From assembly GCA_027488395.1 (NCBI GenBank), contig JAIYBT010000006.1, positions 1 through 64,000 of the forward strand: DNA of 64,000 nt, in the 5' to 3' direction. Each line of letters begins with the position of its first letter. Position 1 is the first letter of the stretch. Below the pieces are notes generated by a model. It did no database searches. It had not been told where the DNA came from and worked only from the letters and a program-made list of their open reading frames with translations. Below are positions 1 through 64,000 of this stretch, in pieces. Both the position numbers and the translations under genes were made by a program. Source of the stretch: Methylophilaceae bacterium. GTDB taxonomy: Bacteria > Pseudomonadota > Gammaproteobacteria > Burkholderiales > Methylophilaceae.

Positions 1-486
1 ACAGACCCACTTTACGGCTTGGCCTCGAAGTTTGAACTGGTGAATTTGTTGGCACAAGTGGATTTGTTGTATTTTGATCCTGTACATCTGATGTTCACCG
101 CAGACTATGTCAAAAATATTGGATTTGATAAAGGCGAAATTCTAAAACGCACGGGCAACAATTATTCAGAAGAAACCGATGCTTACAACGTACGCATGGA
201 TTTAGGGCATACCAGTTTTAACGGGCCGTTTACAAAAGTCATCAAAGCGAATGAATGGTTAGTCTCGCTAGGGTACAAATATATTGAAGCGGATGCTGTA
301 TTAGATGGATTTAATGATTCCAACTTTAGATTAGGTGGCACCGATACCAAAGGTTGGTATGTGTTCGGTAACTATGCGATTGATAAAAATGCTTGGGTCA
401 GTGCGCGTTACATGAGTGCCGATACCGTGAGTGGTAAGCCGTTCTCTGTCGATGTATTGCTGTTTGATTTAAACGCACGCTTTTAA
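1..486 (+). CDS. Putative outer-membrane porin, C-terminal fragment
   Basis: Only the last 161 residues are inside the window; the reading frame is open to base 1, so the gene begins upstream. The visible part consists of alternating polar and hydrophobic stretches (for example VSLGYKYIEADAVLDGF and GWYVFGNYAIDKNAWVSARY) typical of amphipathic beta strands, with frequent Tyr/Trp/Phe at strand ends. The protein ends in Arg-Phe, the terminal aromatic residue usually needed for outer-membrane barrel insertion. This fits the putative porin family found beside TonB/ExbB-type genes in many proteobacteria, but that neighbourhood lies outside the window. It is followed 9 bp later by a coiled-coil periplasmic protein, so the two are probably cotranscribed. 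The substrate cannot be told. Confidence 0.7.
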   Translation, partial: TDPLYGLASKFELVNLLAQVDLLYFDPVHLMFTADYVKNIGFDKGEILKRTGNNYSEETDAYNVRMDLGHTSFNGPFTKVIKANEWLVSLGYKYIEADAVLDGFNDSNFRLGGTDTKGWYVFGNYAIDKNAWVSARYMSADTVSGKPFSVDVLLFDLNARF

Positions 487-495
487 TGAGGCAAT

Positions 496-1161
496 ATGAA
501 ACTCCTTAATTATGTTTGGATTGTATTGATTACTGGTGGCTTAATTGCCCCAGCCCATGCTGCAGAAAAATCAGATAAAGCGGCCAAACGTGCCGCCATC
601 ATGATGCAAAAGCTGAAACAAGATTTAGAGGCTGAAAAAAGTAATTTGCAGGCACAGTTTGAGCAAGAAAAAAAGCAATTGTCTGAGCAATTAAGCAAGG
701 TGCAAAGTGGTCAACGCGCGCATGATGCCAAGTTGGGTTCACAGTTAAAACGTAATGCGGGTTTGCAAGCACAAAACCAACAATTAACGACTGAAAAAAC
801 TGCCTTAACGGCACAACTTGCCAACCTGCAACAACAGTTTGATGCGCTGACTGCTGAGCAACTGGCTTTGAAACAAACGTTAGCGGAAACCCAGCAACTG
901 TTGGCGGTCAATGAAACCCAACGCACCGGATTGTTGGCGAAGGTCACAGATAGTCATCAACAATTGCAATCGTGCAAAACCATGAATGCGCAATTGAGTG
1001 ACTATGGCATGAGCTTGGTCAATTTATACGCCGATGCCTCAGCGTATAAAAAAGCCATGCGTAGCGAGCCATTTTTTCAGCTTAAACGCGTGGAGCTTGA
1101 AAATATTTTGCAAGAAAAACGCGATCTAATTGATCAAAACCGCATGCCTGCCAATCCTTAA
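496..1161 (+). CDS. Periplasmic coiled-coil protein of unknown function
   Basis: This 221-residue protein has a Sec-type signal peptide (residues 1-22, hydrophobic core followed by APAHAA) and then a Lys/Glu/Gln-rich region from about residue 25 to 160 with heptad character, predicting a long coiled coil. The C-terminal 60 residues are less repetitive and contain one Cys near residue 160. It starts 9 bp after the porin stop codon with GAGG just upstream, and a strong terminator follows, so it is the last gene of the porin transcript. I do not recognise a catalytic domain. A role in supporting the porin or an associated envelope transport complex is inferred only from position. Confidence 0.75.
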   Translation: MKLLNYVWIVLITGGLIAPAHAAEKSDKAAKRAAIMMQKLKQDLEAEKSNLQAQFEQEKKQLSEQLSKVQSGQRAHDAKLGSQLKRNAGLQAQNQQLTTEKTALTAQLANLQQQFDALTAEQLALKQTLAETQQLLAVNETQRTGLLAKVTDSHQQLQSCKTMNAQLSDYGMSLVNLYADASAYKKAMRSEPFFQLKRVELENILQEKRDLIDQNRMPANP

Positions 1162-1175
1162 TCATAGGCTGTAAT

Positions 1176-1207
1176 AAAAAAAGCACTGCTTAGCAGTGCT
1201 TTTTTTA
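1176..1207 (+). terminator. Intrinsic terminator after the porin operon
   Basis: An A-tract is followed by the inverted repeat AGCACTGC / GCAGTGCT with a short TTA loop and a run of seven T. It lies 15 bp after the stop codon of the coiled-coil gene and ends the porin transcript. Confidence 0.9.
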
Positions 1208-1435
1208 TTTGTGGATGACCTGATGGATATTACCAATTGTCATGCGCTTGCGTCCTATAACTTTGCCTGTTACTTGGTCAGCTAAGCACCGCCTGATGAC
1301 ACTAGTCAGGACCATACCGTAAGCTTCACAAACTTGTTGCTTTTCTGACACAGAGACTCGCCATCATAGATAAGCAAAATTCGGTTCACAATAAATAATT
1401 TTGCATCCAATGTATTTTTTGAGAGGGTGGAGAGA

Positions 1436-2185
1436 ATGAAGATAAAACCTTGGTTGTATGCGCTGATGCTGACCAGTATGTCTGGTATGGCGGTATCAGC
1501 ACAAGCGGTTGAGTTGATTCAAAATGGTGATTTTGAAATTGCAGGTCAAGATGATTATGATGTCGTGGGTTGGCAAGTGGCAGAAGAGGGTGTGTTGGGC
1601 AGTGTATTTCGTAGCACAAGCACACAATCCGAAGTCACTGCTAACACGACGGTTGGTGCTTTTCAGGGCCAAGCCTACGGGTTGTTGGATAATTACGGGT
1701 TGGCGAGCAATGCGTTATATCAAACGTTCACGACCAGTGCTTTGCAATCTGCAAGCTTAACGTTTCAATTGTTTGTGAATAACCAACACAATGTTGAAGC
1801 AATTGATGCGGCTGGATTAGATTACACAGTGGATGCGACGGATCAACCGAATCAACATGTGCGTGTTGATGTATTAAGGGCCAACAGCTCACCGTTTTCT
1901 ACCAACACGCAAGATATTTTGCAAACCATTTATGTGGGTGGCGCTACGGATGTAGGTGCAGTAAACCCTTACCGTGCGTTTAACTTTGACCTTACTTCAA
2001 CCGTCTCTGCTGGTGGCACATTTGTATTGCGTTTTGCCAGTGTTGCCAACCAAAACAGTTTACAACTTGGTTTAGATAACGTGAGCATTCAAGGTGTATC
2101 CGCTGTGCCAGAAGCCCATACCATCAGTTTGATGTTGGCAGGTTTGGGCATGCTCGGTTGGTCGCGTCGTCGCCAATCACGCTAA
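1436..2185 (+). CDS. PEP-CTERM sorting domain protein
   Basis: The 249-residue exported protein has a signal peptide (about residues 1-25, ending AVSAQA), an N-terminal NGDFE motif typical of beta-sandwich, DUF642/CBM-like extracellular proteins, and a C-terminal PEP-CTERM tail: VPEA at about residue 224, a hydrophobic helix (LMLAGLGMLGW) and an arginine cluster (SRRRQSR). Such tails are recognised by exosortase (EpsH/XrtA-type) for anchoring or release at the surface of exopolysaccharide-producing bacteria. No exosortase gene is in this window. I chose ATG 1436 (GAGAGGG lies 8 nt upstream) over an in-frame GTG at 1427. The alkaline phosphatase follows after 100 bp and may be cotranscribed. 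The function of the mature domain is unknown. Confidence 0.88.
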   Translation: MKIKPWLYALMLTSMSGMAVSAQAVELIQNGDFEIAGQDDYDVVGWQVAEEGVLGSVFRSTSTQSEVTANTTVGAFQGQAYGLLDNYGLASNALYQTFTTSALQSASLTFQLFVNNQHNVEAIDAAGLDYTVDATDQPNQHVRVDVLRANSSPFSTNTQDILQTIYVGGATDVGAVNPYRAFNFDLTSTVSAGGTFVLRFASVANQNSLQLGLDNVSIQGVSAVPEAHTISLMLAGLGMLGWSRRRQSR

Positions 2186-2230
2186 ACGTGAACACATATT
2201 CTAAGATAGACACACAACATTCTAAACATT

Positions 2231-2260
2231 TCATCATGCGCTATACGTTACGCATGGTGA
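2231..2260 (+). promoter_or_regulatory. Hairpin between PEP-CTERM gene and phosphatase gene
   Basis: TCATCATGCG and CGCATGGTGA form a 10-bp stem with one G-U pair and a 10-nt loop, followed by only three T. It sits between the two genes and could be a weak terminator or a processing/stability element that sets different expression levels for them. Confidence 0.5.
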
Positions 2261-2285
2261 TTTAAAACACGCTTAAGGATAAAAC

Positions 2286-3827
2286 ATGCAAGTATTTAAA
2301 ATTAAATTAGCCAGCTTGGCCGCAATGTTGGTATTAGGGACACAAGCCAATATTGGCATGGCTGCTGAAGATGCGCAATATTGGTTAAACGATGGTGCCA
2401 ATGAAATTAATAACAGCAAAAAATTGGTTCCAAATGCGCGTAAAGCGAAAAACGTCATTTTGTTTGTAGGCGATGGCATGGGAATCTCTACCGTGACAGG
2501 CGCACGCATTTTTGAAGGTCAGCTCAAAGGCATTGACGGTGAGCGTAACAAATTATCTTTCGAAAATTTCCCATATGTAGCGTTATCAAAAACCTATTCT
2601 ACTAACCAGCAAACGGCGGATTCTGCACCGACGATGACAGCAATGATTGCTGGCGTAAAAACCAACGATGGCATTATTTCATTGAATCAATCTGTGGCAC
2701 GTAATGCAGCAGATCCAGCCGTGCTCAATGCCAATAAAGTCACGACATTATTGGAGCAAGCCGAAGTTGCAGGCAAATCGACAGGCGTGATTTCAACGGC
2801 ACGTATTACACACGCTACGCCAGCGGCGACTTATGCACATATTTCAAACCGTGACTGGGAAGCCAACGCAAACATGTCTGCAGCCGCACAGGCCAATGGC
2901 GTAAAAGATATCGCTGCACAGTTAGTTGATAACTTTGGCGCGGGTGGCATTGGTAACGGTATTGAAGTGGTGTTTGGTGGTGGTCGTAGCTACTTCTTGC
3001 CTAACTCTGTAACCGATATTGAAAACGCGAGAGGCCGCCGTACCGATGGCCGTAACTTGGCACAAGAATTCAGCACAAAGTTTGGTGCAACTTATGTACA
3101 AAACCAAGCCGAATTTAATGCGATTAACCCAGCCACGACCAACCGCGTTATTGGTTTATTCAATCCATCTCATATGGAATACGAACAAGACCGTCCAGCG
3201 GACATCGCAGGTGAGCCATCATTGGCAGAGATGACGGGTAAAGCGATTGATATTTTGAAAAAAAACCAAAATGGTTATTTCTTGATGGTGGAAGGCGGTC
3301 GGATTGACCATGCTTCACACGCAGGCAATGCGTATCGTACGTTTAAAGATACCGTCGCTTTGTCTGATGCGGTACGTGAAGCAATGTCTAAAGTGGATAT
3401 GAATGAGACATTAATTGTGGTGACGGCTGACCATAGCCATACCTTGACCATTGGTGGCTATCCAAAACGTGGTAACCCGATTTTAGGCAAAGTGGTGGAA
3501 GCAGGGCGCACTACACCTGCTGTTGCAGCGGATGGCAAACCTTACACCACCGTGACCTTTGCTAACGGTCCTGGCTACCATGTCAATTCACCAGGGGATG
3601 CGGTCTACGCAGAAGCCATCGCAGCAGGCCGTGTGGCGGATATGACCACCGTGGATACTGAAGATCCAAACTTCCACCAAGAGTCATTGATTCCATTGAG
3701 TTCAGAAACGCACGCAGGTGAAGAAGTGGCCATTTATGCAGCAGGTCCTAAAGCGTATCTGTTCCACGGTGTGCAAGAGCAAAGCTATATCTACCATGTG
3801 ATGAAAGATGCATTTGGCTTTAAATAA
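2286..3827 (+). CDS. phoA: Alkaline phosphatase (PhoA family)
   Basis: This periplasmic phosphomonoesterase hydrolyses phosphate esters to supply inorganic phosphate. The 513-residue product has a signal peptide (cut near AAEDA, residue 27) and the family motifs: metal-binding VGDGMG (Asp63), the nucleophile Ser113 in TADSAPTMTA, VEGGRIDHASHAG with Glu336, Asp341 and His345, TADHSHT with Asp382/His383, and ETHAGEE with His476. All the expected zinc/magnesium ligands seem present, so it should be active. AAGGATA precedes the ATG. It lies between a PEP-CTERM protein and a His-rich periplasmic protein, and a hairpin follows. I see no clear Pho box upstream, so phosphate control is not shown by the sequence. 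Confidence 0.93.
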   Translation: MQVFKIKLASLAAMLVLGTQANIGMAAEDAQYWLNDGANEINNSKKLVPNARKAKNVILFVGDGMGISTVTGARIFEGQLKGIDGERNKLSFENFPYVALSKTYSTNQQTADSAPTMTAMIAGVKTNDGIISLNQSVARNAADPAVLNANKVTTLLEQAEVAGKSTGVISTARITHATPAATYAHISNRDWEANANMSAAAQANGVKDIAAQLVDNFGAGGIGNGIEVVFGGGRSYFLPNSVTDIENARGRRTDGRNLAQEFSTKFGATYVQNQAEFNAINPATTNRVIGLFNPSHMEYEQDRPADIAGEPSLAEMTGKAIDILKKNQNGYFLMVEGGRIDHASHAGNAYRTFKDTVALSDAVREAMSKVDMNETLIVVTADHSHTLTIGGYPKRGNPILGKVVEAGRTTPAVAADGKPYTTVTFANGPGYHVNSPGDAVYAEAIAAGRVADMTTVDTEDPNFHQESLIPLSSETHAGEEVAIYAAGPKAYLFHGVQEQSYIYHVMKDAFGFK

Positions 3828-3852
3828 ATGCACTTAATGTCATCATAAGCTT

Positions 3853-3890
3853 GTCACACGGGGCAGATACTCTCTGCCCTGTGTCATTTT
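3853..3890 (+). terminator. Hairpin after phoA
   Basis: ACACGGGGCAG pairs with CTGCCCTGTGT (one G-U pair) and is followed by ATTTTG. The stem is strong but the T-run is short, and the next gene starts 15 bp later, so partial read-through into the downstream gene is likely. Confidence 0.65.
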
Positions 3891-3904
3891 GTAAGGATAC
3901 CTAA

Positions 3905-4648
3905 ATGTTTAGAGTGAATGTATTGGCGCTCATGGCGATCGGCCTTGCGCTGAGTAGCTTAGTCAGTCATGCGGAGTCGCTGTCTGCAAAATTTGAAACC
4001 ATCCAATGCGCGCAGCCGTGTACCCAACAAAAAGCGTCTACTTGGTGGTTGCTGCGTGATGCACAATCGGCTGAAATTCGCAGTGTGAATGCACGCGGAC
4101 AGTTGTCGAACCATAGCAGCGTATGGGAACGCCGCGCCCAAAACAAGCTGCATTACACCTATGTGATGCACGATGAAAAACGTGCAATTCAATATAGTGA
4201 TGTTGATTTGAATATTTTGGGATTACCGACAGATCAACGCGCATGGGAGCTTAAGCACCAGTTGATCACTAACGACGAATTAACACAACTCACCAAACGT
4301 AATGACGTACCCACCACCGTCATGGGCTACGCAATTGAACACTATCAAGGTCAATGGCAAGAAGGCACCAAGGTGGATGTGATGTGGATGCCTGCATTGC
4401 AACTGCCATATCGTGTCCGTTATGAGTATCCACAGCACACGGTAGAGTTACAGCTTCAGCAATTAGCACCTTCAAACACTGCAAAGGGCGAAGACATCCC
4501 CGTCAACAGTTCTGGCCTGCAACTGAGTCAATACCAGCTGGTTGATTACACCGATATTGGCGACATGGAACATAACCCCGATGATTTGGCTTGGATGGCA
4601 AAAGCAGTGGGTGCCCCCGGACTACATCATGATCATCATGCGCATTAG
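3905..4648 (+). CDS. Exported protein of unknown function with His-rich C-terminus
   Basis: The 247-residue protein starts with a signal peptide (residues 1-23, ending SHAES) and has a pair of cysteines early in the mature part (CAQPC), probably a disulfide. The middle is rich in Trp, Tyr and Gln without a motif I recognise. The last residues HHDHHAH form a histidine cluster that could bind a transition metal such as zinc. AAGGATA precedes the start, as for phoA, and the gene lies 77 bp after phoA behind a leaky-looking hairpin, so the two may act together; a role in metal supply to the zinc-dependent phosphatase is only a guess. Confidence 0.75.
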   Translation: MFRVNVLALMAIGLALSSLVSHAESLSAKFETIQCAQPCTQQKASTWWLLRDAQSAEIRSVNARGQLSNHSSVWERRAQNKLHYTYVMHDEKRAIQYSDVDLNILGLPTDQRAWELKHQLITNDELTQLTKRNDVPTTVMGYAIEHYQGQWQEGTKVDVMWMPALQLPYRVRYEYPQHTVELQLQQLAPSNTAKGEDIPVNSSGLQLSQYQLVDYTDIGDMEHNPDDLAWMAKAVGAPGLHHDHHAH

Positions 4649-5021
4649 CATGGGTAGTGTCAGCCAGGGTTGTATTTACGTTTAATTTAACGGCCAAGCG
4701 TATTTGTGTGCACTGCGTAAAAATTGATATCAAGAAGCGGCTAACGTGTTTTAATGAAGTGCTGTTGTGGCTTATGACTTGGTGAAGATTGCAGGTAATC
4801 ATGTGTTGATTGATGCCCGTCATGGCTGGAGTTTTGATCGATGTTTGCTTCATGAAAATATGGTTTCATGAAAATACGGCTTAATGAAAATACGGCTTAA
4901 TGAAAATACGTAAGTCAAGTTCATGAAGCCTCTTTATACCTTTAGCCCGACACCTTGCATAATGAAGTCACTCACACAAGACATGGTGTCATGTGTGTAA
5001 AACGAACTCAAGGAGATCAAT
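4649..5021. other. Intergenic region upstream of pqqA copy 1
   Basis: This 373-bp stretch has no convincing gene. It contains a 16-bp tandem repeat (4852-4910) and, just before pqqA copy 1, the Shine-Dalgarno AAGGAG (5010-5015). A short inverted repeat, ACATG-N4-CATGT, lies about 35 bp before the pqqA start and might be an operator. It does not share the palindrome found upstream of pqqA copies 2 and 3. Confidence 0.6.
4852..4910. repeat. 16-bp tandem repeat, about 3.7 units
   Basis: Units begin at 4852, 4868, 4884 and 4900. Units two and three are identical (ATGAAAATACGGCTTA), the first differs at its end and the fourth is partial. It has no coding context and lies 110 bp upstream of pqqA copy 1. 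Confidence 0.85.
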
Positions 5022-5093
5022 ATGTGGACTAAACCAGCTGCTACCGAAATGCGTTTTGGCTTTGAAGTCACAATGTATGTGATGAACAAGTAA
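5022..5093 (+). CDS. pqqA: PQQ precursor peptide PqqA, copy 1
   Basis: The 23-residue peptide begins MWTKPAAT and carries the conserved FEVTMY segment, in which Glu16 and Tyr20 are the residues that PqqE cross-links to build pyrroloquinoline quinone, the cofactor of methanol and glucose dehydrogenases. A strong AAGGAG lies 6 nt before the ATG and an intrinsic terminator follows the stop, so it is its own small transcription unit. No pqqB, C, D or E gene is in the window. It is protein-identical to two further copies at 6057-6128 and 7295-7366, but differs from them at five or so synonymous sites and has an unrelated upstream region. Confidence 0.95.
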
Positions 5094-5111
5094 TCATCCA
5101 ATTGCATTCGC

Positions 5112-5144
5112 AAAAAACCCGGTCATCCTAGTGCCGGGTTTTTT
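5112..5144 (+). terminator. Intrinsic terminator after pqqA copy 1
   Basis: AAAAAACCCGG and CCGGGTTTTTT form a stem with an 11-nt loop followed by a T-run. The flanking A-tract makes it potentially bidirectional, so it could also stop transcription from the UmuD-like gene on the other strand. Confidence 0.9.
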
Positions 5145-5182
5145 GTTGGTGATCGATCAATATTGGTCTACATGCCATCATT

Positions 5183-5275
5183 GATGGTCATGGTGTCAGG
5201 TGACATCTTAGCGGATGGTCATGGTGTAAGGTGACATCTTAGCGGATGGTCATGGTGTAAGGTGACATCTTAGCG
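5183..5275. repeat. 31-bp tandem repeat, three units
   Basis: Units at 5183-5213, 5214-5244 and 5245-5275 are adjacent with no spacer. Units two and three are identical and the first differs by one base. Each contains GGTGACATCTTAGCG. The last unit overlaps the stop codon and final codon of the UmuD-like gene, so the array probably grew out of that gene's 3' end. Confidence 0.93.
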
Positions 5276-5896
5276 AAACCGACGAAAAGAGCCGGTGACC
5301 ACACCCCAAATCTCAAACCGCATCGGTTCTTGAATCAAAATAGGACTGTATTTGCCAGATGCGTTTGCAGGCAATAATTTGGGATTGCCGTCCTTTTGTT
5401 TTGCAAGCGTTTTAATGGTGAACTCACCATCAATCATGGCCAACACAATATCGCCTACCACTGGTAACTTGGATTTATCCACCACCGCTTTATCACCTGG
5501 CATCAAGCCTGCCTCGATCATCGATTCCCCTTGAATCGTCACAAAAAATGTACTATCTGCCTGATCAATTAAGTAGGCATTGGGGTCAAGGCGCTTTTCG
5601 ACGTGGTCATCTGCTGGAGAGGGAAAGCCTGCGGGTACTTTAGATTGATACAGCGGAACACTACGCGCGATCGGTGTTTCTGTGGGAAACGCAAATTCGC
5701 CAACCCCATCTAAATTGAGTTTAAACAAACCATCACGTTGTTTTTTTGCATAGGCGGCTAAAAAGTCCACCAATACTGTTTTTTGACTGAGCGGCACGCG
5801 CATCACCGTGGTAGCTTCTAAATAAGCACCGCTACCCGCTTTGCGACCAGCGCCAGGGCGCTTGCCGCCTACTTTTTTTTCTGTAACGTTATCCAT
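5270..5896 (-). CDS. UmuD/LexA-like S24 peptidase-fold protein
   Basis: The 208-residue protein has the complete S24 self-cleavage machinery: an Ala-Gly cleavage site at residues 89-90 (KVPAGFPSP), nucleophile Ser125 in QGESMIEAGLMPGD and general base Lys162 in GEFTIKTL. In UmuD and LexA, cleavage is triggered by RecA filaments on damaged DNA. At 208 residues it is longer than UmuD (about 140), because of a basic N-terminal region (GGKRPGAGRKAG and a helical segment to residue 52) that may bind DNA. No umuC polymerase gene is adjacent, so a regulatory role is as likely as a polymerase one. ATG 5896 is preferred over an upstream in-frame TTG because a -10 element lies 6 nt before it, implying a leaderless mRNA. 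It sits between pqqA copies 1 and 2. Confidence 0.85.
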   Translation of the reverse strand: MDNVTEKKVGGKRPGAGRKAGSGAYLEATTVMRVPLSQKTVLVDFLAAYAKKQRDGLFKLNLDGVGEFAFPTETPIARSVPLYQSKVPAGFPSPADDHVEKRLDPNAYLIDQADSTFFVTIQGESMIEAGLMPGDKAVVDKSKLPVVGDIVLAMIDGEFTIKTLAKQKDGNPKLLPANASGKYSPILIQEPMRFEIWGVVTGSFRRFR

Positions 5897-5902
5897 TTGA
5901 TT

Positions 5903-5930
5903 ATTGTAACAAAACAAGCTGTTCTGTCCA
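5903..5930 (-). promoter_or_regulatory. Predicted sigma-70 promoter of the UmuD-like gene
   Basis: On the minus strand, TGGACA (5925-5930) and TACAAT (5903-5908) are separated by 16 nt, each matching the consensus at five of six positions. The ATG begins 6 nt after the -10, so transcription should start at or next to the start codon. A LexA box of the usual beta-proteobacterial form is not evident. Confidence 0.6.
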
Positions 5931-6006
5931 CGTCTTTTTCGAGATCTCTGTTAAAGTTTTGTTTATTTACGTTGGGTTTAAATCATGTCACGCCATGGTT
6001 GTGACG

Positions 6007-6036
6007 AAAAAAAACCTGCTGTAAAGCAGGCTTTTT
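6007..6036 (-). terminator. Intrinsic terminator of pqqA copy 2
   Basis: On the minus strand the stem GCCTGCT/AGCAGG(T) with a short loop is followed by a run of eight T. It lies 20 bp after the pqqA stop and belongs to the duplicated block repeated at 7246-7488. Confidence 0.85.
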
Positions 6037-6056
6037 ACATTCAAGCGAGGCTTGAA

Positions 6057-6128
6057 TTATTTGTTCATTACGTACATTGTTACTTCAAAGCCAAAACGCA
6101 TTTCTGTAGCAGCTGGTTTAGTCCACAT
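6057..6128 (-). CDS. pqqA: PQQ precursor peptide PqqA, copy 2
   Basis: It encodes the same 23-residue peptide as the other two copies, including Glu16 and Tyr20 in FEVTMY. AAAGGAAATG precedes the ATG. It differs from copy 3 at a single synonymous base and from copy 1 at five. It has its own terminator and an upstream palindrome (6153-6166). It runs divergently from the TauE/SafE permease. The PQQ synthesis enzymes are not nearby, so this copy would feed biosynthesis in trans if expressed. Confidence 0.94.
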   Translation of the reverse strand: MWTKPAATEMRFGFEVTMYVMNK

Positions 6129-6152
6129 AATCATTTCCTTTTAAATTTAAGC

Positions 6153-6166
6153 CATCAACATTGATG
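6153..6166. promoter_or_regulatory. Palindrome upstream of pqqA copy 2
   Basis: CATCAACATTGATG is an inverted repeat with 6-bp arms and a 2-bp centre, 25 bp before the pqqA start. The same 14 bases with the flanking GC and TGCTTGTATGAG occur at the same distance before copy 3. It may be an operator or an mRNA 5' element. Confidence 0.5.
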
Positions 6167-6416
6167 TGCTTGTATGAGAACTATTTTACGCACAGGTTGC
6201 AATATCGCACTGTGCGAAGCCCTTAAAAACTACTCATGATTTTACTTAAAGCCGAAACGATATTAACCGTGATGTCATTGCATAAAAGCCGAGCGTCAGC
6301 ACCCCCGGCTTTCTTGCATCCGTTATACTGCAAATGTTTGCGCGCTCTAGACACCTATGCATGGTCAGCAGAGGTCTGTATTAAAACTAAGGCATGCCAG
6401 ATTCAGGAGACAACAT

Positions 6417-7217
6417 ATTTCTATTTTTATTGAGCAATACGCGGTGTTTTGTCTGATTGGCGTCATGGTGGGCCTGTTGTCAGGGTTGTTGGGCGTGGGA
6501 GGTGGGATTGTGCTCGTGCCCATTTTGCATGGTGTATTGCAGGTCAAAGGCATACCCGCGGCGCTCGCATTCCATATGGCATTAGCAACGTCCATGGCCT
6601 GTATTATCTTTACTGCCAGTGCAAGCATGTGGGCACATCATCGTAAACACACGATTGTGTGGTCGTTTGTGCGTTGGATGGCCCCAATGATGTGCTTGGG
6701 ATCCTTTGTGACTACACTCGTCGCCATTCAAATCAATGCACGTGTGTTAGCTGTGTTTTTTGCTATATTTTGTCTGTATGCAGCTTATCAATTAGTCGCT
6801 AATCGACAAGCACACGTAGCAAGCCACTTACGGCCAGCTGAAGTGCGAGTCGTTGCTTTATTGATTGGCGTGGTATCCGCTTTAGTATCGATTGGTGGGG
6901 GTACGCTGACGGTGCCCTATTTAAATTGGCGCGCAGTCCCGATCAATCAAGCGATTGGTACTTCAGCGGTGTTGGGGTTGCCGATTGCGTTGGCCAGTAG
7001 TGTGGGATATGCCATCGATGCTTGGCAACAGCCAGCGCAAGTACCCGATGCCATTGGCTTGTGGTATCTGCCTGCAATTCTGTTGATTACGCCTTTAAGT
7101 ATGTGCTTTGCACCATATGGCGTCTCACTCAGTCAACGGTTGCCAGTCAACATATTAAAACGCTTTTTTGCGCTTTTTTTAGTGGCGGTTTCTATTAAGT
7201 TGTTATGGTCGCAGTAA
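6417..7217 (+). CDS. TauE/SafE family membrane permease
   Basis: About 266 residues with seven to eight membrane helices and the family's internal duplication: GLLSGLLGVGGGIVLVP near the N-terminus and VSIGGGTLTVPYL in the second half. Family members move organic anions such as sulfonates, sulfoacetate or sulfite across the inner membrane; the substrate here is unknown. The first ATG in frame is at 6357, but it has no Shine-Dalgarno and adds 20 basic residues. A good AGGAG (6405-6409) sits 7 nt before an ATT codon at 6417, giving the normal family N-terminus, so a rare AUU start is likely. It lies between two pqqA copies, divergent from copy 2 and convergent with copy 3. Confidence 0.88.
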   Translation: MSIFIEQYAVFCLIGVMVGLLSGLLGVGGGIVLVPILHGVLQVKGIPAALAFHMALATSMACIIFTASASMWAHHRKHTIVWSFVRWMAPMMCLGSFVTTLVAIQINARVLAVFFAIFCLYAAYQLVANRQAHVASHLRPAEVRVVALLIGVVSALVSIGGGTLTVPYLNWRAVPINQAIGTSAVLGLPIALASSVGYAIDAWQQPAQVPDAIGLWYLPAILLITPLSMCFAPYGVSLSQRLPVNILKRFFALFLVAVSIKLLWSQ

Positions 7218-7244
7218 ATGATTTAATCTGCTTTAAAACAGACA

Positions 7245-7275
7245 TAAAAAAACCTGCTGTTAAGCAGGTTTTTTA
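7245..7275. terminator. Bidirectional terminator between permease gene and pqqA copy 3
   Basis: AACCTGCTG TTA AGCAGGTT is flanked by an A-tract on one side and a T-run on the other, so it can stop both the permease transcript (plus strand) and pqqA copy 3 (minus strand). Confidence 0.88.
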
Positions 7276-7294
7276 CATTCAAGCGACGCTTGAA

Positions 7295-7366
7295 TTATTT
7301 GTTCATTACGTACATGGTTACTTCAAAGCCAAAACGCATTTCTGTAGCAGCTGGTTTAGTCCACAT
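7295..7366 (-). CDS. pqqA: PQQ precursor peptide PqqA, copy 3
   Basis: The third 23-codon gene encodes exactly the same peptide as copies 1 and 2, with the Glu16/Tyr20 pair to be cross-linked by PqqE. AAAGGAAATG lies before the ATG, and the palindrome CATCAACATTGATG lies 23 bp upstream, as in copy 2. It faces the TauE/SafE gene and shares its terminator. Only synonymous differences separate the three copies, which indicates that all are under selection or were recently homogenised. Confidence 0.94.
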   Translation of the reverse strand: MWTKPAATEMRFGFEVTMYVMNK

Positions 7367-7389
7367 AATCATTTCCTTTAAAATTAAGC

Positions 7390-7403
7390 CATCAACATTG
7401 ATG
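7390..7403. promoter_or_regulatory. Palindrome upstream of pqqA copy 3
   Basis: The same CATCAACATTGATG palindrome as at 6153-6166, at an almost identical distance from the start codon. It is conserved although the sequence further upstream has diverged between the two blocks. Confidence 0.5.
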
Positions 7404-7591
7404 TGCTTGTATGAGTTGCATTGTACGGATACGTTGCAAAATACGACTGTGTATCGTCCTTAAAAATCACTCATGATTTTGCGTAAAAGCTTGCTTGCGG
7501 AGCAGGATGGGAATCGGTAGGATGCAATGCAGTGCGTTACGATGTTAATCGTCGTGATATTCAACTCATTCTATTTTTTTGAAACCGATAA

Positions 7592-9232
<1,641 letters not shown>

Positions 9233-9249
9233 ACCAATCAATCAACACC

Positions 9250-10809
9250 ATGAAATATCATTTACCTATGCGTTTAATGGCGGCCAGCGGCGTATTGCTG
9301 GCCTTGGTGGCTTGCGGGGTGAATCCCGTGACCAAGGTGCGCGAGTTTCAATTTGTCTCACAAGATAAAGAAGTGCAAATTGGGCAACAAAACTATGCCC
9401 CAGCCCGCCAATCGCAAGGCGGCGATTATGTGCTCGATAGCGAGCTCACCCGCTATGTACAACAAGTGGGACAAAAGCTCGCTGCAGTATCTGATCGGCC
9501 TGATTTGCCATATGAGTTTGTGGTGCTGAATGATTCAGTACCCAATGCATGGGCCATGCCGGGTGGCAAAATCGCTTTTAATCGTGGCTTGTTGTATGAG
9601 TTACACAGTGAGGCTGAATTAGCCGCTGTATTGGCGCATGAAATTGTGCATGCCGCCGCACGTCATGGCGCCAAAAGCATGGAACGCGGTATTTTTATGC
9701 AAGGCGCCATGATTGCGGTAGGTTTGGCCGCCAAAGATTCTAACTATGCCAATTTGGTGGTGGGCGGCGCACAATTGGGTGGTCAATTGGTAACCAGTAA
9801 ATATGGCCGCGATGCCGAATCCGAATCCGATACCTATGGCATGAAATACATGAAGTTAGCGGGCTATGATCCTGCTGCAGCGGTCAGCTTGCAACAAACG
9901 TTTGTGCGTTTAAGTCAGGGCAAGCGTCAAGACTGGATCAGCGGCTTATTCGCCAGTCATCCGCCTTCCCAAGCACGGGTGGAAGAAAACCAAAAAACCT
10001 TGGTCGAACTCGGCGCAGGCGGTTTTGTGGGCGAGCAAGAATACAAGCAACAAACCGCCAAATTGATGGCAACCCGTGAAGCATACAAAGCCTATGACGA
10101 AGCCAAAGTTGCGTTACAAAAAGGTGATACCAGTACCGCCAAACAACTCGCACAAAAAGCGATTGGTATCGAGCCACGCGAAGCCCGTTTTCAAGAGCTG
10201 TTAGGGGATACCGCGCTCACGCAAAAAAACACCAAAGATGCGTTGGCTTATTACGATAAAGCTATCCAGTTACAACCAGATTACTTTAAGCCTTACGTAC
10301 AAAGTGGCATTGCCTTGTTTAACGATGGCAAACAAGCGCTGGCCGAGCTGCTGCTTAAAAAAGCCAACAATCTATTACCGACTGCACCTGGCTATGCTTT
10401 GTTAGGTCAAATTGCCGAAGGGCAAGGCCAAACAGATCTTGCCTTGCAACATTACCAATTGGCCGCCAGTTCCAATTCTGAGATCGGTAAAGATTCAGCC
10501 GCCCGCGCCATGCGTATTGATTTGCCGCGCAATCCCGCACGTTACTTACCCTCTGGCCCTATCTCCGATAATCGCGGAATAGTCTATGCAGCAGTGCAAA
10601 ACAACAGTAGCGTCACTGTGGGCCGCGTGCAAGTGCGTATGTTGCAATACGACCGCGGCATGGTGATGAATCAAACCCGCTCCTTACTCATTACAGGCGG
10701 TATCGCGCCTGGTCAACGGGGGATGGTGGCCACAGGCTTTCGTATCGCTGATCAGCGCGCCTTGCAAAACTTTAAAGTGATTGTGGAAGGCGCAGAACTC
10801 GGTCAGTAG
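9250..10809 (+). CDS. BepA-like M48 metalloprotease lipoprotein with TPR repeats
   Basis: The 519-residue protein has a lipobox (LVAC, Cys22), so it should be anchored in the envelope, facing the periplasm. The zinc protease motif HEIVH is at residues 130-134, with a third ligand in AESESDTYG. From about residue 270 there are tetratricopeptide repeats (for example DALAYYDKAIQLQPDYFKPY), followed by a C-terminal beta-rich extension. E. coli BepA has the same protease-plus-TPR plan and helps or degrades stalled outer-membrane proteins such as LptD; a similar quality-control role is likely here. The extra C-terminal domain of about 80 residues is not part of E. coli BepA. It follows pgm by 17 bp. 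Confidence 0.9.
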   Translation: MKYHLPMRLMAASGVLLALVACGVNPVTKVREFQFVSQDKEVQIGQQNYAPARQSQGGDYVLDSELTRYVQQVGQKLAAVSDRPDLPYEFVVLNDSVPNAWAMPGGKIAFNRGLLYELHSEAELAAVLAHEIVHAAARHGAKSMERGIFMQGAMIAVGLAAKDSNYANLVVGGAQLGGQLVTSKYGRDAESESDTYGMKYMKLAGYDPAAAVSLQQTFVRLSQGKRQDWISGLFASHPPSQARVEENQKTLVELGAGGFVGEQEYKQQTAKLMATREAYKAYDEAKVALQKGDTSTAKQLAQKAIGIEPREARFQELLGDTALTQKNTKDALAYYDKAIQLQPDYFKPYVQSGIALFNDGKQALAELLLKKANNLLPTAPGYALLGQIAEGQGQTDLALQHYQLAASSNSEIGKDSAARAMRIDLPRNPARYLPSGPISDNRGIVYAAVQNNSSVTVGRVQVRMLQYDRGMVMNQTRSLLITGGIAPGQRGMVATGFRIADQRALQNFKVIVEGAELGQ

Positions 10810-11010
10810 CGCATCGATGCAGGCAACGCCGCCGCTGGGCTGGTGGCGCTTGCTGTGTCGTGATGGGTGTCGATTGCTTGTCACGCGTAACCAAAGCCTA
10901 CTCTGGCATCAACAAAGGTGCATACGCAACCACGAGTGGTGTCGTGGCCAATAAACTGGCGTGAATTTTGCTAAAACTTGCCATAGTCCGTGTTTAAAGG
11001 TCGCGTGTTT

Positions 11011-12186
11011 ATGCAAAGTGTCACAACAAAGTCAAATCCCGAGGATGTCTCTATCCATCATGAACACCGCTCCAGCAAAAACAGCACCATGGAGCAGATA
11101 AAAAAATTGGTCAATGACCTTGAATCAAACTCCAACGAAATCAGTACTGTAGCTGATACCATCACGCAAGTCGCCAAGCACACCAATCTATTGGCCGTGA
11201 ACGCAGCCATCGAAGCTGCACGCGCAGGGGAGGCCGGTCGTGGCTTTGCCGTGGTAGCGGGTGAAGTGCGGGTGTTGGCAGAGCGCACTGCCAAAGCCAC
11301 TACGGATATCACCAGAATGGTGCAGTCGATCAAAGTGGAGACCAAGCAAGCAGCCGCTGGGGTAGAGCAGGCAGAGCGCGATACCTTACAGCAAACCGCA
11401 CAATTGATTGTTGCCGCGCAAGCCTCGCAATTGGAAATGCGCTTTGCGCGGTTAGCGGCCGCCATGTATGGCATCAAGCACTATATTGAAGGAACCAAAG
11501 AAGCTGGGCAGCAGCCAGCGCGTGAAGTGCTGAACGTATTGCTCGCGACACATTTGAAACACGACACGGATTTGCTCGCTTATGCGTGTTGTTGTGAGCC
11601 CAACGCATTTGATGGGCGTGATAGCGATTATGTCAACACCGAAGGCCATGATCGTACGGGCAGGGTTATTACTTATTGGCATCGTGGAAATGGCAAGGTC
11701 ACGCTCAGTACGCTCTCTGATTACGATAAACAAGGGTTAAACGACTGGTATGAAGTGCCCCGTCGCTTGGGTGCCGATGTCATGATGGAACCCTACGAGT
11801 ACCGGTTGGGAAATAAAACAGTCCTGATGACCTCATTGGTGATTCTGCTCAATCACAAGGGCAAGTTTTTCGGTATCTTAGCCACCGATTTTTTATTAGA
11901 GCAATTGCAATCAGAGCTTTCTAGCCATCAGCCACTGGGCGTCGGGCAATATGCCCTGATATCAAATGGCGGCGCTTATGTCACGCATCCAGACACGCGC
12001 AAAATGGGGCGGATTGCCGATGACCTAAGTATGGAAGCGAGGCAAGCAGTCAAGCAGGGGCAGGCGTATATGGCTATCAGCAGTGATGGTTGGGTGCAGC
12101 TATTCCATCCAGTACAAACTGGCACGGCACAAACGCCTTGGTCATTGATGATGATGTTTGACCTCAGCGCAGCCTTGGGTAATTAA
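11011..12186 (+). CDS. Soluble chemoreceptor-like protein: MCP signalling tip followed by Cache domain
   Basis: The 391-residue protein has no signal peptide or membrane helix. Residues about 28-105 contain the highly conserved MCP hairpin tip ([20 protein letters not shown] and [15 protein letters not shown]), which contacts CheA and CheW. From about residue 140 to the end there is a Cache/PAS-like sensor region ([53 protein letters not shown]). In ordinary receptors the sensor is N-terminal and periplasmic, so this order is inverted and cytoplasmic. It would sense an internal small molecule. The ATG at 11011 with AAAGG 10 nt upstream is preferred to a GTG at 10990. No other chemotaxis genes are nearby. 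Confidence 0.85.
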
Positions 12187-12284
12187 TGACACATGGTATC
12201 TCCGGGTTGAATCAACCATGCTAGGTATTTTGTAATACCATCAGCCTGTACGGTCAGTGTGTGGTATCTGGAAAAAATAAAAAA

Positions 12285-12323
12285 AGCATCACCCAAGGGT
12301 GTGTAGAGGAATTACCCGATGCT
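12285..12323 (-). terminator. Probable terminator downstream of the aspartic protease gene
   Basis: On the minus strand AGCATC and GATGCT can pair around an internal ACCC/GGGT hairpin, followed by seven T. It lies about 60 bp beyond the stop of the retropepsin-like gene. Confidence 0.6.
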
Positions 12324-12382
12324 TGGCAGCGATCGCTTTTATTCGCAAGATCATTTGCAGTGGGTTGGTTTCTTTAAGAAAA

Positions 12383-12880
12383 TTAATCGGTTTCACTACC
12401 CTTAATGGTCATCATCCCTTGATACAGCCTGACATCCATTCTCGCCAAAAAGCTCATCCCAAGCAACGCATCGCCCTCTAAACCGGGAGTGATGGTGGCA
12501 GCCACATCGTGCGCGATGATGCCGCCGAGTTGTACCGTTTTTAAGCGCACAAGGTAAGCAACAGCGGTACCGTTGGCAGTGCGGGTTTGGATGGCTTGTT
12601 GGCTTTTTAAGCCAAGGTGATCTGCCACACTTTGTGAAATAGCAACGCCAGTGGCGCCGGTATCCACCAACACACGCACGCGTTCACCGTTGATCAGTGC
12701 CTCGGCACCGTAATGTCCATCGGGGCCGCGTTTGAGTTGCACCGATTGGGTATTGCCAAGTTGCTCCAAGCTATTAGGGTGTTGAATGCGCTCAATGCAA
12801 AACCATACCAATGCAGTAATGGCGAGCCAGGCAAAGGTGTAGATTAGGCTAAAGCCGCGTTGTTGTAGGCGTGTATACAT
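12383..12880 (-). CDS. Membrane-anchored retropepsin-like aspartic protease
   Basis: The 165-residue protein has one N-terminal membrane helix (about residues 11-29) and a clan AA retropepsin-like domain with the catalytic VDTGATGVAIS motif (Asp73) and a LLGMSFL segment near residue 140 that is the usual second conserved motif. These single-domain proteins must dimerise to form the active site. The C-terminal domain is expected in the periplasm. Its physiological substrate is unknown. It is 16 bp downstream of the phosphomannomutase gene on the same strand, completing an iscX-phosphomannomutase-protease group. Confidence 0.88.
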   Translation of the reverse strand: MYTRLQQRGFSLIYTFAWLAITALVWFCIERIQHPNSLEQLGNTQSVQLKRGPDGHYGAEALINGERVRVLVDTGATGVAISQSVADHLGLKSQQAIQTRTANGTAVAYLVRLKTVQLGGIIAHDVAATITPGLEGDALLGMSFLARMDVRLYQGMMTIKGSETD

Positions 12881-12896
12881 CTCTCTACGATGGAGA

Positions 12897-14291
12897 TTAA
12901 AACGGAATGTTCAAGTGTGGATGAACGCTGAGTAATGCGGTTTTAAAGTCGGCTTGTATGCGTTGCAAAGCGACTGGATCATCGGCCTCAAAGCGCAAGA
13001 CTAAAACAGGCGTGGTATTTGAGGCACGCATGAGGCCAAAACCGTTGGCATATTCCACCCGCAGGCCATCGATGGTGATGATGTCAACTGCATGCTTAAA
13101 TTGGGCGTGTTGTTGGCAAGCTTGCATCAGGGCATGCGCTTCGCCTTCTGCCATGTGAATGTGTAGCTCTGGCGTGCTACAGCCATTGGGCAGCGCTTTT
13201 AGCAAGGAAGTGGCATCAGCTACCTGAGACAGGGTTTCGAGCAAACGGGCTGCACTGTAAATGCCATCATCAAAGCCAAACCAGCGCGGTTTGCCGGCTT
13301 TGGTATCGTTAAAAAATAAATGCCCTGAAAGCTCGCCACCAATGGCGGCATGGCTATCTTTGATTTTGGCTTTCATCAACGAGTGGCCAGTTTTCCACAT
13401 CACAGGGTTACCACCGAGCGCACGGGTGTATTGCGCCACATGTCGGCTAGATTTGACGTCGTACACCACGGTCGCGCCCGCTTGTTCGCGCAATATCTCT
13501 GGTAAAAACAACATCAGTTGACGGTCACTGCGGATCACTTCGCCATCGCGTGTCACCACGCCTAAACGATCCCCATCGCCATCAAAGGCAATCCCCAGTT
13601 CTGCTTGGCTGGACTTTAGGTGTGCAATTAACGCCTGTAGGTTTTGTTCGTCGACAGGGTCTGGGTGGTGGTTGGGAAAGTGTCCGTCTACATCGCAAAA
13701 TAAAGGCTCAACTTGGCAGCCTAACGCTGCAAGTATGGCTGGCGCAAAGGCGCCTGCCACACCGTTGCCCGCATCAACTACGATTCGCAGCGGCCTTGCC
13801 AAACTAATGTCGCGTAGAATTGCTTGTTGGTAAGCAGGGAAAATATCGAAGTGTCGCAGCGTGCCATGACCCTGCACAAACGCCTGTGCATCGATACATG
13901 CTTTGAGTTGCATGATCGCCTCTGTTGACAATGTTTCACCTGCCATCACCATTTTTAGACCATTGTAATGGGCGGGGTTGTGGCTACCAGTCACCATCAA
14001 TCCTGACTGGCCAGGCAGATTTAAATGGCTGGCAAAATAACACATAGGGGTGGTCACCATGCCCAGCGCACAGACATTGACACCGGTCGATAACACGCCG
14101 TCTATCAAGGCTTGGCTCAATGCTGGGCTGGATAATCGGCCATCGTAGCCGACACAGATTTCTGTGATTGCTTTTGCTGCGGCGATTGAGGCAAAGCCGC
14201 GGCCTAAGCGGTAGTAGGTGTCAGGCGTGAGCGCTTCGCCGACAATGCCGCGAATATCATAGGCCTTAAAAATGTGCGCTGGTAGCGTCAT
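12897..14291 (-). CDS. Phosphomannomutase/phosphoglucomutase (AlgC/ManB type)
   Basis: This 464-residue enzyme of the alpha-D-phosphohexomutase family converts mannose 6-phosphate to mannose 1-phosphate, and often glucose phosphates as well, for polysaccharide and LPS precursors. The motifs are the phosphoserine Ser103 in VTGSHNPAHYNG, the magnesium loop FDGDGDRLG near residue 235, sugar-binding GGELSGHLFF near residue 318, and RASNTTP near residue 430. The length and the TGSHNP form fit the AlgC subgroup. IscX is encoded 7 bp upstream and the retropepsin-like gene 16 bp downstream, so the three are likely one transcript. Confidence 0.94.
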   Translation of the reverse strand: MTLPAHIFKAYDIRGIVGEALTPDTYYRLGRGFASIAAAKAITEICVGYDGRLSSPALSQALIDGVLSTGVNVCALGMVTTPMCYFASHLNLPGQSGLMVTGSHNPAHYNGLKMVMAGETLSTEAIMQLKACIDAQAFVQGHGTLRHFDIFPAYQQAILRDISLARPLRIVVDAGNGVAGAFAPAILAALGCQVEPLFCDVDGHFPNHHPDPVDEQNLQALIAHLKSSQAELGIAFDGDGDRLGVVTRDGEVIRSDRQLMLFLPEILREQAGATVVYDVKSSRHVAQYTRALGGNPVMWKTGHSLMKAKIKDSHAAIGGELSGHLFFNDTKAGKPRWFGFDDGIYSAARLLETLSQVADATSLLKALPNGCSTPELHIHMAEGEAHALMQACQQHAQFKHAVDIITIDGLRVEYANGFGLMRASNTTPVLVLRFEADDPVALQRIQADFKTALLSVHPHLNIPF

Positions 14292-14298
14292 TGGCTGA

Positions 14299-14493
14299 TT
14301 ATTCAGCTTCGTCTATCCACGCCAATTGAATGGCTTCTAAGATTTTTTCACCACAACGACTGGGCTCATCCGCAAAGCCATCCAGCGCTAATACCCACTG
14401 CATTAAATCAGTAAAGCGTATGGTTTTAGGGTCTATCTCTGGATGGGTGTCATACAGTGCTTCGGCAATGCGCTGGCTATCGGTCCACAACAT
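14299..14493 (-). CDS. iscX: IscX (YfhJ) iron-sulfur assembly protein
   Basis: The 64-residue acidic protein matches Isc[16 protein letters not shown], the IDP...IRFTDL segment, and the C-terminal [12 protein letters not shown]. IscX binds IscS and iron and tunes the activity of the Isc iron-sulfur cluster machinery. It is usually at the end of the isc operon; here no isc genes are in the window and it is instead the first gene of a group with phosphomannomutase. AAGGAAC precedes the ATG. A terminator-like hairpin about 100 bp upstream on the same strand could act as an attenuator. Confidence 0.93.
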
Positions 14494-14924
14494 AGCAGTT
14501 CCTTTTTTAGGGATACAAAAGCTTTCGATTATAGCTGAGGCTGGCCTTACCTTGGATGATAGGATTGCGGTGGCGCACTACAAAAAAAGAACCCAACCGA
14601 AGTTGGGTTTAGGGAGCGATTTTGGAGATTACGCTTACGAGATTACATAAGCATAAGCTGTGCCAATAAAAATAACCGTTTAAAATCAATGCTATGTTCA
14701 TTTTTTGCGTATGATTTGATCGGCGATGACAAAATAAATCCTAAGATTGAGAACCAAAACAGTGCAAGCTGAGCCAAAACAGCGCGTGTAGTTGTGCTGT
14801 ACATACTTTGCTACACACATCTTGTGCATAAGCATGGCGCGAGATGCAGTGCAAATGTGCAAGGCCATGACACAACATGCTAAAATCGCGCTTTATTTTT
14901 AAGTCAATCTGGAAACCCATTGTC
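14494..14924. other. Divergent intergenic region iscX / glyA with orphan terminator
   Basis: This 431-bp stretch separates divergent iscX and glyA. It holds a strong minus-strand terminator at 14590-14609 and the short direct repeat GAGATTAC at 14633 onward. A possible -10 (TAAAAT, 14881-14886) lies about 40 bp before the glyA start. No protein gene is convincing, and I see no glycine or THF riboswitch motif. Confidence 0.55.
14582..14609 (-). terminator. Orphan intrinsic terminator upstream of iscX
   Basis: On the minus strand AACCCAAC-TTCG-GTTGGGTT forms a perfect 8-bp stem with a UUCG tetraloop, followed by CTTTTTTT. No gene ends before it on this strand, so it must end either a small RNA from the glyA leader region or an attenuated iscX leader. 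Confidence 0.8.
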
Positions 14925-16172
14925 ATGTTTAGCACTTCTCGTCATTTAAACGTTGCAGACCCCGTGTTAGCCCAAATGATTGCGGCTGAAGTCGAGCGTC
15001 AACATCAACATATTGAGCTGATTGCGTCAGAAAACTACACCAGTCCCGCGGTAATGGAAACGCAAGGCTCACAACTGACCAATAAATATGCAGAAGGTTA
15101 TCCAGGCAAACGTTTTTACGGTGGTTGCGAGTATGTAGACCAAGTTGAGCAATTGGCGATTGATCGTTTAAAAGCCTTGTATGGCGCAGAATATGCCAAT
15201 GTGCAACCGCACTCTGGCTCACAAGCCAACCAAGCGGTGTATTTTTCGATTTTAAAACCGGGCGATACCGTGATGGGCATGAACTTAGGCCATGGTGGTC
15301 ACCTCACCCATGGCTCACCAGCCAATTTGTCAGGTAAATTGTTTAATATTGTGGCTTATGGCCTCAACGAAAAAGAAGAAATCGACTACGACGAGATGGA
15401 GCGCATTGCCATCGAAGCCAAGCCGAAATTATTGATAGGCGGGGCCTCAGCGTATGCCTTGCGTTTTGACTGGGCACGCATGGCGGAGATTGCTAAAAAA
15501 GTCGGTGCTTATTTTATGGTCGACATGGCGCACTATTCTGGCTTGATCGCAGGCGGTGTCTATCCTAACCCTGTGCCGCATGCTGACTTTGTGACGTCAA
15601 CCACGCATAAAACGTTACGTGGCCCACGCGGCGGCATCATCATGGCCAAAGCACAATACGAAAAATCACTTAACTCTAATGTGTTTCCAAGCTTGCAAGG
15701 CGGCCCATTGATGCACGTAATTGCGGGTAAAGCCACGGCTTTCTTAGAAGCCGCGCAACCCGAATTTAAAGCCTATCAAGCACAAGTGGTTAAAAATGCC
15801 GATACCATGGCAAAAACCTTGGCTGCGCGTGGTTTACGCATTATTTCTGGCCGTACCGAATCGCACGTGTTTTTAGTCGATTTACGTCCTAAGGGCTTAA
15901 CCGGAAAAGCGGCTGATGCCTTTTTAGGCCACGCGCATATTACGGTAAATAAAAACGCCATTCCAAACGACCCTGAAAGCCCATTTGTCACATCAGGTAT
16001 TCGGATTGGTACACCAGCGATTACGACGCGTGGCTTTAAAGAGGCCGAAGCCGAGCAAGTCGCACATTTAATTGCAGATGTGTTAGACAATCCTGAAAGC
16101 GCCGAAGTCATCGCGGCCACCAAGGCTAAGGTGCATGCGTTGACTGACCGTTTCCCAGTGTACGGGGCTTAA
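14925..16172 (+). CDS. glyA: Serine hydroxymethyltransferase
   Basis: The PLP enzyme interconverts serine plus tetrahydrofolate with glycine plus methylene-tetrahydrofolate, the main source of one-carbon units. The cofactor lysine is Lys229 in [13 protein letters not shown], with the typical [11 protein letters not shown] (residues 30-40), [12 protein letters not shown] and DMAHYSGL segments. ATG 14925 gives 415 residues, the normal family length, and is preferred to an upstream in-frame start at 14877 that would add 16 basic residues. nrdR begins 3 bp after the stop, so glyA and nrdR are cotranscribed, a common arrangement in beta- and gammaproteobacteria. Confidence 0.97.
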
Positions 16173-16175
16173 TAC

Positions 16176-16625
16176 TTGAAGTGCCCTTTTTGTGGCGCGG
16201 ACGACACCTTGGTGGCCGATTCGCGCTTAAACGATGAAGGCAATGCCATTCGGCGGCGCCGACGTTGTGCGGTGTGTGATAAACGCTTTACCACTTTTGA
16301 AACCGCTGAGTTGCATTTGCCGCAGATAGTGAAACAAAACGGCTCGCGAGAAGAATTTAAACGTGAAAAGTTGCGTTTGTCTTTTTCGCGTGCTTTGCAC
16401 AAACGGCCAGTCCCGACCGAATATGTCGATAAAGCACTCGATCATATCGTGCAAAAAATCTTAAGTTTAGGCGAGCGTGAAGTACCTGCGCGCTTTCTTG
16501 GCGAAAGCGTGATGCAAGCGTTAAAACAAATGGATCAAGTGGCTTATATTCGCTTTGCATCGGTCTACCGTAGCTTTTCGGATGTGGATGATTTTCACGA
16601 CGCCATCCGAGACCTTGACCGATAA
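16176..16625 (+). CDS. nrdR: Transcriptional repressor NrdR
   Basis: NrdR represses ribonucleotide reductase operons in response to dATP/ATP bound by its ATP-cone. The 149-residue protein has the N-terminal zinc ribbon with CPFC (residues 3-6) and CAVC (31-34), followed by the basic RRRRRC stretch that contacts DNA, and an ATP-cone from about residue 46 to 136 ([10 protein letters not shown]...). It starts with TTG three bases after the glyA stop. Its likely target is visible in this window: two NrdR boxes upstream of nrdA at 60828-60868. A terminator follows. Confidence 0.97.
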
Positions 16626-16679
16626 CATCTGAGGTTGGGTGTTTCTCCCATGCCGCGCCAATGTAACCAGATAGCCTTT

Positions 16680-16704
16680 TAAACCCGCAAGTGCGGGTTT
16701 TTTT
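16680..16704 (+). terminator. Intrinsic terminator after nrdR
   Basis: AACCCGCA-AG-TGCGGGTT followed by TTTTT. It ends the glyA-nrdR transcript and lies directly before the ribD promoter element, so its T-run is close to the ribD -10. Confidence 0.88.
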
Positions 16705-16717
16705 GTATGATGCCCAT

Positions 16718-17824
16718 ATGCAGACGCAAACAGATATTGAATGGATGACGCAAGCGCTCGCGCTCGCGGAACAAGGCCGATACACCACGACCCCCAACCC
16801 CAGGGTGGGTTGCGTGATTGTGCAGGCTGGGCAGGTGCTGGGGCAGGGCGCACACCTCAAAGCAGGTGAGCCACACGCAGAAGTGCATGCGCTGCGCGCT
16901 GCGGGCGCAAACGCGCGTGGCGCCACTGCCTATGTCACGTTAGAGCCTTGTAGCCATGTGGGGCGCACGCCGCCCTGTGCCGATGCGCTCATCCATGCTG
17001 GCATTGCCCGCGTGGTGGTGGCCATGCAAGACCCAAACCCGTTAGTGCGTGGTCAAGGCATTGCTCGGCTGCGCGCACATGGCATCGCGGTGGAGGTAGG
17101 GGTGTGCGAGCAAGCAGCTTTAGCCCTCAACCCTGGGTTTGTAATGCGGATGACGCAACACAAGCCGCTGGTACGGCTCAAATTGGCGGCTAGTTTAGAT
17201 GGCCAAACTGCACTGAGTAATGGCATCAGCCAGTGGATTACAGGTCCACAAGCGCGGCAAGATGTACACCATTGGCGCGCACAAAGCTGCGCCATCATCA
17301 CGGGCATAGGCAGTATTTTGCAAGATAACGCCTCCCTCACTGTGCGCGATGTGGTCACCACTCGGCAACCGTTACGCGTGGTGCTCGATAGTCAGTTACG
17401 TATTCCATTATCAGCCAAAGTGTTAGCAGACCCCCATGTCTGGGTGGTGCATGCCTGTGTGTCGCCTAATCCACAGCAACAGCAAACGCTCAGGCAATTA
17501 GCCGCGCTGGGCGTCAGCACGCACTGCATGCCAACGGCTGCTGGCTTAGTGGATTTAACCAATGTAATAGGGGCGCTCACTGCGGTACCCTGCAACGAGC
17601 TGTGGGTGGAGGCTGGCGCTAGGCTCAGTGGGGCTTTTGTCGAGCAAGGTTTGGTCGATCAATTTGTTTTATATTACGCCCCCAAACTGCTAGGCGCAGG
17701 ACGCGGCATGTTTGGCTTGCCGCAGCTGACTCAGCTCTCTCAAGCGATTCCACTCAGCATTGATGCCATCACGCAGCTAGGGCCTGATATCCGCGTGCTG
17801 GCCCGCCCCCATGATTCACCCTAG
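16718..17824 (+). CDS. ribD: Riboflavin biosynthesis deaminase/reductase RibD
   Basis: The bifunctional enzyme performs the second and third steps of riboflavin synthesis: deamination of the pyrimidine intermediate and reduction of its ribosyl side chain. The N-terminal deaminase domain has the zinc site HAE (His53, Glu55) with TLEPCSHVGRTPPC (Cys78, Cys87). The C-terminal reductase domain runs from about residue 150 (RLKLAASLDGQTAL, ITGPQARQDVH, LWVEAGARLSG). ATG 16718 gives 368 residues; an earlier GTG overlaps the terminator and is rejected. A TATGAT element ends 6 nt before the ATG and no Shine-Dalgarno is present, so the mRNA is probably leaderless. tatD follows by 15 bp. Confidence 0.95.
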   Translation: MQTQTDIEWMTQALALAEQGRYTTTPNPRVGCVIVQAGQVLGQGAHLKAGEPHAEVHALRAAGANARGATAYVTLEPCSHVGRTPPCADALIHAGIARVVVAMQDPNPLVRGQGIARLRAHGIAVEVGVCEQAALALNPGFVMRMTQHKPLVRLKLAASLDGQTALSNGISQWITGPQARQDVHHWRAQSCAIITGIGSILQDNASLTVRDVVTTRQPLRVVLDSQLRIPLSAKVLADPHVWVVHACVSPNPQQQQTLRQLAALGVSTHCMPTAAGLVDLTNVIGALTAVPCNELWVEAGARLSGAFVEQGLVDQFVLYYAPKLLGAGRGMFGLPQLTQLSQAIPLSIDAITQLGPDIRVLARPHDSP

Positions 17825-17839
17825 CAATCACGCGCCAAT

Positions 17840-18640
17840 ATGTTGATCGACACCCATTGTCACTTAGATGTGAGCGAGTTTGATGCCGATAGAGCGGCAG
17901 TGTGGCAATCGGCCATGCAACAGCAGGTCAGGGGCTTGGTGATCCCTGCGGTGAACCAAGCCAGTGTGCAACCCATCTTGGATTGGTGTACCCGCCATCC
18001 CAACACAGGGTTTGCCTTGGGCTGGCATCCCATGTATGTGGACCAAGCACCGCAGTCGGCCATGGCGCAGTTGGCAGCGCAGATTGAGTCTGTGCTGGCT
18101 GGCCCGTTGGCGCCACAATTGGTTGCTATAGGCGAAATTGGCTTGGATTTTTATGTCACCCGCGCCAATGAGGCGACACAAATTGCACTGTTTGAAGCGC
18201 AATTACAACTGGCCAAGCACTATGGATTGCCGGTGTTATTGCATGTGCGGGGGGCCATTGATACGGTATTAAAGTATTGCCGTAAACACCGAGTGGTGGG
18301 CGGCATTGCTCATGCATTTAATGGCAGCTTGCAACAAGCGCAGGTGTTTGCCAGTTTAGGCTTTAAGTGTGGGTTTGGTGGCGCATGCACGTACACACGC
18401 GCTTTAAAAATTCGAGCCTTGGTGGAACAACTACCACTGAGCGACATCGTATTAGAAACCGATGCGCCGGATATTCCACCTGCTTGGCTGGGTCATGGGG
18501 TGCGTAACACGCCAGATCAATTAAAAAAGATAGCGGAGGAAATTGCCTTAATTCGTCGCATGCCAAGCACGCAAATCATTGAAATTACAGGCAAAAATTC
18601 TATTGCCGTTTTACCTAAAATAGCGCATTTATGCACATGA
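17840..18640 (+). CDS. TatD family metal-dependent hydrolase
   Basis: The 266-residue protein has the TatD metal ligands: His6 and His8 in DTHCHLD, Glu99 in AIGEIGLDF, a His in LLHVRG, one in GIAHAFNG, and Asp in LETDAPD. Family members are nucleases or phosphodiesterases involved in DNA processing or repair of damaged ends. The subgroup is close to YjjV/YcfH-type cytoplasmic enzymes. It lies 15 bp after ribD and is probably cotranscribed. No twin-arginine transport genes are nearby. Confidence 0.92.
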   Translation: MLIDTHCHLDVSEFDADRAAVWQSAMQQQVRGLVIPAVNQASVQPILDWCTRHPNTGFALGWHPMYVDQAPQSAMAQLAAQIESVLAGPLAPQLVAIGEIGLDFYVTRANEATQIALFEAQLQLAKHYGLPVLLHVRGAIDTVLKYCRKHRVVGGIAHAFNGSLQQAQVFASLGFKCGFGGACTYTRALKIRALVEQLPLSDIVLETDAPDIPPAWLGHGVRNTPDQLKKIAEEIALIRRMPSTQIIEITGKNSIAVLPKIAHLCT

Positions 18641-18659
18641 CTTAAAGTGACACTTTAAG
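18641..18659. repeat. Inverted repeat after tatD
   Basis: CTTAAAGT-GAC-ACTTTAAG is a perfect 8-bp inverted repeat directly overlapping the tatD stop region. There is no T-run, so it is not a standard terminator; it may be an operator or part of the adjacent AT-rich locus. Confidence 0.6.
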
Positions 18660-18710
18660 AAAAGCTTAAAAGTCATTCACTGTTGGTAGCTGTTTGTAAG
18701 TGGTTGATTT

Positions 18711-18826
18711 TATTAAATAAAAAAATAGATTAAAAAATGAACTTTAGGAAAAAACCCTTATAAATTGGTAAGTTACGGATTTAAGACACAGTAATCCACA
18801 AAGTTATCCACAGATTTTGTGGATTG
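18711..18826. other. AT-rich stretch with a cluster of DnaA-box-like sites
   Basis: A very AT-rich tract (about 18711-18780) is followed by TAATCCACA (18792), a perfect DnaA box TTATCCACA (18804) starting 12 bp later, and a third inverted site TGTGGATTG (18818). The arrangement resembles an origin's unwinding element beside DnaA boxes, but the usual dnaA, dnaN, gyrB and rpmH neighbours are absent. It may instead be a DnaA-titrating or regulatory site before mtnA. Confidence 0.5.
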
Positions 18827-18912
18827 TGTTTTTAGAGGAAAGCATCCCAAAAATAGCAAGTGGTTTTTTAAATTAAATGAGACAAAATTTGGCGATTGAG
18901 CCTTGACATCAG

Positions 18913-20010
18913 ATGCGCATACAACAACATCATTATCGAACGATTTGGCAAACTGGCGAACACGTCAGCATCATCGATCAAACACAACTGCCTTTTGCGT
19001 TTGAAGTATTGACCCTGTCGAGTGTGGCAGACATGTGCCATGCAATACGCACCATGCAGGTGAGGGGGGCACCGCTGATTGGTGTCGCAGCTGCTTATGG
19101 TGTCACGCTCGCCATGCGCGTTGATCCCAGCGATCAAGCCTTAAACGCAGCAGTGGCTACGCTGGTTGCCACGCGGCCCACGGCGGTCAATTTAGCTTGG
19201 GCGGCACACTTGATGCAACAAGCACTCTTGCCGTTGCCGCCATCGCAGCGATTACAGCGTGCGTGGCAGTTGGCACAACAACTGGCAGAGGAGGATGTGG
19301 CGCAAAACACTGCGATTGGCTCGCATGGTAAACCGTTGATCGAGCATGTCTGGATGACACAAGTCAGTACGGGCGCCCGTGCGCCTTGCGTGCAGGTATT
19401 AACCCATTGTAATGCGGGCTGGTTGGCGACGGTGGACATGGGCACCGCCCTGGCGCCGATCTATGCCGCGTATGACGCGGGGATTCCCATCCATGTCTGG
19501 GTGGATGAAACCCGTCCGCGTAATCAAGGCGCGAGTTTAACCGCTTGGGAGTTAGGTCAGCACGGCGTACCGCATACCGTGATTAGTGACAATGCGGGTG
19601 GCCATTTGATGCAACATGGTCAAGTGGATATGGTCATCGTAGGTGCCGACCGCGTGTCGGGCGCAGGCGATGTCTGTAATAAAGTTGGTACCTATTTAAA
19701 AGCGCTCGCGGCGCAGCATAATGGCATTCCGTTTTATGCGGCAGTGCCAACACCAACCATCGATTGGCAGTTATCCGATATATCCGAGATTGAGATTGAA
19801 ATGCGCGACCCAGATGAAGTAGCGTTTATGCAAGGGATCAATGCACAAGGAGCGCTGACACGGGTGCGGGTGATCCCCGCGCAAAGTCCTGCCCTCAACC
19901 CTGCGTTTGATGTCACGCCAGCGCATTTAGTGACGGCAGTGATTACTGAGCAAGGCGTGTTTACCCCAGCACAGTTAACACAACTGAAACACCCATTGAA
20001 GGAAGCGTGA
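18913..20010 (+). CDS. mtnA: S-methyl-5-thioribose-1-phosphate isomerase
   Basis: MtnA converts 5-methylthioribose 1-phosphate to 5-methylthioribulose 1-phosphate in salvage of the methylthioadenosine by-product of polyamine synthesis; some enzymes also act on 5-deoxyribose 1-phosphate. The 365-residue protein has RGAPLIGVAAAYG (51-63), catalytic Cys166 in THCNAGWLAT and catalytic Asp246 in GADRVSGAGDVCNK. The class II aldolase gene overlaps its stop codon (TGATG), so the two are translationally coupled. None of the later classic salvage genes (mtnC, mtnD, mtnE) is visible here. Confidence 0.94.
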   Translation: MRIQQHHYRTIWQTGEHVSIIDQTQLPFAFEVLTLSSVADMCHAIRTMQVRGAPLIGVAAAYGVTLAMRVDPSDQALNAAVATLVATRPTAVNLAWAAHLMQQALLPLPPSQRLQRAWQLAQQLAEEDVAQNTAIGSHGKPLIEHVWMTQVSTGARAPCVQVLTHCNAGWLATVDMGTALAPIYAAYDAGIPIHVWVDETRPRNQGASLTAWELGQHGVPHTVISDNAGGHLMQHGQVDMVIVGADRVSGAGDVCNKVGTYLKALAAQHNGIPFYAAVPTPTIDWQLSDISEIEIEMRDPDEVAFMQGINAQGALTRVRVIPAQSPALNPAFDVTPAHLVTAVITEQGVFTPAQLTQLKHPLKEA

Positions 20011-20666
20011 TGTCATTATCGCCAGCCCAGCAATTACTTGCGGTGACGCAACAATTGGCACAGTTAGGTCTCAATAAAGGCACCTCGGGTAATGTTAGCG
20101 TGCGTTTAGACGATGGATTATTGATCACCCCATCAGGCGTGCCGGTTGAGGCGTTAACCACGCATAGCATGGTGTTTTTGGATTGGGAGGGCGTAGCTGA
20201 ATCAGGTAAAAAGCCTAGCAGTGAATGGCGTTTTCACCGCGATATTTTGCAAGCCCGGCCAGAAGTCAATGCAGTGGTCCATACGCACAGCATGTTCGCT
20301 ACCACCATGGCTTGTCATGGCACGGATATTCCCGCGTTTCATTACATGATCGCAGCCATCGGTGGCGATGATATTCGTTGTGCACCCTATGCCTTGTTTG
20401 GCACACAAGCGTTGTCAGAGGTGGCGGTGCAAGCCCTAGTGGGTAGGCAGGCATGTTTACTTGCGCAACATGGCATGATTGCCGTTGGTCATGATCTACA
20501 ACGCGCGTTAGCCACTGCGGTGGAAGTAGAACAATTATGTGAACAATATTGGCGTTTGTTGCAGCTAGGCTTGGTCAAGCGATTGAGTGCAGAACAAATG
20601 CGCGCAGTGCACGCACAATTTGTCGGCTATGGGCAATGGCATTCTACGCGCGCTTCTTCCTCTTAA
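20010..20666 (+). CDS. Class II aldolase (fuculose-phosphate aldolase/Ald2- or MtnB-like)
   Basis: The 218-residue protein has the class II aldolase/adducin signatures: LNKGTSGNVSVR, the substrate-phosphate loop ITPSGV, catalytic Glu72 in SSEWRFH and zinc ligands His91, His93 (VVHTHSM) and His154 (LAQHGM). Two roles are possible given its coupling to mtnA: MtnB dehydratase of the classic methionine salvage pathway, or an Ald2-type aldolase that cleaves 5-methylthioribulose 1-phosphate or 5-deoxyribulose 1-phosphate to dihydroxyacetone phosphate and an aldehyde (DHAP shunt). The fuculose-aldolase-like motifs and lack of other mtn genes favour the second, but this is inference. ATG 20010 is preferred to the GTG three bases earlier. 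Confidence 0.88.
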   Translation: MSLSPAQQLLAVTQQLAQLGLNKGTSGNVSVRLDDGLLITPSGVPVEALTTHSMVFLDWEGVAESGKKPSSEWRFHRDILQARPEVNAVVHTHSMFATTMACHGTDIPAFHYMIAAIGGDDIRCAPYALFGTQALSEVAVQALVGRQACLLAQHGMIAVGHDLQRALATAVEVEQLCEQYWRLLQLGLVKRLSAEQMRAVHAQFVGYGQWHSTRASSS

Positions 20667-20802
20667 AGCCAGTCGCGCAGGTTTGCCAGCGCGTTAGGGG
20701 GGCGCTGATATGCATTACGAAAAAAAAGTTAACGAAATGGATGGCAGATTGCGTGACGTAGCAACCTTTCAACCAATATGCCTACAATACACCTAAGTCG
20801 CT

Positions 20803-21354
20803 TTACAACTTAGGAAATAGAGCGAGGGTTGACAGTTGATGTAATCGTGAGGGGTCACAAATAAACACTTCACCAAAGCGATGTTTCTCGGGCGTGATGC
20901 CTAAAATCGCTTCCGCCGGCGCCAGACAGGTGAGCAGTACCCCGCCCGATTCAATGGCATTTAAACCTTTGGCATATTGCGTGGCGAGCGCTTCTGATCG
21001 GGTCCAACAAAACCCAATTGCGTTTTGATCAAATAAAAACCAACTTTCTCCGCGATACAACCGTACTGCTCGGTTGGCCTGATTGAGCTGGTTGGCCCCA
21101 TTAAACTGGTGGGCCTGAGGTAAACATTGCTTGAGTACTTTACAAATCAGGGCATCATCGCGGATGCGCGCTCTCAGATCGCCGCCATATTCTGCCCAAA
21201 GGGAGACCACCGCTTGGACTTGTGGCACTTGCGCCAACCGCGTTTGCGTCAGGTAATGAAAGGTTGCGCGCCACAGTGCAGCATCAACGGTGTTGACATA
21301 GATGCCAGCATAAAACTGTTTGGCTAGCGATTGCGGCGTATATGTGCTTGTCAT
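20803..21354 (-). CDS. Uncharacterised protein with weak ADP-ribosyltransferase-like motifs
   Basis: I do not recognise a named family. The 183-residue protein has no signal peptide or membrane helix. The second half contains VRLYRGESWFLF, then GFCWTRSEALATQYA, a short strand region (GGVLLTCLAPAEAILGI) and GEVFICDPSRL. This order (Arg-containing strand, aromatic-Ser/Thr strand before a helix, then a Glu before the last strand) resembles the R-S-E pattern of ADP-ribosyltransferase folds, with Thr in CWT in place of Ser. Residue-level support is thin. ATG 21354 is preferred to a TTG at 21393. It lies downstream of bpt and aat on the same strand, possibly in the same transcript. Confidence 0.65.
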   Translation of the reverse strand: MTSTYTPQSLAKQFYAGIYVNTVDAALWRATFHYLTQTRLAQVPQVQAVVSLWAEYGGDLRARIRDDALICKVLKQCLPQAHQFNGANQLNQANRAVRLYRGESWFLFDQNAIGFCWTRSEALATQYAKGLNAIESGGVLLTCLAPAEAILGITPEKHRFGEVFICDPSRLHQLSTLALFPKL

Positions 21355-21396
21355 GGGTGTTGCAGGAGGCTCAGGGGAAAGGCGTTCACGCAATGG

Positions 21397-22125
21397 TTAA
21401 GTGCACCATTCGCCATCGATTAATTTTTGTTGGGGTTGAAATTGTTGCTTGTAGGTCATTTTTGCACTTTCAGCAATCCAATAGCCTAAATACACATAGG
21501 GTAGCCCTAAATGCGCGGCCCAATTTAATTGCCACAAAATGCTGTAAGTGCCGTAACTGGCATGGTCTTGAGTGTCGTAAAAGGTATACACCGCGGATAA
21601 ACCATCTCCCACTAAATCAATCACACTGACCATTTTGAGCGCGCCGTTGGCAGCGCGAAACTCCACCATCACGCTATCGACATGACTTTGACACAAAAAT
21701 TGCCGATATTGATTGGCCTCATCTTCGATGTCACCTAGATAATCGGGGCCATCACTGTGGCGCTGTAATTGGTAAGCGCGATAAAGCGCAAAATGCGCTT
21801 CGTGAAAGCCAACTTCAACCAGCGTGACCGTGAGCGATTGATGTTTTTTCCACGCACGTTGTTGACTACGTGTTTTTTTAAACGTAGCCACCGGAATGCG
21901 GACGGATACACACGCATTGCAATGCTCACAATGCGGACGGTAGGCAAATTTGCCACTGCGACGAAAGCCTTGTTGAATCAGGCCACTATATACCGTGGCA
22001 TCGACCAACGTTTGTGGCGTAGCAATCAGGCTTTGCGCCATTTTTTTGGGCAGATATCCGCAGGCATAGCCTGTGGTGACGTAAAACTGTAACTTTTGCA
22101 GCGGGATATCGTTAGGCAGGGTCAT
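21397..22125 (-). CDS. bpt: Aspartate/glutamate leucyltransferase Bpt
   Basis: Bpt transfers leucine from leucyl-tRNA to N-terminal Asp or Glu, marking proteins for ClpS/ClpAP degradation (bacterial N-end rule). The 242-residue protein has the N-terminal cysteine-containing region CGYLP and HCEHCNAC (Cys66, 69, 72) and the C-terminal transferase core with HSDGPDYL..., VYTFYDTQDHASYGTYSILWQ and YVYLGYWI. The start overlaps the aat stop by 14 bp, so the two N-end-rule enzymes are translationally coupled. The uncharacterised gene follows downstream. Confidence 0.95.
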   Translation of the reverse strand: MTLPNDIPLQKLQFYVTTGYACGYLPKKMAQSLIATPQTLVDATVYSGLIQQGFRRSGKFAYRPHCEHCNACVSVRIPVATFKKTRSQQRAWKKHQSLTVTLVEVGFHEAHFALYRAYQLQRHSDGPDYLGDIEDEANQYRQFLCQSHVDSVMVEFRAANGALKMVSVIDLVGDGLSAVYTFYDTQDHASYGTYSILWQLNWAAHLGLPYVYLGYWIAESAKMTYKQQFQPQQKLIDGEWCT

Positions 22126-22819
22126 CTTGGATGAGTCGATTCAAATGTTCCATAAACTGTGCGCGAGGGATTTCGTAAGCCCCAAAGCTGGCCAATAGCG
22201 GCGTGTTCATCTGACAATCAATCATACCGATTTGTTGCGTTTGGCACCATTGTACCAATGCCGCAAAGGCCACTTTTGAGGCATTGCTGACATGATGGAA
22301 CATACTCTCGCCATAAAACATACGGCCGATGCGCACTCCATAACAGCCGCCGACCAATTGATCGGCTTGCCATGCCTCGACACTGTGCGCATAGCCCATC
22401 ACGTGTAAACGGTGGTATGCATGGATGATCTCGGGGGTAATCCAAGTGCCCACTTGGTCCGGTCTGGGAGTGGATGCACATGCGCTGATGACTTGCCGAA
22501 ACGCGGTATTCACACGTATTTCAAACGGCGCTTGTTTGATGATTTTTGCCAGTGAGCGTTGAATCACCAATTGTGGTGGAAACAACACCATACGCGGGTG
22601 CGGACTCCACCATAATACGGGCTCATCTGCGCTAAACCACGGAAATATCCCTTGTTGATAAGCCTCTAACAGACGGTCTACCGTCAAGTCACCGCCAATC
22701 GCCAATAAGCCATTAGGGTCTGTTAATGCGGCGCTGACGGGCGGAAAGCGGCTGTGCGCTTGTAAAATCAATACATCACCACCCGCGAATGGATAATAGA
22801 CTTCTTGCGGTATGGTCAT
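22112..22819 (-). CDS. aat: Leucyl/phenylalanyl-tRNA--protein transferase
   Basis: Aat adds Leu or Phe from the tRNA to N-terminal Lys or Arg, creating N-degrons read by ClpS. The 235-residue protein carries the family motifs FPPVSAALTDPNGLLAIGG, YQQGIFPWF, PVLWWSPHPRMVL, VGGCYGVRIGRMFYGESMF and the C-terminal MIDCQMNTPLLASFGA. It is the first gene of an aat-bpt operon. The upstream 200-bp gap to ygiQ is divergent and would contain both promoters. Confidence 0.97.
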   Translation of the reverse strand: MTIPQEVYYPFAGGDVLILQAHSRFPPVSAALTDPNGLLAIGGDLTVDRLLEAYQQGIFPWFSADEPVLWWSPHPRMVLFPPQLVIQRSLAKIIKQAPFEIRVNTAFRQVISACASTPRPDQVGTWITPEIIHAYHRLHVMGYAHSVEAWQADQLVGGCYGVRIGRMFYGESMFHHVSNASKVAFAALVQWCQTQQIGMIDCQMNTPLLASFGAYEIPRAQFMEHLNRLIQDDPA

Positions 22820-23021
22820 GGGGACGTTCTCAATTACAAAATAGCGTTATTTTATCGCTGAATCATCCACAGTGGCTTGTGGCGGCGCGTTGTCCCTGCG
22901 GTAAAAGCGGATACAGTCATTGCTTGTTGGTTGAAAGTTCCCAAAACCTGATGCTGGCGATGATGATAATTGGCTTTCAAATCAATTGATTAGCGCGTAA
23001 AATGCGCAGTCTTTAGCACTG

Positions 23022-25196
23022 TTGGTCATTCGCGTGGAAACCTACACCTCACTGGTAGCAAAACCTATTTTCAGTTATCGCCCGTATTGGGCAAAGCGTT
23101 TTGGCACTGCGCCCATGCTGCCCATGAGCCGCGCTGAGATGGATGCGCTTGGCTGGGATAGCTGCGATATCATCTTAGTCAGTGGGGATGCCTATGTCGA
23201 TCATCCGAGTTTTGGGATTGCGTTAATTGGTCGATTACTGGAAGCGCAAGGGTTTCGCGTGGGGATCATCGCCCAACCTGATTGGCACACTGCCGAGCCA
23301 TTTAAAATCTTAGGCAAGCCAAATCTTTACTTTGGCATCACCGCAGGCAACATGGATAGCATGGTCAATCGCTATACAGCTGACCGTAAAATTCGTTCGG
23401 ATGATGCTTACACGCCTGATGCAGCCGCCAATCGTCGCCCAGACCGTGCGGTGTTGGTCTACTCGCAACGCTGCCGCGAAGCTTATTCGGATGTGCCGCT
23501 GGTGATTGGTAGCATTGAGGCCAGCTTGCGCCGCATTGCGCATTACGATTACTGGTCTGACAAAGTGCGGCGCTCAATTTTGATCGATTCTAAAGCGGAT
23601 ATTTTGCTGTATGGCAATGCCGAACGGGCCATCATTGAATTATCACATCGTATTGCGCGCGGAGAGCCTTTAAGCGAGATCCGTGATATTCGTGGCACCG
23701 CGTTTGTCTTAAAAAAAGTACCAGAAGCCTTTGTAGAAGTCCCCTCAACGCGCTTAGATCGGCCAGGGGTGGTGGATAAACATACCGATCCCTATGAAAT
23801 GAAAATGGGTAAAGCCGATGCCAGCTGTGCGACCGAGGACAGCACCAGCGCTGCACCGACGATCAGCCTGCCATTGCCATTAAAAGCGGCCAAAGTGCCA
23901 CGCGATCGCCAAGTCATCCGCATGCCTGCGTTTGAAGAGGTTGCCCATGACCCCGTCTTGTACGCCCATGCCTCACGCGTATTGCATTTAGAAGCCAATC
24001 CTGGCAATGCGCGTGCCTTGGTGCAACGGCATGCAGACCGTGAAGTTTGGCTCAATCCGCCGCCGATTCCACTCACAACCAAAGAGATGGACTATGTCTA
24101 TGATTTGCCCTATGCACGCAAACCCCATCCCGCCTATGGCAATGCCAAAATCCCTGCTTGGGAGATGATTCGCTTTTCGGTGAATATCATGCGCGGCTGC
24201 TTTGGTGGCTGTACCTTTTGTTCAATTACCGAGCACGAAGGCCGCATTATTCAAAGCCGTTCCGAAGATTCGATTTTGCGTGAAATTGAGGATATCCGCG
24301 ACAAGGTAGATGGCTTTACCGGGGTGATTTCAGATTTAGGCGGCCCCACTGCCAACATGTATCGCTTGGCGTGTAAATCCGAGACCATTGAAACCAATTG
24401 TCGTAAGTTATCTTGCGTCTATCCTGATGTCTGTGAAAACCTCAATACCAATCACGACGCATTGATTCAGCTGTATCGCAAAGCGCGTAATCTTAAAGGG
24501 GTGAAAAAGATTTTAATTGGCTCGGGCTTACGCTACGACCTCGCGGTGAAATCGCCCGAGTACGTCAAAGAGCTGGTGCAACATCATGTTGGCGGCTATT
24601 TAAAAATTGCGCCTGAACATTCCGAGGACAATGTGCTCAGCAAAATGATGAAGCCTGGCATGGGCGCTTACGATGAATTTAAACGTATGTTTGAAAAATT
24701 CAGCGCTGAGGCAGGCAAAAAGCAATATTTGATTCCATATTTTATTGCGGCACACCCTGGCACCACCGATGAAGACATGCTCAATCTTGCCTTATGGTTA
24801 AAGAAAAATGAGTTTAGGTTAGATCAAGTGCAAACCTTTACCCCCACGCCCATGGCAATGGCCACCGCCATGTACCACAGCGGTAAAAACCCCCTGCGTA
24901 AAGTCACCGCAGACTCCGATGCGGTGCCGATTCCAAAAGCGGCAGGTGTACGAAAACTACACAAAGCGTTTATTCGTTACCACGATCCCGCCAACTGGCC
25001 CATGTTGCGCGAAGCATTAAAAAATATGGGGCGGACAGATTTAATTGGCAATGGTAAAAAGCATTTAATTCCAGCCTATCAACCTGCTGTCTTACCCAAA
25101 ATTGTGCAATCCGATGGCAGTCGCTTTGTCCCCAAAGCCCTACCAAAAGGCTTTAACCAAACTAAAAATGCAGCCAGCCCAAGACGGATTAAGTAA
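23022..25196 (+). CDS. YgiQ family radical SAM protein
   Basis: This 724-residue enzyme of the YgiQ family has an N-terminal UPF0313/cobalamin-binding-like region (residues 1-330) and a radical SAM core with the iron-sulfur cysteines Cys393, Cys397 and Cys400 ([11 protein letters not shown]). The C-terminal part contains [18 protein letters not shown] and ending basic residues. The reaction catalysed by YgiQ proteins is not established. The first codon in frame is TTG 23022 with a GTG 12 bases later; neither has a clear Shine-Dalgarno, so the start is uncertain by a few codons. TAAAAT about 20 bp upstream may be the -10. The product stands alone. Confidence 0.92.
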
Positions 25197-25229
25197 GCCA
25201 CCATGCTTGAACCGTGCAAGCATGGTGGC
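25197..25229. repeat. Perfect hairpin after ygiQ
   Basis: GCCACCATGCTTG and CAAGCATGGTGGC are perfect 13-bp arms around a 7-nt loop, immediately after the ygiQ stop codon. No T-run follows, so it is a REP-like or transcript-stabilising hairpin rather than a standard terminator. A related CAGCATGCTTGAACC segment is at 58112-58126. Confidence 0.8.
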
Positions 25230-25334
25230 TGGTAACCCCCTATTGTCACCGGGTGCCTTATTGAACTTGTATTCACCGCTGTGAGTCATTTCAAAGCTTT
25301 TGTGCTATAAATTTATTAAAAAAAAGGAAATCAA

Positions 25335-26189
25335 ATGCGGGCTTGCTTCTCTTGGATATGTATCGGTTTGTTGTGGATGTCGACGGCGTTGGCTGCCGAA
25401 AAAAGTTTGTTTTGGCAGTTGCAATCACCGACGGGCACGACCAGTTATTTGTTTGGCACCATGCATACAGATGATAACCGCGTCACCAATTTTTCCCCAG
25501 CCGTGATTGAAGCCATCAAAAGTAGTGACACATTTATGATGGAAGTCACCGAAAATAACGATCCCAGCTTGTTTTTATTGCCACAAGGTAACTTGGCACA
25601 ATATTTAACCAATGATGAGTTTGAAAAAATCCGCGATTTAACTGATTTTCATGTCATGCACATTGGTGCGGCCATGCAAATGAAACCGTGGTTATTGGCG
25701 GTGGTATTTGATTTACCCAAACCACAAACCCCGTTTGCACAAGACAATCTGCTTAAAACCAAAGCAGAAGAGATGAATAAATATGTGGTGGGGCTAGAGT
25801 CACCTACCGAGCATTTTGGCGTGATGGATGGGTTTTCTCTCGACGATCAACTGGTGATGTTACGCGCAGTGCTAAAGCGCACGCCTGCAGAAAAAGAAAA
25901 AGACTTTAACCGATTGTTGGCGGCCTATCTGGCTGGCGATGCTGATAAAGTGGCTAACTTAGATGACAAAATCACGGGCGGCATGTTGCCGCAAACCCTA
26001 TGGCAACGGATGCGCGTGAAATTGTTGGACGAACGTAACCTGGTGATGGCGGAACGCAGTATTCAAAAAGCCAATCAAGGGCCAGTGTTTATTGCCGTGG
26101 GCGCGGCGCACTTGGCGGGTAAAACAGGATTACTCGAAGCATTTAAACAAGCGGGGTTTAAACTGACGCCGATCAAGGCTGCGCGCTGA
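25335..26189 (+). CDS. TraB/GumN family exported protein
   Basis: The 284-residue protein has a signal peptide (residues 1-20) and the TraB/GumN motifs: YLFGTMHTDD (His44) near the N-terminus, an acidic FMMEVTEN, and FIAVGAAHLAGKTGLLE near the C-terminus. The two GxxH elements resemble those of the Tiki metalloprotease superfamily, so a metal-dependent peptidase activity is suspected but unproven. AAGGAA precedes the ATG. Its 3' end overlaps the convergent gene below by 17 bp. Confidence 0.9.
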   Translation: MRACFSWICIGLLWMSTALAAEKSLFWQLQSPTGTTSYLFGTMHTDDNRVTNFSPAVIEAIKSSDTFMMEVTENNDPSLFLLPQGNLAQYLTNDEFEKIRDLTDFHVMHIGAAMQMKPWLLAVVFDLPKPQTPFAQDNLLKTKAEEMNKYVVGLESPTEHFGVMDGFSLDDQLVMLRAVLKRTPAEKEKDFNRLLAAYLAGDADKVANLDDKITGGMLPQTLWQRMRVKLLDERNLVMAERSIQKANQGPVFIAVGAAHLAGKTGLLEAFKQAGFKLTPIKAAR

Positions 26190-26649
26190 TTTCAGCAGCA
26201 ATCTGCTGTATATGTTGTACAAAATCGGGGTCTTCCCCGATTAGCAGTTTAGGAAGCATGTCTCTAAAATCTTCTCGCTGACACCACTGGCGCATGTAAT
26301 CTTCCCACGACATCCAGCGCCGTAAGCGTTTGCCACGCATATCGGTGTCGTACGCCAGTAAATAGGCGCGTTCAAACAGTGAAATGAGTATTTCAAACAA
26401 CACCTGCTTACGCTCTTCCTGTTCTGGCGTCATGACGCGCGTTTCGCACAGTGAGCGCAACTGTAAGTCTGGGTTTGCCATGACTAACTTCAGAAAGTCA
26501 GTGTAGTTATCTGCCAACAGTTGATACACTTCTTCATCTTCATTTTCACGCTCTTTGCGCTGTTCTAGCACAAAAGTCAAAATCGCCAGCGGCAAGCCCA
26601 CCACCGTGACGACATAACTGAGTAATTCCCATTGTTCGATCGCCATCAT
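26173..26649 (-). CDS. Membrane protein of unknown function
   Basis: The 158-residue protein has a single N-terminal membrane helix (about residues 8-28) followed by a charged cytoplasmic region rich in Glu, Arg and Leu, probably helical (RKERENEDEEVYQLL, LFEILISLFERAYLLAYD) with conserved-looking aromatic clusters (RRWMSWEDYMRQW). I cannot name it. It is encoded just downstream of the receiver-domain gene on the same strand and could be part of that signalling group. It overlaps the traB-like gene tail to tail. Confidence 0.72.
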   Translation of the reverse strand: MMAIEQWELLSYVVTVVGLPLAILTFVLEQRKERENEDEEVYQLLADNYTDFLKLVMANPDLQLRSLCETRVMTPEQEERKQVLFEILISLFERAYLLAYDTDMRGKRLRRWMSWEDYMRQWCQREDFRDMLPKLLIGEDPDFVQHIQQIAAEISAQP

Positions 26650-26679
26650 CGCGAGCCACCGACGACGGTTTTATTGGGT

Positions 26680-27060
26680 TTAGTTGGTTGTATTTGCATG
26701 TTGTTGGATCACTTCAATACATTCATCAAATTGCAGTGATTTATCAAAAAAATAATCGACACCCATATGCTGGGCTAGGCTACGGTAATAATGATTGCCA
26801 TGATTGGTCAGCATGACAATATGGGGTGGTTTAAATGGGTATTGTTGCTGATGGGTGTGGCGCACCACATCAAACCCTGTGCCTTGCGCCAGTTCGATAT
26901 CTAACACGATCATGTCATATTGCTGGTGGTTGAGCAGGTCAATCGCTTCATCACTGGTGGTTGCAATGCCCTTAATGGCGAGTTGATCACAATCCTGTAA
27001 CATGTCCACGATCACATCGCGGATCAATGCTGAATCTTCCACTAAAAGTAATTTATACAT
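26680..27060 (-). CDS. Single-domain response regulator (CheY-like receiver)
   Basis: From ATG 27060 the protein is 126 residues, just one receiver domain: acidic pair in LLLVEDSA (Asp9), phospho-acceptor Asp54 in MIVLDIELA, Thr85 (VMLTN) and Lys107 (FFDKS). It has no output domain, so it would act through protein contacts or as a phosphate sink. A longer in-frame start at 27141 would add 27 residues without a domain and is not preferred. It lies 168 bp after the LuxR-type regulator, on the same strand, and may share the upstream CHASE3 kinase. Confidence 0.88.
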   Translation of the reverse strand: MYKLLLVEDSALIRDVIVDMLQDCDQLAIKGIATTSDEAIDLLNHQQYDMIVLDIELAQGTGFDVVRHTHQQQYPFKPPHIVMLTNHGNHYYRSLAQHMGVDYFFDKSLQFDECIEVIQQHANTTN

Positions 27061-27228
27061 ATCGCACTTTTTTGCACCTTTACCCACTGCTGCCTCAAGC
27101 GGTTCACTGCATGTCTTCATTGATGTTGTGACATACCGCACCGTTGCTCGGTAAATCTACTTTATTGTTGGCCGTAGTTAACGCGCATTAGATAGGCGCT
27201 CATTGAATAGGCCTTGATTACATGTAGG

Positions 27229-27861
27229 CTAATTTAATAAGCCATATTTAATCGCATAGTAAGTTAAATCAGCATTCGATTTCATCACCATTTTTTCTAA
27301 AATCCGGCTGCGGTAGGTACTTACCGTTTTAATGCTGATAAACAGTTCTTCGGCAATGGCGGTTGGCGTTTGTCCTGAGGCTAATTTTACAAATACTTGA
27401 AATTCGCGGTCTGACAGCATTTCATGCAGTTGTTTTTCGGTGGGACGGCTGAGCTCATTGCTCATCAACTCTGCCAGTTCCGCTGAAATATAGCGTTTAC
27501 CCGAAGCCACGGTGCGAATCGCACGAATGATTTCGTCTGCGTCCGCATTTTTTGATAAGTAGCCTTTACAACCATTGCGCATTAAATTCAGGGCATATTG
27601 ATCTTCTGAATAGCCACTTAATACCAAAACAGGAAGTTCAGGGGCAACGTGTTTGAGGTCATGTAAGGTATCCACCCCGTTTTTATCTGGCATGGAAATG
27701 TCGAGTACCATGGCATCAAAGGATTGTTCACGGACCAATCGTATCGCTTCTGCGCCAGAGCTGGCTTCTGCAGTGACTTGTAGGTCGGTTTCTAGCGCAA
27801 TTAAATTACGTAAGCCTTCGCGCACAATGCTGTGATCATCGACCAACAGTATATTTTTCAT
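27229..27861 (-). CDS. NarL/FixJ-family response regulator
   Basis: The 210-residue regulator has a receiver domain (Asp8, Asp9, phospho-acceptor Asp54 in MVLDISMPD, Ser82, Lys104 in YLSKNA) and a LuxR-type helix-turn-helix (about 145-205, LSDREFQVFVKLASGQTPTAIAEEL, SIKTVSTYRSRILEKM). It binds DNA as a phosphorylated dimer. Its start overlaps the stop of the upstream YqjE-like gene by 4 bp (ATGA). The HisKA_3-type sensor kinase encoded divergently at 29178 is the natural partner, because NarL-family regulators pair with that kinase class. Confidence 0.95.
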   Translation of the reverse strand: MKNILLVDDHSIVREGLRNLIALETDLQVTAEASSGAEAIRLVREQSFDAMVLDISMPDKNGVDTLHDLKHVAPELPVLVLSGYSEDQYALNLMRNGCKGYLSKNADADEIIRAIRTVASGKRYISAELAELMSNELSRPTEKQLHEMLSDREFQVFVKLASGQTPTAIAEELFISIKTVSTYRSRILEKMVMKSNADLTYYAIKYGLLN

Positions 27862-28352
27862 GCGGCACGCTCTTCTGTAGGTGCTGGGGCGGCGGTGGGT
27901 GTTGCTGGTGCAGATGCGGTGGGGCTGTCTGGGGCCATTTCTTGTCTAAACAGCTGCCAATCATGGCTGATTAATTGCAATGAGTCGGCAAACAAAGGTT
28001 TTGCACGCCACAAGCTTCTCACTTTTAAAAAAGCAAACACACCGAGTAAGGCGGGCACTAACATCACCAAGCCTAAAATCAAGGTGCGATGTGGACTTTC
28101 CCATAACAAGGCAAATAACCACATCAGCCCAAGCAACCCAGTAAAAATAAACATTGAAAAAACCACCAGCATGCCAACAAAGCTGGTGGCCATTCGCTCA
28201 GTTTCGTCCAAAAAATCTTGTTTCAATTGTTGAGCACGGTCTTCTGTGTAGTCAGCAACGTGTTGTCGCATGTGAACAAATTGATTTTTTAACGCGTTCA
28301 CACGCCGATTTAAAAACAATACGGCTAAAAATTTCAGGAGAGTGCTCCACAT
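27858..28352 (-). CDS. YqjE/phage-holin-family membrane protein
   Basis: The 164-residue protein has two central membrane helices (about residues 57-80 and 86-108) flanked by helical charged regions, and an Ala/Pro/Thr-rich C-terminus. This matches the phage holin/YqjE superfamily encoded beside YqjD/ElaB in many proteobacteria. It lies 12 bp downstream of the YqjD-like gene and overlaps the regulator by 4 bp, so the three are one operon. The family is stress- and stationary-phase linked in E. coli; the molecular role is unclear. Confidence 0.85.
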   Translation of the reverse strand: MWSTLLKFLAVLFLNRRVNALKNQFVHMRQHVADYTEDRAQQLKQDFLDETERMATSFVGMLVVFSMFIFTGLLGLMWLFALLWESPHRTLILGLVMLVPALLGVFAFLKVRSLWRAKPLFADSLQLISHDWQLFRQEMAPDSPTASAPATPTAAPAPTEERAA

Positions 28353-28364
28353 AATGATCCTAGA

Positions 28365-28781
28365 TTAATCTTGACGTTTGTGTCCTAACAAATATCCTAT
28401 CAGTAAACCTGCGCCAGCGGCTACTAAAACGGTGCCGATTGGATGTTGTTGCACAGTATCCGCCGTTTTCGATTTAATGGTTTCATAGGTTTGCGCGACT
28501 TCTTGTTTTACTTGTGCTGTCACACGGCCCGCACGTTCAGTGATTTCACTGGCCACGGCTTCTGCGCCATCGTCACTATTTAAACGATCTACATTGTGTT
28601 TGAGACTCTGAATAAGGGTTTTGGCTTTGTCTTGCGCTTGATCTGCCGTATCTTGCACCGCACCTAATAATTCATTGGCGGTCGATTTGACTTGGTTTGC
28701 AATCTCATGGATTGCGGTATCGGATTGTTTGGCGACACGATCAGTGGTTTGCTCGATATTCTCTTTAGAAAAATTAAACAT
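28365..28781 (-). CDS. DUF883 (YqjD/ElaB-like) tail-anchored protein
   Basis: The 138-residue protein has a long amphipathic helical region (residues 10-100, many Ala, Gln, Lys) and a single C-terminal membrane helix with glycines (GTVLVAAGAGLLIGYLLG) followed by KRQD. YqjD of E. coli has this plan, binds ribosomes and anchors them to the inner membrane in stationary phase. A good GGAGAAG precedes the ATG. It is first in the operon with the YqjE-like protein and the LuxR-type regulator, divergent from the sensor kinase. Confidence 0.9.
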   Translation of the reverse strand: MFNFSKENIEQTTDRVAKQSDTAIHEIANQVKSTANELLGAVQDTADQAQDKAKTLIQSLKHNVDRLNSDDGAEAVASEITERAGRVTAQVKQEVAQTYETIKSKTADTVQQHPIGTVLVAAGAGLLIGYLLGHKRQD

Positions 28782-29177
28782 ATGCTTCTCCTTGTATTCA
28801 CATCAATAGTCAACGTGCATTCGATGCACACGCGCTACACCATTCCCTGTCATTGGTCATGCTTTTTAGGGCGATGAAGCGATGTAGCCATCATAGGTGA
28901 CCCCTCATAAAGTACCTATCCGCGTCTTACCGATATCTGCGTGGGATTCATCCGACAAAACCAGGGACGCGCGATAAGATACTCATGACATGGGTGGTCC
29001 GATAAACACCAAGATTCAGGCAGCGATGGCATGACCAGCGACCCAAAACTGTGTATGATTTAAGGCGTGTTGATGTGCATGCCAAACCTAAAAGCACGCC
29101 CATAGACCCATCACCTAGCCCAAACGCGTTTAACCCTGTACTGAATATCACCGCACGCCATACTCCGTTGAAAAGAT
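28782..29177. other. Divergent promoter region between yqjD-like operon and sensor kinase
   Basis: This 396-bp region holds no convincing gene. It must contain the promoters of both divergent units. I see ATAGGT-N16-ACCTAT near 28895 as a loose inverted repeat and no clear -35/-10 pair. Confidence 0.5.
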
Positions 29178-30611
29178 ATGCAAAAATTTAGAACACGTTT
29201 AATGACTTTGTTGGATCGCTTGGAAGCCATCAGCGATACCTTTGGTGGGAACTCGGTTGCGTTGCTCGCAGTGAGTTTTGTGCTGGCGGCCTCCATGATG
29301 GTGTTGAATGATCGCTTGATTGTAAACACCCGACAAAAAACGGATGCGGTGGCGCTTTTGGATCAATTGATCACCGAAACTTGGCAAACGCGCGCCCAAC
29401 TTGGCATTGCAGAAAGTGCACAGCGTGGCTACTTGTTAACGCGTGCGCCTGAGTATTTTCAGCCTTATGATCAGGCTACGCAGCAAGTCAATCTGCACTT
29501 ACAAGCCATCGATCGTTTATTACTCCAAGCCAATTTGGCCACGCACCCCAATATTCAAACCACGATGAACCAGCTGGTGACCAGCGTCAGTAAAAAGGCG
29601 GCTGAAATGAGTGTCAGCATGGATTTTGCAAAAAAACGCCAATTTGAAAGAGCATTGGCGGTGGTCAAGCTAGACATCGATAACCAAGAAACCCGCAATA
29701 TCGCAACGCTCTCACAACAATTTGAGCAAGAAGTGCAAGCCTACCGCGAGGATTTGGCCGACAATCGCAATCAATGGCGTCGCGTCACCCGTTGGTTTGT
29801 GATGGTGGGGCCGCTGATTTTTGTAGGCTTGGTGGTATTGGTGATCCGTCGATTACTAAAAGAACTGGCTGAAAAAGCCGAATTACATGCGCGCTTAACC
29901 AACGAAAACGTCGAATATGAACAAAATATTCGTGGTTTAACCACCAAACTTCATGGCCAAGCATTACAAGCACAAACTAACATCGAGCGTGAGCGTTACC
30001 AATTATCGCGCGAGCTACATGATGAACTCGGCTCTTTATTGACGGCCATTAAAATGGATATTTCTTGGGTGATTAAACACTTAAAAGATTTGGCGCCGCA
30101 AGCGACCGAGAAACTCAAAAAAACCAATCAATACGTAGATCGTGGTATTAACTTTAAACGTGAGATTGTGCAAAACTTGCATCCGTCCATGATCAAAAGT
30201 TTTGGTTTGATCGCTTCCTTGCAAAATTTAATGGATGAAGGTCGTGTGCGTAACCAATGGCAGATGGATATCATCATGCCAGAGCATGAATTGGTGATGA
30301 ACGAGACCGTCAGTTTGATTGTGTATCGTTTGGTGCAAGAAAGCCTGAATAACTGTAGTAAATACGCCCATGCTAAGCATGTTTCGGTCCATTTGATGCA
30401 TGACGAAAAAACCCTCAAGCTGGAAGTGGTGGACGATGGCATTGGCTGTGACATAGCATTGCTCAACGCAAGTAGCAACGGGGTGCAAGGCATGCGCAAT
30501 CGGGTCGAATCGATTGGCGGTCATTTTGAAATTCATAGTGCACCCAATCAAGGGATGAGCGTCCGCGTGTTACTCCCTTATTTAAGTGACACCCCTGACG
30601 CGAGTCTTTAA
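29178..30611 (+). CDS. CHASE3/HisKA_3 sensor histidine kinase
   Basis: The 477-residue kinase has two membrane helices (about 26-44 and 204-223) enclosing a CHASE3-like helical sensor (ESAQRGYLLTRAPEYFQPY is characteristic). The cytoplasmic part has the HisKA_3 dimerisation motif with phosphorylated His281 (SRELHDELGSLLTAIKMD) and an HATPase_c domain (N-box VQESLNNCSKYA, DDGIG, GVQGMRNR). This class pairs with NarL/FixJ regulators, so the divergent regulator at 27229-27861 is the likely partner. The signal sensed is unknown; CHASE3 kinases often respond to envelope or osmotic stress. Confidence 0.94.
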   Translation: MQKFRTRLMTLLDRLEAISDTFGGNSVALLAVSFVLAASMMVLNDRLIVNTRQKTDAVALLDQLITETWQTRAQLGIAESAQRGYLLTRAPEYFQPYDQATQQVNLHLQAIDRLLLQANLATHPNIQTTMNQLVTSVSKKAAEMSVSMDFAKKRQFERALAVVKLDIDNQETRNIATLSQQFEQEVQAYREDLADNRNQWRRVTRWFVMVGPLIFVGLVVLVIRRLLKELAEKAELHARLTNENVEYEQNIRGLTTKLHGQALQAQTNIERERYQLSRELHDELGSLLTAIKMDISWVIKHLKDLAPQATEKLKKTNQYVDRGINFKREIVQNLHPSMIKSFGLIASLQNLMDEGRVRNQWQMDIIMPEHELVMNETVSLIVYRLVQESLNNCSKYAHAKHVSVHLMHDEKTLKLEVVDDGIGCDIALLNASSNGVQGMRNRVESIGGHFEIHSAPNQGMSVRVLLPYLSDTPDASL

Positions 30612-30629
30612 GTGCGCCCAATCCCATAC

Positions 30630-30663
30630 AACCCACAGCGGATGAAACAAGGTGTGGGTTTGT
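30630..30663 (+). terminator. Hairpin after the sensor kinase gene
   Basis: AACCCACA and TGTGGGTT form an 8-bp stem around a 15-nt loop, with only a short T-run (TTTG). It is a likely but weak terminator, 18 bp after the kinase stop. Confidence 0.6.
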
Positions 30664-30783
30664 AGTCTTGTTCCGACAGTGCTTTCAGCGGTCTACCGAC
30701 TGACCAATCCTCTTCGCTCACCTATGATGTGATCATCCAAATACCGCATGGTGTTGGAACATCGCATTAAAAAGGAGAAGCAC

Positions 30784-31299
30784 ATGACAATTTCTAAATT
30801 TAAACAAGCGACGATTTTTGGTGGCCTATTGGCCGCAACCATTACCTTAAATGCTTTTGCATTTGAGATTGATCAAGTACAGCATGGTGATCAACCATTT
30901 TTAACTGAATTTAATGCTTTAGATAAAAATACGGACCAAAGCCTAAATGCGGCTGAAATTCAGGCTGATAAAAGCATTAAAAAACAAGATGTGAAAGCGT
31001 TTGATTTAAATAAAGACGGTCGCTTAAATTATGCAGAGTTTTCCGAATTAAAAACAAAACTCGGCCAAGCTGCCATCAAAACCACCATGTCGGATAGTTG
31101 GATTACGACCAAAGTGAAAGCCCGATTGTTGGAGGAAGAGTCGCTCAAGTCGTTTAAGATCAGTGTAGAAACGCATGAAGGGCAGGTGTTGCTCAGTGGT
31201 TTTGTGGCAGACGCAGACTTGAAAGCCAAAGCTGAACAAGTGGTTAATGGGATCGAGGGCGTGAAAACAGTTAAAAACGCCATCGTGGTCAAGAGTTAA
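30784..31299 (+). CDS. Exported EF-hand/BON-domain protein
   Basis: The 171-residue protein has a signal peptide (residues 1-27), two EF-hand-like calcium loops (DKNTDQSLNAAEI at 47-59 and DLNKDGRLNYAEF at 74-86, the second canonical) and a C-terminal BON domain (about 103-170; DSWITTKVKARLLEE, GQVLLSGFV, GVKTVKNAIVV). BON domains bind phospholipids and are typical of osmotic or envelope-stress proteins such as OsmY. The joining of calcium loops and BON suggests Ca-dependent membrane or envelope binding. ATG 30784 is chosen because AAGGAG lies just before it. A second BON-like gene follows. Confidence 0.9.
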   Translation: MTISKFKQATIFGGLLAATITLNAFAFEIDQVQHGDQPFLTEFNALDKNTDQSLNAAEIQADKSIKKQDVKAFDLNKDGRLNYAEFSELKTKLGQAAIKTTMSDSWITTKVKARLLEEESLKSFKISVETHEGQVLLSGFVADADLKAKAEQVVNGIEGVKTVKNAIVVKS

Positions 31300-31378
31300 T
31301 CTTTGATCAAATGTTAAACCAAGGTCAAACGATCACCTTAGCGTTGGTTTGATCTAATTGGATGTGATAGCGATTAAA

Positions 31379-31414
31379 CGCAAGCAATATAGCCGTTGTT
31401 GGGTATTGCTTGCG
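31379..31414. repeat. Inverted repeat between the two BON genes
   Basis: CGCAAGCAATA and TATTGCTTGCG are perfect 11-bp arms around a 14-nt loop. There is no T-run. Upstream, AAACCAA/TTGGTTT forms another stem (31317-31352). They may separate expression of the two genes. Confidence 0.6.
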
Positions 31415-31500
31415 CGCTAGGTGGATGCCTGCGTAGGCCCGCGATGTGTGGTCGCGTAATACCTTTTATCTAGCATCGCTTACCATTGAAAGGAATTTAT

Positions 31501-31944
31501 ATGCACAAGATGCAACCGTTGTTTAAAGCTGTGGCTGTGATCAGCACGTTGATTGCCACCAGTACATCCGCTTTTGCGCTGCCAGAGGCGCAATATCAAT
31601 TTTTACCTACCGACACCGTGGTGAACAATGTAAAAACTGATTTGCAAACGCAAGGCATCGATCCTGCGGCGATTCAGATTGAAGCGAATGCTGATGGTGT
31701 GGTCACGTTGTCTGGTACGGTGGACTCAAAACAACAAGCGGATACCGTTTCCGCCTTGGTGATGAAAACCGCTGGCGTTTACGCGGTGTTGAGTGCGCTA
31801 CGCTACAACGATGGCGCGCCGATTGTCATTGAAGCCCCTGTGGCAGCACCGCAGCCAGACATGCCGCATCAGGGATCAGCCACCCCAGAAATGGCCCCAG
31901 CAACCTCTGAGCATGGTGACATGGGTGACGCCCACGCTTGGTGA
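31501..31944 (+). CDS. Exported BON-domain protein
   Basis: The 147-residue protein has a signal peptide (about residues 1-26) and a BON domain (about 38-105; TVVNNVKTDLQTQGI, VVTLSGTVDSKQQADTV, AGVYAVLSALRYND). The C-terminal 40 residues are rich in Pro, Ala, Met and His (MPHQG, MGDAHAW) and look disordered. AAAGGA precedes the ATG. It is the second BON protein in a row and, with the two-component genes nearby, suggests an envelope-stress locus. Confidence 0.88.
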   Translation: MHKMQPLFKAVAVISTLIATSTSAFALPEAQYQFLPTDTVVNNVKTDLQTQGIDPAAIQIEANADGVVTLSGTVDSKQQADTVSALVMKTAGVYAVLSALRYNDGAPIVIEAPVAAPQPDMPHQGSATPEMAPATSEHGDMGDAHAW

Positions 31945-31983
31945 ATAACTTCAAGCGATGATCGCCTTTTGACAGAGGCGGCA

Positions 31984-32577
31984 TTAAGGTTGTTGCGGCA
32001 TCACGTGTCGACCAGATTCGTATTGGGCTTGGTTGGCTTGTTTGATGAATAACAGTTGGTCGGTGGCAAAGCCAAGGCTTTTAGCCTTGGCCATTAAATG
32101 TTGTTTAATCGGATAGGCGAGTTGTGGTGTGCGCGACAATATCCATAAGTAATCGCGCCCACTACTGACTAACGCGTAATTGTAGTAAGGCTGATCAAGC
32201 TCCAAAATATGGTAATCGCCATAAAACGGGCCAAAAAATGAGACTTTTAACTTTCCACTACGGGTGCCGTCTGCATTGGCTGCGTCAACAAATTTGGCAG
32301 TGCCCACGGCTTCGTTCCATTTGCCCGCTTTGGTATCATAGCCACGGTTAATGACTTTTACCGTACCATCGGTTTGAATTTCATAAGTGGCTGTGACTTG
32401 TTCTAAACCCTTTTCAAAGCGGTTATCCAGTCTAGCGATTTCATACCACGTACCCATGTATTGGGTCGGATCAAAGCGTTTTATCACTGCTTGGTTGGCC
32501 TCTACACTGGCAGGCCGACTGCAGCCACTCATCCAGCTGGTGCAGCACATTAGGCTTAGTATGATGATCAATTTCAT
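31984..32577 (-). CDS. blc: Outer-membrane lipocalin Blc
   Basis: The 197-residue protein has a lipoprotein signal (lipobox MSGC near residue 19) and a lipocalin barrel with the family motifs YMGTWYEIARLDNRFE, FFGPFYGDYHILELD and YLWILSRTP. Bacterial Blc binds lysophospholipids and fatty acids at the outer membrane and is stress-induced. AGGAGT precedes ATG 32577; a longer start at 32616 would hide the signal peptide. It runs opposite to the BON genes. Confidence 0.94.
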   Translation of the reverse strand: MKLIIILSLMCCTSWMSGCSRPASVEANQAVIKRFDPTQYMGTWYEIARLDNRFEKGLEQVTATYEIQTDGTVKVINRGYDTKAGKWNEAVGTAKFVDAANADGTRSGKLKVSFFGPFYGDYHILELDQPYYNYALVSSGRDYLWILSRTPQLAYPIKQHLMAKAKSLGFATDQLLFIKQANQAQYESGRHVMPQQP

Positions 32578-32645
32578 GGTAAACACTCCTAGATTAATCT
32601 GCCACGCGCCAAACATTAAACCAGTGACGCGGCGCAGGTATATTG

Positions 32646-32702
32646 CTCAATAAATTGCATGGGTCTCAATAAACTGCATGTTTTTCAAAAAACTGCATGG
32701 TG
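32646..32702. repeat. 19-bp direct repeat, three imperfect units
   Basis: Units start at 32646, 32665 and 32684, each of the form (C/T)TCAA(T/A)AAA(T/C)TGCATG plus three variable bases. They lie upstream of blc and may be a degenerate binding array. Confidence 0.7.
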
Positions 32703-32856
32703 TTACGGCCATCAACGTCATGCCCATGTTCTTAAGTCTTGCGATTCCATGACACATGACGAGGCAAGTTTAAATATGTTCTACAGAGTCATATTCATCT
32801 GTAGGGTTCAATGCCAGCTGGCCCTTAGCAATTGCATGGATTGCAACGAGGCTATT

Positions 32857-32898
32857 GGCTGTCATCACTCGGCTGTCATTATTCGGCTGTCCTGACCA
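32857..32898. repeat. 14-bp direct repeat, three imperfect units
   Basis: GGCTGTCAT... recurs at 32857, 32871 and 32885 with 14-bp spacing; the third unit diverges after GGCTGTC. Confidence 0.65.
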
Positions 32899-33105
32899 AG
32901 TCGCCTGCGACCAAGGCCTTCACAATGTTATGCGCAGCGACATCATCGTGCTTGGCCCACTATTGCGCGTTTCAATCTGGGGGTGGCGGCACAGACAGTG
33001 ATGTGTTTACGATACAGCGGTCAGTATTGCAGTCTGCATCGTTACAAGCAATCACTTCACATGCATCACTGCACGACCAAGCGCCTGCATCCATCTAACG
33101 ATACA

Positions 33106-34563
33106 TTAACGCCCTCGTTGCGTTTTCCCACGCGGCGGTTGGGTGTGTGCACCTGGCTTTGGGCTCATGAGCGCACCTTGTCCACGCGGCGCCGGCTGTG
33201 CTGGACGAGCGCTGGTGGCAGCGGTGTTGCCTGTTTTTGCGGGTTGGTTGCGTGCTTGTGGCGCAGAAGGGCGCGGAGATCCCCCTGATGGCTTGCCGCG
33301 GCCTGCATGCGTTGGGCGCGGACCGCGTGCAGGTTCATCGGCGACCTGAGTTGGCGCGACAAAGCCTTCCACTGCGAGTTTGGGGATTTCCATTTTGATC
33401 AGTTTTTCAATGTCTTTGAGCAATTTGAGTTCTTCACGGTCGACCAATGAAATTGCGGCGCCAGTGCTGCCCGCCCGGCCTGTACGCCCAATCCGATGCA
33501 CATAATCTTCAGGCACATTGGGTAATTCAAAATTGACCACTTGTGGCAATTGATCAATATCAAGTCCACGCGCGGCAATATCGGTAGCGACCAAGACTGG
33601 AATGCTGCCATTTTTAAACTGTGCGAGTGCTGCTGTGCGCGCATTTTGGCTTTTATTGCCATGAATCGCCATCGCAGGAATGCCATCTTTGACTAATTTT
33701 TCAGCCAATCGGTTGGCGCCATGTTTAGTGCGGGTAAAGATCAGTACTTGTTGCCACTGCTGTTGTTTAATCAAAAAGCTGACCAATTCCCGTTTATGCG
33801 CTTGCGCAACCATATGTACGCTTTGGGTAATTAAAGCATTTGAGGTGTTACGTCGGGCGACTTCGATTAAGTCTGGATTATTTAATAATTTATCTGCGAG
33901 TTGTTTAATCTCGTCAGAAAAAGTGGCCGAGAATAACAAGTTTTGCCGTTGTTTTGGCAGCAACGCCAACACTTTTTTAATATCGTGGATAAAGCCCATG
34001 TCCAGCATGCGGTCAGCTTCATCTAACACCAAGATTTCGATGCCAGATAAATCCAGTGCTTTCTGATTGACTAGGTCCAGCAAGCGACCAGGTGTGGCCA
34101 CTAAAATATCCACCGGTTGTTTGAGGCGGCTGATTTGCGGGTTTAAGCCGACACCACCAAAGATCACCATGCTTTTGATGGGCAGATGCTTGCCATAGGT
34201 GGTGACCGATTCGCCGATTTGCGCTGCCAACTCACGGGTTGGCGATAAGATTAGGCAACGCGGGCGGCCACGCGTAGGTTGCGCAATTGGACGCTCCGAC
34301 AATAATTGCAAGATGGGAAGTGTAAAGCCCGCTGTTTTACCAGTGCCCGTTTGCGCGCCTGCGAGCAGATCGCCACCACGCAATACGTAAGGAATGGCTT
34401 GCGCTTGAATCGGAGTGGGGGTGCTGTAGCCTGCGTCTTCAATGGCACGCAATAAAGGCGCAGATAATTGTAATTGTGCAAACGTAAGGGTTGCGGGGGG
34501 TGTTTCTTGGGTCAATCGGGGTTCAACTTTCAGTGTTGCCGGGTGCGATGCGCAAAGAGGCAC
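33106..34563 (-). CDS. rhlE: DEAD-box RNA helicase RhlE
   Basis: The 485-residue ATP-dependent RNA helicase acts in ribosome assembly and RNA decay. It has all DEAD-box motifs: [52 protein letters not shown], and [10 protein letters not shown]. The last 80 residues are Pro/Gly/Arg-rich and basic ([16 protein letters not shown]...), a disordered RNA-binding tail typical of RhlE. The first codon is GTG 34563 with no clear Shine-Dalgarno, so the precise start is unsure. A possible -10 (TATAAT, minus strand, 34695-34700) implies a long leader, as is common for cold-induced helicases. Confidence 0.94.
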
Positions 34564-34901
34564 GAGGGCATTTCGTGGTTCGGTGTAGGTTTGTCACCCT
34601 AGGCGATGACACCAATCAAAACAAACGGAGATCTATCGTTGTAAGAAGGAGTAAAACAGCCTGTGCAATGATTGGTTGTTTGCAAGGTTGGCGTATTATA
34701 CGTTGTTTAACTCCAACCTACATGTGGCTTTTGGTCGCTTAGTTGTCTGCGCGTTGCTAAGTGGATTGTCTCGAATAAAATGTAGCAATCCACGTGGTGT
34801 GTTTAGTGGTTGAGCATGGGTAAACCCGACACGTAGGTCATAATTGCAAGCAACGCTTTTAGCGTAGGTGGATTCAATTTTTTCAATAAAGGTCAGCAAA
34901 T
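34564..34901. other. Divergent region between rhlE and glycine-zipper gene
   Basis: This 338-bp region holds a minus-strand TATAAT (34695-34700) that could serve rhlE with a 130-nt leader. The plus-strand gene would start at 34902. I see no gene in between. Confidence 0.5.
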
Positions 34902-35369
34902 ATGCAGGGTTATCAACACATCATCGCAGGGATTTCGTTGTGTTTGTTCACGATGATGGCGCAAGCGGAAGACAACTTACCGACGGCGGTAGGCGGTGGC
35001 GTTGGTGCGGCGGCGGGCACGGCAATCGGCAGTGTGCTGGGTGGCAGCACGGGTGAAATTGTAGGTGGTGCAGTGGGCGGTGCGGTGGGTGGCGCAGCGA
35101 CCACCAATCGCGCAGGTAGAACCGGCGCCATATTAGGGGGGGCTGCTGGCGGTGCCACTGGAGCCATGGTCGGGCGTAAAGTCAGCGGTACCACGACAGG
35201 CGCCGTGGTTGGCGCAGGGGTTGGTGGTGCAGGCGGTGCGGTGGTTGGTAAAGTCATCGATGAGCCTGATCCTAGTCGTCGCAATGACAAGCGTCGTTAT
35301 GATAAAAAACGCGGTAAACATAAACATGGCCATGGTAAAGGGCACCGTAAACACGATCACGATGACTAA
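34902..35369 (+). CDS. Glycine-zipper envelope protein
   Basis: The 155-residue protein has a signal peptide (about 1-22) and a long run of GxxxG/GxxG glycine-zipper repeats (residues 30-120, for example GGGVGAAAGTAIGSVLGG and GGAVGGAVGGAA), which form tightly packed transmembrane helices. The C-terminal 30 residues are basic and His-rich (KKRGKHKHGHGKGHRKHDHDD), possibly binding metal or nucleic acid. Related glycine-zipper proteins in proteobacteria sit in the outer membrane or periplasm and are stress-linked; the function is unknown. A terminator follows. Confidence 0.82.
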   Translation: MQGYQHIIAGISLCLFTMMAQAEDNLPTAVGGGVGAAAGTAIGSVLGGSTGEIVGGAVGGAVGGAATTNRAGRTGAILGGAAGGATGAMVGRKVSGTTTGAVVGAGVGGAGGAVVGKVIDEPDPSRRNDKRRYDKKRGKHKHGHGKGHRKHDHDD

Positions 35370-35445
35370 GCTGTCAACCTCAAGGGGAGCCATGCCCAAG
35401 TGTGTACTGTCAATCGCGATGCTGGTTTCAGCGCGCGTAACAAAT

Positions 35446-35473
35446 AAAAGCCCAGTCATTGCTGGGCTTTTTT
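35446..35473 (+). terminator. Intrinsic terminator after the glycine-zipper gene
   Basis: AGCCCAG-TCATTG-CTGGGCT followed by TTTTT, with an upstream A-tract. It is about 75 bp after the stop codon. Confidence 0.88.
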
Positions 35474-35563
35474 GTTGGACTGTTCGGATTAATGAATGGG
35501 CGCGCAGTCTGAACAGGCGCTTAAAAGGACAAGGATTGCTGATCTTTGTTAAGTGCTAACACT

Positions 35564-36292
35564 TTAAGATTGACTTGGATCTGTGCTTAACAGCGCGCAT
35601 TGTGCTGGGCTGAGCCAGCACCATGCCCCCGGCGCAAGGTCCTCTGGTAAGTGCAAAGCCCCAATTTGAATCCGTTTTAGTGCTTCAACCCGATTGCTGA
35701 TGGCTGCAATCATGCGTTTAACTTGGTGATATTTACCTTCTGCTAGGGTCATGTGCAATACGTAATCACTGATTTGCGTGACGGCTAAGGCTGCAATGGT
35801 CTCTTCTTGGTCTAGCAGTTTCACCCCAGCCAGCAATGCAGACAGCTGGTCTGCGCTCACGGCATGCTTGCAAGTCACCGCATAGACTTTAGGCACATGG
35901 TGCTTGGGCGAGCTGATTTTATGAATAAATTGGCCATCATCGGTAATGATGATTAAACCCGTGGTGTCTTCATCGAGTCTACCGATGCATTGCACGCCAC
36001 GTTCGACCAGCGGTTGCGGTAACAGCGTATAAATGGTCGGGTGAAATTGCGTTTTATGCGTACATTCATAGTGTGCGGGTTTATGCATCATCAAGTAACT
36101 GTTGGCTTGATATTGCCAAGCCTCCCCATTCACCGTGTAATGCAAGTCTTCAAGGCTAAAGTTTGCGTCAGGGTCATCACACACCATGCCATTGACGGTC
36201 ACTTGTCCATTCACAATTAAAATGCGACACATTTTACGGGTGCCAAAGCCTTGCTTATGCAAGATGCGTTCTAACGCTAGTTTTTTGATCAT
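35564..36292 (-). CDS. RsuA/RluB/E/F-family pseudouridine synthase
   Basis: The 242-residue enzyme from ATG 36292 has an N-terminal S4-like RNA-binding domain (ALERILHKQGFGTRKMCRILIVNGQV) and a pseudouridine synthase domain with catalytic Asp in GRLDEDTTGLIIITDDGQ and the KYHQVKRM motif near the C-terminus. The family modifies uridines in 16S or 23S rRNA; I cannot tell which site. A perfect TATAAT ends 6 nt before the ATG on the minus strand and no Shine-Dalgarno is seen, so it is likely leaderless; an earlier in-frame start at 36325 would lie upstream of that -10 and is rejected. It is divergent from the SpoU methyltransferase. Confidence 0.92.
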   Translation of the reverse strand: MIKKLALERILHKQGFGTRKMCRILIVNGQVTVNGMVCDDPDANFSLEDLHYTVNGEAWQYQANSYLMMHKPAHYECTHKTQFHPTIYTLLPQPLVERGVQCIGRLDEDTTGLIIITDDGQFIHKISSPKHHVPKVYAVTCKHAVSADQLSALLAGVKLLDQEETIAALAVTQISDYVLHMTLAEGKYHQVKRMIAAISNRVEALKRIQIGALHLPEDLAPGAWCWLSPAQCALLSTDPSQS

Positions 36293-36381
36293 AGGGCTAT
36301 TATACGTGATGCGTCTTGCCAACAAAAACGCCTAACGCGCATGGAGGTTGTGCGGTGGGCTTTTGACGTACAATCTAGGCT

Positions 36382-37203
36382 ATGGCTTTTAAACACATTA
36401 CCTCACGCGATAACCCCATCTATAAACAATTACGTAAATTGGCGGACAACGCCCGTGAGCGTAAAAAATCTGGCTTGACCCTGCTCGAAGGCGTGCATTT
36501 GATAGAAGCATATGTACACACCTTGGGCGAACCGACATTATTGATTATTCCAGAAGGGCACAGCAGTGCAGAAGCGTCTGCGCTGATGCAGCAATTGGTT
36601 GATGTCGATACTATAATGCTGCCCACCTTGATGTACGCTGATCTGACCCCAGTGGCCACCAGCAGTGGCATCATGGCCATGGTGCCTATCCCAACTTTGG
36701 CCGTTCCAGCACAACCCAAGGTTGCTTTGTTGATTGAAGCAATTCAAGATCCTGGCAATTTGGGCAGTATGTTGCGCACTGCGTTGGCTGCTGGCGTACA
36801 AGTGGCTTATTTATCTAAAGGTTGCACTGATGCTTGGTCGCCAAAAGCGTTACGTGGTGGTCAAGGCGCGCAATTGATATTGCCCGTGGTGGAGCAAGAG
36901 GATGCTGTCGCGCGGGTGGATGCTTTTGAAGGGTTAACGCTGGCGTTAACCATGCATGGTGAATCGCTTTATCAGCAATCACTCAATCAGCCTGTCTTGT
37001 TAGCGGTCGGGAATGAAGGTGCCGGCATTTCAGATGCGTTGCAACAAGCGGTCTATCAATGCGTAACGATACCGATGGCCTATACGCAGCACCATGCGAT
37101 GGAATCACTCAATGCGGCGGCGGCCACCGCGGTGGCCTTGTTTGAATGCAAACGCCAGCGCGAGGCTGGCGGATCAATAGCTGGCAATGATGTTAGTGTT
37201 TGA
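36382..37203 (+). CDS. SpoU/TrmH-family RNA 2'-O-methyltransferase
   Basis: The 273-residue protein has an N-terminal RNA-binding substrate domain and a SPOUT knot with the three signatures: EAIQDPGNLGSMLRTALAAG, LAVGNEGAGIS and IPMAYTQHHAMESLNAAAATA. Family members methylate rRNA (RlmB) or tRNA (TrmH); the length and N-terminal domain favour an rRNA enzyme. TACAAT lies 7 nt before the ATG, another leaderless-type start. It overlaps hslO tail to tail by 11 bp. Confidence 0.92.
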   Translation: MAFKHITSRDNPIYKQLRKLADNARERKKSGLTLLEGVHLIEAYVHTLGEPTLLIIPEGHSSAEASALMQQLVDVDTIMLPTLMYADLTPVATSSGIMAMVPIPTLAVPAQPKVALLIEAIQDPGNLGSMLRTALAAGVQVAYLSKGCTDAWSPKALRGGQGAQLILPVVEQEDAVARVDAFEGLTLALTMHGESLYQQSLNQPVLLAVGNEGAGISDALQQAVYQCVTIPMAYTQHHAMESLNAAAATAVALFECKRQREAGGSIAGNDVSV

Positions 37204-38053
37204 TGATCACATCATCGGCGTCTTTAAACAGCGCCATGGCCTCGTCTTCATCCACTAAATAGTGCTTGTTACAAAAATCGCAATTAATTTGTACGCTGCC
37301 TTGTTCATCTAAAATGCTGCGCACTTCTGCTAAACCCAACATCTGCAACATATTGGTGACGTTGGTCATCGAGCAGCTACAAAACGCACGGATCTCTCTG
37401 CCCTCAAACAACCGCACTTGCTCTTCGGCAAACAAGGTTTGCAATAAACGCTCAGTGTCTAAGGTCATCAGTTCATGATCGGTGACGGTGCCAGCCAAAT
37501 GTTGTACGCGATTCCAGCAATCCGCATCGCTGTCGGCCACTTGTGGCAGTTTTTGCAATAGCAAACCAGCGGCTTGGTCGCCCTCGGCACACAACCACAA
37601 ACGGGTATCAATTTGCTGCGAACGCAACATATAGTTTTCGAGCATGGTGGCAATGCTGTCGCCTTCTAATGGCACGATGCCTTGATAAGGCTCGCCTTCA
37701 CGCGGCATTAAGGTGATCACTAATTGTCCTGCTTCTATCCAATCAGGTAAATGACTACCGATCAGTTCACCGCGGGTTTTTGCCGTAGCACGGATATCCA
37801 ACGTCGATGTGCATTCCACCACTAACAACTGCAATGCCCCTTTGCTTTGCAATTGTAAGATCAGCTTACCATCCAACTTTAAGGTGGAGGTCAGTAAGGT
37901 TGTGGCCACAGCGAGTTCGCCAATCACTTTTTTTAAAGCGGGCGCCATAGGCTGATGTTGCAAAGCGGTGGCAAAACTTTGATCTAGATGCGCACAGTTA
38001 CCACGCACGGCAGAGTGTTCAAAAATAAAGGGATGTAGTTGGTCTCGGTTCAT
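37193..38053 (-). CDS. hslO: Redox-regulated chaperone Hsp33
   Basis: Hsp33 is a holdase chaperone activated by oxidative and heat stress when its zinc-bound cysteines are oxidised. The 286-residue protein has the redox switch CSC (Cys225, Cys227) and CDFC (Cys258, Cys261) and the N-terminal substrate-binding part (GELAVATTLLTSTLK). The ATG has a TAAAAT 6 nt upstream and no Shine-Dalgarno, so the transcript may be leaderless. It is convergent with the SpoU gene. Confidence 0.96.
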   Translation of the reverse strand: MNRDQLHPFIFEHSAVRGNCAHLDQSFATALQHQPMAPALKKVIGELAVATTLLTSTLKLDGKLILQLQSKGALQLLVVECTSTLDIRATAKTRGELIGSHLPDWIEAGQLVITLMPREGEPYQGIVPLEGDSIATMLENYMLRSQQIDTRLWLCAEGDQAAGLLLQKLPQVADSDADCWNRVQHLAGTVTDHELMTLDTERLLQTLFAEEQVRLFEGREIRAFCSCSMTNVTNMLQMLGLAEVRSILDEQGSVQINCDFCNKHYLVDEDEAMALFKDADDVIIKH

Positions 38054-38102
38054 GGCATTATTTTACCATCGAAGCTGACCGAATCCGCCGCCAATACGCA
38101 AA

Positions 38103-38131
38103 CAGCCTGCGATGAAAACATACGCAGGCTG
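38103..38131 (-). terminator. Hairpin between siderophore receptor gene and hslO
   Basis: CAGCCTGCG and CGCAGGCTG form a 9-bp stem with an 11-nt loop. The following T content is low, so it is a weak terminator for the receptor gene. Confidence 0.55.
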
Positions 38132-38167
38132 CTTGGTCATTCAAAGTGAAATAGCGTTGGAAAATGC

Positions 38168-40369
38168 TTAAAAATGATAATTCAGCGTTGCGCGCGCATT
38201 TAAAGGCGCGCCTGGGGTGATGTTATTGTTGTTATGCGCATACAAGGCGTAATCTTTATTGCTTAAGTTTTCAATATTGATTTGCGCATCCCAGTTTGGA
38301 TTGATTTTGGCAAAAATTGCAGCATCAAAGCGGGTATACCCTGGCAACACAGTGCTGGCGCCGACGGTGGGGGTTGCCGCATACATTTCAGAACGGCTGA
38401 CCATGCCAAGTGCTACTGCCCACGTGTCATTGATTTGATATTTATTCCACAATGAAAAACTACGCGTTGGCGTTAATGCAAGCTGCGCGCCTTTGTTGAT
38501 GACGTTATTGGCATTGCTGTTGGCTAAGCGTTCTGTAATTTCACCTTCTTGCAAGGTGACGCCACTCATGACTTGCCATTGATCGGTGATTTTGCCAGAC
38601 AAGCTCACTTCTAACCCAGTAGTTTCTTGACCATCCAATAAAATCGAGTTTGCAGTATTGCTAGGGTCTGCTGCTAACACATTTTGTCGCTCCAACTTAA
38701 AGATGGCCGCTGTTAAAGCTAAGTTTGGATGGACATCCCATTTAGCACCAATTTCTTTATTGATGAATTTTTCGGGACTGAGCGCTGCGTTCGTCACCGT
38801 TAAACTGATTAATTGATCGCCAGCACGTGGAACATAAGAGGTGCTGTAATTGGCATAAATTGAACTATCTGTTGTTGGTTTAAAGATTAACCCTGCACGA
38901 GGTGATAACAAATTATTAGAAACATTGAGGTTGGTATTGGTGATCAAATTAGTGTAATCGGTATCGACATGGTCGTGACGCACGCCGACCACCGCTTGCC
39001 ATTGCGGATTAAACACAATCTGATCTTGCAAGTAAATGCCAGTGACGGTCACGGTACTTTGTTGATTACGCACAGGACGATTAAAGTTCACTGGGGTTGC
39101 AAACGGATTGTTTGCGGAGACGTCTGTTCTAAATGTGCCGTTATCATCCGTTGTGCCTGTGGGCGCAGTCCGTTTGTTATCCGTATCTTGCAGGTTGATT
39201 TCTAAGCCGGTTAGCAACTTATGCTCAATCGCGCCGGTATTGACTGAAAATGTCACGTCGGTTTGATTGATGAGGTTTTCGCGTTTGGTATCGTCTCGGT
39301 AAGCAGCAATACTCAACAGGTTGGCATTGTCGACCGCGCTATTGGCAAACACGTTTTGGTAATATTTATCATAAAACGCTAAACGGGTACTGTTTTTAAC
39401 TTGTACGCCGTTATCAAATGCGTGCGTGATTGCGGCATTAAAGGCCACTGTTTCGTTTTCGGTGGGGCTTAAGCGCGCGTTCCCAAAAAACTGATCTTCA
39501 TTACCAATCTGATACGGACGATTTTTTAATTGAACGTTACCCGCTCCGCGCAATGATGGCACGCCACGATCTGCAATGCGCTCATCTTTAAAATATTCTG
39601 CACTGAGCTCAATTTGCGTTTTATCACTGGGTTTGATGGTGAAAGTTGGTGTTATGCCGTAGCGTTTTAAATCCACACCGTCACGATATGAGTTCGCTTC
39701 TTCGTACACGGCGTTTAAGCGAAACGCTAGTACTTCGTTCAACCCTTGGCCATAATCGGCACTGATACGATGTTGGTCAAAACTACCATAGGTCATGCTG
39801 ATGTCTTTCACCGGGTCCCAGCCTGCTTTTTTGCTGACACGATTGACAACGCCACCTGCACCGCCGCGACCAAAAATCATGCCGTTCGGCCCTTTGAGCA
39901 CTTCAATCCGATCGGTGTTGTACAAGTCGCGATAGGTTTGAATATCGTCACGCAAGCCATCTACAAATAAATCACTGGTGGTGTTATTGCCGCGCAACAC
40001 CAATTGATCGCGGTTGCCTTCCCCTTGTGCCGCTTGTACGCCAGGCACATAACGTACCGCATCGGCAATACTTTGCATGGATTGGTCGTTCATAAAGTCA
40101 CGGGTAATCACCGTAATCGCTTGTGGCACATTGACTAAATCGGTGTCAGTCCGCGTGGCAGTGGTAGAGCGGCTTGCGTTGTACCCATTAATGGGTTTTG
40201 TATCGCTACTTTTTTTGGCTTTGACTTCAATTGTGGAAAGTTCAAGACTGCTATCAGCTTCGCCAGCAGCCAATACTTGTGTGCTCAAAAAAGGCAGTAA
40301 GGCTAAAGCGCCAAAGGCTAAACAAACACTACGATAGGCGGGCTTAACATAAATCTTGGGTGACGACAT
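38168..40369 (-). CDS. TonB-dependent siderophore receptor
   Basis: The 733-residue outer-membrane receptor has a signal peptide (about 1-34), a TonB box-like segment before a plug domain (STIEVKAKKS, then VPQAITVITRDFMNDQ, VPGVQAAQGEG, LVLRGNNTTSDLFVDGLRDD, LKGPNGMIFGRGGAGGVVNRVSKK) and a 22-strand barrel ending in Tyr-His-Phe. It most resembles the catecholate receptors of the Fiu type, though the substrate is not proven. A Fur box lies about 50 bp upstream, so iron starvation should induce it. It is a single gene without transport ATPase neighbours; AGGAT precedes the ATG. Confidence 0.95.
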   Translation of the reverse strand: MSSPKIYVKPAYRSVCLAFGALALLPFLSTQVLAAGEADSSLELSTIEVKAKKSSDTKPINGYNASRSTTATRTDTDLVNVPQAITVITRDFMNDQSMQSIADAVRYVPGVQAAQGEGNRDQLVLRGNNTTSDLFVDGLRDDIQTYRDLYNTDRIEVLKGPNGMIFGRGGAGGVVNRVSKKAGWDPVKDISMTYGSFDQHRISADYGQGLNEVLAFRLNAVYEEANSYRDGVDLKRYGITPTFTIKPSDKTQIELSAEYFKDERIADRGVPSLRGAGNVQLKNRPYQIGNEDQFFGNARLSPTENETVAFNAAITHAFDNGVQVKNSTRLAFYDKYYQNVFANSAVDNANLLSIAAYRDDTKRENLINQTDVTFSVNTGAIEHKLLTGLEINLQDTDNKRTAPTGTTDDNGTFRTDVSANNPFATPVNFNRPVRNQQSTVTVTGIYLQDQIVFNPQWQAVVGVRHDHVDTDYTNLITNTNLNVSNNLLSPRAGLIFKPTTDSSIYANYSTSYVPRAGDQLISLTVTNAALSPEKFINKEIGAKWDVHPNLALTAAIFKLERQNVLAADPSNTANSILLDGQETTGLEVSLSGKITDQWQVMSGVTLQEGEITERLANSNANNVINKGAQLALTPTRSFSLWNKYQINDTWAVALGMVSRSEMYAATPTVGASTVLPGYTRFDAAIFAKINPNWDAQINIENLSNKDYALYAHNNNNITPGAPLNARATLNYHF

Positions 40370-40418
40370 GACGCAATCCTGAAATGAAGATAACTGTTGG
40401 ATGCGGATAGTAATCTAA

Positions 40419-40438
40419 GTGAGAACAATTATCAATAC
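40419..40438 (-). promoter_or_regulatory. Fur box upstream of the siderophore receptor
   Basis: The minus strand reads TATTGATAATTGTTCTC, a good match to the Fur consensus repeat NAT(A/T)AT. It lies about 50-70 bp before the receptor start and fits iron repression. Confidence 0.7.
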
Positions 40439-40567
40439 AATCACTTGGATTTGGTGCATATTTCGCTGATATTTTGTGTGAACTTTTTTCGATGTTGTGT
40501 CTAGCCAGCGGCGCCTACTTTGGGCTGGTCTATTTTTTGATGTGACAGCCAAGTCAGTCAAGCCGGG

Positions 40568-41434
40568 CTAAAAGTAAGATTGCCAGTGTTCGATTGCCCA
40601 TTGCAAGAGATGATCCGGTCGTTTGATCTGAGACGGCACGGGTGGGGTGCGTTGCAAACATGCCAAACTGGCCTGCAATGTGGCGACAATATTATCTAGT
40701 GGCAACGCTTGCGCTAACGTTTGTTTGCTGAGTTTTTGTCCTAAGGAATTGGTGACTAACGGAATATGCGCATATTGTGGGCTGGCATAGCCTAGCGCCT
40801 GTTGTAAATATACTTGGCGCGTTGTTGAGTTTAATAAATCAGCGCCACGAACCACTTGTGTGACCTGTTGGCGCGCATCATCCACCACCACAGCCAGTTG
40901 ATAAGTAAATAAGCCATCAGCACGTTTTAATACAAAGTCACCAATGTCGTTGGCGAGATGGTGACACAACTTGCCTTGCAACGCATCTTCGATTGCGATG
41001 ACGTGATTGGGTGTGCGCACCCGCCAAGCCAAAGGTGTACTCATATTCGGTGTTTTATGTAAACACGTGCCTGGATATATCGCACCTTCGATACCAATAC
41101 GTTGGCTAGAATCGGCAATTTCTTTTCGAGAGCAACTACATGGATACGCCTGTTGCGTAGTGATCAGACGATCAAGCGCTGATTGGTAATCGGCCTGACG
41201 TTGGCTTTGATACACAATTTCGCCATCCCACACAAAGCCATAGGTAGCCAAGGTTTCTATCATCGATGACGCAAACGCAGGATGACAACGACTTTGATCG
41301 ACATCCTCAATCCGTAACAGCCATTGGCCACCTTGCGCTTTGGCTTGGCAGTAACTTGCAACCGCAGCAACCAGTGAACCAACATGTAGTGGCCCCGTGG
41401 GAGACGGGGCAAAACGTCCGATAACTTGATGCAT
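40568..41434 (-). CDS. gluQ: Glutamyl-Q tRNA(Asp) synthetase
   Basis: GluQRS activates glutamate and transfers it to queuosine in the anticodon of tRNA-Asp. The 288-residue protein lacks the anticodon-binding domain of normal glutamyl-tRNA synthetase and has HVGS (17-20, replacing HIGH), IEDVDQSRCHP, a zinc site CSCSRKE...YPGTC, VVRGADLL and KLSKQ (replacing KMSKS). The start follows the DUF3301 gene's stop directly. It is often beside dksA, which is not here. Confidence 0.95.
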   Translation of the reverse strand: MHQVIGRFAPSPTGPLHVGSLVAAVASYCQAKAQGGQWLLRIEDVDQSRCHPAFASSMIETLATYGFVWDGEIVYQSQRQADYQSALDRLITTQQAYPCSCSRKEIADSSQRIGIEGAIYPGTCLHKTPNMSTPLAWRVRTPNHVIAIEDALQGKLCHHLANDIGDFVLKRADGLFTYQLAVVVDDARQQVTQVVRGADLLNSTTRQVYLQQALGYASPQYAHIPLVTNSLGQKLSKQTLAQALPLDNIVATLQASLACLQRTPPVPSQIKRPDHLLQWAIEHWQSYF

Positions 41435-41743
41435 TTATTGCGGTGCGTAAGGGGGAATATGCCAAGCGATTAAATGTTTGCCACGCAATTGCAGTTGGCA
41501 CGCCATCCGCTCCACGCCACGATTGGATACATCAAAGTAATAGGTGCGCTCAATTTGTAAATGGCCATTGCTATCACGGCCCAAGCGTAGCCGCTCACAG
41601 GCAACACTCTCATCTAAAAATTGCAGTTGGCAGCGTGCGGCCAGTTGCTGACCGATGCGGATGGCGATCTCGCGCTTGGCGACGCTATCAAACCAAAACC
41701 AGACCAATACCGCCATAATCCCTAGTAAAACCCATTCTGCCAT
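41435..41743 (-). CDS. DUF3301 family membrane protein
   Basis: The 102-residue protein has one N-terminal membrane helix (about 4-20, WVLLGIMAVLVWFWFDS) followed by a small soluble domain with conserved CQLQFLDESVA and ERTYYFD motifs, matching DUF3301. It is directly upstream of gluQ and cotranscribed. Its function is not known. Confidence 0.85.
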   Translation of the reverse strand: MAEWVLLGIMAVLVWFWFDSVAKREIAIRIGQQLAARCQLQFLDESVACERLRLGRDSNGHLQIERTYYFDVSNRGVERMACQLQLRGKHLIAWHIPPYAPQ

Positions 41744-41855
41744 GTCTTATCTTTCAATTGATTTTGTAACTTTGTTTCATAGTATGATGATTAAAAACAA
41801 GGCTGATTGACTTGCATACGCAATCGCCATTTTATCTTTAAAAAGTGCCGCCATC

Positions 41856-42530
41856 ATGAGTGCCTCACGCGAAACCCAAGCCGTACAAGCTTACTATCAT
41901 TTACTGCATAGTAAAGGCGCCGATCAGGCGATTATGGCCACCCGTCATGCCTTATTTGAACAGTTGTTGCCATTGTTGAAAGATAAGCCACTCACCAGTG
42001 CTGATTATCGCGATGCGGTAGATCACGTGCTGATGGATAAAGCCGCCCATCAATGGCCAGAAATTTTAGCCATTATTCGTGAGTTTTATCCATTTTGGCG
42101 TGAAGATGTGAAGGCAGTGTTGCAATATGCGGATACGGTGGGTTTTGAATTGCATCCGATTGGTTGGCAACCTGCAGTGATTGATTTGCAATCGGTGTGG
42201 CCCAATTTGCAACACGAGAAATTTTCAACCTCAGAGTTGTGGCCGCTTAATGGGTATGTCAAAGCCCTCAAAAACTTTGACTTTAAAGTCGATATGGAAA
42301 TCGAAGTACGCAGTCGTATGGCCAAGCTGATGATGTTGCGCTTGCGTGACGCGCCACTGACCGAAAAAAATGCCTACCGCATCACCGCCGATGCGACCTT
42401 GCCTTTATTCACCATTAAGCACACCCGGTTTTTATTTTTAAATGCGGTGCGTGAGTACTATTACTTTTGGTCTGCGCATCCAGACGCCGCTAATATGATA
42501 CGGCTGATTCAAACCGATGAAATCCTCTAA
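41856..42530 (+). CDS. Conserved hypothetical protein
   Basis: I do not recognise the 224-residue product. It has no signal peptide or membrane helix, is rich in Trp, Tyr and Phe (EFYPFWREDVKAVLQYADTVGFELHPIGWQPAV) and appears mainly alpha-helical. It stands alone between the divergent DUF3301 gene and amtB. Codon use and the long, uninterrupted frame support a real gene; the function is unknown. Confidence 0.78.
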   Translation: MSASRETQAVQAYYHLLHSKGADQAIMATRHALFEQLLPLLKDKPLTSADYRDAVDHVLMDKAAHQWPEILAIIREFYPFWREDVKAVLQYADTVGFELHPIGWQPAVIDLQSVWPNLQHEKFSTSELWPLNGYVKALKNFDFKVDMEIEVRSRMAKLMMLRLRDAPLTEKNAYRITADATLPLFTIKHTRFLFLNAVREYYYFWSAHPDAANMIRLIQTDEIL

Positions 42531-42589
42531 AGCGGTTTAATTGCGCGCACGCGAACAATGCTGACACCATGATGCTATGGCTAGTCATT

Positions 42590-42606
42590 TGCACTTAAAA
42601 GGTGCA
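42590..42606. promoter_or_regulatory. NtrC-type binding site upstream of amtB
   Basis: TGCACT-TAAAA-GGTGCA matches the NtrC consensus (TGCAC C/T, five bases, GGTGCA) with only one half-site deviation. It lies about 80-95 bp before the sigma-54 -24 element, the usual distance for an enhancer. Confidence 0.75.
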
Positions 42607-42686
42607 ATGCACTTGCGCATGTTTTTTTTTAGTGCATATCTTAAGCCGTTGAAAAAACTTGTGTATGTAAATCAATTACTTATGAT

Positions 42687-42702
42687 TGGCTTGAGTTTTG
42701 CT
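42687..42702 (+). promoter_or_regulatory. Sigma-54 promoter of amtB
   Basis: TGGC-TTGAGTT-TTTGCT has the invariant GG and GC dinucleotides exactly 12 bp apart, as in TGGCACGNNNNTTGCW. The amtB start codon is about 84 bp downstream. Confidence 0.78.
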
Positions 42703-42785
42703 TTAAAATCTCGAATTTTAAAAAGGCGTTATTGATTGCAATGAAAACGTCTAAACATACCTAGAAAATAATTTTGGAGAGCGAA

Positions 42786-43976
42786 ATGGAAGGATTAATT
42801 TCCGCAAATGATGTGTTATTTGTGTTGCTCGGTGCCATTATGGTGCTGGCCATGCATGCAGGCTTTGCCTTTTTAGAGGTCGGCACCGTCCGTCAAAAAA
42901 ACCAAGTCAATGCCTTAGTCAAAATCATGGTGGATTTTTGTGTCTCCACCATCGCTTATTTTTTTATTGGCTACAGCATCGCCTACGGCATTGATTTCTT
43001 TAGCAGTGCGCAAGTACTCACCGAGAAAAATGGCTTTGGCTTGGTCAAATTTTTCTTTTTACTCACATTTGCTGCCGCCATTCCTGCGATTGTGTCAGGC
43101 GGGATCGCTGAGCGCGCACGCTTTAATCCTCAATTAGCAGCTACCTTTTTAGTGGTCGGGTTTGTTTATCCTTTTTTTGAAGGGATTGCTTGGAACGCCC
43201 ATTACGGTGTGCAAGATTGGCTAAAAACCAGCTTCGATGCCAATTTTCACGATTTTGCTGGTTCTGTGGTGGTTCACGCCATGGGTGGGTGGATTGCACT
43301 GCCTGCGGTCATCTTATTAGGCGCGCGTAACGGCCGCTACACCAAAGATGGCAAACTACATGCCTATCCGCCTTCAAATATTCCATTTTTAGCATTGGGG
43401 GCATGGATACTGACGGTAGGTTGGTTCGGTTTTAACGTCATGTCTGCACAAGCGGTACAAGGCATTTCTGGCTTGGTGGCGGTCAATTCGCTTATGGCCT
43501 TGGTGGGCGGTACGTTAGTGGCGTTAGTGTTGGGCAAAAATGACCCTGGGTTTGTGCATAACGGCCCATTGGCAGGGTTAGTGGCGGTGTGTGCGGGGTC
43601 AGACATCATGCATCCGTTGGGCGCTTTAGCGACGGGTGCTGTGGCAGGCGGCTTGTTTGTGTGGGCCTTTACGCTCACCCAAAACCGCTTAAAAATTGAT
43701 GACGTTTTAGGTGTATGGCCATTGCACGGCTTGTGCGGCGCGTGGGGTGGTATTGCGGCTGGCATTTTCGGCGCGACCAGCTTGGGCGGTTTAGGTGGGG
43801 TAAGTTTGGCCAGCCAAGCGATAGGCACAGGCTTGGGCATTGTCATTGCGCTGGTGGGTGGTGTAGTGGTGTATGGCGGCTTAAAAGTAATTTCTGGGAT
43901 TCGACTTGAAGCCGAAGAAGAGTTTGATGGCGCAGATTTGAGTATTCATAAAATCCCGTCTGTTTCAGGAGATTAA
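42786..43976 (+). CDS. amtB: Ammonium transporter AmtB
   Basis: The 396-residue channel protein has 11 predicted membrane helices and the conserved twin histidines (VVHAMGGW and WPLHGLCGAWGG). It is without a signal peptide, as in short Amt family members. ATG 42786 is preferred because GGAGAG lies just upstream. amtB is normally next to glnK, which encodes its PII regulator; here there is no glnK, so PII must come from elsewhere. The NtrC site and sigma-54 promoter upstream indicate nitrogen control. Confidence 0.95.
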   Translation: MEGLISANDVLFVLLGAIMVLAMHAGFAFLEVGTVRQKNQVNALVKIMVDFCVSTIAYFFIGYSIAYGIDFFSSAQVLTEKNGFGLVKFFFLLTFAAAIPAIVSGGIAERARFNPQLAATFLVVGFVYPFFEGIAWNAHYGVQDWLKTSFDANFHDFAGSVVVHAMGGWIALPAVILLGARNGRYTKDGKLHAYPPSNIPFLALGAWILTVGWFGFNVMSAQAVQGISGLVAVNSLMALVGGTLVALVLGKNDPGFVHNGPLAGLVAVCAGSDIMHPLGALATGAVAGGLFVWAFTLTQNRLKIDDVLGVWPLHGLCGAWGGIAAGIFGATSLGGLGGVSLASQAIGTGLGIVIALVGGVVVYGGLKVISGIRLEAEEEFDGADLSIHKIPSVSGD

Positions 43977-43989
43977 GTAATTCGATTTG

Positions 43990-44019
43990 AAAAAAAGCCT
44001 GCTAAACGCAGGCTTTTTT
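43990..44019. terminator. Bidirectional terminator after amtB
   Basis: AGCCTGC-TAAAC-GCAGGCT flanked by A- and T-tracts on either side. It separates amtB from the convergent OYE gene. Confidence 0.88.
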
Positions 44020-44036
44020 ATTGGCAGGTGAGTCCG

Positions 44037-45143
44037 TTAGTCCTCTGTCGGGCTGTGATAGCGCGCCAACCAATGTGCGTAGGGCGCTGGTAACACCCAA
44101 GCGGCTTGGTCTTTGCCTAATGCTTTGGCGGCAAAGTAAGTCCAGTATGGATTTTCTAAATGCGCGCGACCAATCATGGCAATATCCAGTTGCTGATGAC
44201 GAATGGCGTTGTCTGCCAAGGTGGGGGCGCCAAAGCCCCAAGCGGAGGAGACGGGAATCTGGGCTTGTTGGCGCACTCGCTGTGCCACGGGTGCTAAAAA
44301 GGCGGGGCCCCAAGGAATATTGGTTTCAGGGATGGTAAAGCCGACGCTGACACTTAGCATGTCTAGCCCATGCGTGCGCCAAGTATTGACCAGCGCGATT
44401 GATTCGCTGAGGGTTTGTTCATCGTTGCCATCATACTCAATGACGCCAAAGCGCGCGGTCAAGGGTAAGCGTTCCGGCCAGACCTGACGAATTGCATCCA
44501 GCGTTTCAATGGTAAAGCGTGACCGGTTTTCAACAGTACCGCCGTATTGGTCTTGACGGTGATTGCTATGTGCAGAGGTAAAGCTTTGGCCTAAATAGCC
44601 GTGTGCAAAGTGGATTTCTAGCCATTCAAAGCCCGCAGCGAGGGCTCGTTGCGCCGCATGGACAAAATCTTGTTGTACACGTTGGATGTCGGCAATCGAC
44701 ATCGCGGTGGGGACGCGTGGCAAATCGCCGCCAAATGCAATGGCAGAAGGCGCGATGGGTTGCCAAGCACGCGGATCATCGGCGGCCATGTGATCATCGC
44801 CTTCCCACGGCTTATTGGCGCTGGCTTTGCGGCCAGCATGTGCAATTTGAATTCCTGGGACTGCGCCTGCTTGTTTGATGGCAGAAGCAATTTCGCGGAG
44901 TTTTTCAGCTTGCGCATCGTTCCATAGGCCCAAGCAGCCTGGCGTAATGCGGCCCTCAGGCGCAACGCCAGTGGCTTCCACAATTACCAAGCCGCTACCA
45001 CCGCGAGCGAGGCTGGTGTAGTGGGCCAGGTGCAAATCATTGGCTATGCCATCTTCAGCCATGTATTGGCACATGGGCGGCACTGCAATGCGGTTTCTTA
45101 AGGTGATGTCTTTTAAGGTGTAGCTGGAAAATAAATCTGCCAT
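44037..45143 (-). CDS. Old Yellow Enzyme family NADH:flavin oxidoreductase
   Basis: The 368-residue FMN protein reduces activated alkenes such as quinones or unsaturated aldehydes. It has the TIM-barrel OYE signatures PPMCQYMAEDG (Cys25, as in YqjM/XenA-type class III enzymes), IHFAHGYLGQSF, SNHRQDQYGG and MIGRAHLENP. It is divergent from an ArsR-type regulator, with a perfect inverted repeat between them, so expression is likely induced by an electrophile or redox signal sensed by that regulator. Confidence 0.93.
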   Translation of the reverse strand: MADLFSSYTLKDITLRNRIAVPPMCQYMAEDGIANDLHLAHYTSLARGGSGLVIVEATGVAPEGRITPGCLGLWNDAQAEKLREIASAIKQAGAVPGIQIAHAGRKASANKPWEGDDHMAADDPRAWQPIAPSAIAFGGDLPRVPTAMSIADIQRVQQDFVHAAQRALAAGFEWLEIHFAHGYLGQSFTSAHSNHRQDQYGGTVENRSRFTIETLDAIRQVWPERLPLTARFGVIEYDGNDEQTLSESIALVNTWRTHGLDMLSVSVGFTIPETNIPWGPAFLAPVAQRVRQQAQIPVSSAWGFGAPTLADNAIRHQQLDIAMIGRAHLENPYWTYFAAKALGKDQAAWVLPAPYAHWLARYHSPTED

Positions 45144-45193
45144 GGCATGTCCTTTATATCAATATGATTGCTTAGGGAAGTGTTGAACATTAA

Positions 45194-45227
45194 ATTCTAT
45201 TGTTCGAATATAATCGAACAATAGAAT
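45194..45227. promoter_or_regulatory. Perfect inverted-repeat operator between OYE and arsR-type genes
   Basis: ATTCTATTGTTCGA and TCGAACAATAGAAT are perfect 14-bp arms with a 6-bp centre (ATATAA). It sits about 50 bp from the OYE start and 30 bp from the regulator start, placed to control both promoters. Confidence 0.85.
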
Positions 45228-45256
45228 AATATCAAGCACTGTGTTAAATTTTGCGC

Positions 45257-45568
45257 ATGCGACAAATTCATCATCCTTCTCTTGCGCAAATCACGCTCAC
45301 CGACATTATGTATGCCTTATCGGATCCAACCAGGTTGGAAATCGTCGCTCGCCTAGCCAAAGCGGATCGCAAAATGACTTGCGGCGAGTTTGATTTAAAC
45401 CGCCCTAAATCCAGCCTATCACATCACTTTAAAATTCTCAGGGCGGCAGGCTTGGTGGAAACGATGATAGAAGGCACGGAGCACATGAATACCTTACGCT
45501 TAAGCGAGATTGAGCAGAAGTTTCCTGGGGTATTAAGCGCGGTATTGCAAGCGATTGTGGTCAATTAA
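45257..45568 (+). CDS. ArsR/SmtB-family transcriptional regulator
   Basis: The 103-residue winged-helix protein has the typical ALSDPTRLEIVARLAKAD and KSSLSHHFKILRAAGLVET recognition motif. It lacks the CxC metal site of ArsR; a single Cys (MTCGEF, residue 43) could sense redox or electrophiles. It is divergent from an Old Yellow Enzyme gene and most probably represses it through the palindrome between them. ATG 45257 is preferred to the TTG six bases earlier. Confidence 0.92.
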   Translation: MRQIHHPSLAQITLTDIMYALSDPTRLEIVARLAKADRKMTCGEFDLNRPKSSLSHHFKILRAAGLVETMIEGTEHMNTLRLSEIEQKFPGVLSAVLQAIVVN

Positions 45569-46002
45569 AAGCTAGATCTTCGCCTTGGCAAGGGTGCTTT
45601 CGCGATCTTGGTGTTGCATCAATCAGGCGGACGCCACGTCGCTGATTGTTTGCACAAGCATGCGCTTAGGCTGCATATGTCGCGTTAAGGTGTGTATCGC
45701 ACCTGCACAGATGCATTGATGTCTTCAAACCCGCGCTGCAGGTGCATGCAATGTCTACGTGCCTATGCGGTATACCGCACCAACAAACACACGGGCTGAT
45801 CTGCATAATTTGCATTGTCACGCCTTTCCTCAGCCAGATGGTATGCAAAATTTGCGTAGCTTCTGCCATATTCATTCATTTAATATATTTAAAATCAATG
45901 ATTTATTAGGTTGGCATATGTGTTGCTAACCCTAGCTGTGCATCAAAATAAAAAATAGCGTGACTGAATTTATCGGTCCGAAGCAAGGTTGGGGAGCATC
46001 AT
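45569..46002. other. Intergenic region before the sugar-modification cluster
   Basis: This 434-bp region contains no convincing gene. The last 130 bp (45870-46002) are AT-rich and probably carry the promoter for the epimerase operon. No ops/JUMPstart element is seen. Confidence 0.5.
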
Positions 46003-47025
46003 TTGAAGGTGTTGGTTACAGGGGTTGCAGGCTTTATTGGCATGCATGTTGCAAAATATCTGCTTGCGCGTGGCGATAGCGTGGTAGGTATCGATGATTT
46101 AAATGCTTATTACGCTGTGTCGCTGAAACACGCGCGATTACAACAACTTACTTCTCACTCGCGTTTTAAATTTTTGCCAATCAATATTGTTGATTTAAAT
46201 GCGTTACAACATTTATGCAACCAAGAAGGATTTGACCGGGTAGTGCATTTAGCGGCGCAAGCAGGCGTGCGCTATTCGATTGATCATCCTGCTGCTTATA
46301 TTCAATCTAATCTGGTGGGATTTAGTCATGTGCTCGAAGCTTGCCGCCACGCGCAGATAGCCCATTTAGTCTATGCGAGTTCATCGAGTGTATATGGTAG
46401 CAATGCACAAATGCCGTTTTCAGAGCATGCGGGTGCAGACCATCCTCTCAGTTTGTATGCCGCCACCAAAAAATCCAATGAGTTGATGGCACATGCTTAT
46501 AGCCATTTATATGGATTACCTACCACGGGCTTACGGTTTTTTACGGTGTATGGACCGTGGGGACGACCGGATATGTCGCCATGGTTGTTTACCAAAGCCA
46601 TCTTTGATAAACAACCCATCAAGTTATTTAACCATGGCAACATGCAGCGCGACTTTACCTATATCGACGATATTGTGACCGGCACCGTGAAAGTAATGGA
46701 TCAGATTGCAACGCCGGACACGCAATTTGATCAACATCACCCAGACCCTGCATGCAGTCATGCGCCATACCGTATCTTTAATATTGGCAATCATCAACCA
46801 GAATCTCTGTTGTTCTTTATTCAAACACTCGAGCAAGCGTTAGGCTGTAAGGCCATCACTGAAATATGGCCCATGCAGGCGGGGGATGTCAGCGCTACCT
46901 ATGCGGATATTGATGCTTTAAATGCTGCCGTCGACTTTGCACCAAATACTTCACTGCAAGTTGGTCTCGCACGGTGGGCAGCATGGTATCGTGAACATGG
47001 CCATCGTTTTAATACCGCAACATGA
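46003..47025 (+). CDS. NAD-dependent nucleotide-sugar epimerase (UDP-glucuronate 4-epimerase-like)
   Basis: The 340-residue extended short-chain dehydrogenase has the NAD-binding GVAGFIG motif (7-13), the catalytic SSSSVYG and YAATKKSNE (Tyr/Lys) and a FFTVYGPWGRPDM motif typical of UDP-glucuronate 4-epimerases (LpsL/CapI/WbpP type). Thus it probably makes UDP-galacturonate or a related uronic sugar. It starts with TTG preceded by GGGGAG. The next gene overlaps it by 4 bp, so this is the first gene of the sugar-transfer operon. Confidence 0.9.
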   Translation: MKVLVTGVAGFIGMHVAKYLLARGDSVVGIDDLNAYYAVSLKHARLQQLTSHSRFKFLPINIVDLNALQHLCNQEGFDRVVHLAAQAGVRYSIDHPAAYIQSNLVGFSHVLEACRHAQIAHLVYASSSSVYGSNAQMPFSEHAGADHPLSLYAATKKSNELMAHAYSHLYGLPTTGLRFFTVYGPWGRPDMSPWLFTKAIFDKQPIKLFNHGNMQRDFTYIDDIVTGTVKVMDQIATPDTQFDQHHPDPACSHAPYRIFNIGNHQPESLLFFIQTLEQALGCKAITEIWPMQAGDVSATYADIDALNAAVDFAPNTSLQVGLARWAAWYREHGHRFNTAT

Positions 47026-48515
47026 TCCACAATATGTATCAACCACAGGACATTACTGACCAAGTTGCCCCTTTAATGCCAACTGCGCACGATTATCGTG
47101 TGTTGGTATGGCTCACGGCCGCACTCACGCTGTGTTTGTTTTTTTGGGGGTTGGGATTCATTCCATGGCTCACCTTGAACGAGGCGCGGCGCGCCATCCC
47201 CGCCCGACATATGCTGGAGAGCGGTCAATGGTTAATCCCCATGCTCAATGGTGAAATTTATATCACTAAGCCGCCGATGCTGTATTGGTGTTCTGCTAGC
47301 CTAGCTTGGCTACTCGGGCAATGTAATGAATGGAGCGCCCGTCTACCTTCAGCGCTCGCTGCCTGCGGCATTGCTTGGATGGTATTTAACTTGGCTAAAC
47401 GCCATTTTGGGCCTTGGGCCGCGTTATTTTCAGTACAGATTTTAATTGCGAATGCAGGCTTCGCTATGCTCGGACGCCAAGCGGGGATCGAAATGTTGCT
47501 TGCGTTTTTTTGTGTGAGTGCATTGTTTTGTGCTTTTAAATACACATACGATCATGAAGGGCGTCATTGGCTTAGGTTGAGTTATGCCTTGCTCGGTTTC
47601 GCGGTACTCACCAAAGGACCGTTGGCCTTATTGTTTGTCACATTGCCGTTGTGCTTGGATGCATATCTACGACCCAATGCGCGTAAATGGCAGGTGCTCA
47701 CAGATCCATGGTCATGGATCCTGTTTTTAACCATTGCTTCGTCTTGGTATCTTGCAGTGACGCTGCAATTAGGCCCTGAGGTCTGGCACGCCACAATCCA
47801 AAAAGATCTGGTCAACAAAATACAGTCGCATACAGGTGAGCCGTTTTACAATTATCTGTTATGGATCCTGCTGGATTTTTTTCCGGCGCTGCTGTTATGT
47901 TGTGTGGTGCCTTTGCGGTGGTGGTTGGACATCCAGCGCAGCGCAATTGCACGTGCGATGCTGATTGCGGTGCTAGTGCCTGTGTTGGTGTTTAGCGCAT
48001 TTAGTGATAAACATGCCAAGTATTTGTTACCGATGTATCCGTGGTTGGCTGTGCTGTTGGGGGTGCAGTTAAGTCGCTGGTTTGCGCGCATGGGGGTGGC
48101 AAAGCAAAAGTGGTTACGCACACTATCGCTACTGATGCCAGTGGGCTATGTAGTGTTTTACACGGTGGCGGAACCGAAGGTGTTTGATTATCGTGTGCAA
48201 GCGTTGCCAAAGATTGCTGCGTGGTTTGCAGCGGAACATTCAGGTTTACCGATTGTGGCTTTTCAGGCGGTCGATGCGCGTTTGCTGTATTACGCACACC
48301 ACGATATTGCCAAGATAGACGTGATTCAGCGATCTAGTTTGCCATACCCAGACATGATCGTGATTGCAGAAAATGAACATATTGCCAAGGTGCAATCTGT
48401 CGCGCAGTGCACCCTCAACACATTTCAACCCTATTTAAAACGCAAAGGACGTTTGGCTATATTTGGCTTTGGACGCGCTTGCCAAACTCAACTAGCCAGA
48501 TTGCCCGCTGTTTAA
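47022..48515 (+). CDS. ArnT-like GT39/83 family glycosyltransferase
   Basis: The 497-residue integral membrane protein has about 11-12 helices and resembles ArnT/PMT-type transferases, which take a sugar from a polyprenyl phosphate carrier and add it to lipid A or another acceptor on the periplasmic side. Supporting motifs are LNEARRAIPARHMLESGQWLIP near the N-terminus (a variant of the DE-R loop) and YITKPPMLYWCSA. Its start overlaps the epimerase by 4 bp (ATGA). Followed after 56 bp by a GT2 gene, so the set could add a uronic sugar to LPS. Confidence 0.88.
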   Translation: MIHNMYQPQDITDQVAPLMPTAHDYRVLVWLTAALTLCLFFWGLGFIPWLTLNEARRAIPARHMLESGQWLIPMLNGEIYITKPPMLYWCSASLAWLLGQCNEWSARLPSALAACGIAWMVFNLAKRHFGPWAALFSVQILIANAGFAMLGRQAGIEMLLAFFCVSALFCAFKYTYDHEGRHWLRLSYALLGFAVLTKGPLALLFVTLPLCLDAYLRPNARKWQVLTDPWSWILFLTIASSWYLAVTLQLGPEVWHATIQKDLVNKIQSHTGEPFYNYLLWILLDFFPALLLCCVVPLRWWLDIQRSAIARAMLIAVLVPVLVFSAFSDKHAKYLLPMYPWLAVLLGVQLSRWFARMGVAKQKWLRTLSLLMPVGYVVFYTVAEPKVFDYRVQALPKIAAWFAAEHSGLPIVAFQAVDARLLYYAHHDIAKIDVIQRSSLPYPDMIVIAENEHIAKVQSVAQCTLNTFQPYLKRKGRLAIFGFGRACQTQLARLPAV

Positions 48516-48571
48516 CTGTTTTTTATGATGTTTTGCTTGATTTATGATTTTATTGGGTACGCTTTTTACTG

Positions 48572-49369
48572 ATGATACAACACGCACATTCAACCCCTTC
48601 TAACACCCCTGATGCCATGGCGAAGATACGCCAGGCACATCACACGCATGCGATTCAACGACTGAGTGTAGTGGTGCCTGTTCACAATGAGGCGGGCAAT
48701 ATTGCGCCTTTGATTGCAGAGATCGAAGCCGCACTGAACGATGTCGTGCCTTTTGAAATGTTATTTATCAATGATGGCAGCGCAGATGCCACCAGTACAG
48801 AGCTGACCCATGCCATGCAACAGCATGCGCGTTTACGCGTGATTCATCATGTACACAGCTGTGGGCAATCGACAGCGTTACGCACAGGCATTCAGCATGC
48901 GACAGGCGACTGGATTGCCACGTTAGACGGTGATGGTCAAAATGATCCTGCTGATTTGCCAACACTGATCGCAGCCATTGCCCCTGGCGTGGAATTGATC
49001 GGCGGCAATCGTCGTCATGCGAGGCGCGATCCTTGGATCAAACGAATTTCTTCTGTGATTGCGAATACCGTGCGCTCACGGTTGCTGCACGATGCCACGC
49101 CAGATACAGGCTGTGGTTTGAAGTTATTTCAGCGAGCGGCATTTTTGGATTTGCCTTACTTTGATCATATGCATCGCTTTTTACCTGCGCTGATTCAACG
49201 GCGTGGCGGGCAGGTATTGTCTGTGCCAGTCAACCATCGGCCGCGCGGCCATGGCCGCTCTAATTACGGCACATTGGATCGATTAGCGGTGGGCATCGTC
49301 GATTTAATCGGCATGATGTGGCTGCTACGTCGCGTCAAGCAACCTAAAGTGGTAGAGCAAGCAAGATGA
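48572..49369 (+). CDS. GT2 family polyprenyl-phosphate glycosyltransferase
   Basis: The 265-residue protein has the GT-A signatures VVVPVHNEAGN, FINDGSADAT, TLDGDGQNDP (DXD-like metal site) and RRGGQVLSVPVNHRPRGHGRSNYG, as in ArnC and dolichol-phosphate mannose synthases. Probably it loads a sugar onto undecaprenyl phosphate at the cytoplasmic face, using the product of the epimerase. It has no C-terminal membrane helices, so it would act with the LAB_N protein and the ArnT-like transferase. It overlaps the LAB_N gene by 4 bp. Confidence 0.9.
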   Translation: MIQHAHSTPSNTPDAMAKIRQAHHTHAIQRLSVVVPVHNEAGNIAPLIAEIEAALNDVVPFEMLFINDGSADATSTELTHAMQQHARLRVIHHVHSCGQSTALRTGIQHATGDWIATLDGDGQNDPADLPTLIAAIAPGVELIGGNRRHARRDPWIKRISSVIANTVRSRLLHDATPDTGCGLKLFQRAAFLDLPYFDHMHRFLPALIQRRGGQVLSVPVNHRPRGHGRSNYGTLDRLAVGIVDLIGMMWLLRRVKQPKVVEQAR

Positions 49370-49710
49370 TGCAAGGATTAGGCTACTATTTGGCGCATTT
49401 ACTGGCGCAGTGGACGCATTACTTTCATGGCATTGGTCAGGTAGAGTGGATGTGGCTGATGGTGGGCTTGTTGGGGCAGGCCATGTTTATGATGCGTTTT
49501 GTGGTGCAATGGCTGCACAGTGAGCGACATGGTAAAAGTGTGATTCCAGTAAGCTTTTGGTATTTAAGCCTTGCAGGGGGCGTCATTGTGTTGGCGTATG
49601 GTCTACACAAAGTGGAGCCTGTGATTATCCTTGGCCAAATTCCAGGCACCTTTGTCTATGTGCGTAATTTGATGCTGATTCATCGCGAGCAGGCCAAGCA
49701 AGACGGTTAA
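49366..49710 (+). CDS. LAB_N domain membrane protein
   Basis: The 114-residue protein has three membrane helices and matches the LAB_N (lipid-A-disaccharide synthase N-terminal) domain: MVGLLGQAMFMMRFVVQWLHSERHGKSVIPVSFWYLSLAGG, also QIPGTFVYVRNLML. These small proteins are often encoded next to GT2 and ArnT-like genes and may help move the lipid-linked sugar across the membrane. It starts within the GT2 gene (ATG overlap) and overlaps the convergent antiporter gene by 4 bp. Confidence 0.9.
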   Translation: MMQGLGYYLAHLLAQWTHYFHGIGQVEWMWLMVGLLGQAMFMMRFVVQWLHSERHGKSVIPVSFWYLSLAGGVIVLAYGLHKVEPVIILGQIPGTFVYVRNLMLIHREQAKQDG

Positions 49711-51407
49711 TGGCTTGATTTTTGGAAGCGGCTTAACACATGGCTGGCCATACCTTTTGCCAACTCGGCTTCCCCAAAAAACAAAGTTTCGCCTAAGGAT
49801 TGCAAGCGTTGGTATTCATCCTCGTGATGAATGCGGATTACCACTTCGATATCAGGTTTGAGTTGCTTGGCGATGTCGACCATTTTGCGGATATTCATAC
49901 TGTCTGGCGTGGCAATAATCAGCATGGCTGCTTGTGCAATGTGTGCCTGAATCAACACGTTAGGCTCGGTAGCATTGCCCGTCACCGCAGGTTGGCCCTG
50001 TGCTCTCAATTGTTCAACCAAGGCACGGTTTTGTTCAGCAACTACAAATGGAATGCCATGTGCATTTAATGTGCTGGCAATGCGCTGGCCAACGCGACCA
50101 TAGCCTACCAATACTGCTTGTCCAGATAAAAACTTGCCTTCGGTACTCATCGGCAAGGCGCCCAAGGGGTCCGCGCGTAGTGACAGGCTACGTGCGTAGG
50201 CTGAGTGCTGGGTCATCCATTTGGAACTGGGTTTAATCAGCGCAAAAATCAACGGATTTAAGGCAATCGAGATTAAGGCCCCTGCCAATACCAAGCTCAT
50301 CCCCAGTTGGCTCAATACGCCAAGGGTGACACCTAAGCCTGCCAAAATAAATGAAAACTCCCCAATCTGAGCCAAACTGGCGGCCACTGTCAGCGCGGTA
50401 TTCAGCGGGTAGCGCAGTAACAACACGATGCTGATGGCTGCCAGCGATTTTCCTACCACTATAATGGCGACCACCGCCAACACTTGGATGGGGTGGGTGA
50501 CTAAAATGGCAGGGTCAAATAACATGCCCACTGACACAAAAAATAGTACCGCAAAGGCATCGCGTAATGGCAGTGAATCCTCGGCCGCGCGGTGACTAAA
50601 TTCAGATTCACGCATCAACATCCCTGCAAAAAACGCACCCAAGGCAAACGAGACGTGAAATAACGCAGAGGCAAAATAAGCAACACCAATCGCTGTGGCG
50701 ACGACGGTCAGCGTAAATAACTCGCGTGACCCTGTGCCAGCCACCACCCACAACAACCATGACAACGCCCGTTTGCCTACGATTAGCATCAGTGCAATAA
50801 AGCCGGTGATTTCTAGCAAGGTGATACCTAAGGTTTGCCAAATGGGTTGACTGGCGTTAGCCAATGCAGGCGCATGCCCACCGAGCAGGCTGGCTAAGGC
50901 GGGCATTAATACCAACACCAACACGGTGACCATGTCTTCAACCACGAGCCAGCCGACGGCAATTTTGCCATGCATGCTGTCGAGTATGCCCTGTGAAGTG
51001 AGTGCTTTGAGTAGCACCACAGTACTGGCACACGATAAAGATAAGCCAAAGATTAATCCTGCCCCAAGTGACCAGCCCCAAACGTGTGCCACCAGCATGC
51101 CCAATAGGGTGGCAATTGCCATTTGCGCCAAGGCGCCCGGTAGAGCAATGCCCTTGACGCTGAGTAAATCTTTCACCGAAAAGTGTAAACCAACGCCAAA
51201 CATTAATAACATCACGCCAATTTCGGACAGTTGTGAGGCAATGGCGACATCCGCAACAAAGCCCGGCGTGGCAGGGCCGATCAACACGCCCGCCAATAAA
51301 TAGCCAATCAAGGCTGGCATTTTTAATCGCTCTGCCAACAAACCAAACAACAGTGCAAAAGCAAAGGCAGTGGCGATGGTGGTAATTAAATTGAGATCGT
51401 GTTCCAT
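49707..51407 (-). CDS. YbaL-type cation:proton antiporter with RCK domain
   Basis: The 566-residue protein has about 12 membrane helices (CPA2 family; IGYLLAGVLIGP, ASTVVLLKAL, SLAQIGEFSFILAGLG) and a C-terminal TrkA-N/RCK nucleotide-binding domain (VLVGYGRVGQRIASTL, about residue 420 on). Such proteins exchange K+ or Na+ for protons and are gated by NAD(H). The closest arrangement is E. coli YbaL. It is encoded next to the TetR gene of the efflux operon (28 bp gap), on the same strand. Confidence 0.92.
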   Translation of the reverse strand: MEHDLNLITTIATAFAFALLFGLLAERLKMPALIGYLLAGVLIGPATPGFVADVAIASQLSEIGVMLLMFGVGLHFSVKDLLSVKGIALPGALAQMAIATLLGMLVAHVWGWSLGAGLIFGLSLSCASTVVLLKALTSQGILDSMHGKIAVGWLVVEDMVTVLVLVLMPALASLLGGHAPALANASQPIWQTLGITLLEITGFIALMLIVGKRALSWLLWVVAGTGSRELFTLTVVATAIGVAYFASALFHVSFALGAFFAGMLMRESEFSHRAAEDSLPLRDAFAVLFFVSVGMLFDPAILVTHPIQVLAVVAIIVVGKSLAAISIVLLLRYPLNTALTVAASLAQIGEFSFILAGLGVTLGVLSQLGMSLVLAGALISIALNPLIFALIKPSSKWMTQHSAYARSLSLRADPLGALPMSTEGKFLSGQAVLVGYGRVGQRIASTLNAHGIPFVVAEQNRALVEQLRAQGQPAVTGNATEPNVLIQAHIAQAAMLIIATPDSMNIRKMVDIAKQLKPDIEVVIRIHHEDEYQRLQSLGETLFFGEAELAKGMASHVLSRFQKSSH

Positions 51408-51434
51408 CAGGAGGACTCCACACTAGACACTTGG

Positions 51435-52055
51435 TTAAACTGCTTTTGCTGACAAGGTTGGCATGCTGAGTCGTTGCAGGGCGTAGGTGCACAGCTGCTC
51501 CGCCATTTGCCAACGTGTATCAGGGTCATGATTGCCAAAATACAAAATACTAAAAATCCCCTCGATGGTGGATTGGCAAAACAAACTGAGCATGGCTAGG
51601 TCGCACTCGGCGCTAAGTTCACCTTGTTGCTGCGCTTGCAATAACAAAGCATCAATCTGGGCAATGCGTTTTGCTTCCCATTGCAACCGTACTTGCATCA
51701 GTTCTGGACAATGATTAATGCCTAAGTATAAAAAAAATAATACCCGTTGAATGGCGCTGGACTCGATATAGCTTTTAATTTCATCGAGGCAATATCGTTG
51801 TACATTGGCTAAAGCAGCCGTGGCTGGCGCATAAGTAAATGGTTTGACGGCGTCAATTGCGCGAGTCGTCATGGCCATTGCGACGTCTAATTTACCGTGA
51901 TAATGACCATAGACGGCACCGCGCGACAAGTGGGCGTGATCGGCAATATCTGCCATGGTGGTATTGCTGTAGCCTTGGGCATAAAACACCCGCTCGGCGG
52001 CATCTAAAATGGCATCGCGGGTTTTTTGCGCATCTTCTTTGGTTTTTCTGGCCAT
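51435..52055 (-). CDS. AcrR/TtgR-like TetR-family repressor
   Basis: The 206-residue protein has an N-terminal HTH (ARKTKEDAQKTRDAILDAA, then YSNTTMADIADHAHLSRGAVYGHYHGK) that closely resembles AcrR-type repressors, and a ligand-binding C-terminal region. It is divergent from the acrA-like gene; an inverted repeat (52142-52167) between them is the probable operator. Ligands would be drugs or other efflux substrates. The antiporter gene follows on the same strand. Confidence 0.92.
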   Translation of the reverse strand: MARKTKEDAQKTRDAILDAAERVFYAQGYSNTTMADIADHAHLSRGAVYGHYHGKLDVAMAMTTRAIDAVKPFTYAPATAALANVQRYCLDEIKSYIESSAIQRVLFFLYLGINHCPELMQVRLQWEAKRIAQIDALLLQAQQQGELSAECDLAMLSLFCQSTIEGIFSILYFGNHDPDTRWQMAEQLCTYALQRLSMPTLSAKAV

Positions 52056-52141
52056 GGCGGTATCCCTAATCCACGCAACGAATCTTTAAGCAAACGACTA
52101 TTTTTTATTGAAAAATCAAGTGTGATTATAACATTCAAATT

Positions 52142-52167
52142 AATTAATCAGACATGATTGATTAATT
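52142..52167. promoter_or_regulatory. Inverted-repeat operator in the efflux divergent region
   Basis: AATTAATCA and TGATTAATT are perfect 9-bp arms separated by 8 bp, 50 bp before the acrA-like start. It is a fitting site for the TetR-type repressor encoded on the other side. Confidence 0.65.
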
Positions 52168-52216
52168 TTTAAATGCTGTTTAAAATGAAACCTTACTGAT
52201 CAGCGAAAGAGACCGC

Positions 52217-53467
52217 ATGCCAATTCTGTCCCCGCAATTGCGAACGTATGCTGATCGGATGTTGCGTTTATTGAGTTTGCTGGTACTGGTCGGTTGCTCG
52301 CAATCCACGACTGCGCCTACTTCCACAGCCACCTCCGCGCAAACAGCTACCTCTGTGCCAACACCTAGCGTTGACGTCGTCACTGTCGCTTTCTCGGAGG
52401 TCCCTAATGTGATTGAGTTGCCTGGCCGTATCGAAGCCTATCGCACGGCAGAGGTGCGCGCGCGCGTTTCTGGCATTGTCACCAAGCGCTTATATCAAGA
52501 AGGCCAAGTGGTGAAAGCTGGCACGCCGTTATTTCAAATTAATCCTGAATTGTTGCAAGCCGCAACATTGGAGGCCGAGGCGGAGTTAGCACGCGCGCAA
52601 GCACAATTGTTTAACGTCAATGATAAATTGCAGCGCTATCAAGCCTTGGTGAGTGATCAATCGGTCAGTCAACGCGATTACCGGGCCGCGCAAGCCGAAG
52701 TGCAGCTGGCCAACGCGGAAGTGGCGTCAGCCAAAGCCAAGCTTGCACGCGCAACCTTAGACCTTGGATATGCGCATGTGACCGCACCAATCGCTGGGGT
52801 GGCCCGTCGTGCCTTGATTACAGAGGGTGCGCTGGTGGCAAAAGATGCAGCCACCCCCTTAACCACGATTGAGCAAGTCAATCCAGTGTATGTCAACTTT
52901 TCTCAATCCGCCTCTGACGTGTTTGCATTACGTCAGGCCTTGCGTGCGGGCACATTAAAAGGGAATGGCGATCAGTTTGATTTAAGCCTCATTTTGCCTG
53001 ATGGCACTGTGTACCCCAGTCGCGGCACCCTGTCTTTTAAAGATGTGGCCGTCAATCCAAACACTGATTCTGTGGTCATGCGCGCCATCTTTGAGAATGC
53101 GCAACAGATCTTGATGCCGGGCGCTTATGTCCGTATCAAGATCCGTCAGGCGACGCAACCCAATGCCATCTTGATTCCGCGTGATGCGCTGATCCGCGAT
53201 CAATTTTCGACCAGAGTGTGGGTGGTGAACCCGCAAAATAGCTTGGAGTCGCGCGAGGTGCAGACGCGTCGAATGATCGATCAACATTGGGTGATCGAGC
53301 GTGGATTGCAGCCAGGTGAGCGGGTGGTGATCAGTAATGTCGCCACGCAAAGCGCAGGGACGCGAGTCAATCCCAAACAAGTCAATCTCAAGCAAGTCAT
53401 GCCTAAACAAGTTCACGCTCACCAAGTCACCACCCCAGCCAGCCACCGTAAAGCCATGGCATCATGA
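52217..53467 (+). CDS. acrA: RND efflux periplasmic adaptor (AcrA/MexA type)
   Basis: The 416-residue membrane fusion protein links the RND pump to the outer-membrane channel. It has a lipobox (LVGC, about residue 33), lipoyl halves (VRARVSGIVTKRLYQEGQVVKAG and TLDLGYAHVTAPIAG), an alpha-hairpin between them (LQRYQALVSDQSVSQRDYRAAQAEVQLANAEV) and beta-barrel region. The C-terminal tail has repeated KQV-type units (about residues 385-405), which look like small duplications. AAGAGAC precedes the ATG. First gene of the acrAB-outer-membrane factor operon. Confidence 0.95.
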   Translation: MPILSPQLRTYADRMLRLLSLLVLVGCSQSTTAPTSTATSAQTATSVPTPSVDVVTVAFSEVPNVIELPGRIEAYRTAEVRARVSGIVTKRLYQEGQVVKAGTPLFQINPELLQAATLEAEAELARAQAQLFNVNDKLQRYQALVSDQSVSQRDYRAAQAEVQLANAEVASAKAKLARATLDLGYAHVTAPIAGVARRALITEGALVAKDAATPLTTIEQVNPVYVNFSQSASDVFALRQALRAGTLKGNGDQFDLSLILPDGTVYPSRGTLSFKDVAVNPNTDSVVMRAIFENAQQILMPGAYVRIKIRQATQPNAILIPRDALIRDQFSTRVWVVNPQNSLESREVQTRRMIDQHWVIERGLQPGERVVISNVATQSAGTRVNPKQVNLKQVMPKQVHAHQVTTPASHRKAMAS

Positions 53468-53492
53468 ATGATCAGCACAACAAAGGGTTGCG

Positions 53493-56400
53493 ATGAGCCG
53501 TTTTTTTATTGATCGCCCGATCTTTGCATGGGTGATTGCCATTTTGATGGCATTGGCAGGCTTGATTGCCATCAAGCAGTTACCGATTGCGCAATATCCT
53601 GATATTGCCCCGCCCGTCGTGAATATTGCAGCGACTTACCCTGGCGCTTCAGCAAAAGTGGTCGAAGAAACGGTGACATCGATCATCGAGCGTGAAATGA
53701 ATGGCATGCCCGGCCTCATGTATGTGTCTGCGACCAGCAATCAGGGCATGGCCTCCATCAGTGTCACCTTCCGTCAGGGCACCAACCCAGACTTGGCAGC
53801 CGTTGATGTACAAAATCGCCTCAAAAGTGTCGAAGTCCGTTTGCCTGAAATCGTGCGACGCAGTGGCATTACCGTGGAAAAATCCGCAGACAGTTTTCAG
53901 TTGATCGTCTCCCTGACTTCCGACGATCACCGTTACAGCGAAATTGATTTAGGCGAGTTAGCCGCTGCCACGGTAATGCCGACGCTGAAACGCGTGCAAG
54001 GCGTGGGCAAAGTGCAGTCGTTTAGCCCCGAATACGCCATGCGTATCTGGCCAGATCCTCAAAAAATGGCGGGCCTTCATGTCAGTGTCGGCGAACTATC
54101 CAATGCCTTACGTAGTTACAACGCACGCCTGACCCTTGGCCAAGTGGGGGCAAGCGGTGTACCTGATGGCTCGCCGCTGAGTGTTGCTCTAGAAACCGAA
54201 GCCACCCTGAAAACAGTCGAAGATTTTGCCAATGTACCGATACGTGTAATGGCGGATGGTGCTGCATTGTTGGTGAAAGACATTGCTCGTGTCGAGCTGG
54301 GTAGCAGCGACTATACCTATCGTTCCAAGGTCAATGGGAAAAACGCCGCTGGCATGGCGATTAAATTAGCACCGGGATCTAACGCAGTCGAAACCATACA
54401 ACGGGTGAAAGCGGCCATGGTGCAAATGCAGCCGTATTTCCCCCCCAATGTGACGTTTCAGCTGTCGTATGACGCGTCGGCGTTTGTGGCGATTTCAATC
54501 AAAAAAGTGGTGCAAACCCTTATTGAAGCGATGTTGCTGGTGTTTGTCGTGATGTACTTATTTATGCAAAATCTGCGCGCCACGTTGATTCCAACCGTGG
54601 TGGTGCCGATTGCCTTGTTGGGTACATTTGCGGTCATGTACGCCTTAGGCTACTCCATCAATGTGCTCACCATGTTTGGCATGGTGCTGGCCATTGGTAT
54701 TTTGGTGGATGATGCCATTGTCGTGGTCGAAAACGTCGAGCGATTGATGGGGGAGGCGGGGTTGTCCGCGTATGACGCAACGGTAAAAGCCATGTCGCAG
54801 ATCAGTGGTGCTGTGATCGGCATTACCGCGGTACTGGTGTCGGTATTTATTCCAATGGCAATGTTTAGTGGCGCAGTCGGCAATATTTACCGCCAATTTT
54901 CATTGGCGTTGACTGTATCCATTAGTTTTTCAGCCTTCTTAGCGTTGTCACTGACGCCTGCGCTGTGTGTGACGCTATTACGCCATGAGACTGGTCACAA
55001 AGCGCGCTTTTTTGTTTGGTTTAATCGCAGTGTGCAACGTATCACGGACCGTTACATGCAGGTCACCCGTGGCGTGCTCCACAAGCCCTTGCGTTGGTTG
55101 GCAGTGTTTATGTTGATTGTGACGGTAGTTGGCTGGTTATTGATCCGCTTACCAAGTGCATTTTTACCAGATGAAGATCAAGGTAACTTAATGGTCATGG
55201 TCTCGCTGCCACAAGGGGCAACCTTGGCAGAAACCGCAGATGTGCTTGGGCAGATGAGCCGTGATATTCAACAAACAGAACCCGTCGATATTATTTTTGA
55301 AATCAGTGGCTTTAGCTTTTACGGGACCAGCACGAATAGTGGCATGTTGTTTATTACATTGAAAGATTGGGCGGAGCGGCCAACCCATCAACAACAGGTA
55401 CAGGCGATTGTGGCACGCATCAATCAACAGTTTACTGGCCGGCCAAATGTGAGTACTTATGCCATGAATGCCCCGCCGTTACCTGAGCTGGGCAGCGTGG
55501 GTGGCTTTGATTTGAAATTAGTGGACAAGGCCAATGTGGGAAATGCGGCGTTAGCACAAGCGCGCGACCAACTGCTGGCGCAAGCCAATCGACAGCCAGC
55601 GCTCGCCAATGTCTTGTTTGCTGGTCTGTATGATACGCCTGTGGTGACCATGCAACTGCATCGCAGCAAAGCCAATGCGTTGGGCGTTTCCGTGGATGAA
55701 ATCAACGACACATTGGCCACCTTGCTCGGTTCTAACTATCTCGGTGATTTTGTCTATGGCAATCAAGTGCGTAGAGTATTGGTGCAAGCAGATGGCTCAC
55801 AACGGCAAACCTTGGAGGACTTACAAAAAATCCGTTTAAAAGTGGCCGACGGTCATTTGGTACCGTTAAGTTCGATCATGACGCTGGATTGGGGGATGGG
55901 CTCACCACAGCGCACACGGTTTAATGGGTTTCCTTCTTTTAATATCAATGGCGGCGCTGCACCTGGCTATAGCAGTGGCGATGCCATGCAAACAATGGAG
56001 CAGTTGGTGCAAGGCTTGGGACAAGGCATCGGCTTTGAATGGGCGGGACAATCCCTAGAAGAAAAGCAATCTGGCAGTCAAGCCATCCTGCTGTTTGGGT
56101 TGTCGATATTGATGGTATTTCTGGTATTGGCCGCACTGTATGAAAGCTGGGCGATCCCATTCGCAGTGATGTTGGTCGTGCCGCTGGGCGTATTGGGGGC
56201 GTTGCTGGCGGTGACCTTCCGCGGTTTACCCAATGATATTTATTTTAAAGTTGGTTTAATTGCAACCATAGGCTTATCTGCTAAAAACGCCATTTTGATC
56301 GTGGAGTTTGCCCGCGCGCAGGTGTTGCAAGGCATGTCGCTCCGCGAAGCCAGTTTATACGCAGCCAACGCGCGCTTGCGCCCAATTGTGATGACCTCGC

Positions 56401-56609
56401 TGGCGTTTGGTGTCGGTGTCATCCCATTGGCCTTTTCAAGCGGCGCTGCATCAGGGGCGCAAATCGCAATTGGTACCAGCGTGCTAGGCGGGATCATCAC
56501 CGCGACCGTGCTCGCGATCTTTTTTGTACCGTTATTTTTTATGATGATGGGGCGGTGGATCAAAAAACCAGTGACATCTGCAGGGAACGACCATGATGAT
56601 TCCATCTAG
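53493..56609 (+). CDS. acrB: RND multidrug efflux permease (AcrB/MexB type)
   Basis: The 1038-residue inner-membrane pump (HAE-1 family) exports drugs, dyes and solvents using the proton gradient. It shows the N-terminal SRFFIDRPIFAWVIAILMALAG, AQYPDIAPP, the proton-relay motif GILVDDAIVVVENVER in TM4, and a second copy region in TM10 (IGLSAKNAILIVEFAR). The size and 12-helix arrangement fit AcrB. The outer-membrane factor gene overlaps the 3' end by 17 bp. Confidence 0.96.
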   Translation: MSRFFIDRPIFAWVIAILMALAGLIAIKQLPIAQYPDIAPPVVNIAATYPGASAKVVEETVTSIIEREMNGMPGLMYVSATSNQGMASISVTFRQGTNPDLAAVDVQNRLKSVEVRLPEIVRRSGITVEKSADSFQLIVSLTSDDHRYSEIDLGELAAATVMPTLKRVQGVGKVQSFSPEYAMRIWPDPQKMAGLHVSVGELSNALRSYNARLTLGQVGASGVPDGSPLSVALETEATLKTVEDFANVPIRVMADGAALLVKDIARVELGSSDYTYRSKVNGKNAAGMAIKLAPGSNAVETIQRVKAAMVQMQPYFPPNVTFQLSYDASAFVAISIKKVVQTLIEAMLLVFVVMYLFMQNLRATLIPTVVVPIALLGTFAVMYALGYSINVLTMFGMVLAIGILVDDAIVVVENVERLMGEAGLSAYDATVKAMSQISGAVIGITAVLVSVFIPMAMFSGAVGNIYRQFSLALTVSISFSAFLALSLTPALCVTLLRHETGHKARFFVWFNRSVQRITDRYMQVTRGVLHKPLRWLAVFMLIVTVVGWLLIRLPSAFLPDEDQGNLMVMVSLPQGATLAETADVLGQMSRDIQQTEPVDIIFEISGFSFYGTSTNSGMLFITLKDWAERPTHQQQVQAIVARINQQFTGRPNVSTYAMNAPPLPELGSVGGFDLKLVDKANVGNAALAQARDQLLAQANRQPALANVLFAGLYDTPVVTMQLHRSKANALGVSVDEINDTLATLLGSNYLGDFVYGNQVRRVLVQADGSQRQTLEDLQKIRLKVADGHLVPLSSIMTLDWGMGSPQRTRFNGFPSFNINGGAAPGYSSGDAMQTMEQLVQGLGQGIGFEWAGQSLEEKQSGSQAILLFGLSILMVFLVLAALYESWAIPFAVMLVVPLGVLGALLAVTFRGLPNDIYFKVGLIATIGLSAKNAILIVEFARAQVLQGMSLREASLYAANARLRPIVMTSLAFGVGVIPLAFSSGAASGAQIAIGTSVLGGIITATVLAIFFVPLFFMMMGRWIKKPVTSAGNDHDDSI

Positions 56610-58002
56610 AAGCGCCAAACTGTTGACCATCATGCTGGCGATAGCGATCAATGGTTGCTCGCTGATGCCTGCGTATTTGCGTCCTAGCGCCCCTATCCCT
56701 GAAACTTACGCTAGCCTTGATGCTGACCCAACGCAATCTGTTAGTGAAACAGGTGTCGATGCCCCCCCTATGACTTGGCAAACCTATTTTGCCGATACCG
56801 ATGTACAACAGCTGATACAGATAGGCCTCACGCATAACCGTGACTTAAAAACGGCAGTCCTGCGTATCGAGGAAGCCAAAGCCCTCTACGGTATTCAACA
56901 AGCCGATCGCTTACCCACGCTACAAGGCACGCTCAACTACGACCGCAGCAAAACCGTGTTCAGCGCCGATCAAAGCTTTCGTGCCGAGTTGTTTCGGGTG
57001 GGGGTGGGCATTTCAGAATATGAAATTGACGTATTTGGACGTGTGAAAAGTTTGTCACAAGCTGCGCTTGAGCTTTACTTGGCCGAACAAGCACATCGGC
57101 AAACCGTGCAAACGCGATTAGTCACCGAAATTGTCACCCAATATGTCAATTATTTGGCCCTACATCAACAATCGACACTCGCCCAGCAAACCTTGGATGA
57201 ACGTAAACAAGCCCTCGCGCGGACGCAGCGTCGCTTTGAAGCGGGCGTAGATCAGGCGCTGGATGTGAAGGCTGCGCAGATTCAAGTCGAACAAGTACAA
57301 GCGCAACACGTGCAGTGGCAACGTCAACTGGCTGCGACGCAAAGTACGCTGTATTTGCTATTAGGTGAGCAGACCCAGCGTACGCCAATCCCCGTAAAAC
57401 CCCTGTCCGCGTTAACTTTGGCCGATATGCCGCCAGGCCTGCCTTCTAGTTTGCTGACACGCCGCCCCGATATTGTTGCCGCAGAGCATCAGCTCAAAGC
57501 CGCCAACGCAAATATTGGTGCGGCAAGAGCTGCATTTTATCCACGCCTACAACTGACCACCAATGGCGGTTTGGTGAATTCAGCATTGTCGAGGTTGTTT
57601 GCGGATAATGGCAGCAACTACTGGACCTTTAGCCCACAATTGACCATCCCGATTTTTAATGACGGTCGCAACAAAGCCAATTTAAATTTGGCCCAAACCC
57701 GCGAGCGCATCGAAATCACCAATTACGAAAAAACCATCCAAACTGCATTTAAAGAAGTCATGGATGGTTTAAACACGCGTCGCTTGATCGCCGAACAATT
57801 CGCTGCCACAGAACGTTTACGTATGCTTGAAGCCAGCCGTTTGCAATTGGTGAACCGCAAACTGGCGCAAGGCTTGGTGACGTATCTTGATCTGCTTGAT
57901 GCGCAACGTCATGTACTGGAGGCGCAATCGCAAAGCTTGCTGTTACAACAGCAGGCGTTGCAAAATCAAGTCCGCTTATTTCAAGCACTGGGGGGGCATT
58001 AA
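56593..58002 (+). CDS. RND efflux outer-membrane factor (OprM/NodT type)
   Basis: The 469-residue lipoprotein (lipobox INGC, about Cys22) is the TolC-like outer-membrane channel of the efflux system. Signature: duplicated helical halves, YEIDVFGRVKSLSQAALELYLA, RRFEAGVDQALDVKAAQ and RRPDIVAAEHQLKAANANIGAARAAFYPRL, plus LTIPIFNDGRNKANL. The start overlaps the acrB-like gene by 17 bp, so the three genes form one operon behind the TetR repressor. Confidence 0.95.
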   Translation: MMIPSRSAKLLTIMLAIAINGCSLMPAYLRPSAPIPETYASLDADPTQSVSETGVDAPPMTWQTYFADTDVQQLIQIGLTHNRDLKTAVLRIEEAKALYGIQQADRLPTLQGTLNYDRSKTVFSADQSFRAELFRVGVGISEYEIDVFGRVKSLSQAALELYLAEQAHRQTVQTRLVTEIVTQYVNYLALHQQSTLAQQTLDERKQALARTQRRFEAGVDQALDVKAAQIQVEQVQAQHVQWQRQLAATQSTLYLLLGEQTQRTPIPVKPLSALTLADMPPGLPSSLLTRRPDIVAAEHQLKAANANIGAARAAFYPRLQLTTNGGLVNSALSRLFADNGSNYWTFSPQLTIPIFNDGRNKANLNLAQTRERIEITNYEKTIQTAFKEVMDGLNTRRLIAEQFAATERLRMLEASRLQLVNRKLAQGLVTYLDLLDAQRHVLEAQSQSLLLQQQALQNQVRLFQALGGH

Positions 58003-58433
58003 TTCTTCTTAACAAACAGTGGTTGACGCGATGGCGTTTGTATTTTACGATGGCTTAAAATTTAACAATTCATTAACAATGTTAAATAAATTAACTCAGT
58101 CCGTAAGCAAACCAGCATGCTTGAACCAACATAGTGTGATTCAAGCTGCCAATATCTCAGAAAAGATCACTATGTCAGCAACGCCTTTATATTTCCACCC
58201 AGCCTTAAACGCAATCTTGATGGCGTTCATGCTGCCTTGTAGCATCGCAATGCGCCGCTCTGGCGCCAATCTTTCTGCCAACCCCTATCCGAGTGATTCG
58301 CCACAGCGGTGACCACCTCCTTAAGGGTTAGGCGGTGCTGTTGCGTCGTATCCTCCGACACGACATATGCACGTCATTGTTTCAATCTAAGTCTTTATGA
58401 CCGTATTTACTTTATCCATACAGCTTTTACACC
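58003..58433. other. Intergenic region between the efflux operon and brnTA
   Basis: This 431-bp region has no supported gene: an open frame at 58019-58312 lacks a ribosome site and recognisable features. It includes the segment CAGCATGCTTGAACC, similar to part of the hairpin at 25197-25229. Confidence 0.5.
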
Positions 58434-58706
58434 ATGATTACTTTTGAGTTTGATAAGGCCAAAAGTCAGGCCAATTTGCATCAACATGGCATTCATTTTA
58501 TCGCCGCGCAGGCGCTATGGGATGATTGCCGTTTACTTAAAATTCCCGTGCACACGGAAGATGATCCGAGGTATTTGGTCATCGGGTTAATCAACGATCA
58601 ACACTGGTCTGCGCTGATGCAAGATAGCGGTTCTAATATCGAGCTAATTGCGGTTAGACGCTCACTTACAGAGGAGGTAGCACTTTATGAAAGCCAAATT
58701 TTTTGA
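58434..58706 (+). CDS. brnT: BrnT family ribonuclease toxin
   Basis: The 90-residue protein matches BrnT, the RelE-fold ribonuclease of a type II toxin-antitoxin system: MITFEFDKAKSQANLHQHGIHF, LWDD, TEDDPRYLVIG and IELIAVRRSLTEEVALYE. The conserved Arg residues and a final Tyr are present. The antitoxin start overlaps its end by 20 bp, the usual tight toxin-first arrangement of brnTA. It lies downstream of the efflux operon with no sign of a mobile element. Confidence 0.9.
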   Translation: MITFEFDKAKSQANLHQHGIHFIAAQALWDDCRLLKIPVHTEDDPRYLVIGLINDQHWSALMQDSGSNIELIAVRRSLTEEVALYESQIF

Positions 58707-58911
58707 GCAGCAGTTTGAGCAAGGAATAGATCTCACGGCTGCGCTAGATATCACCCATGCCACGCGCGTGATGCAGGCACAAAAACGCGTGAACGTCGAT
58801 TTTCCGACATGGATGGTGGAGTCACTCGACCGCGAAGCCTTGAGATTAGGCGTTACGCGCCAATCTATTATTAAAGTATGGTTGGCAGAGCGGCTGGAAA
58901 AATCATTGTAG
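58687..58911 (+). CDS. brnA: BrnA antitoxin
   Basis: The 74-residue protein has the C-terminal ribbon-helix-helix-like region of BrnA (RVNVDFPTWMVESLDREALRLGVTRQSIIKVWLAERLE). BrnA binds BrnT through its N-terminal part and represses the operon. GGAGGT lies just before its ATG inside the toxin gene, favouring strong antitoxin translation. It is shorter than many BrnA proteins but has the essential parts. Confidence 0.88.
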   Translation: MKAKFFEQQFEQGIDLTAALDITHATRVMQAQKRVNVDFPTWMVESLDREALRLGVTRQSIIKVWLAERLEKSL

Positions 58912-59275
58912 GGTTGGCATCAAATTATCAGGCATGCTGATGGATGACTGCGTCTTCCAAATGCGATGCGCATCAGGAGTCATGACAACACTGTGTTGAC
59001 GATTGAACGCTTAATCAAATTCCAAGGAGTCAGGGTGTCCAGAGGATGATGTCGCTTGAAAGCATGACTTTTTGCATGCTTGAGACGTAACCTAGTCAAC
59101 GATGGAGATTCAATGCGCTGCACAATATTACTTTACGTTGAGCATTTCATGATGTTGAGCACGTCACTCACCCATCACGCACGATGATGCAGATTTAATC
59201 ACGCTGTCCATAGTGGTGCTTTCGGCATTTGCAGGTACTATCTGCCCTCTATCATTCTAAAAGCGTCCTTCCTGC
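58912..59275. other. Intergenic region between brnA and hflX
   Basis: This 364-bp stretch has no gene or clear repeat. It would hold the hflX promoter, which I cannot place with confidence. Confidence 0.5.
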
Positions 59276-60634
59276 ATGCAAAGTGAAATAAAAGCCCCCG
59301 TTATCCATGCCGTCGTGGCGGCCGTACAACTACCATCGGTCAGTGATATGGAGTTTGAATCCTCTCTCAACGAACTTCGCGAGTTGGCTAAAACCTTGGG
59401 CTACACGATCGTGCATACCTTTGTGCAAAAGCGCGCAGGCTTTGATATGACGGGCTATTTAGGCATTGGTAAGCGCGAGGAAATTCGCGCGTATGTACGC
59501 AGCCACGCTGTGGATGAAGCAGCGTTGGATGTCGATGCACTCAATATTGAGGCACTGTTGGTGGATCATGATATTTCACCGTCACAGGCGCGCAACCTCG
59601 AAATTGAAGTGGGTTGCGAAGTGATGGACCGCACCATGGTGATATTGGAGATTTTTCATCGTAATGCGCGCTCACGTGCGGCGCGGGCGCAGGTCGAGAT
59701 CGCCCGCTTGGGCTATATGGCGCCACGCTTGCGCGAGGCGGCCAAACTGGCAGGCCCGCAAGGGCGGCAACGCAGTGGCGCGGGTGGGCGCGGTGCAGGG
59801 GAATCGCACACCGAGCTGGATCGACGCAAGATTCGGGACCGCATTGCCGAGCTGCAGCAAGAGATTGTGATCATGGATGGCGAGCGCCGCACGCAACGTG
59901 CGCGGCGGCAGGAACGGCAGACGCTGGCTAATGTGGCGCTGGTGGGCTATACCAACGCTGGAAAATCGACGATGATGCGCGCACTCACTGGCAGCGAAGT
60001 GCTAGTCGCAAACAAACTGTTTGCGACGCTGGATACCACGGTGCGCGCCTTGCACCCAGAAAGCGTGCCACGCGTGTTGGTAAGTGATACCGTCGGTTTT
60101 ATTAAAAATCTGCCACATGGCTTGGTGGCTTCCTTTAAATCGACGCTCGATGAGGCGTTGGATGCGGCGCTGTTATTGCATGTGATTGATGCCAGCGATG
60201 CGGGGTTTGAGCGTCAGCTGGATGTTACTGATCAGGTGTTAGCGGAAATTGAGGCAGACACCGTGCCAAAAATTCGTGTGTTTAATAAAATTGATGACGT
60301 GGGTGATGCCGCAGCGCAAGCTGAATGTACCGCTGCGCTTAAGCGCAAATACCCTGATTGCATCGTCATGAGTGCACGACGGCCAGCGGAAGTGGCCGCT
60401 TTACGCCAAATCATTGTTGATTTTTTTCAACAAAATTTAGTAGTAGCTGAGCTGTTTTTGCCTTGGTCGGCGCAACAATTGCGCGGCAACCTCTACAACT
60501 CTTGTCAGGTACTGGAGGAACGTTCCGAAGAGGCAGGCACTGTGTTTACTCTACGGGGTGCCGCCAACGATATTCAACGGTTGCGTGATCAGCTAAGCCG
60601 ACCATCCTCCACACCCGCCGATAACGCCGACTAG
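59276..60634 (+). CDS. hflX: Ribosome-associated GTPase HflX
   Basis: HflX binds the 50S subunit and rescues or splits stalled ribosomes under stress. The 452-residue protein has its N-terminal HflX domain (residues 1-215, with GYLGIGKREEI and the glycine/Arg-rich GRQRSGAGGRGAGESHTELDRR linker) and a GTPase domain with GYTNAGKST (224-232), DTVGFI (271-276) and NKID (about 335). The C-terminal region contains NSCQVLEERSEEAG. It is not next to hfq or hflKC, its usual neighbours. A hairpin terminator follows. Confidence 0.94.
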   Translation: MQSEIKAPVIHAVVAAVQLPSVSDMEFESSLNELRELAKTLGYTIVHTFVQKRAGFDMTGYLGIGKREEIRAYVRSHAVDEAALDVDALNIEALLVDHDISPSQARNLEIEVGCEVMDRTMVILEIFHRNARSRAARAQVEIARLGYMAPRLREAAKLAGPQGRQRSGAGGRGAGESHTELDRRKIRDRIAELQQEIVIMDGERRTQRARRQERQTLANVALVGYTNAGKSTMMRALTGSEVLVANKLFATLDTTVRALHPESVPRVLVSDTVGFIKNLPHGLVASFKSTLDEALDAALLLHVIDASDAGFERQLDVTDQVLAEIEADTVPKIRVFNKIDDVGDAAAQAECTAALKRKYPDCIVMSARRPAEVAALRQIIVDFFQQNLVVAELFLPWSAQQLRGNLYNSCQVLEERSEEAGTVFTLRGAANDIQRLRDQLSRPSSTPADNAD

Positions 60635-60728
60635 ATGCAGCGTGGCGAGCGCAGCGCCAACGCCGTTTCCGCTGGATTTAAGGCACTGGGCGTCATGCTT
60701 CAGGTCTTTTCCAATCCGCACTTTTAGC

Positions 60729-60760
60729 ATGGACATGCCAATTGGCTTGTCCATTTTTTT
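60729..60760 (+). terminator. Intrinsic terminator after hflX
   Basis: ATGGACA and TGTCCAT form a stem around a self-complementary loop (TGCCAATTGGC), followed by TTTTTT. It separates hflX from the nrdAB promoter. Confidence 0.85.
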
Positions 60761-60827
60761 CGTTGCATCAACACTAAAATACCTAAAATTTTTTTGCTTT
60801 GCTAACAATGACTTAAACAATCAATCG

Positions 60828-60868
60828 CAATATATTGTGTTTTTATTGTTGAAAAGCCATATATATTG
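60828..60868. promoter_or_regulatory. Tandem NrdR boxes upstream of nrdA
   Basis: CAATATATTG (60828-60837), flanked by CG and TGT, is a very good NrdR core (consensus CwATATATwG within acaCwAtATaTwGtgt). A second site, ATATATATTG (60859-60868), matches at nine of ten. The two are 31 bp apart, three helical turns, the normal geometry of NrdR site pairs. The promoter should overlap them. nrdR is at 16176-16625. Confidence 0.78.
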
Positions 60869-60886
60869 ATTTAAAGTGCGATTTCG

Positions 60887-61080
60887 TACGGTATACAGCG
60901 CCAGATCTGGCGCTGTATTTAAAAGGGAATTTGGTGCCTGTATTTGCAAAAAATACCAAGCCAAAGCTGCCCCCGCAACTGTAATCAGCGAGTTGTTCAC
61001 CCGTCATGTGCCACTGAAGCAATTTGGGAAGGCCTGTGTGAACAATATTGACCTGAGAGCCAGGAGACCTGCCGTAGTGA
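60887..61080 (+). ncRNA. Cobalamin (B12) riboswitch in the nrdAB leader
   Basis: The leader contains the conserved elements of the cobalamin riboswitch in order: GGGAAttTGGTGcc (60925 on), GCTGCCCCCGCAACTGTAA (60968 on), CCACTGAAG..., GGGAAGGC (61026 on) and the B12 box AGCCAGGAGACCTGCC (61058-61073). The 5' end carries a palindromic stem (60894-60917) that may be part of the P1/P2 region. It should turn down nrdAB when adenosylcobalamin is plentiful. The expression platform lies between 61074 and the nrdA start. Confidence 0.93.
60894..60917. repeat. 24-bp perfect palindrome at the riboswitch 5' end
   Basis: CAGCGCCAGA joins directly to its reverse complement TCTGGCGCTG, with one further matching base pair on each side. 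It gives a long hairpin within the leader RNA or a dyad site in DNA. It precedes the conserved riboswitch core. Confidence 0.85.
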
Positions 61081-61148
61081 TGTTTTTTTAACGTTTGAGG
61101 CGGGGTGTCCTCGGCAGATGTTGTGATGTGTGGCTTGGGTGTTCTATG

Positions 61149-61171
61149 CTCAACTGTGCATTGCAGTTGAG
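61149..61171 (+). promoter_or_regulatory. Hairpin in the riboswitch expression platform
   Basis: CTCAACTG-TGCATTG-CAGTTGAG forms a perfect 8-bp stem between the B12 box and the nrdA ribosome site (61239-61243). It lacks a T-run, so switching may work through translation or an alternative structure rather than a simple terminator. Confidence 0.5.
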
Positions 61172-61249
61172 ATGTTTCTATCACAGTGATGCACTGCGTT
61201 AGAAGTGTCTACGCCATGTAACCTTCGCTTCCATTTTTGGGAGCAATCA

Positions 61250-63529
61250 ATGTCTAAATATGCCAGCATGCAGGTCACCAAACGGGATGGCCGCACCGAA
61301 CCGATCAACCTTGATAAAATTCACCGCGTGCTCGATTGGGCCACGCTTGGCTTAAGCAATGTCTCGGTGTCGCAAGTTGAGTTGAGTTCACACATTCAAT
61401 TTTATGACGGTATCCGCACCGATGTTATTCATGAAACCATTATTAAATCTGCCGCGGATTTAATTTCGGAAGCCACGCCCGATTATCAATACGTGGCGGC
61501 ACGATTGGCGATTTTTCATTTACGCAAAATCGCTTTTGGCCAATTTGAGCCGCCATCCCTTTATGCACACGTGCAACGACTCACTGCCTTAGGTAAATAC
61601 GACGCGCATCTATTACAAGATTACACGCCAGCGGAATTTGAGCAGTTAAATGGTGTGCTAGATCACGGCCGCGATTTGCTATTTTCTTACGCGGCGGTGA
61701 AGCAGTTGGAAGGTAAGTATTTAGTGCAAAACCGCGTGACCAAACAAGTAGATGAAAGTCCGCAATTTTTGTATCTATTGGTGGCAATGTGTTTGTTTGC
61801 CAAGTACACCGGCCAAACCAGACTCGATTTGATCAAGCGTTTTTATGATGCGGTTTCCACTTTTAAAATTTCACTGCCTACCCCCATCATGGCCGGCGTA
61901 CGTACGCCCACCCGTCAATTTAGCTCCTGCGTGTTGATTGAGTGTGACGACAGTTTAGCCAGTATCAATGCCACCACCAGCGCCATTGTCAATTATGTGT
62001 CGCAACGCGCAGGCATTGGCATTAATGCAGGTCGCATACGCGCTTTGGGCAGTGCGATTCGCGGTGGCGAGGCACAACATACAGGGTGTTTACCCTTTTA
62101 TAAATTGTTTCAAGCGGCGGTAAAGTCTTGCTCACAAGGCGGTGTACGTGGTGGGGCGGCAACCTTGTTTTATCCACTCTGGCATTTAGAGGTGGAGTCG
62201 TTATTGGTGCTTAAAAATAACCGCGGTGTCGAAGAAAACCGCGTACGTCATTTGGATTACGGGGTACAAATCAATCGCTTGCTTTATCAACGCCTGATTC
62301 ATAGCGCGTCGATTACATTGTTTTCTCCGCATGAGGTGCCCGGCTTATACGATGCTTTTTTTGCCGATCAGGCCCAGTTTGAAGCGTTGTATGTGCAATA
62401 TGAAGCACAGCCTGACTTACGTAAAAAATGCATGCCAGCGGTGGAATTGTTTTCGCTGTTGATGCAAGAACGTGCAGGCACTGGGCGCATTTATATTCAA
62501 AACGTTGACCATTGCAATACACATAGCCCGTTTGATCCAAGCGTGGCGCCAATACGACAATCCAATCTTTGCATGGAAATCGCGCTACCCACCACCCCGC
62601 TCAATGCGCTTGATGACACGCAAGGTGAAATTGCCCTATGTACTTTGTCTGCGTTTAATTTAGGGGCATTGCAATCCTTAGATGAGTTGGAAGACTTGGC
62701 GGAATTGGTGGTGCGCGCCTTGGACGCGCTACTGGATTATCAGCATTATCCAGTGCCAGCGGCACGACGGGCTACTGATTTACGACGCGCTTTGGGCGTG
62801 GGAGTGATTAACTACGCCTACTTTTTAGCGAAACATGGTTGTGATTACAGTAGTGGCTCGGCCTTGCCACTCACCCATCGTACCTTCGAGGCTATTCAGT
62901 ATTACTTACTAAAAGCCTCATCCACCTTGGCCGAGGAGCTTGGTCCGTGTGGCGCGTTTCACCAAACAACCTACGCACAAGGCGTGTTGCCGATAGATAC
63001 CTACAAAAAAGAACTAGATCAACTGTGTTCAGAGCCGTTAGCCCTCGATTGGGAAGCCTTGCGGGTGCAAATTCAGCATACAGGCTTGCGTAACGCGACC
63101 TTGACCGCGCTTATGCCATCCGAAACCTCTAGTCAAATTGCCAACGCGACCAATGGCATCGAACCACCGCGCGGCTTGGTTTCGGTCAAGCAATCCAAAG
63201 ACGGGGTGTTGCGGCAAGTGGTGCCTGAGATAGAGCGGTTGGGTGCGCAGTATGAGTTGTTGTGGAACATGCCGAACAATGCCGGCTATTTAAATCTAGT
63301 CGGTGTGATGCAGAAGTTTGTTGATCAATCGATTTCTGCCAATACCAATTATGACCCTGCACGTTTCGAGGGTGGTCGCGTACCGATGAAGCAATTACTT
63401 AAAGATTTATTGCAAGCCTACAAACTCGGGATCAAAACCTTGTACTACCACAATACCCGCGATGGTGCGTCCGATGGCGGCGTAGAGGCCACAGACGATG
63501 GCTGCGCCAGTGGTGCGTGCAAAATTTAA
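61250..63529 (+). CDS. nrdA: Class Ia ribonucleotide reductase, alpha subunit
   Basis: NrdA reduces ribonucleoside diphosphates to deoxyribonucleotides using a radical from NrdB. From ATG 61250 (GGGAG 6 nt upstream) it is 759 residues, close to E. coli NrdA (761). It has an N-terminal ATP-cone (allosteric site), redox Cys227 and Cys464, radical Cys441 with Asn439 and Glu443 (SNLCMEIALPT) and the C-terminal CASGAC pair for re-reduction. It is oxygen-dependent and B12-independent. A longer GTG start at 61205 is rejected. nrdB follows after 100 bp; NrdR boxes and a B12 riboswitch precede it. Confidence 0.97.
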   Translation: MSKYASMQVTKRDGRTEPINLDKIHRVLDWATLGLSNVSVSQVELSSHIQFYDGIRTDVIHETIIKSAADLISEATPDYQYVAARLAIFHLRKIAFGQFEPPSLYAHVQRLTALGKYDAHLLQDYTPAEFEQLNGVLDHGRDLLFSYAAVKQLEGKYLVQNRVTKQVDESPQFLYLLVAMCLFAKYTGQTRLDLIKRFYDAVSTFKISLPTPIMAGVRTPTRQFSSCVLIECDDSLASINATTSAIVNYVSQRAGIGINAGRIRALGSAIRGGEAQHTGCLPFYKLFQAAVKSCSQGGVRGGAATLFYPLWHLEVESLLVLKNNRGVEENRVRHLDYGVQINRLLYQRLIHSASITLFSPHEVPGLYDAFFADQAQFEALYVQYEAQPDLRKKCMPAVELFSLLMQERAGTGRIYIQNVDHCNTHSPFDPSVAPIRQSNLCMEIALPTTPLNALDDTQGEIALCTLSAFNLGALQSLDELEDLAELVVRALDALLDYQHYPVPAARRATDLRRALGVGVINYAYFLAKHGCDYSSGSALPLTHRTFEAIQYYLLKASSTLAEELGPCGAFHQTTYAQGVLPIDTYKKELDQLCSEPLALDWEALRVQIQHTGLRNATLTALMPSETSSQIANATNGIEPPRGLVSVKQSKDGVLRQVVPEIERLGAQYELLWNMPNNAGYLNLVGVMQKFVDQSISANTNYDPARFEGGRVPMKQLLKDLLQAYKLGIKTLYYHNTRDGASDGGVEATDDGCASGACKI

Positions 63530-63629
63530 AGGGAAAGCTTACGGTTGAGGATGGCAGTCCCCCGCAAGCAACACTGATCTACATGCTGCAGTGGATCGCC
63601 ATGCAGTGTGAACATTTTTAGAAGGAACA

Positions 63630-64000
63630 ATGGCCATGGCTTTTAGCATTTTTTCAACGGGGCAACACCAAGCCCTTACGCAACCGATGTTTTTTGGGCA
63701 ACCGGTGAATGTTGCGCGATATGACCAACAAAAATACCCAGTGTTTGAAAAACTGATTGAAAAACAACTGTCATTTTTTTGGCGGCCTGAAGAAATTGAT
63801 GTGTCGCAAGACCGTGCCGATTTTCAACAATTGCCGGCCCATGAACAGCATATTTTTATCAGCAATCTCAAATATCAAACCTTATTAGATTCGATCCAAG
63901 GGCGTAGCCCCAACTTGGCTTTTTTACCCTTGGTTTCATTGCCAGAGTTGGAAACATGGATGGAAACTTGGGCGTTTTCGGAGACCATACACTCACGCTC
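63630..64000 (+). CDS. nrdB: Class Ia ribonucleotide reductase, beta subunit (partial)
   Basis: The gene runs off the right edge after about 123 codons. The visible part ([78 protein letters not shown]) is very close to E. coli NrdB. It carries the start of the diiron-tyrosyl radical subunit; the first Asp/Glu metal ligands are in the visible part and the Tyr radical site (expected in the part beginning ETIHSRS) is at the boundary. GAAGGAACA precedes ATG 63630. It is cotranscribed with nrdA. Confidence 0.96.

What the first reader, a model, noticed from the sequence alone, without database searches (positions are those of the whole stretch)
60828..61250. nrdAB controlled by both NrdR boxes and a cobalamin riboswitch
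Two NrdR sites 31 bp apart are followed by a full B12 riboswitch and a class Ia, B12-independent reductase operon. This dual layout, known in Streptomyces-type nrdABS control, implies a second B12-dependent (class II NrdJ) enzyme elsewhere, with the class Ia enzyme repressed when B12 is available. Combining it with NrdR in a methylotroph betaproteobacterium is notable.
Basis: partly seen in the sequence, partly recalled or inferred. Interest (0 to 1): 0.75.

Follow-up and report, generated by a model that had tools for sequence, protein, structure and literature searches.

The report
B12 riboswitch guarding a backup reductase
In this methylotrophic bacterium the B12-free enzyme for making DNA building blocks sits behind both a repressor site and a vitamin-B12-sensing RNA switch, probably so that it is made mainly when B12 runs short; the arrangement is known from actinobacteria, and here it recurs across a bacterial family and seems to have outlived swaps of the gene it controls.

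Summary
A full cobalamin riboswitch (RF00174, 104.3 bits, E 5e-25) lies at 60872-61090. Two NrdR-box matches 31 bp apart abut its 5' side, and my scan found no other such pair in the window. nrdA-nrdB-ferredoxin follow. The predicted partners exist: nrdJ on another contig, behind its own box pair (32 bp), and nrdR in the window. In 150 genomes of the family, 52 show a class I large subunit; 51 of these have the riboswitch before it. The exception, G043 (99% complete), has no detectable nrdJ; its leader keeps NrdR boxes but only a decayed aptamer. The riboswitch precedes two distantly related class I types, at several loci beside metE, and one well-supported leader grouping crosses gene types, which suggests RNR genes were swapped beneath a retained leader. 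Likely mechanism: NrdR represses transcription when dNTPs suffice, and adenosylcobalamin binding lets a hairpin hide the Shine-Dalgarno. The translational step is inferred; for the window's own leader folding did not show the ON state. The layout is known from actinobacteria, so this is a new member of a known kind. Spread through this family, decay with nrdJ loss and gene swap seem unreported, but key older papers were not held.

The parts
60825..60840 (+). NrdR box 1 (TCGCAATATATTGTGT)
   Evidence: 20 of 22 weighted consensus points; consensus recalled
60856..60871 (+). NrdR box 2 (GCCATATATATTGATT), 31 bp downstream of box 1 and abutting the aptamer
   Evidence: 16 of 22 points; only pair with sum >=34 in the window; 0 with sum >=36 in 20 simulated windows
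60849..60877 (+). promoter-like TTGAAA-17-TAAAGT overlapped by box 2 (weak candidate; a second, 60808-60836, is overlapped by box 1)
   Evidence: consensus scan, 2 found in the region, 0.9 expected
60872..61090 (+). cobalamin riboswitch aptamer
   Evidence: RF00174, 104.3 bits, E 5e-25
60971..60976 (+). loop L5 element CCCCGC, predicted kissing partner of L13
   Evidence: read from sequence; role from recalled cobalamin-riboswitch structure
61097..61112 (+). regulatory hairpin P13/L13 GAGGCGGGGTGTCCTC; GCGGGG (61100-61105) complementary to L5
   Evidence: 16-mer found at <=1 mismatch in the riboswitch-bearing nrdA leaders held and, at <=2 mismatches, in no other locus then held; hairpin name recalled
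61149..61171 (+). hairpin followed by a weak T-run (terminator-like candidate)
   Evidence: 1 found in region, 0.7 expected in shuffles
61223..61231 (+). proposed anti-sequestor target CTTCGCTTC, complementary to GAGGCGGGG (61097-61105) with G-U pairs
   Evidence: duplex -13.5 kcal/mol; 7 of 100 shuffles as good for the window alone
61227..61244 (+). SD-sequestering hairpin GCTTCC...GGGAGC
   Evidence: P(SD paired) 1.00 in local fold, 0.87 with the arm shuffled
61250..63529 (+). nrdA, class Ia ribonucleotide reductase large subunit (759 aa)
   Evidence: NF006578 1444.8 bits
63630..64000 (+). nrdB, class Ia small subunit, cut by the window edge
   Evidence: NF006576 245.1 bits on the cut piece; full ORF L086:3630-4769, PF00268 171.8 bits
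16176..16616 (+). nrdR, the repressor gene
   Evidence: TIGR00244 187.5 bits, cut-off 124.65; Zn ribbon + ATP-cone

Best explanation
A two-input controller of the B12-independent backup reductase. At the promoter, NrdR bound to two boxes about three helical turns apart blocks transcription when dNTPs are plentiful; nrdJ has its own box pair, so NrdR tunes both enzymes. In the transcript, the aptamer senses adenosylcobalamin. When bound, its L5 loop holds the L13 loop (GCGGGG) by a kissing interaction, which leaves the pyrimidine-rich arm just before the Shine-Dalgarno (SD) free to pair with the SD, so NrdAB is not made and NrdJ carries dNTP synthesis. When B12 is scarce, L13 and the P13 5' arm pair with that same arm, the SD is exposed and NrdAB is made. 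SHOWN: the parts, their conservation, nrdJ and nrdR in the genome, and a decayed aptamer in the one nearly complete family genome with class I but no detectable nrdJ. INFERRED: the direction of control and the translational platform. My confidence of 0.8 is for the two-input B12-OFF logic; for the translational platform it is about 0.6.
For: Parts. nrdJ box pair at L088:8845 (16 of 22) and 8877 (21 of 22), 32 bp apart. Family survey of 150 genomes: class I large subunit over 290 bits in 52 (22 E. coli-type, 30 long type); riboswitch before it in 51 of 52 (own; 19 of 20; 9 of 9; 19 of 19; 3 of 3); NrdJ over cut-off in 50 of the 52. G043 lacks nrdJ in two searches, whereas the 5 other members of its genus in the sample have it; its leader keeps NrdR boxes (20 and 14 points, 32 bp) but has no B12-box or L5 CCCCGC match and no RF00174 match. 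Its L13 reads GCAAGG instead of GCGGGG: kissing energy with CCCCGC goes from -11.6 to -1.1, while it pairs with its own pre-SD arm at -16.4 (canonical L13 on that arm -15.3). Box pairs 31-32 bp apart with box 1 at -45 to -49 from the aptamer: 28 of 32 leaders (three of the 32 are named loci that look like copies of others); by a score-and-place rule 19 of 22 more, where 17 non-nrd riboswitch leaders reached 22-27 points against 30-38. L13 arm with the 30 nt before the SD: mean -14.8 in 21 E. coli-type leaders against -8.8 elsewhere in the leader and -11.4 shuffled; -12.9 in 29 long-type against -9.3 and -9.1. Blocking L13 lowers SD accessibility by >0.2 in 9 of 22 E. coli-type leaders (L107 among them; other stretches blocked: 0 of 22) and 7 of 29 long-type (3 of 29). 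P. acnes precedent: PMC3848588, passages.
Against: In the window's own leader the SD hairpin is predicted always formed (SD unpaired 0.00 free and 0.00 blocked); others such as L102, L117, L118, L123 show no switch, and L101, L103, L126 move the wrong way. Several positives are near-copies (L124/L125; L144/L147/L149). L13 is nearly invariant because it must also match L5, so covariation support is one-sided. Shuffles of the pyrimidine-rich arm pair as well in 27-69 of 100 for L101, L102, L103, L117, L118, L122 and 28-42 of 100 for L144, L147, L149; the target beats or equals every other 30-nt stretch of its leader in only 17 of 21 and 17 of 29. The U-rich arm of L107 is shared by L122, which has an aptamer, so L107's L13 change strengthens pairing rather than following a change in the arm. 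The nrdJ-loss case is one genome, and the metE copy at the same site is truncated too, so local decay for another reason is possible. G064 (74% complete) has the riboswitch without an NrdJ over cut-off. A terminator-like hairpin exists at 61149-61171. No metE was found in the window's own genome (91.67% complete) although metH is there, so B12 may be needed for methionine in any case.
Confidence: 0.8

Rival explanations
1. Same two-input logic, but the riboswitch acts on transcription: with adenosylcobalamin bound, the leader transcript ends before nrdA, at the hairpin at 61149-61171 or by Rho.
For: One terminator-like site in the right place. P. [quoted passage not shown] Streptomyces control is called transcriptional in the title of Borovok et al. 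2006, seen in reference lists only.
Against: The site is at chance level (1 found, 0.7 expected) and its T-run is weak. The SD is paired at mean P 0.91 against 0.76 with shuffled arms in 22 E. coli-type leaders (0.70 against 0.63 in 29 long-type).
Confidence: 0.25
2. The riboswitch is an inherited relic with little present function; NrdR alone does the work.
For: In the order sample 37 of 72 non-family genomes hold two or more PF02867 genes, and only G189 of them has a riboswitch next to class I, so two enzymes do not require the switch. Family members share ancestry.
Against: The aptamer scores over cut-off in 51 of 52 genomes, across two distantly related genes, and is decayed where nrdJ is missing.
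Confidence: 0.07
3. The riboswitch serves something other than the class II/class I choice, for example coupling to methionine synthesis because metE often lies upstream.
For: metE lies upstream in the same orientation, within the DNA held, at 6 of 22 E. coli-type loci (one truncated) and 17 of 30 long-type loci.
Against: The aptamer lies downstream of metE and directly before nrdA; in the window hflX, not metE, is upstream, and no metE was found in the genome.
Confidence: 0.03

Closest known systems
Streptomyces nrdABS B12 riboswitch with NrdR control
   Same: class Ia operon behind a cobalamin riboswitch in a genome that also has adenosylcobalamin-dependent NrdJ (PMC4991794 passages; NrdR part recalled)
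   Different: actinobacterium; control described as transcriptional; here E. coli-type NrdA with a ferredoxin, and a platform that looks translational
Propionibacterium acnes nrdAB (nrd-box + cobalamin riboswitch) with nrdRJ
   Same: both inputs on one nrdAB promoter and leader, NrdJ elsewhere (PMC3848588 passages)
   Different: single nrd-box at nrdAB there, a pair 31 bp apart here; nrdDG leader also annotated with a riboswitch there; apparent transcript termination there
Pseudomonas aeruginosa NrdR boxes on nrdA, nrdJ and nrdD
   Same: two NrdR boxes on each RNR promoter (PMC4409342 passages)
   Different: its nrd response to B12 is reported as independent of B12-riboswitch regulation (PMC5962746 passages)
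Chlorobium nrdD cobalamin riboswitch
   Same: a B12-independent RNR behind a cobalamin riboswitch, described as mainly translational in Chlorobi (PMC8620254 passages)
   Different: class III nrdD, another phylum; NrdR boxes not mentioned in the passages
Second cobalamin riboswitch of the same genome (C20:8306-8521)
   Same: RF00174, 106.6 bits; L13-like GCGGGG
   Different: precedes a TonB receptor and a run of genes with CobU; no NrdR pair; on the other side of a 100/100 branch in the aptamer tree

Membership tests
Cobalamin riboswitch (RF00174) | match to the covariance model above gathering score | tested here: met
   104.3 against 31.5 bits, model 1-189
Cobalamin riboswitch (RF00174) | L5-L13 kissing complementarity | tested here: met
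   CCCCGC at 60971 and GCGGGG at 61100 fully complementary, -11.6 kcal/mol; sequence test only
Cobalamin riboswitch (RF00174) | binds adenosylcobalamin and changes expression | not testable with these tools
   needs probing or a reporter
NrdR regulon | nrdR gene present | tested here: met
   TIGR00244 187.5 bits at 16176-16616
NrdR regulon | paired boxes about three turns apart at the RNR promoter | tested here: met
   60825 and 60856; nrdJ pair 32 bp apart
NrdR regulon | NrdR binding and repression | not testable with these tools
   no binding or expression data
B12-riboswitch-controlled class Ia RNR with class II partner (Streptomyces type) | class Ia operon directly behind the riboswitch | tested here: met
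   NF006578 1444.8 bits, start codon about 160 bp after the aptamer
B12-riboswitch-controlled class Ia RNR with class II partner (Streptomyces type) | adenosylcobalamin-dependent NrdJ in the genome | tested here: met
   TIGR02504 570.8 bits, C1
B12-riboswitch-controlled class Ia RNR with class II partner (Streptomyces type) | transcriptional attenuation of the leader | tested here: inconclusive
   one weak terminator-like site at chance level

The most novel reading that the evidence does not exclude
The NrdR-box/riboswitch leader is a locus-bound controller that outlives the enzyme it controls: two distantly related class I reductases have replaced one another beneath the same leader, often beside metE, and when NrdJ was lost in G043 the switch was not deleted but converted, the aptamer decaying while L13 changed to fit the pre-SD arm better than L5, locking the message ON.
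Probability: 0.4. Interest if true: 0.65.

Novelty: new member of a known kind. Interest (0 to 1): 0.45.

Why it matters
It extends a control logic described in actinobacteria to a betaproteobacterial family and offers a natural experiment: species with both enzymes keep the switch, and one without NrdJ shows a decayed one. That makes two questions testable in laboratory methylotrophs: what becomes of a riboswitch once its partner enzyme is gone, and whether regulatory leaders stay at a locus while the genes beneath are exchanged.

Tried and rejected
Single NrdR-like boxes as evidence: rejected, 10 of >=17 points in the window against 6.65 expected; only the pair is informative. Idea that two RNR classes force a riboswitch: rejected at order level. 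Idea that metE synteny is universal: rejected; a MetE match lay upstream within the DNA held at 6 of 22 and 17 of 30 loci (flanks were short, about 1.5 kb at many), and L180 had metE about 8 kb off and L184 on the other side. Proof of the switch by folding the window's own leader: failed. Terminator at 61149: at chance level. Calling L107's L13 change compensatory: dropped on checking, since the same arm occurs in L122 with canonical L13; I lowered the novel-case probability from 0.45 to 0.4 for this. Literature: Rodionov et al. 2003, Borovok et al. 2006, Vitreschak et al. 2003 and Nahvi et al. 2004 are not held; my recollection that the first already lists B12 elements before B12-independent RNR genes could not be checked. 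Ten text searches listed no paper whose title names nrdA riboswitches in betaproteobacteria. Of the listed papers I saw passages of twelve. A Methylophilaceae paper among them, PMC9004378, reports one cobalamin riboswitch, before btuB, in an OM43 strain; a genome paper on Cupriavidus metallidurans, PMC2864759, names nrdAB, nrdJ and NrdR without an nrd riboswitch in the passages. A further riboswitch survey, PMC2258182, has no hit for nrd or ribonucleotide reductase in its main text.
Full report
WHAT IS THERE. The window ends in a class Ia ribonucleotide reductase operon. cmscan of the whole window finds one Rfam match above gathering score, the cobalamin riboswitch RF00174 at 60872-61090 on the + strand, 104.3 bits, full length. 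nrdA starts at 61250 (NF006578, 1444.8 bits) and nrdB at 63630; beyond the window edge nrdB ends and a 2Fe-2S ferredoxin ORF overlaps its end. Upstream, two NrdR-box matches 31 bp apart end where the riboswitch begins. Against a recalled consensus they score 20 and 16 of 22; in my scan they are the only such pair in the window, and none with sum >=36 came up in 20 simulated windows.

PARTNERS IN THE GENOME. It is there: contig C1, 721 aa, TIGR02504 570.8 bits, followed by a 242-aa ORF matching the C-terminal part of a class II model. Its upstream region carries an NrdR-box pair 32 bp apart, 16 and 21 points, and the 4,650 bases of that locus hold no Rfam match over gathering score. nrdR itself is at 16176-16616. 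A second cobalamin riboswitch precedes a TonB-receptor gene followed by a nitroreductase-family protein, a periplasmic binding protein and CobU. metH is present; metE was not found, in a genome 91.67% complete.

RELATIVES. The genome's genus group contains G075, whose leader is identical over the printed stretch to that of Methylophilus methylotrophus DSM 46235 (L101 and L005). In 150 genomes drawn from the family, 52 have a class I large subunit over 290 bits: 22 of the E. coli type and 30 of a longer type, with open frames of 937-1068 aa (fragments in incomplete genomes would be missed). The riboswitch stands before it in 21 of 22 and 30 of 30. NrdJ is over its cut-off in 50 of the 52; the two without are G043 (99% complete) and G064 (74% complete). 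Thus 50 of 50 genomes with both enzymes have the riboswitch; relatedness means these are not independent events.

THE EXCEPTION. G043 has the E. coli-type nrdA, no NrdJ in two searches, and no RF00174 match before nrdA, although it keeps two other cobalamin riboswitches. The five other members of its genus in the sample have nrdJ. Its leader is a remnant: NrdR boxes at 32 bp (20 and 14 points), a recognisable 5' P1 strand and the P13 region remain, but the B12 box and L5 are gone. L13 has changed so that it no longer matches L5, yet it pairs with the arm before the Shine-Dalgarno (SD) at -16.4 kcal/mol, 1.1 better than canonical L13 would, with pairing probability 1.00. This is what one expects if a B12 OFF-switch became harmful once NrdJ was lost. 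It is one genome; the metE copy at the same site is truncated as well, and the U-rich arm also occurs in L122, which has an aptamer.

HOW IT PROBABLY WORKS. The riboswitch-bearing nrdA leaders held have, after the aptamer, the hairpin GAGGCGGGGTGTCCTC at <=1 mismatch, and no other locus then held had it at <=2. Its loop is complementary to L5. The same strand is complementary to the pyrimidine arm just before the SD, and that arm is also complementary to the SD. So three pairings compete: L5-L13 (bound), L13-arm (unbound), arm-SD (bound). Across leaders the L13-arm pairing is on average stronger than elsewhere in the leader and than shuffles, and forcing L13 unpaired hides the SD by >0.2 in 9 of 22 E. 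coli-type leaders, L107 included (control 0 of 22), and 7 of 29 long-type (control 3 of 29). For the window's own leader the computation shows the SD hidden in both cases, so the ON state there would need co-transcriptional folding or a helper; this is the weakest step.

THE LEADER OUTLIVES THE GENE. An aptamer tree of 67 rows puts nrd leaders of both gene types, with seven other riboswitches of genus g11, on one side of a 100/100 branch, away from 11 others. Within it leaders do not sort cleanly by gene type: the E. coli-type leader L120 groups with three long-type leaders at 99/98; the other mixing rests on weak forks, and several branches are long. The order metR-metE-leader-nrdA (metR named by eye) is seen with E. 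coli-type genes (L179, L181) and long-type genes (L150, L151, L182, L183, L185), and in G189 of another family (L178): 8 of 13 distinct loci compared. L153 has an extra ORF between, L154 a truncated metE, and the window, L180 and L184 differ. I read this as exchange of reductase genes beneath a retained leader, at moderate confidence.

BREADTH. In 75 genomes of the order (75 of 75 with PF02867), only the three family members and G189 have RF00174 just upstream of class I, while 37 of the 72 others hold two or more PF02867 genes, G189 among them (adjacency and gene counts read off the tables by eye, split genes G167 and G210 left out, stricter filters may miss weak riboswitches, second genes not typed). 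G189's leader has NrdR boxes 31 bp apart (21 and 17 points) and a P13 of the same kind. Corticimicrobacter populi and an Alcaligenaceae strain, with 81% identical NrdA, have no RF00174 match in the loci held.

KNOWN OR NEW. The dual layout is known in actinobacteria: P. acnes (PMC3848588, passages) and Streptomyces (PMC4991794, passages; original paper not held). Sequence-level membership tests are met except attenuation, which is inconclusive; binding and expression could not be tested. I file it as a new member of a known kind. What seems new, within ten text searches and with several key older papers not held, is its spread through this methylotroph family, the decay with nrdJ loss, and the gene exchange under the leader.

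Noticed in passing
L007:3431-3841 and L114:3937-4347: The nrdA riboswitch of Methylobacillus arboreus (and G010) is interrupted by about 190 nt with long inverted ends (GTGGCTAACAAAACTC...GAGTTTTGTTAGCCAC), which looks like a small mobile element inserted in one arm; the score falls to 61.3 bits.
   Followed up: partly
L089, L090, L092, L093, L094, L162, L163: Seven riboswitches of genus g11 nest among nrd leaders in the tree and several show an nrd-like P13; in the two I looked at, L089 and L163, a TonB-dependent-receptor-like ORF follows. Possibly nrd leaders co-opted for uptake genes.
   Followed up: partly
L002:1183-3348 and 3509-4237: NrdJ appears split: a 721-aa main protein and a separate 242-aa ORF matching positions 575-759 of NF006417, reminiscent of the split class II enzyme of P. 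aeruginosa (PMC4520616, search listing only).
   Followed up: partly
window 59276-60634 and L153: In the window hflX lies directly before the nrd leader; in congener G019 a LysR-type gene, metE and an outer-membrane-protein-like ORF lie between hflX and the leader, so the window's lineage seems to have lost or moved them, or G019's gained them.
   Followed up: partly
L122 (G071): E. coli-type nrdA is matched in two pieces with one TGA inside; either an assembly error or a broken gene.
   Followed up: no
window 58434-58706: A 90-aa ORF that by eye resembles BrnT-type toxin proteins of toxin-antitoxin pairs; no family search made.
   Followed up: no
window 53493-58002: Two adjacent ORFs that by eye look like an RND efflux pump and its outer-membrane lipoprotein; no family search made.
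   Followed up: no
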